Assembly: GCA_001797815.1 (NCBI GenBank)
Contig: MGQK01000030.1
Span: forward strand, 4,761-10,987
DNA: 6,227 bases
Direction: 5' to 3'
From: Deltaproteobacteria bacterium RBG_13_61_14
GTDB lineage: Bacteria > RBG-13-61-14
The notes beneath the pieces were generated by a model. It ran no database searches, was not told the origin of the DNA, and worked only from the letters and a program-made list of their open reading frames with translations. Below, piece by piece: positions 1-6,227 of this stretch (position 1 is its first letter; each line of letters opens with the position of its first letter). The position numbers were made by a program, and so were the translations under genes.

Positions 1-142
1 AGAAAGTGTGCCGGGTCCCGGCTTCTTCCGGGTAGAGGATGATGTAAAAGACCAGGATTTCCAGGCACAGGATTAAAAAGACACTCCACTCCCGGTGCCG
101 CGAGAGCCACTGCCGAACTTCCGACCAACCGCTTCGCTCCAT
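1..142 (-). CDS. Possible sugar-type ABC transporter permease, N-terminus (partial)
   Basis: Only the first 47 codons are present; the gene runs off the left edge. The protein starts MERSGWSEVRQW, continues with a basic segment (RHRE, about residues 15-18), and then has one hydrophobic segment at about residues 20-37 (FLILCLEILVFYIILY). A short basic cytoplasmic tail followed by a first membrane helix and a polar stretch is how permeases of the RbsC/BPD_transp_2 type (ribose, xylose and related sugar importers) usually begin. The similarity is one of pattern, with no diagnostic motif in view, so another membrane protein is possible. The ATG at 142 is preceded by AAGG at an 8-nt distance, a weak ribosome-binding site, and I see no upstream in-frame start. 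It lies 49 nt downstream of scpB on the same strand with no terminator between, so it may be read through from the scp operon. Confidence 0.55.
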   Translation of the reverse strand, partial: MERSGWSEVRQWLSRHREWSVFLILCLEILVFYIILYPEEAGTRHTF

Positions 143-191
143 GCCTGTTACCTTGACCGCGTGGAAGGGGGTGAGAGAACTAGCTTATAGA

Positions 192-902
192 TCAGGATGA
201 CTCGTCCTCGTCTTCCTCGTCCTCTTCCGTGTCTTCCTCGGACTCTTCTTCAGGAGCTTCCCGGTCTTCTTCCTCTTCCTCCCACTCCTCGTCCGTTTCC
301 CGGTCCGCTTCGGGTTCCTCATCTTCCGGCGATCCGCGCTCCTCGCCCACCAACTCAGCCGCTTGACCGGCCAGGGATTCTTCCTGGAGTTCCTCCTTCT
401 CCTTGAGCGAGGGCAGGTCGGCCAGGCTTTTCAGGCGGAAGAATTCCAGGAATCGCTTGGAGGTGCCGTAGATCAGGGGCTTGCCCGGAACATCCTTGCG
501 GCCCTGGATCTGGATGAAGTCATGATCGAGCAAGGTCTTGAGCACCCCGCCCGAGTCCACGCCCCGGATCTCCTCGATCTCCGGCCGGGTCACCGGCTGG
601 CGGTAGGCGATAATGCTCAGGGTCTCCAGGGCCGGCCGGGAGAGCCGCACCGGCTTGCTCTGCAAGAGCCGTCCCACCCAGGCCGCGTTTTCCGGGCAGG
701 TCTGCAACTGAAAGCCTCCGGCCGCTTCCACCAGCCGCAGCCCGCGCTCCGGCCGCTCGCACTGCTGCTTCAACTCCTCCAAGGCCTCCCGCACCTGCTT
801 CTTGTCCGCGTCCAGAAGCTCATACAGGCGCGCCAGCGGAAGCGGCTCGCCCGCGGCAAAGAGCAGGCTCTCGAGGATGGATCGAATTTGTTCCTTATCC
901 AC
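192..902 (-). CDS. scpB: Segregation and condensation protein B (ScpB) with a long acidic tail
   Basis: ScpB dimerises and binds the ScpA kleisin, forming the SMC-ScpAB complex that organises and segregates the chromosome in the cytoplasm. The 236-residue protein has the family's two winged-helix domains: residues 1-80 (start MDKEQIRSILESLLFAAGEP) and about 86-158. The signature LSRPALETLSIIAYRQPVTR (87-106) is followed by PEIEEIRGVDS, the GR-(K)-x-x-PGKP element (134-142) and IYGTSKRFLEFF (144-155). The core ends near residue 165. After it comes an unusual tail: 32 of the 42 residues from 193 to 234 are Glu or Asp. The start codon is GTG; an in-frame TGA lies a short way upstream with no ATG between, and GAGGGG sits 8 nt before the GTG. 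It follows scpA by 48 nt, as expected for partners made together. Confidence 0.97.
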   Translation of the reverse strand: MDKEQIRSILESLLFAAGEPLPLARLYELLDADKKQVREALEELKQQCERPERGLRLVEAAGGFQLQTCPENAAWVGRLLQSKPVRLSRPALETLSIIAYRQPVTRPEIEEIRGVDSGGVLKTLLDHDFIQIQGRKDVPGKPLIYGTSKRFLEFFRLKSLADLPSLKEKEELQEESLAGQAAELVGEERGSPEDEEPEADRETDEEWEEEEEDREAPEEESEEDTEEDEEDEDESS

Positions 903-910
903 TTTTGTTT

Positions 911-916
911 CCCCTC
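911..916 (-). promoter_or_regulatory. Ribosome-binding site fixing the GTG start of scpB
   Basis: On the minus strand GAGGGG is followed by 8 nt (AAACAAAA) and then GTG at 902-900. An in-frame TGA upstream rules out a longer protein with an ATG start, so this site supports the GTG as the true start. Confidence 0.7.
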
Positions 917-950
917 GGCTTAAGTGTCAAGGTTCTCTCCCGGAAATCAT

Positions 951-1739
951 TCATTCCGACACCAGCCCGGTGATGTAGTCCGGGCTTAACATCTTGTCCT
1001 CGATGGTCACCGCGCGCGCGATGTAAATCGGGCCGAAGGCCTCGTTTTGCTGGGCGCGGAGGATGCGCAGCCGGATCAACTCAAGCAAGGCCAGGAAGAT
1101 CACGACCACCTCCAGCCGGGAGGTGACCTGGGTGAAGAGCTGGTCAAAGGCGATGCTTTCCACGTCCCGCATCCGGTTCATCAGCTCGGAAATCTTCTCG
1201 GTGATGCTCACCCGCTCGCGGATCACCTGGTGCAGGCTCTCGTCGCCCAGCCGCTTGAGCACCTCTTGCAGCGCTTCGAGCAGGGCGAAGATGCCGACTT
1301 CGGCAAAGGTCACCTGGGGAATCCCGGCCGCGGCCGCGGCGCCCTTGATCTCCGCCAAGGCCGAGCCGCGCACGAACACGTCGCGGCCCAAGAGCTCGCG
1401 GCTCAAGAGCTCGCTGGCCGCCTCCTGGTAGCGCTGGTATTCGAGCAGCCTTTCCACCAGCTCGGCCCGCGGGTCCGGGCCTTCCTCCTCGCCCGCCTCG
1501 CCCGCCGGCAACAGCATCCGCGACTTGATCTGGGCCAGGGTCGCGGCCATCACCAGGAATTCACCGGCCACGTCCAGATCCAACGAGCGGAGGAGATCCA
1601 GGTAGGCCATGTATTGGTCCACGATCACCGCGATGGGGATGTCGTAGATGTCCACCTCGTTCTTGCGGATGAGGTGGAGCAGGAGGTCGAGCGGTCCCTC
1701 GAAGATCTCCAGCTTGACCCGGTAATCGTCGCCGTTCAT
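951..1739 (-). CDS. scpA: Segregation and condensation protein A (ScpA, kleisin)
   Basis: ScpA is the kleisin that bridges the two SMC heads and binds a ScpB dimer, closing the ring that loads on DNA near the origin. The 262-residue length is normal for the family. The N-terminal SMC-neck-binding domain carries the hallmark FEGPLDLLLHLI (13-24) and DIYDIPIAVIVDQYMAYL (30-47), then FLVMAATLAQIKSRMLLP (61-78). An acidic linker (EAGEEEGPDP, 81-90) leads to the middle ScpB-binding segment. The C-terminal winged helix contains VVVIFLALLELIRLR (211-225) and QNEAFGPIYI (231-240). The ATG at 1739 is preceded by GGAGGAGG about 14 nt upstream, a slightly long spacing. It starts 28 nt after trpS and is followed by scpB, so the two Scp proteins are co-expressed. 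Confidence 0.97.
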   Translation of the reverse strand: MNGDDYRVKLEIFEGPLDLLLHLIRKNEVDIYDIPIAVIVDQYMAYLDLLRSLDLDVAGEFLVMAATLAQIKSRMLLPAGEAGEEEGPDPRAELVERLLEYQRYQEAASELLSRELLGRDVFVRGSALAEIKGAAAAAGIPQVTFAEVGIFALLEALQEVLKRLGDESLHQVIRERVSITEKISELMNRMRDVESIAFDQLFTQVTSRLEVVVIFLALLELIRLRILRAQQNEAFGPIYIARAVTIEDKMLSPDYITGLVSE

Positions 1740-1767
1740 GGAAATAGTTTCCGCCTCCTCCGGCCGC

Positions 1768-2754
1768 TCAGATTTTCATCGCCTGCCGGACCAGGGCCAT
1801 GGTCTCCTGGGCAAAGGCCCGGGCCCGGCGGTTGCCGTCTTCCAGGATCTCGTCAATCTCGCGCGGGTGCTCGCTGAAATAGATCCGCTTCTCCCGCACC
1901 GGGGCCAGCGACTGGATGACCAAGGGGATCAGCGCGCCCTTGCAGTCCAGGCAGCCGATCTCGGCGCTGCGGCAGCCGTGGGCCGACCATTGGAGGACTT
2001 CCGGGTTCGAATAGATTTTATGCAGATCGTAAACCGGGCAGACCTCCGGGTTGCCCGGATCGTTCCGGCGCTTGCGGGCCGGGTCGGTCATCATGGTCTT
2101 GAGCTTCCGGGTGATCGAGTCCGGGGCTTCGCACAACTCGATGGCGTTGCCGTAGGACTTGCTCATCTTGCGGCCGTCGGTGCCCGGCACCTTGGGCACC
2201 CGGGTGAGCAGGGCTTTCGGCCCGGGAAAGACCTCGCCGAAGAAAGAGTTGAAGCGGCGGGCGATCTCGCGGCAGAGCTCGATGTGCGGCACCTGGTCTT
2301 CGCCCACCGGCACCCCGTGGGCCCGGTAGATCAGGATGTCCGCGGCCTGGAGCAGGGGATAGCCGAGGAACCCGTAGGTGGAAAGCTCGCGGCCGGTCTG
2401 GAGTTGGTATTCCTTGTAGGACGGCACCCGCTCCAGCCAGCCCAGGGGGGTGACCATGGCGAAGAGCAGGTAGAGTTCCGCATGTTCCTTGATCGCGGAC
2501 TGGACAAAGATCACGCTCCGCTCCGGGTCCAGGCCCACGGCCAGCCAGTCCATCACCATCTCCCGGATACTGGGCTGGATGATCTCGGTGCGCTCGAACT
2601 CGGTGGTGAGCGCGTGCCAGTCCGCGGCGAAATAAAAGCAGTCGTATTCGTCCTGGAGCTTGACCCAGTTCGCGAGCGCGCCGTGCAGGTGGCCCAGGTG
2701 GAGCCGGCCGGTGGGCCGGTTGCCGCTCAAGATCCGCTTTTTCGCCAACGCCAA
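1768..2754 (-). CDS. trpS: Tryptophanyl-tRNA synthetase with a predicted [4Fe-4S] motif
   Basis: This class I synthetase charges tRNA-Trp with tryptophan in the cytoplasm. The 328 residues match the usual length for bacterial TrpRS. Visible motifs are the HIGH-type HLGH (19-22) in PTGRLHLGHLHGA, the GEDQ substrate-site motif (151-154), and KMSKS (196-200). The C-terminal anticodon-binding region has four cysteines, C239, C261, C268 and C271, spaced C-x21-C-x6-C-x2-C. This is nearly the C-x22-C-x6-C-x2-C pattern reported for the iron-sulfur TrpRS of Thermotoga maritima, so I predict a [4Fe-4S] cluster here. No ATG start is available: TTG codons occur at 2754 and 2748. The GGAGGAGG at 2765-2758 is only 3 nt from the first but 9 nt from the second, so the protein may really begin MAKKRILSG, two residues shorter than given. 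It sits 22 nt downstream of the M50 protease gene. Confidence 0.97.
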   Translation of the reverse strand: MALAKKRILSGNRPTGRLHLGHLHGALANWVKLQDEYDCFYFAADWHALTTEFERTEIIQPSIREMVMDWLAVGLDPERSVIFVQSAIKEHAELYLLFAMVTPLGWLERVPSYKEYQLQTGRELSTYGFLGYPLLQAADILIYRAHGVPVGEDQVPHIELCREIARRFNSFFGEVFPGPKALLTRVPKVPGTDGRKMSKSYGNAIELCEAPDSITRKLKTMMTDPARKRRNDPGNPEVCPVYDLHKIYSNPEVLQWSAHGCRSAEIGCLDCKGALIPLVIQSLAPVREKRIYFSEHPREIDEILEDGNRRARAFAQETMALVRQAMKI

Positions 2755-2757
2755 AAT

Positions 2758-2765
2758 CCTCCTCC
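2758..2765 (-). promoter_or_regulatory. Ribosome-binding site of trpS, favouring the second TTG
   Basis: GGAGGAGG on the minus strand is a strong Shine-Dalgarno sequence in the 22-nt gap after the protease gene. It is 3 nt from the TTG at 2754 and 9 nt from the TTG at 2748. Normal spacing favours the latter. Confidence 0.65.
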
Positions 2766-2776
2766 GCCCGCCGGGA

Positions 2777-3454
2777 TTATAGGTAAGGGGCCCCGTGCAT
2801 CACGAAGCTGAAAAGCTCCGGCCCCATGGCCGAGCGCAATCCCAGCCACATCGGGATCCCGATCAAGACGCCGAATACGTTAAACCCGGTGAAACTTCCC
2901 AACAAGACCAATCCCAGCAACAGGAACATGCCGTAGGGCATGATCCGGCGATAGGCCAAGGCCGGGCCGCGGGGCAAAATTCCGGCTAACAGGTGCGAGC
3001 CGTCGAGCGGCGGGATCGGGAGAAAATTGAAAAGCGCGAGGGCGAGGTTGAGTTGCGCGCCGATGGCCAGAAAGAACAACACCATCAACCCCGGTTCTCC
3101 CATCCCTTGCAAGGCTTGCCAACTCCCGCGCAAAAGCAGAGAGAAGATCAAGGCCAAGATCACGTTGGAGCCGGGCCCGGCCAGGCTGACCAGGACGTCA
3201 TCCCGCCGCGGATGTCGGAAGCGGGCCGGATTCACCGGCACCGGCTTGGCCCAGCCGAGCTTGATAATCAAAAAGGCCAGGATACCCCAGGGGTCCAGGT
3301 GGCGCAAGGGGTTCAGGGTGATCCGGCCCTGGAGCGCGGCCGTGTCATCGCCGGCCCGATAGGCGGCGTAGGCATGGCTCGCCTCGTGCACCGAGAGGCT
3401 GAAGAGCATGTGGGGAATAAACAGCAGGTAATAGTGATAGGTATCAAGCGCCAT
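2777..3454 (-). CDS. Site-2-type membrane metalloprotease (peptidase M50)
   Basis: This is a small polytopic zinc protease of the site-2 protease family, M50B, YwhC-like branch, which cuts substrates within the membrane. The zinc site HExxH is visible as HEASH (H23, E24, H27) in the first hydrophobic segment. The third ligand is D151 in NFLPIPPLDGSHLL (143-156); the usual LDGG is LDGS here. LAGPGSN (91-97) is another family element. Hydrophobic segments lie near residues 8-24, 56-67, 94-108, 122-144, 172-187 and 190-205. At 225 residues it has only the catalytic core, without PDZ or CBS domains, as is common for this branch, whose substrates are mostly unknown. The ATG at 3454 has no Shine-Dalgarno sequence but lies close behind a good promoter. 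It is the first gene of the leftward trpS-scpAB unit. Confidence 0.93.
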   Translation of the reverse strand: MALDTYHYYLLFIPHMLFSLSVHEASHAYAAYRAGDDTAALQGRITLNPLRHLDPWGILAFLIIKLGWAKPVPVNPARFRHPRRDDVLVSLAGPGSNVILALIFSLLLRGSWQALQGMGEPGLMVLFFLAIGAQLNLALALFNFLPIPPLDGSHLLAGILPRGPALAYRRIMPYGMFLLLGLVLLGSFTGFNVFGVLIGIPMWLGLRSAMGPELFSFVMHGAPYL

Positions 3455-3472
3455 GGCATCACAATTTTTAAG

Positions 3473-3501
3473 AATCTATCAGAGGCCGGCGGAGGTGTCA
3501 A
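3473..3501 (-). promoter_or_regulatory. Sigma-70 promoter of the M50-trpS-scpAB operon
   Basis: Reading the minus strand, a perfect -35 box TTGACA (3501-3496) is followed by a 17-nt spacer and TAGATT (3478-3473), which matches the -10 consensus at 4 of 6 positions. Transcription would begin around 3466, leaving only about 12 nt before the ATG at 3454. That short leader agrees with the missing ribosome-binding site of the protease gene. Confidence 0.6.
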
Positions 3502-3512
3502 TGTTCAGGCAG

Positions 3513-3742
3513 CCTGACCGGCTACCACTTTTTCAGAGAGTCCTCAGATTAGACGGATCCATGATCAGCCAGGGCGGTCAGGGCCGGGTGGTCTGGGAAA
3601 TGGGTGGAGGGAGCGGAGGTTTAGCCAAGGACAGGAAAAGGCATGGGATGGTTGATTTCAACGAGGGGAGCCTGAAGCCCAACCCCTGGGAGCATTCAAG
3701 AACTCGGTGAAATCGGTGGATAAAATCGGTTAGACGGTCAGG
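3513..3742. repeat. Three copies of the octamer CGGTCAGG
   Basis: The octamer CGGTCAGG occurs at 3575-3582 and 3735-3742 on the plus strand and inverted at 3513-3520. The inverted copy lies 11 nt upstream of the -35 box of the leftward promoter, and the last copy lies 17 nt upstream of the possible -35 box of the rightward promoter. They could be regulator sites shared by both promoters, or chance. Confidence 0.3.
3581..3611 (+). other. G-quadruplex-type motif
   Basis: Five GGG tracts (3581-3583, 3586-3588, 3595-3597, 3602-3604, 3609-3611) are separated by loops of 2, 6, 4 and 4 nt, which satisfies the usual G3N1-7 pattern with one spare tract. It lies between two divergent promoters, where a folded structure could affect either one. 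Folding is inferred from the pattern alone. Confidence 0.45.
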
Positions 3743-3759
3743 TCTGATTGTGCTTGCGT

Positions 3760-3788
3760 TTGTCGCGGAGTTGTGTCAAGATTATTAA
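3760..3788 (+). promoter_or_regulatory. Possible promoter of the small lysine-rich peptide gene
   Basis: TTGTCG (3760-3765, 4 of 6 matches to the -35 consensus) is followed after 17 nt by TATTAA (3783-3788, 4 of 6 matches to the -10 consensus). The start of transcription would fall near 3795, at the first base of the leader hairpin, giving a leader of roughly 70 nt. The boxes are only moderate; the location is what makes them credible. Confidence 0.35.
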
Positions 3789-3794
3789 TGTTTG

Positions 3795-3840
3795 GAGGAG
3801 GGATGAGATTACTCACTAAATAATTTAAGTCCCCCTCCTC
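3795..3840 (+). promoter_or_regulatory. Leader stem-loop that can mask a Shine-Dalgarno sequence
   Basis: GAGGAGGG (3795-3802) is exactly complementary to CCCTCCTC (3833-3840), forming an 8-bp GC-rich stem across a 30-nt loop. The loop contains a smaller stem, ACTAAA (3815-3820) with TTT and AGT (3824-3826, 3828-3830), leaving TAA as its loop and A3827 bulged. The left arm is also a strong Shine-Dalgarno sequence for a six-codon frame at 3803-3823, and the right arm resembles the anti-Shine-Dalgarno end of 16S rRNA. Confidence 0.45.
3803..3823 (+). CDS. Possible leader mini-ORF, six codons (MRLLTK)
   Basis: ATG at 3803 begins a frame encoding MRLLTK and ending at TAA (3821-3823). GGAGG (3794-3798) lies 4 nt before it, a little close but usable; the alternative AGGAGG is too near. 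The frame lies within the leader of the lysine-rich peptide gene and its ribosome-binding site can be hidden by the 3795-3840 stem. It ends with AAA TAA followed by TTT, and the downstream gene ends the same way. A frame this short can easily arise by chance, and no attenuation logic such as a run of regulatory codons is evident. Confidence 0.25.
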   Translation: MRLLTK

Positions 3841-3855
3841 GCACCAGCTTTCAGA

Positions 3856-3861
3856 AAGGAG
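3856..3861 (+). promoter_or_regulatory. Ribosome-binding site of the small lysine-rich peptide
   Basis: AAGGAG ends 6 nt before the ATG at 3868. It is the main evidence that such a short frame is translated. Confidence 0.7.
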
Positions 3862-3867
3862 AAGACC

Positions 3868-3948
3868 ATGTCTTGTGGAATGAAGCACGCCAAGAAGGGC
3901 AAGGCCAAGACCAAGGCTAAAAAAGCTACCAGCAAGAAGAAGAAATAA
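3868..3948 (+). CDS. Small lysine-rich basic peptide, 26 residues
   Basis: This short gene encodes 26 residues beginning MSCGMKHAKKGKAK and ending with four lysines; 12 of 26 residues are Lys, and there is one Cys (C3), one His and no acidic residue. AAGGAG (3856-3861) lies exactly 6 nt before the ATG, an optimal ribosome-binding site. An intrinsic terminator follows 29 nt after the stop, so it appears to be a complete single-gene transcript. Nine of the 12 lysines use AAG, in line with the GC-rich host. I do not recognise the family. The Lys/Ala repeats resemble the tails of bacterial histone-H1-like proteins and the extensions of some ribosomal proteins, so binding to DNA or RNA is a reasonable guess, but nothing in the sequence proves it. 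The peptide has no signal or membrane segment. It could alternatively be the mRNA part of a structured small RNA. Confidence 0.68.
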   Translation: MSCGMKHAKKGKAKTKAKKATSKKKK

Positions 3949-3976
3949 TTTTTCTTTTTCATGCAACTTGAGCATG
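3936..3976 (+). other. Two hairpins at the end of the small-peptide gene
   Basis: Ten bases before the stop (3936-3945, GAAGAAGAAA) pair with 3951-3960 (TTTCTTTTTC) with a single G-U wobble, placing the TAA stop in a 5-nt loop. A second hairpin, CATGC (3960-3964) with GCATG (3972-3976), follows with a 7-nt loop; C3960 can belong to only one of the two. Both are weaker than the terminator that comes next. The first arm is also lysine codons, so the pairing may be incidental. Confidence 0.4.
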
Positions 3977-4001
3977 AGGGGACCATGGGTCCCCTTTTTT
4001 T
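3977..4001 (+). terminator. Intrinsic terminator after the small-peptide gene
   Basis: AGGGGACC (3977-3984) pairs perfectly with GGTCCCCT (3988-3995) around the loop ATG, and T3995 begins a run of seven T (3995-4001). The 8-bp GC-rich stem followed directly by a U-tract is a textbook Rho-independent terminator acting on the plus strand only; the minus strand has no T-run after the hairpin. It separates the small-peptide unit from dinG. Confidence 0.88.
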
Positions 4002-4046
4002 CCTCCTTGCACGCTCACCCCACTCCCGGTAAACTGTAGCTCGACC

Positions 4047-6067
<2,021 letters not shown>

Positions 6068-6071
<4 letters not shown>

Positions 6072-6227
6072 GGTTGACGGGCGGAGAAATCATTGCTGAA
6101 TACTTGATCCGGGCGCGGGTGCCCTACGCCTTCGTCATTCCCGGCCACGGCTGCCTGGGCCTGGTGGATGCTTTCCTCGGCCGGCAGGACCGGATCAAAT
6201 TGATCCAGGTGAAGCAGGAGATGGCCG
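6068..6227 (+). CDS. Thiamine-diphosphate-dependent enzyme, N-terminus (partial)
   Basis: The first 53 residues are visible before the right edge. They match the start of the pyrimidine-binding domain of ThDP enzymes related to acetolactate synthase: MRLTGGEIIAEYLIRARVPY, then the FVIPGHGCLGLVDAF element (22-36) where relatives have GIPGG, and IQVKQEMA ending at the edge. E51 is in the position of the catalytic glutamate that activates the cofactor (normally in a RHEQ-like motif; here KQEM). The GHG and KQEM variants suggest one of the less characterised relatives, such as IolD-like or sugar-acid enzymes, rather than the biosynthetic IlvB, but 53 residues cannot settle the substrate. Its ATG overlaps the dinG stop as ATGA, and a strong ribosome-binding site precedes it. 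Confidence 0.8.

Follow-up and report, generated by a model that had tools for sequence, protein, structure and literature searches.

Many small proteins are known from bacteria, and gene callers miss genes as short as the 26-codon, lysine-rich open reading frame (ORF) considered here. Is this frame a gene with a transcription unit of its own, or is it incidental to a non-coding RNA, a regulatory leader, or filler DNA? We examined it within the window, that is, the whole stretch of 6,227 nucleotides from Deltaproteobacteria bacterium RBG_13_61_14 that was analysed. The reading to which we lean, if only slightly, is a lineage-restricted small gene on a short monocistronic mRNA, with a product that would be a polycation binding RNA, DNA, or the ribosome. 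The features involved are collected in Table 1.

Table 1. Coordinates of the ORF, its surrounding signals, and related tRNA-Leu fragments (window positions unless a locus is given).
Feature	Position	Strand	Basis
26-codon ORF, MSCGMKHAKKGKAKTKAKKATSKKKK	3868-3948	+	read from sequence; single copy in own genome
Shine-Dalgarno (SD) AAGGAG, 6 nt 5' of ATG	3856-3861	+	read from sequence
Intrinsic terminator, 9-bp stem then T7	3976-4001	+	terminator scan, predicted fold
A/U-rich hairpin across last Lys codons and stop codon	3933-3959 (approximate ends)	+	predicted fold
Hairpin GAGGAGGG...CCCTCCTC, 3' arm being the tRNA-Leu fragment	3795-3840	+	predicted fold
Weak promoter-like TTGTCG-17-TATTAA, 8/12	3760-3788	+	by eye; below scan threshold
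Copy of host tRNA-Leu(GAG) 3' end, attachment-site-like scar	3824-3852	+	27/29 identical, extends past CCA
Solo tRNA-Leu(GAG) 3' ends	L035 10691-10714, 17884-17907; L036 2727-2750; L037 ~4777-4800; L049, L051, L052		

Re-reading of the sequence bore out what the earlier note had said of the frame: the 26-residue product has 12 Lys (46%), neither Asp nor Glu, and a single Cys (Cys3), and AAGGAG stands at the claimed distance of 6 nt from the ATG. The host pgk, gapA, and Thx genes are likewise preceded by AAGGAGG-type sites. The ratio of AAG to AAA among the Lys codons is 9:3, compared with 155:38 in ten host genes, and host codon usage fits the ORF no better than local composition (log-likelihood difference of -1.0 nat). 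Codon choice is uninformative here and leaves the coding status undecided. Elsewhere in the window (185-322), a minus-strand frame overlapping the acidic, poly-Glu/Asp C-terminal tail of ScpB gives a Lys/Arg-rich ORF of 45 residues; this ORF is a frame artefact and calls for caution in naming Lys-rich ORFs.

On the minus strand, the neighbours of the ORF are genes for ScpB, ScpA, a Trp/Tyr-class tRNA synthetase (TrpS-like), and an M50 peptidase; the plus strand carries a DinG-type helicase gene followed by one for a thiamine pyrophosphate (TPP) enzyme. Between 3455 and 3976, we found no plausible plus-strand gene besides the ORF, which makes it the only plus-strand coding candidate for the terminator. 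The GC-rich terminator stem (3976-3996, core 3978-3994) starts 27 nt past the ORF stop codon, and its pair probability in the predicted fold is at least 0.996, so the terminator claimed behind the ORF was recovered by both scan and fold. Because a plus-strand terminator is present and no other plus-strand gene lies in 3455-3976, the locus is likely transcribed now or was once. The SD, the terminator, and the absence of another gene give good support to the dedicated transcription unit proposed in the earlier note, and these signals suggest that the ORF with its SD and terminator is probably a real unit. However, the possible promoter reported there did not hold up: the promoter scan found no plus-strand sigma-70-like site, the best candidate by eye being the 8/12 match in Table 1, and the sole promoter that the scan did find (3501-3473, minus strand) fits the M50 gene. 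In the predicted fold, AAGGAG and the start codon are partly paired, which counts against a translated gene. Under the favoured reading, a short monocistronic mRNA would start somewhere in 3455-3850, be translated from the AAGGAG/ATG start, and end at the terminator. The product would be a disordered polycation that most likely uses its charge to bind RNA, DNA, or the ribosome; such binding is our guess from charge and composition.

To gauge how readily such an ORF arises by chance, we applied 20,000 rounds of dinucleotide shuffling to 3455-4046. Frames of 20 or more codons behind an SD turned up in 35% of the shuffled sequences, so length and SD alone carry little weight, and acid-free frames of 26 or more codons turned up in 1.3%. 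In none of the 20,000 did an SD-preceded frame of the former length reach 40% Lys, a threshold chosen after the sequence was seen. A less circular check covered 450,518 strand-bases (both strands) of fetched loci, including the window's own contig. There, 23 ORFs of 20-60 codons start with ATG and have an SD (AGGAG or GGAGG, spaced 4-8 nt from the start), and of these the ORF at 3868-3948 alone has a terminator in the next 70 nt. The only other one with more than 25% Lys encodes the host's Thx, a genuine ribosomal peptide, on which account its locus had been fetched. The ORF is probably a real unit, since it is the sole terminator-followed case among the 23 and the other Lys-rich one is the genuine Thx.

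The peptide occurs once in its own genome, with no further copies. Relatives available for comparison comprised none from the same family and two from the same order and class (G001 and G002). The search in these two genomes, suggested by the earlier note, gave no match to the peptide, and no Lys-rich ORF was found around dinG, the G001 M50 locus (L033), or most tRNA-Leu sites. Upstream of dinG, G001 has an mrdA-like gene and G002 has unrelated DNA. The Lys-containing frame of 16 residues seen in L035 bears no relation to the peptide. In 12 further dinG loci taken from a contig scan, we found no comparable ORF directly 5' of dinG; the few Lys-rich frames there lie kilobases from dinG or within AT-rich or repetitive DNA. 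Among about 630 other genomes, which included a sample of 386 and those of two more phyla, there was no match behind a strict first-look filter; this filter let through very few candidates from each genome (0-2 among the rows listed), and diverged homologues would escape it. Weak matches in G015, G018, and G030 (E 0.18-2) include no separate small Lys-rich gene and were treated as chance. The tblastn search of plasmids and phages gave no match, a result that low-complexity filtering renders uninformative, and a DNA pattern for MSCGMKHA gave 0 matches in viral contigs. The statement that no known family fits holds for Pfam, NCBIfam, PHROGs, PDB sequences, and Thx, with the proviso that profile methods are weak for 26 low-complexity residues; literature searches found no matching peptide. 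From these comparisons, the peptide looks like an orphan found in one genome of a sparsely sampled lineage.

A feature absent from the earlier note lies just upstream: the copy of the host tRNA-Leu(GAG) 3' end stops 3 nt before the SD. ARAGORN found no degenerate complete tRNA at the window, and the intact tRNA-Leu(GAG) gene is on another contig (C33), after gapA-pgk-tpiA-secG. The DNA 3' of that intact gene (L014 3200-7915) is AT-rich, with 28-43% GC in parts compared with roughly 60% for the contig, and encodes a 521-residue protein and part of a 1003-residue protein that, by eye, looks restriction-methylase-like. Solo tRNA-Leu(GAG) 3' ends with no tRNA body are also dispersed in both same-order genomes. 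Two of those in G001 share the orientation of the intact tRNA and lie about 3.7 and 10.9 kb downstream of it; in G002, those on the same contig share orientation. A reversed-pattern control found none. The solo ends resemble attachment-site copies left by integrative elements targeting the 3' end of a tRNA, and as no integrase was found at the tRNA-Leu-copy loci, we infer rather than observe such an origin. Adjacency to what is probably a recombination scar is in keeping with a lineage-specific gene, and it also sustains the view that the ORF arose by chance. In both G001 and G002, a protein of roughly 100 residues with a HKKCALCVHKNSL motif (L035 17583-17888 and L037 4473-4781, both minus strand; 61% identical between the two genomes) begins at the tRNA-Leu fragment on the opposite strand; it has no Pfam match and only a PHROGs match at E 0.16.

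The chance view, which we consider rather unlikely, takes the frame as an accidental ORF in filler DNA by the tRNA-Leu scar, with the terminator left over from a displaced tRNA unit or insulating dinG. Chance ORFs are expected near a scar that ends so close to the SD, similar solo fragments are scattered through the same-order genomes, the peptide is an orphan, and more than a third of the shuffles held an SD-preceded ORF of this size class. However, the combination of SD, Lys content, and terminator is unique among the loci examined, and the terminator lies about 124 nt beyond the tRNA fragment, which is long for a tRNA trailer. Alternatively, the locus may specify a non-coding RNA of about 130-220 nt that ends at the terminator, the ORF being incidental. 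The segment 3780-4005 folds more stably than shuffles (z -4.1), with a 5' hairpin, the A/U-rich hairpin, and the terminator, and codon choice gives no coding signal. Much of this z-score is probably contributed by the terminator itself, though, and no Rfam family matched at its gathering score (the best weak match, an L20 leader, scored 21.4 against a cut-off of 58.7). Since a frame with 46% Lys and no acidic residue is also unlikely to arise by chance behind an ideal SD, we regard such an RNA as improbable.

Much less credible still is a leader peptide in which ribosome stalling at the Lys codons governs terminator read-through into dinG. The locus shares with amino-acid attenuation leaders a short ORF in which one amino acid is abundant and, after it, a terminator and then a same-strand gene. 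In contrast to those leaders, the prediction contains no antiterminator alternative, and neither dinG nor the following TPP enzyme is a lysine biosynthesis gene. Attenuation of dinG is unlikely because of these downstream genes and because the terminator stem forms with a probability of at least 0.996 at every ribosome position tried. The lineage-restricted small gene is the reading we retain, and counted against it are the absence of a homologue among the sequences searched, the lack of a good promoter, neutral codon choice, and the probable scar next to it.

If translated, the ORF would add one more orphan basic microprotein and might exemplify a gene born at the scar of a mobile element. 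The bolder suggestion is that a novel polycationic protein of very small size acts on the ribosome or nucleoid alongside Thx, possibly encoded by a young gene that arose next to the tRNA-Leu scar; this is tentative and rather unlikely. The peptide gene is probably an orphan of a known general kind, at present with no sign of unusual activity. Lys/Ala-rich disordered tails, such as histone H1-like C-termini and ribosomal protein extensions, have an AKKxKAKxKAKK-type composition like that of the peptide; here, however, the Lys-rich stretch forms a complete ORF by itself and matches no family. A parallel in gene layout comes from Thx (bTHX), likewise a free-standing gene for some 26-36 Lys/Arg-rich residues with a strong SD in the same genome. 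Because the host already makes this free-standing ribosomal peptide, a basic micro-gene is plausible. The peptide itself was rejected as Thx (PF17070), as the Pfam scan, run to E 10, returned no family and the MGKGD..T.RGK profile did not match. The host Thx (MGKGDLKTRRGKIHRGSSGKTRPKKRQKAKAAAKKA; profile E 6e-8) is a separate, longer gene at a different locus on contig C116 with no sequence match to the peptide. It encodes 36 residues (L039 1468-1578, minus strand), has a AAAGGAGG site, and carries an Ala/Lys-rich C-terminal extension past the usual Thx length.
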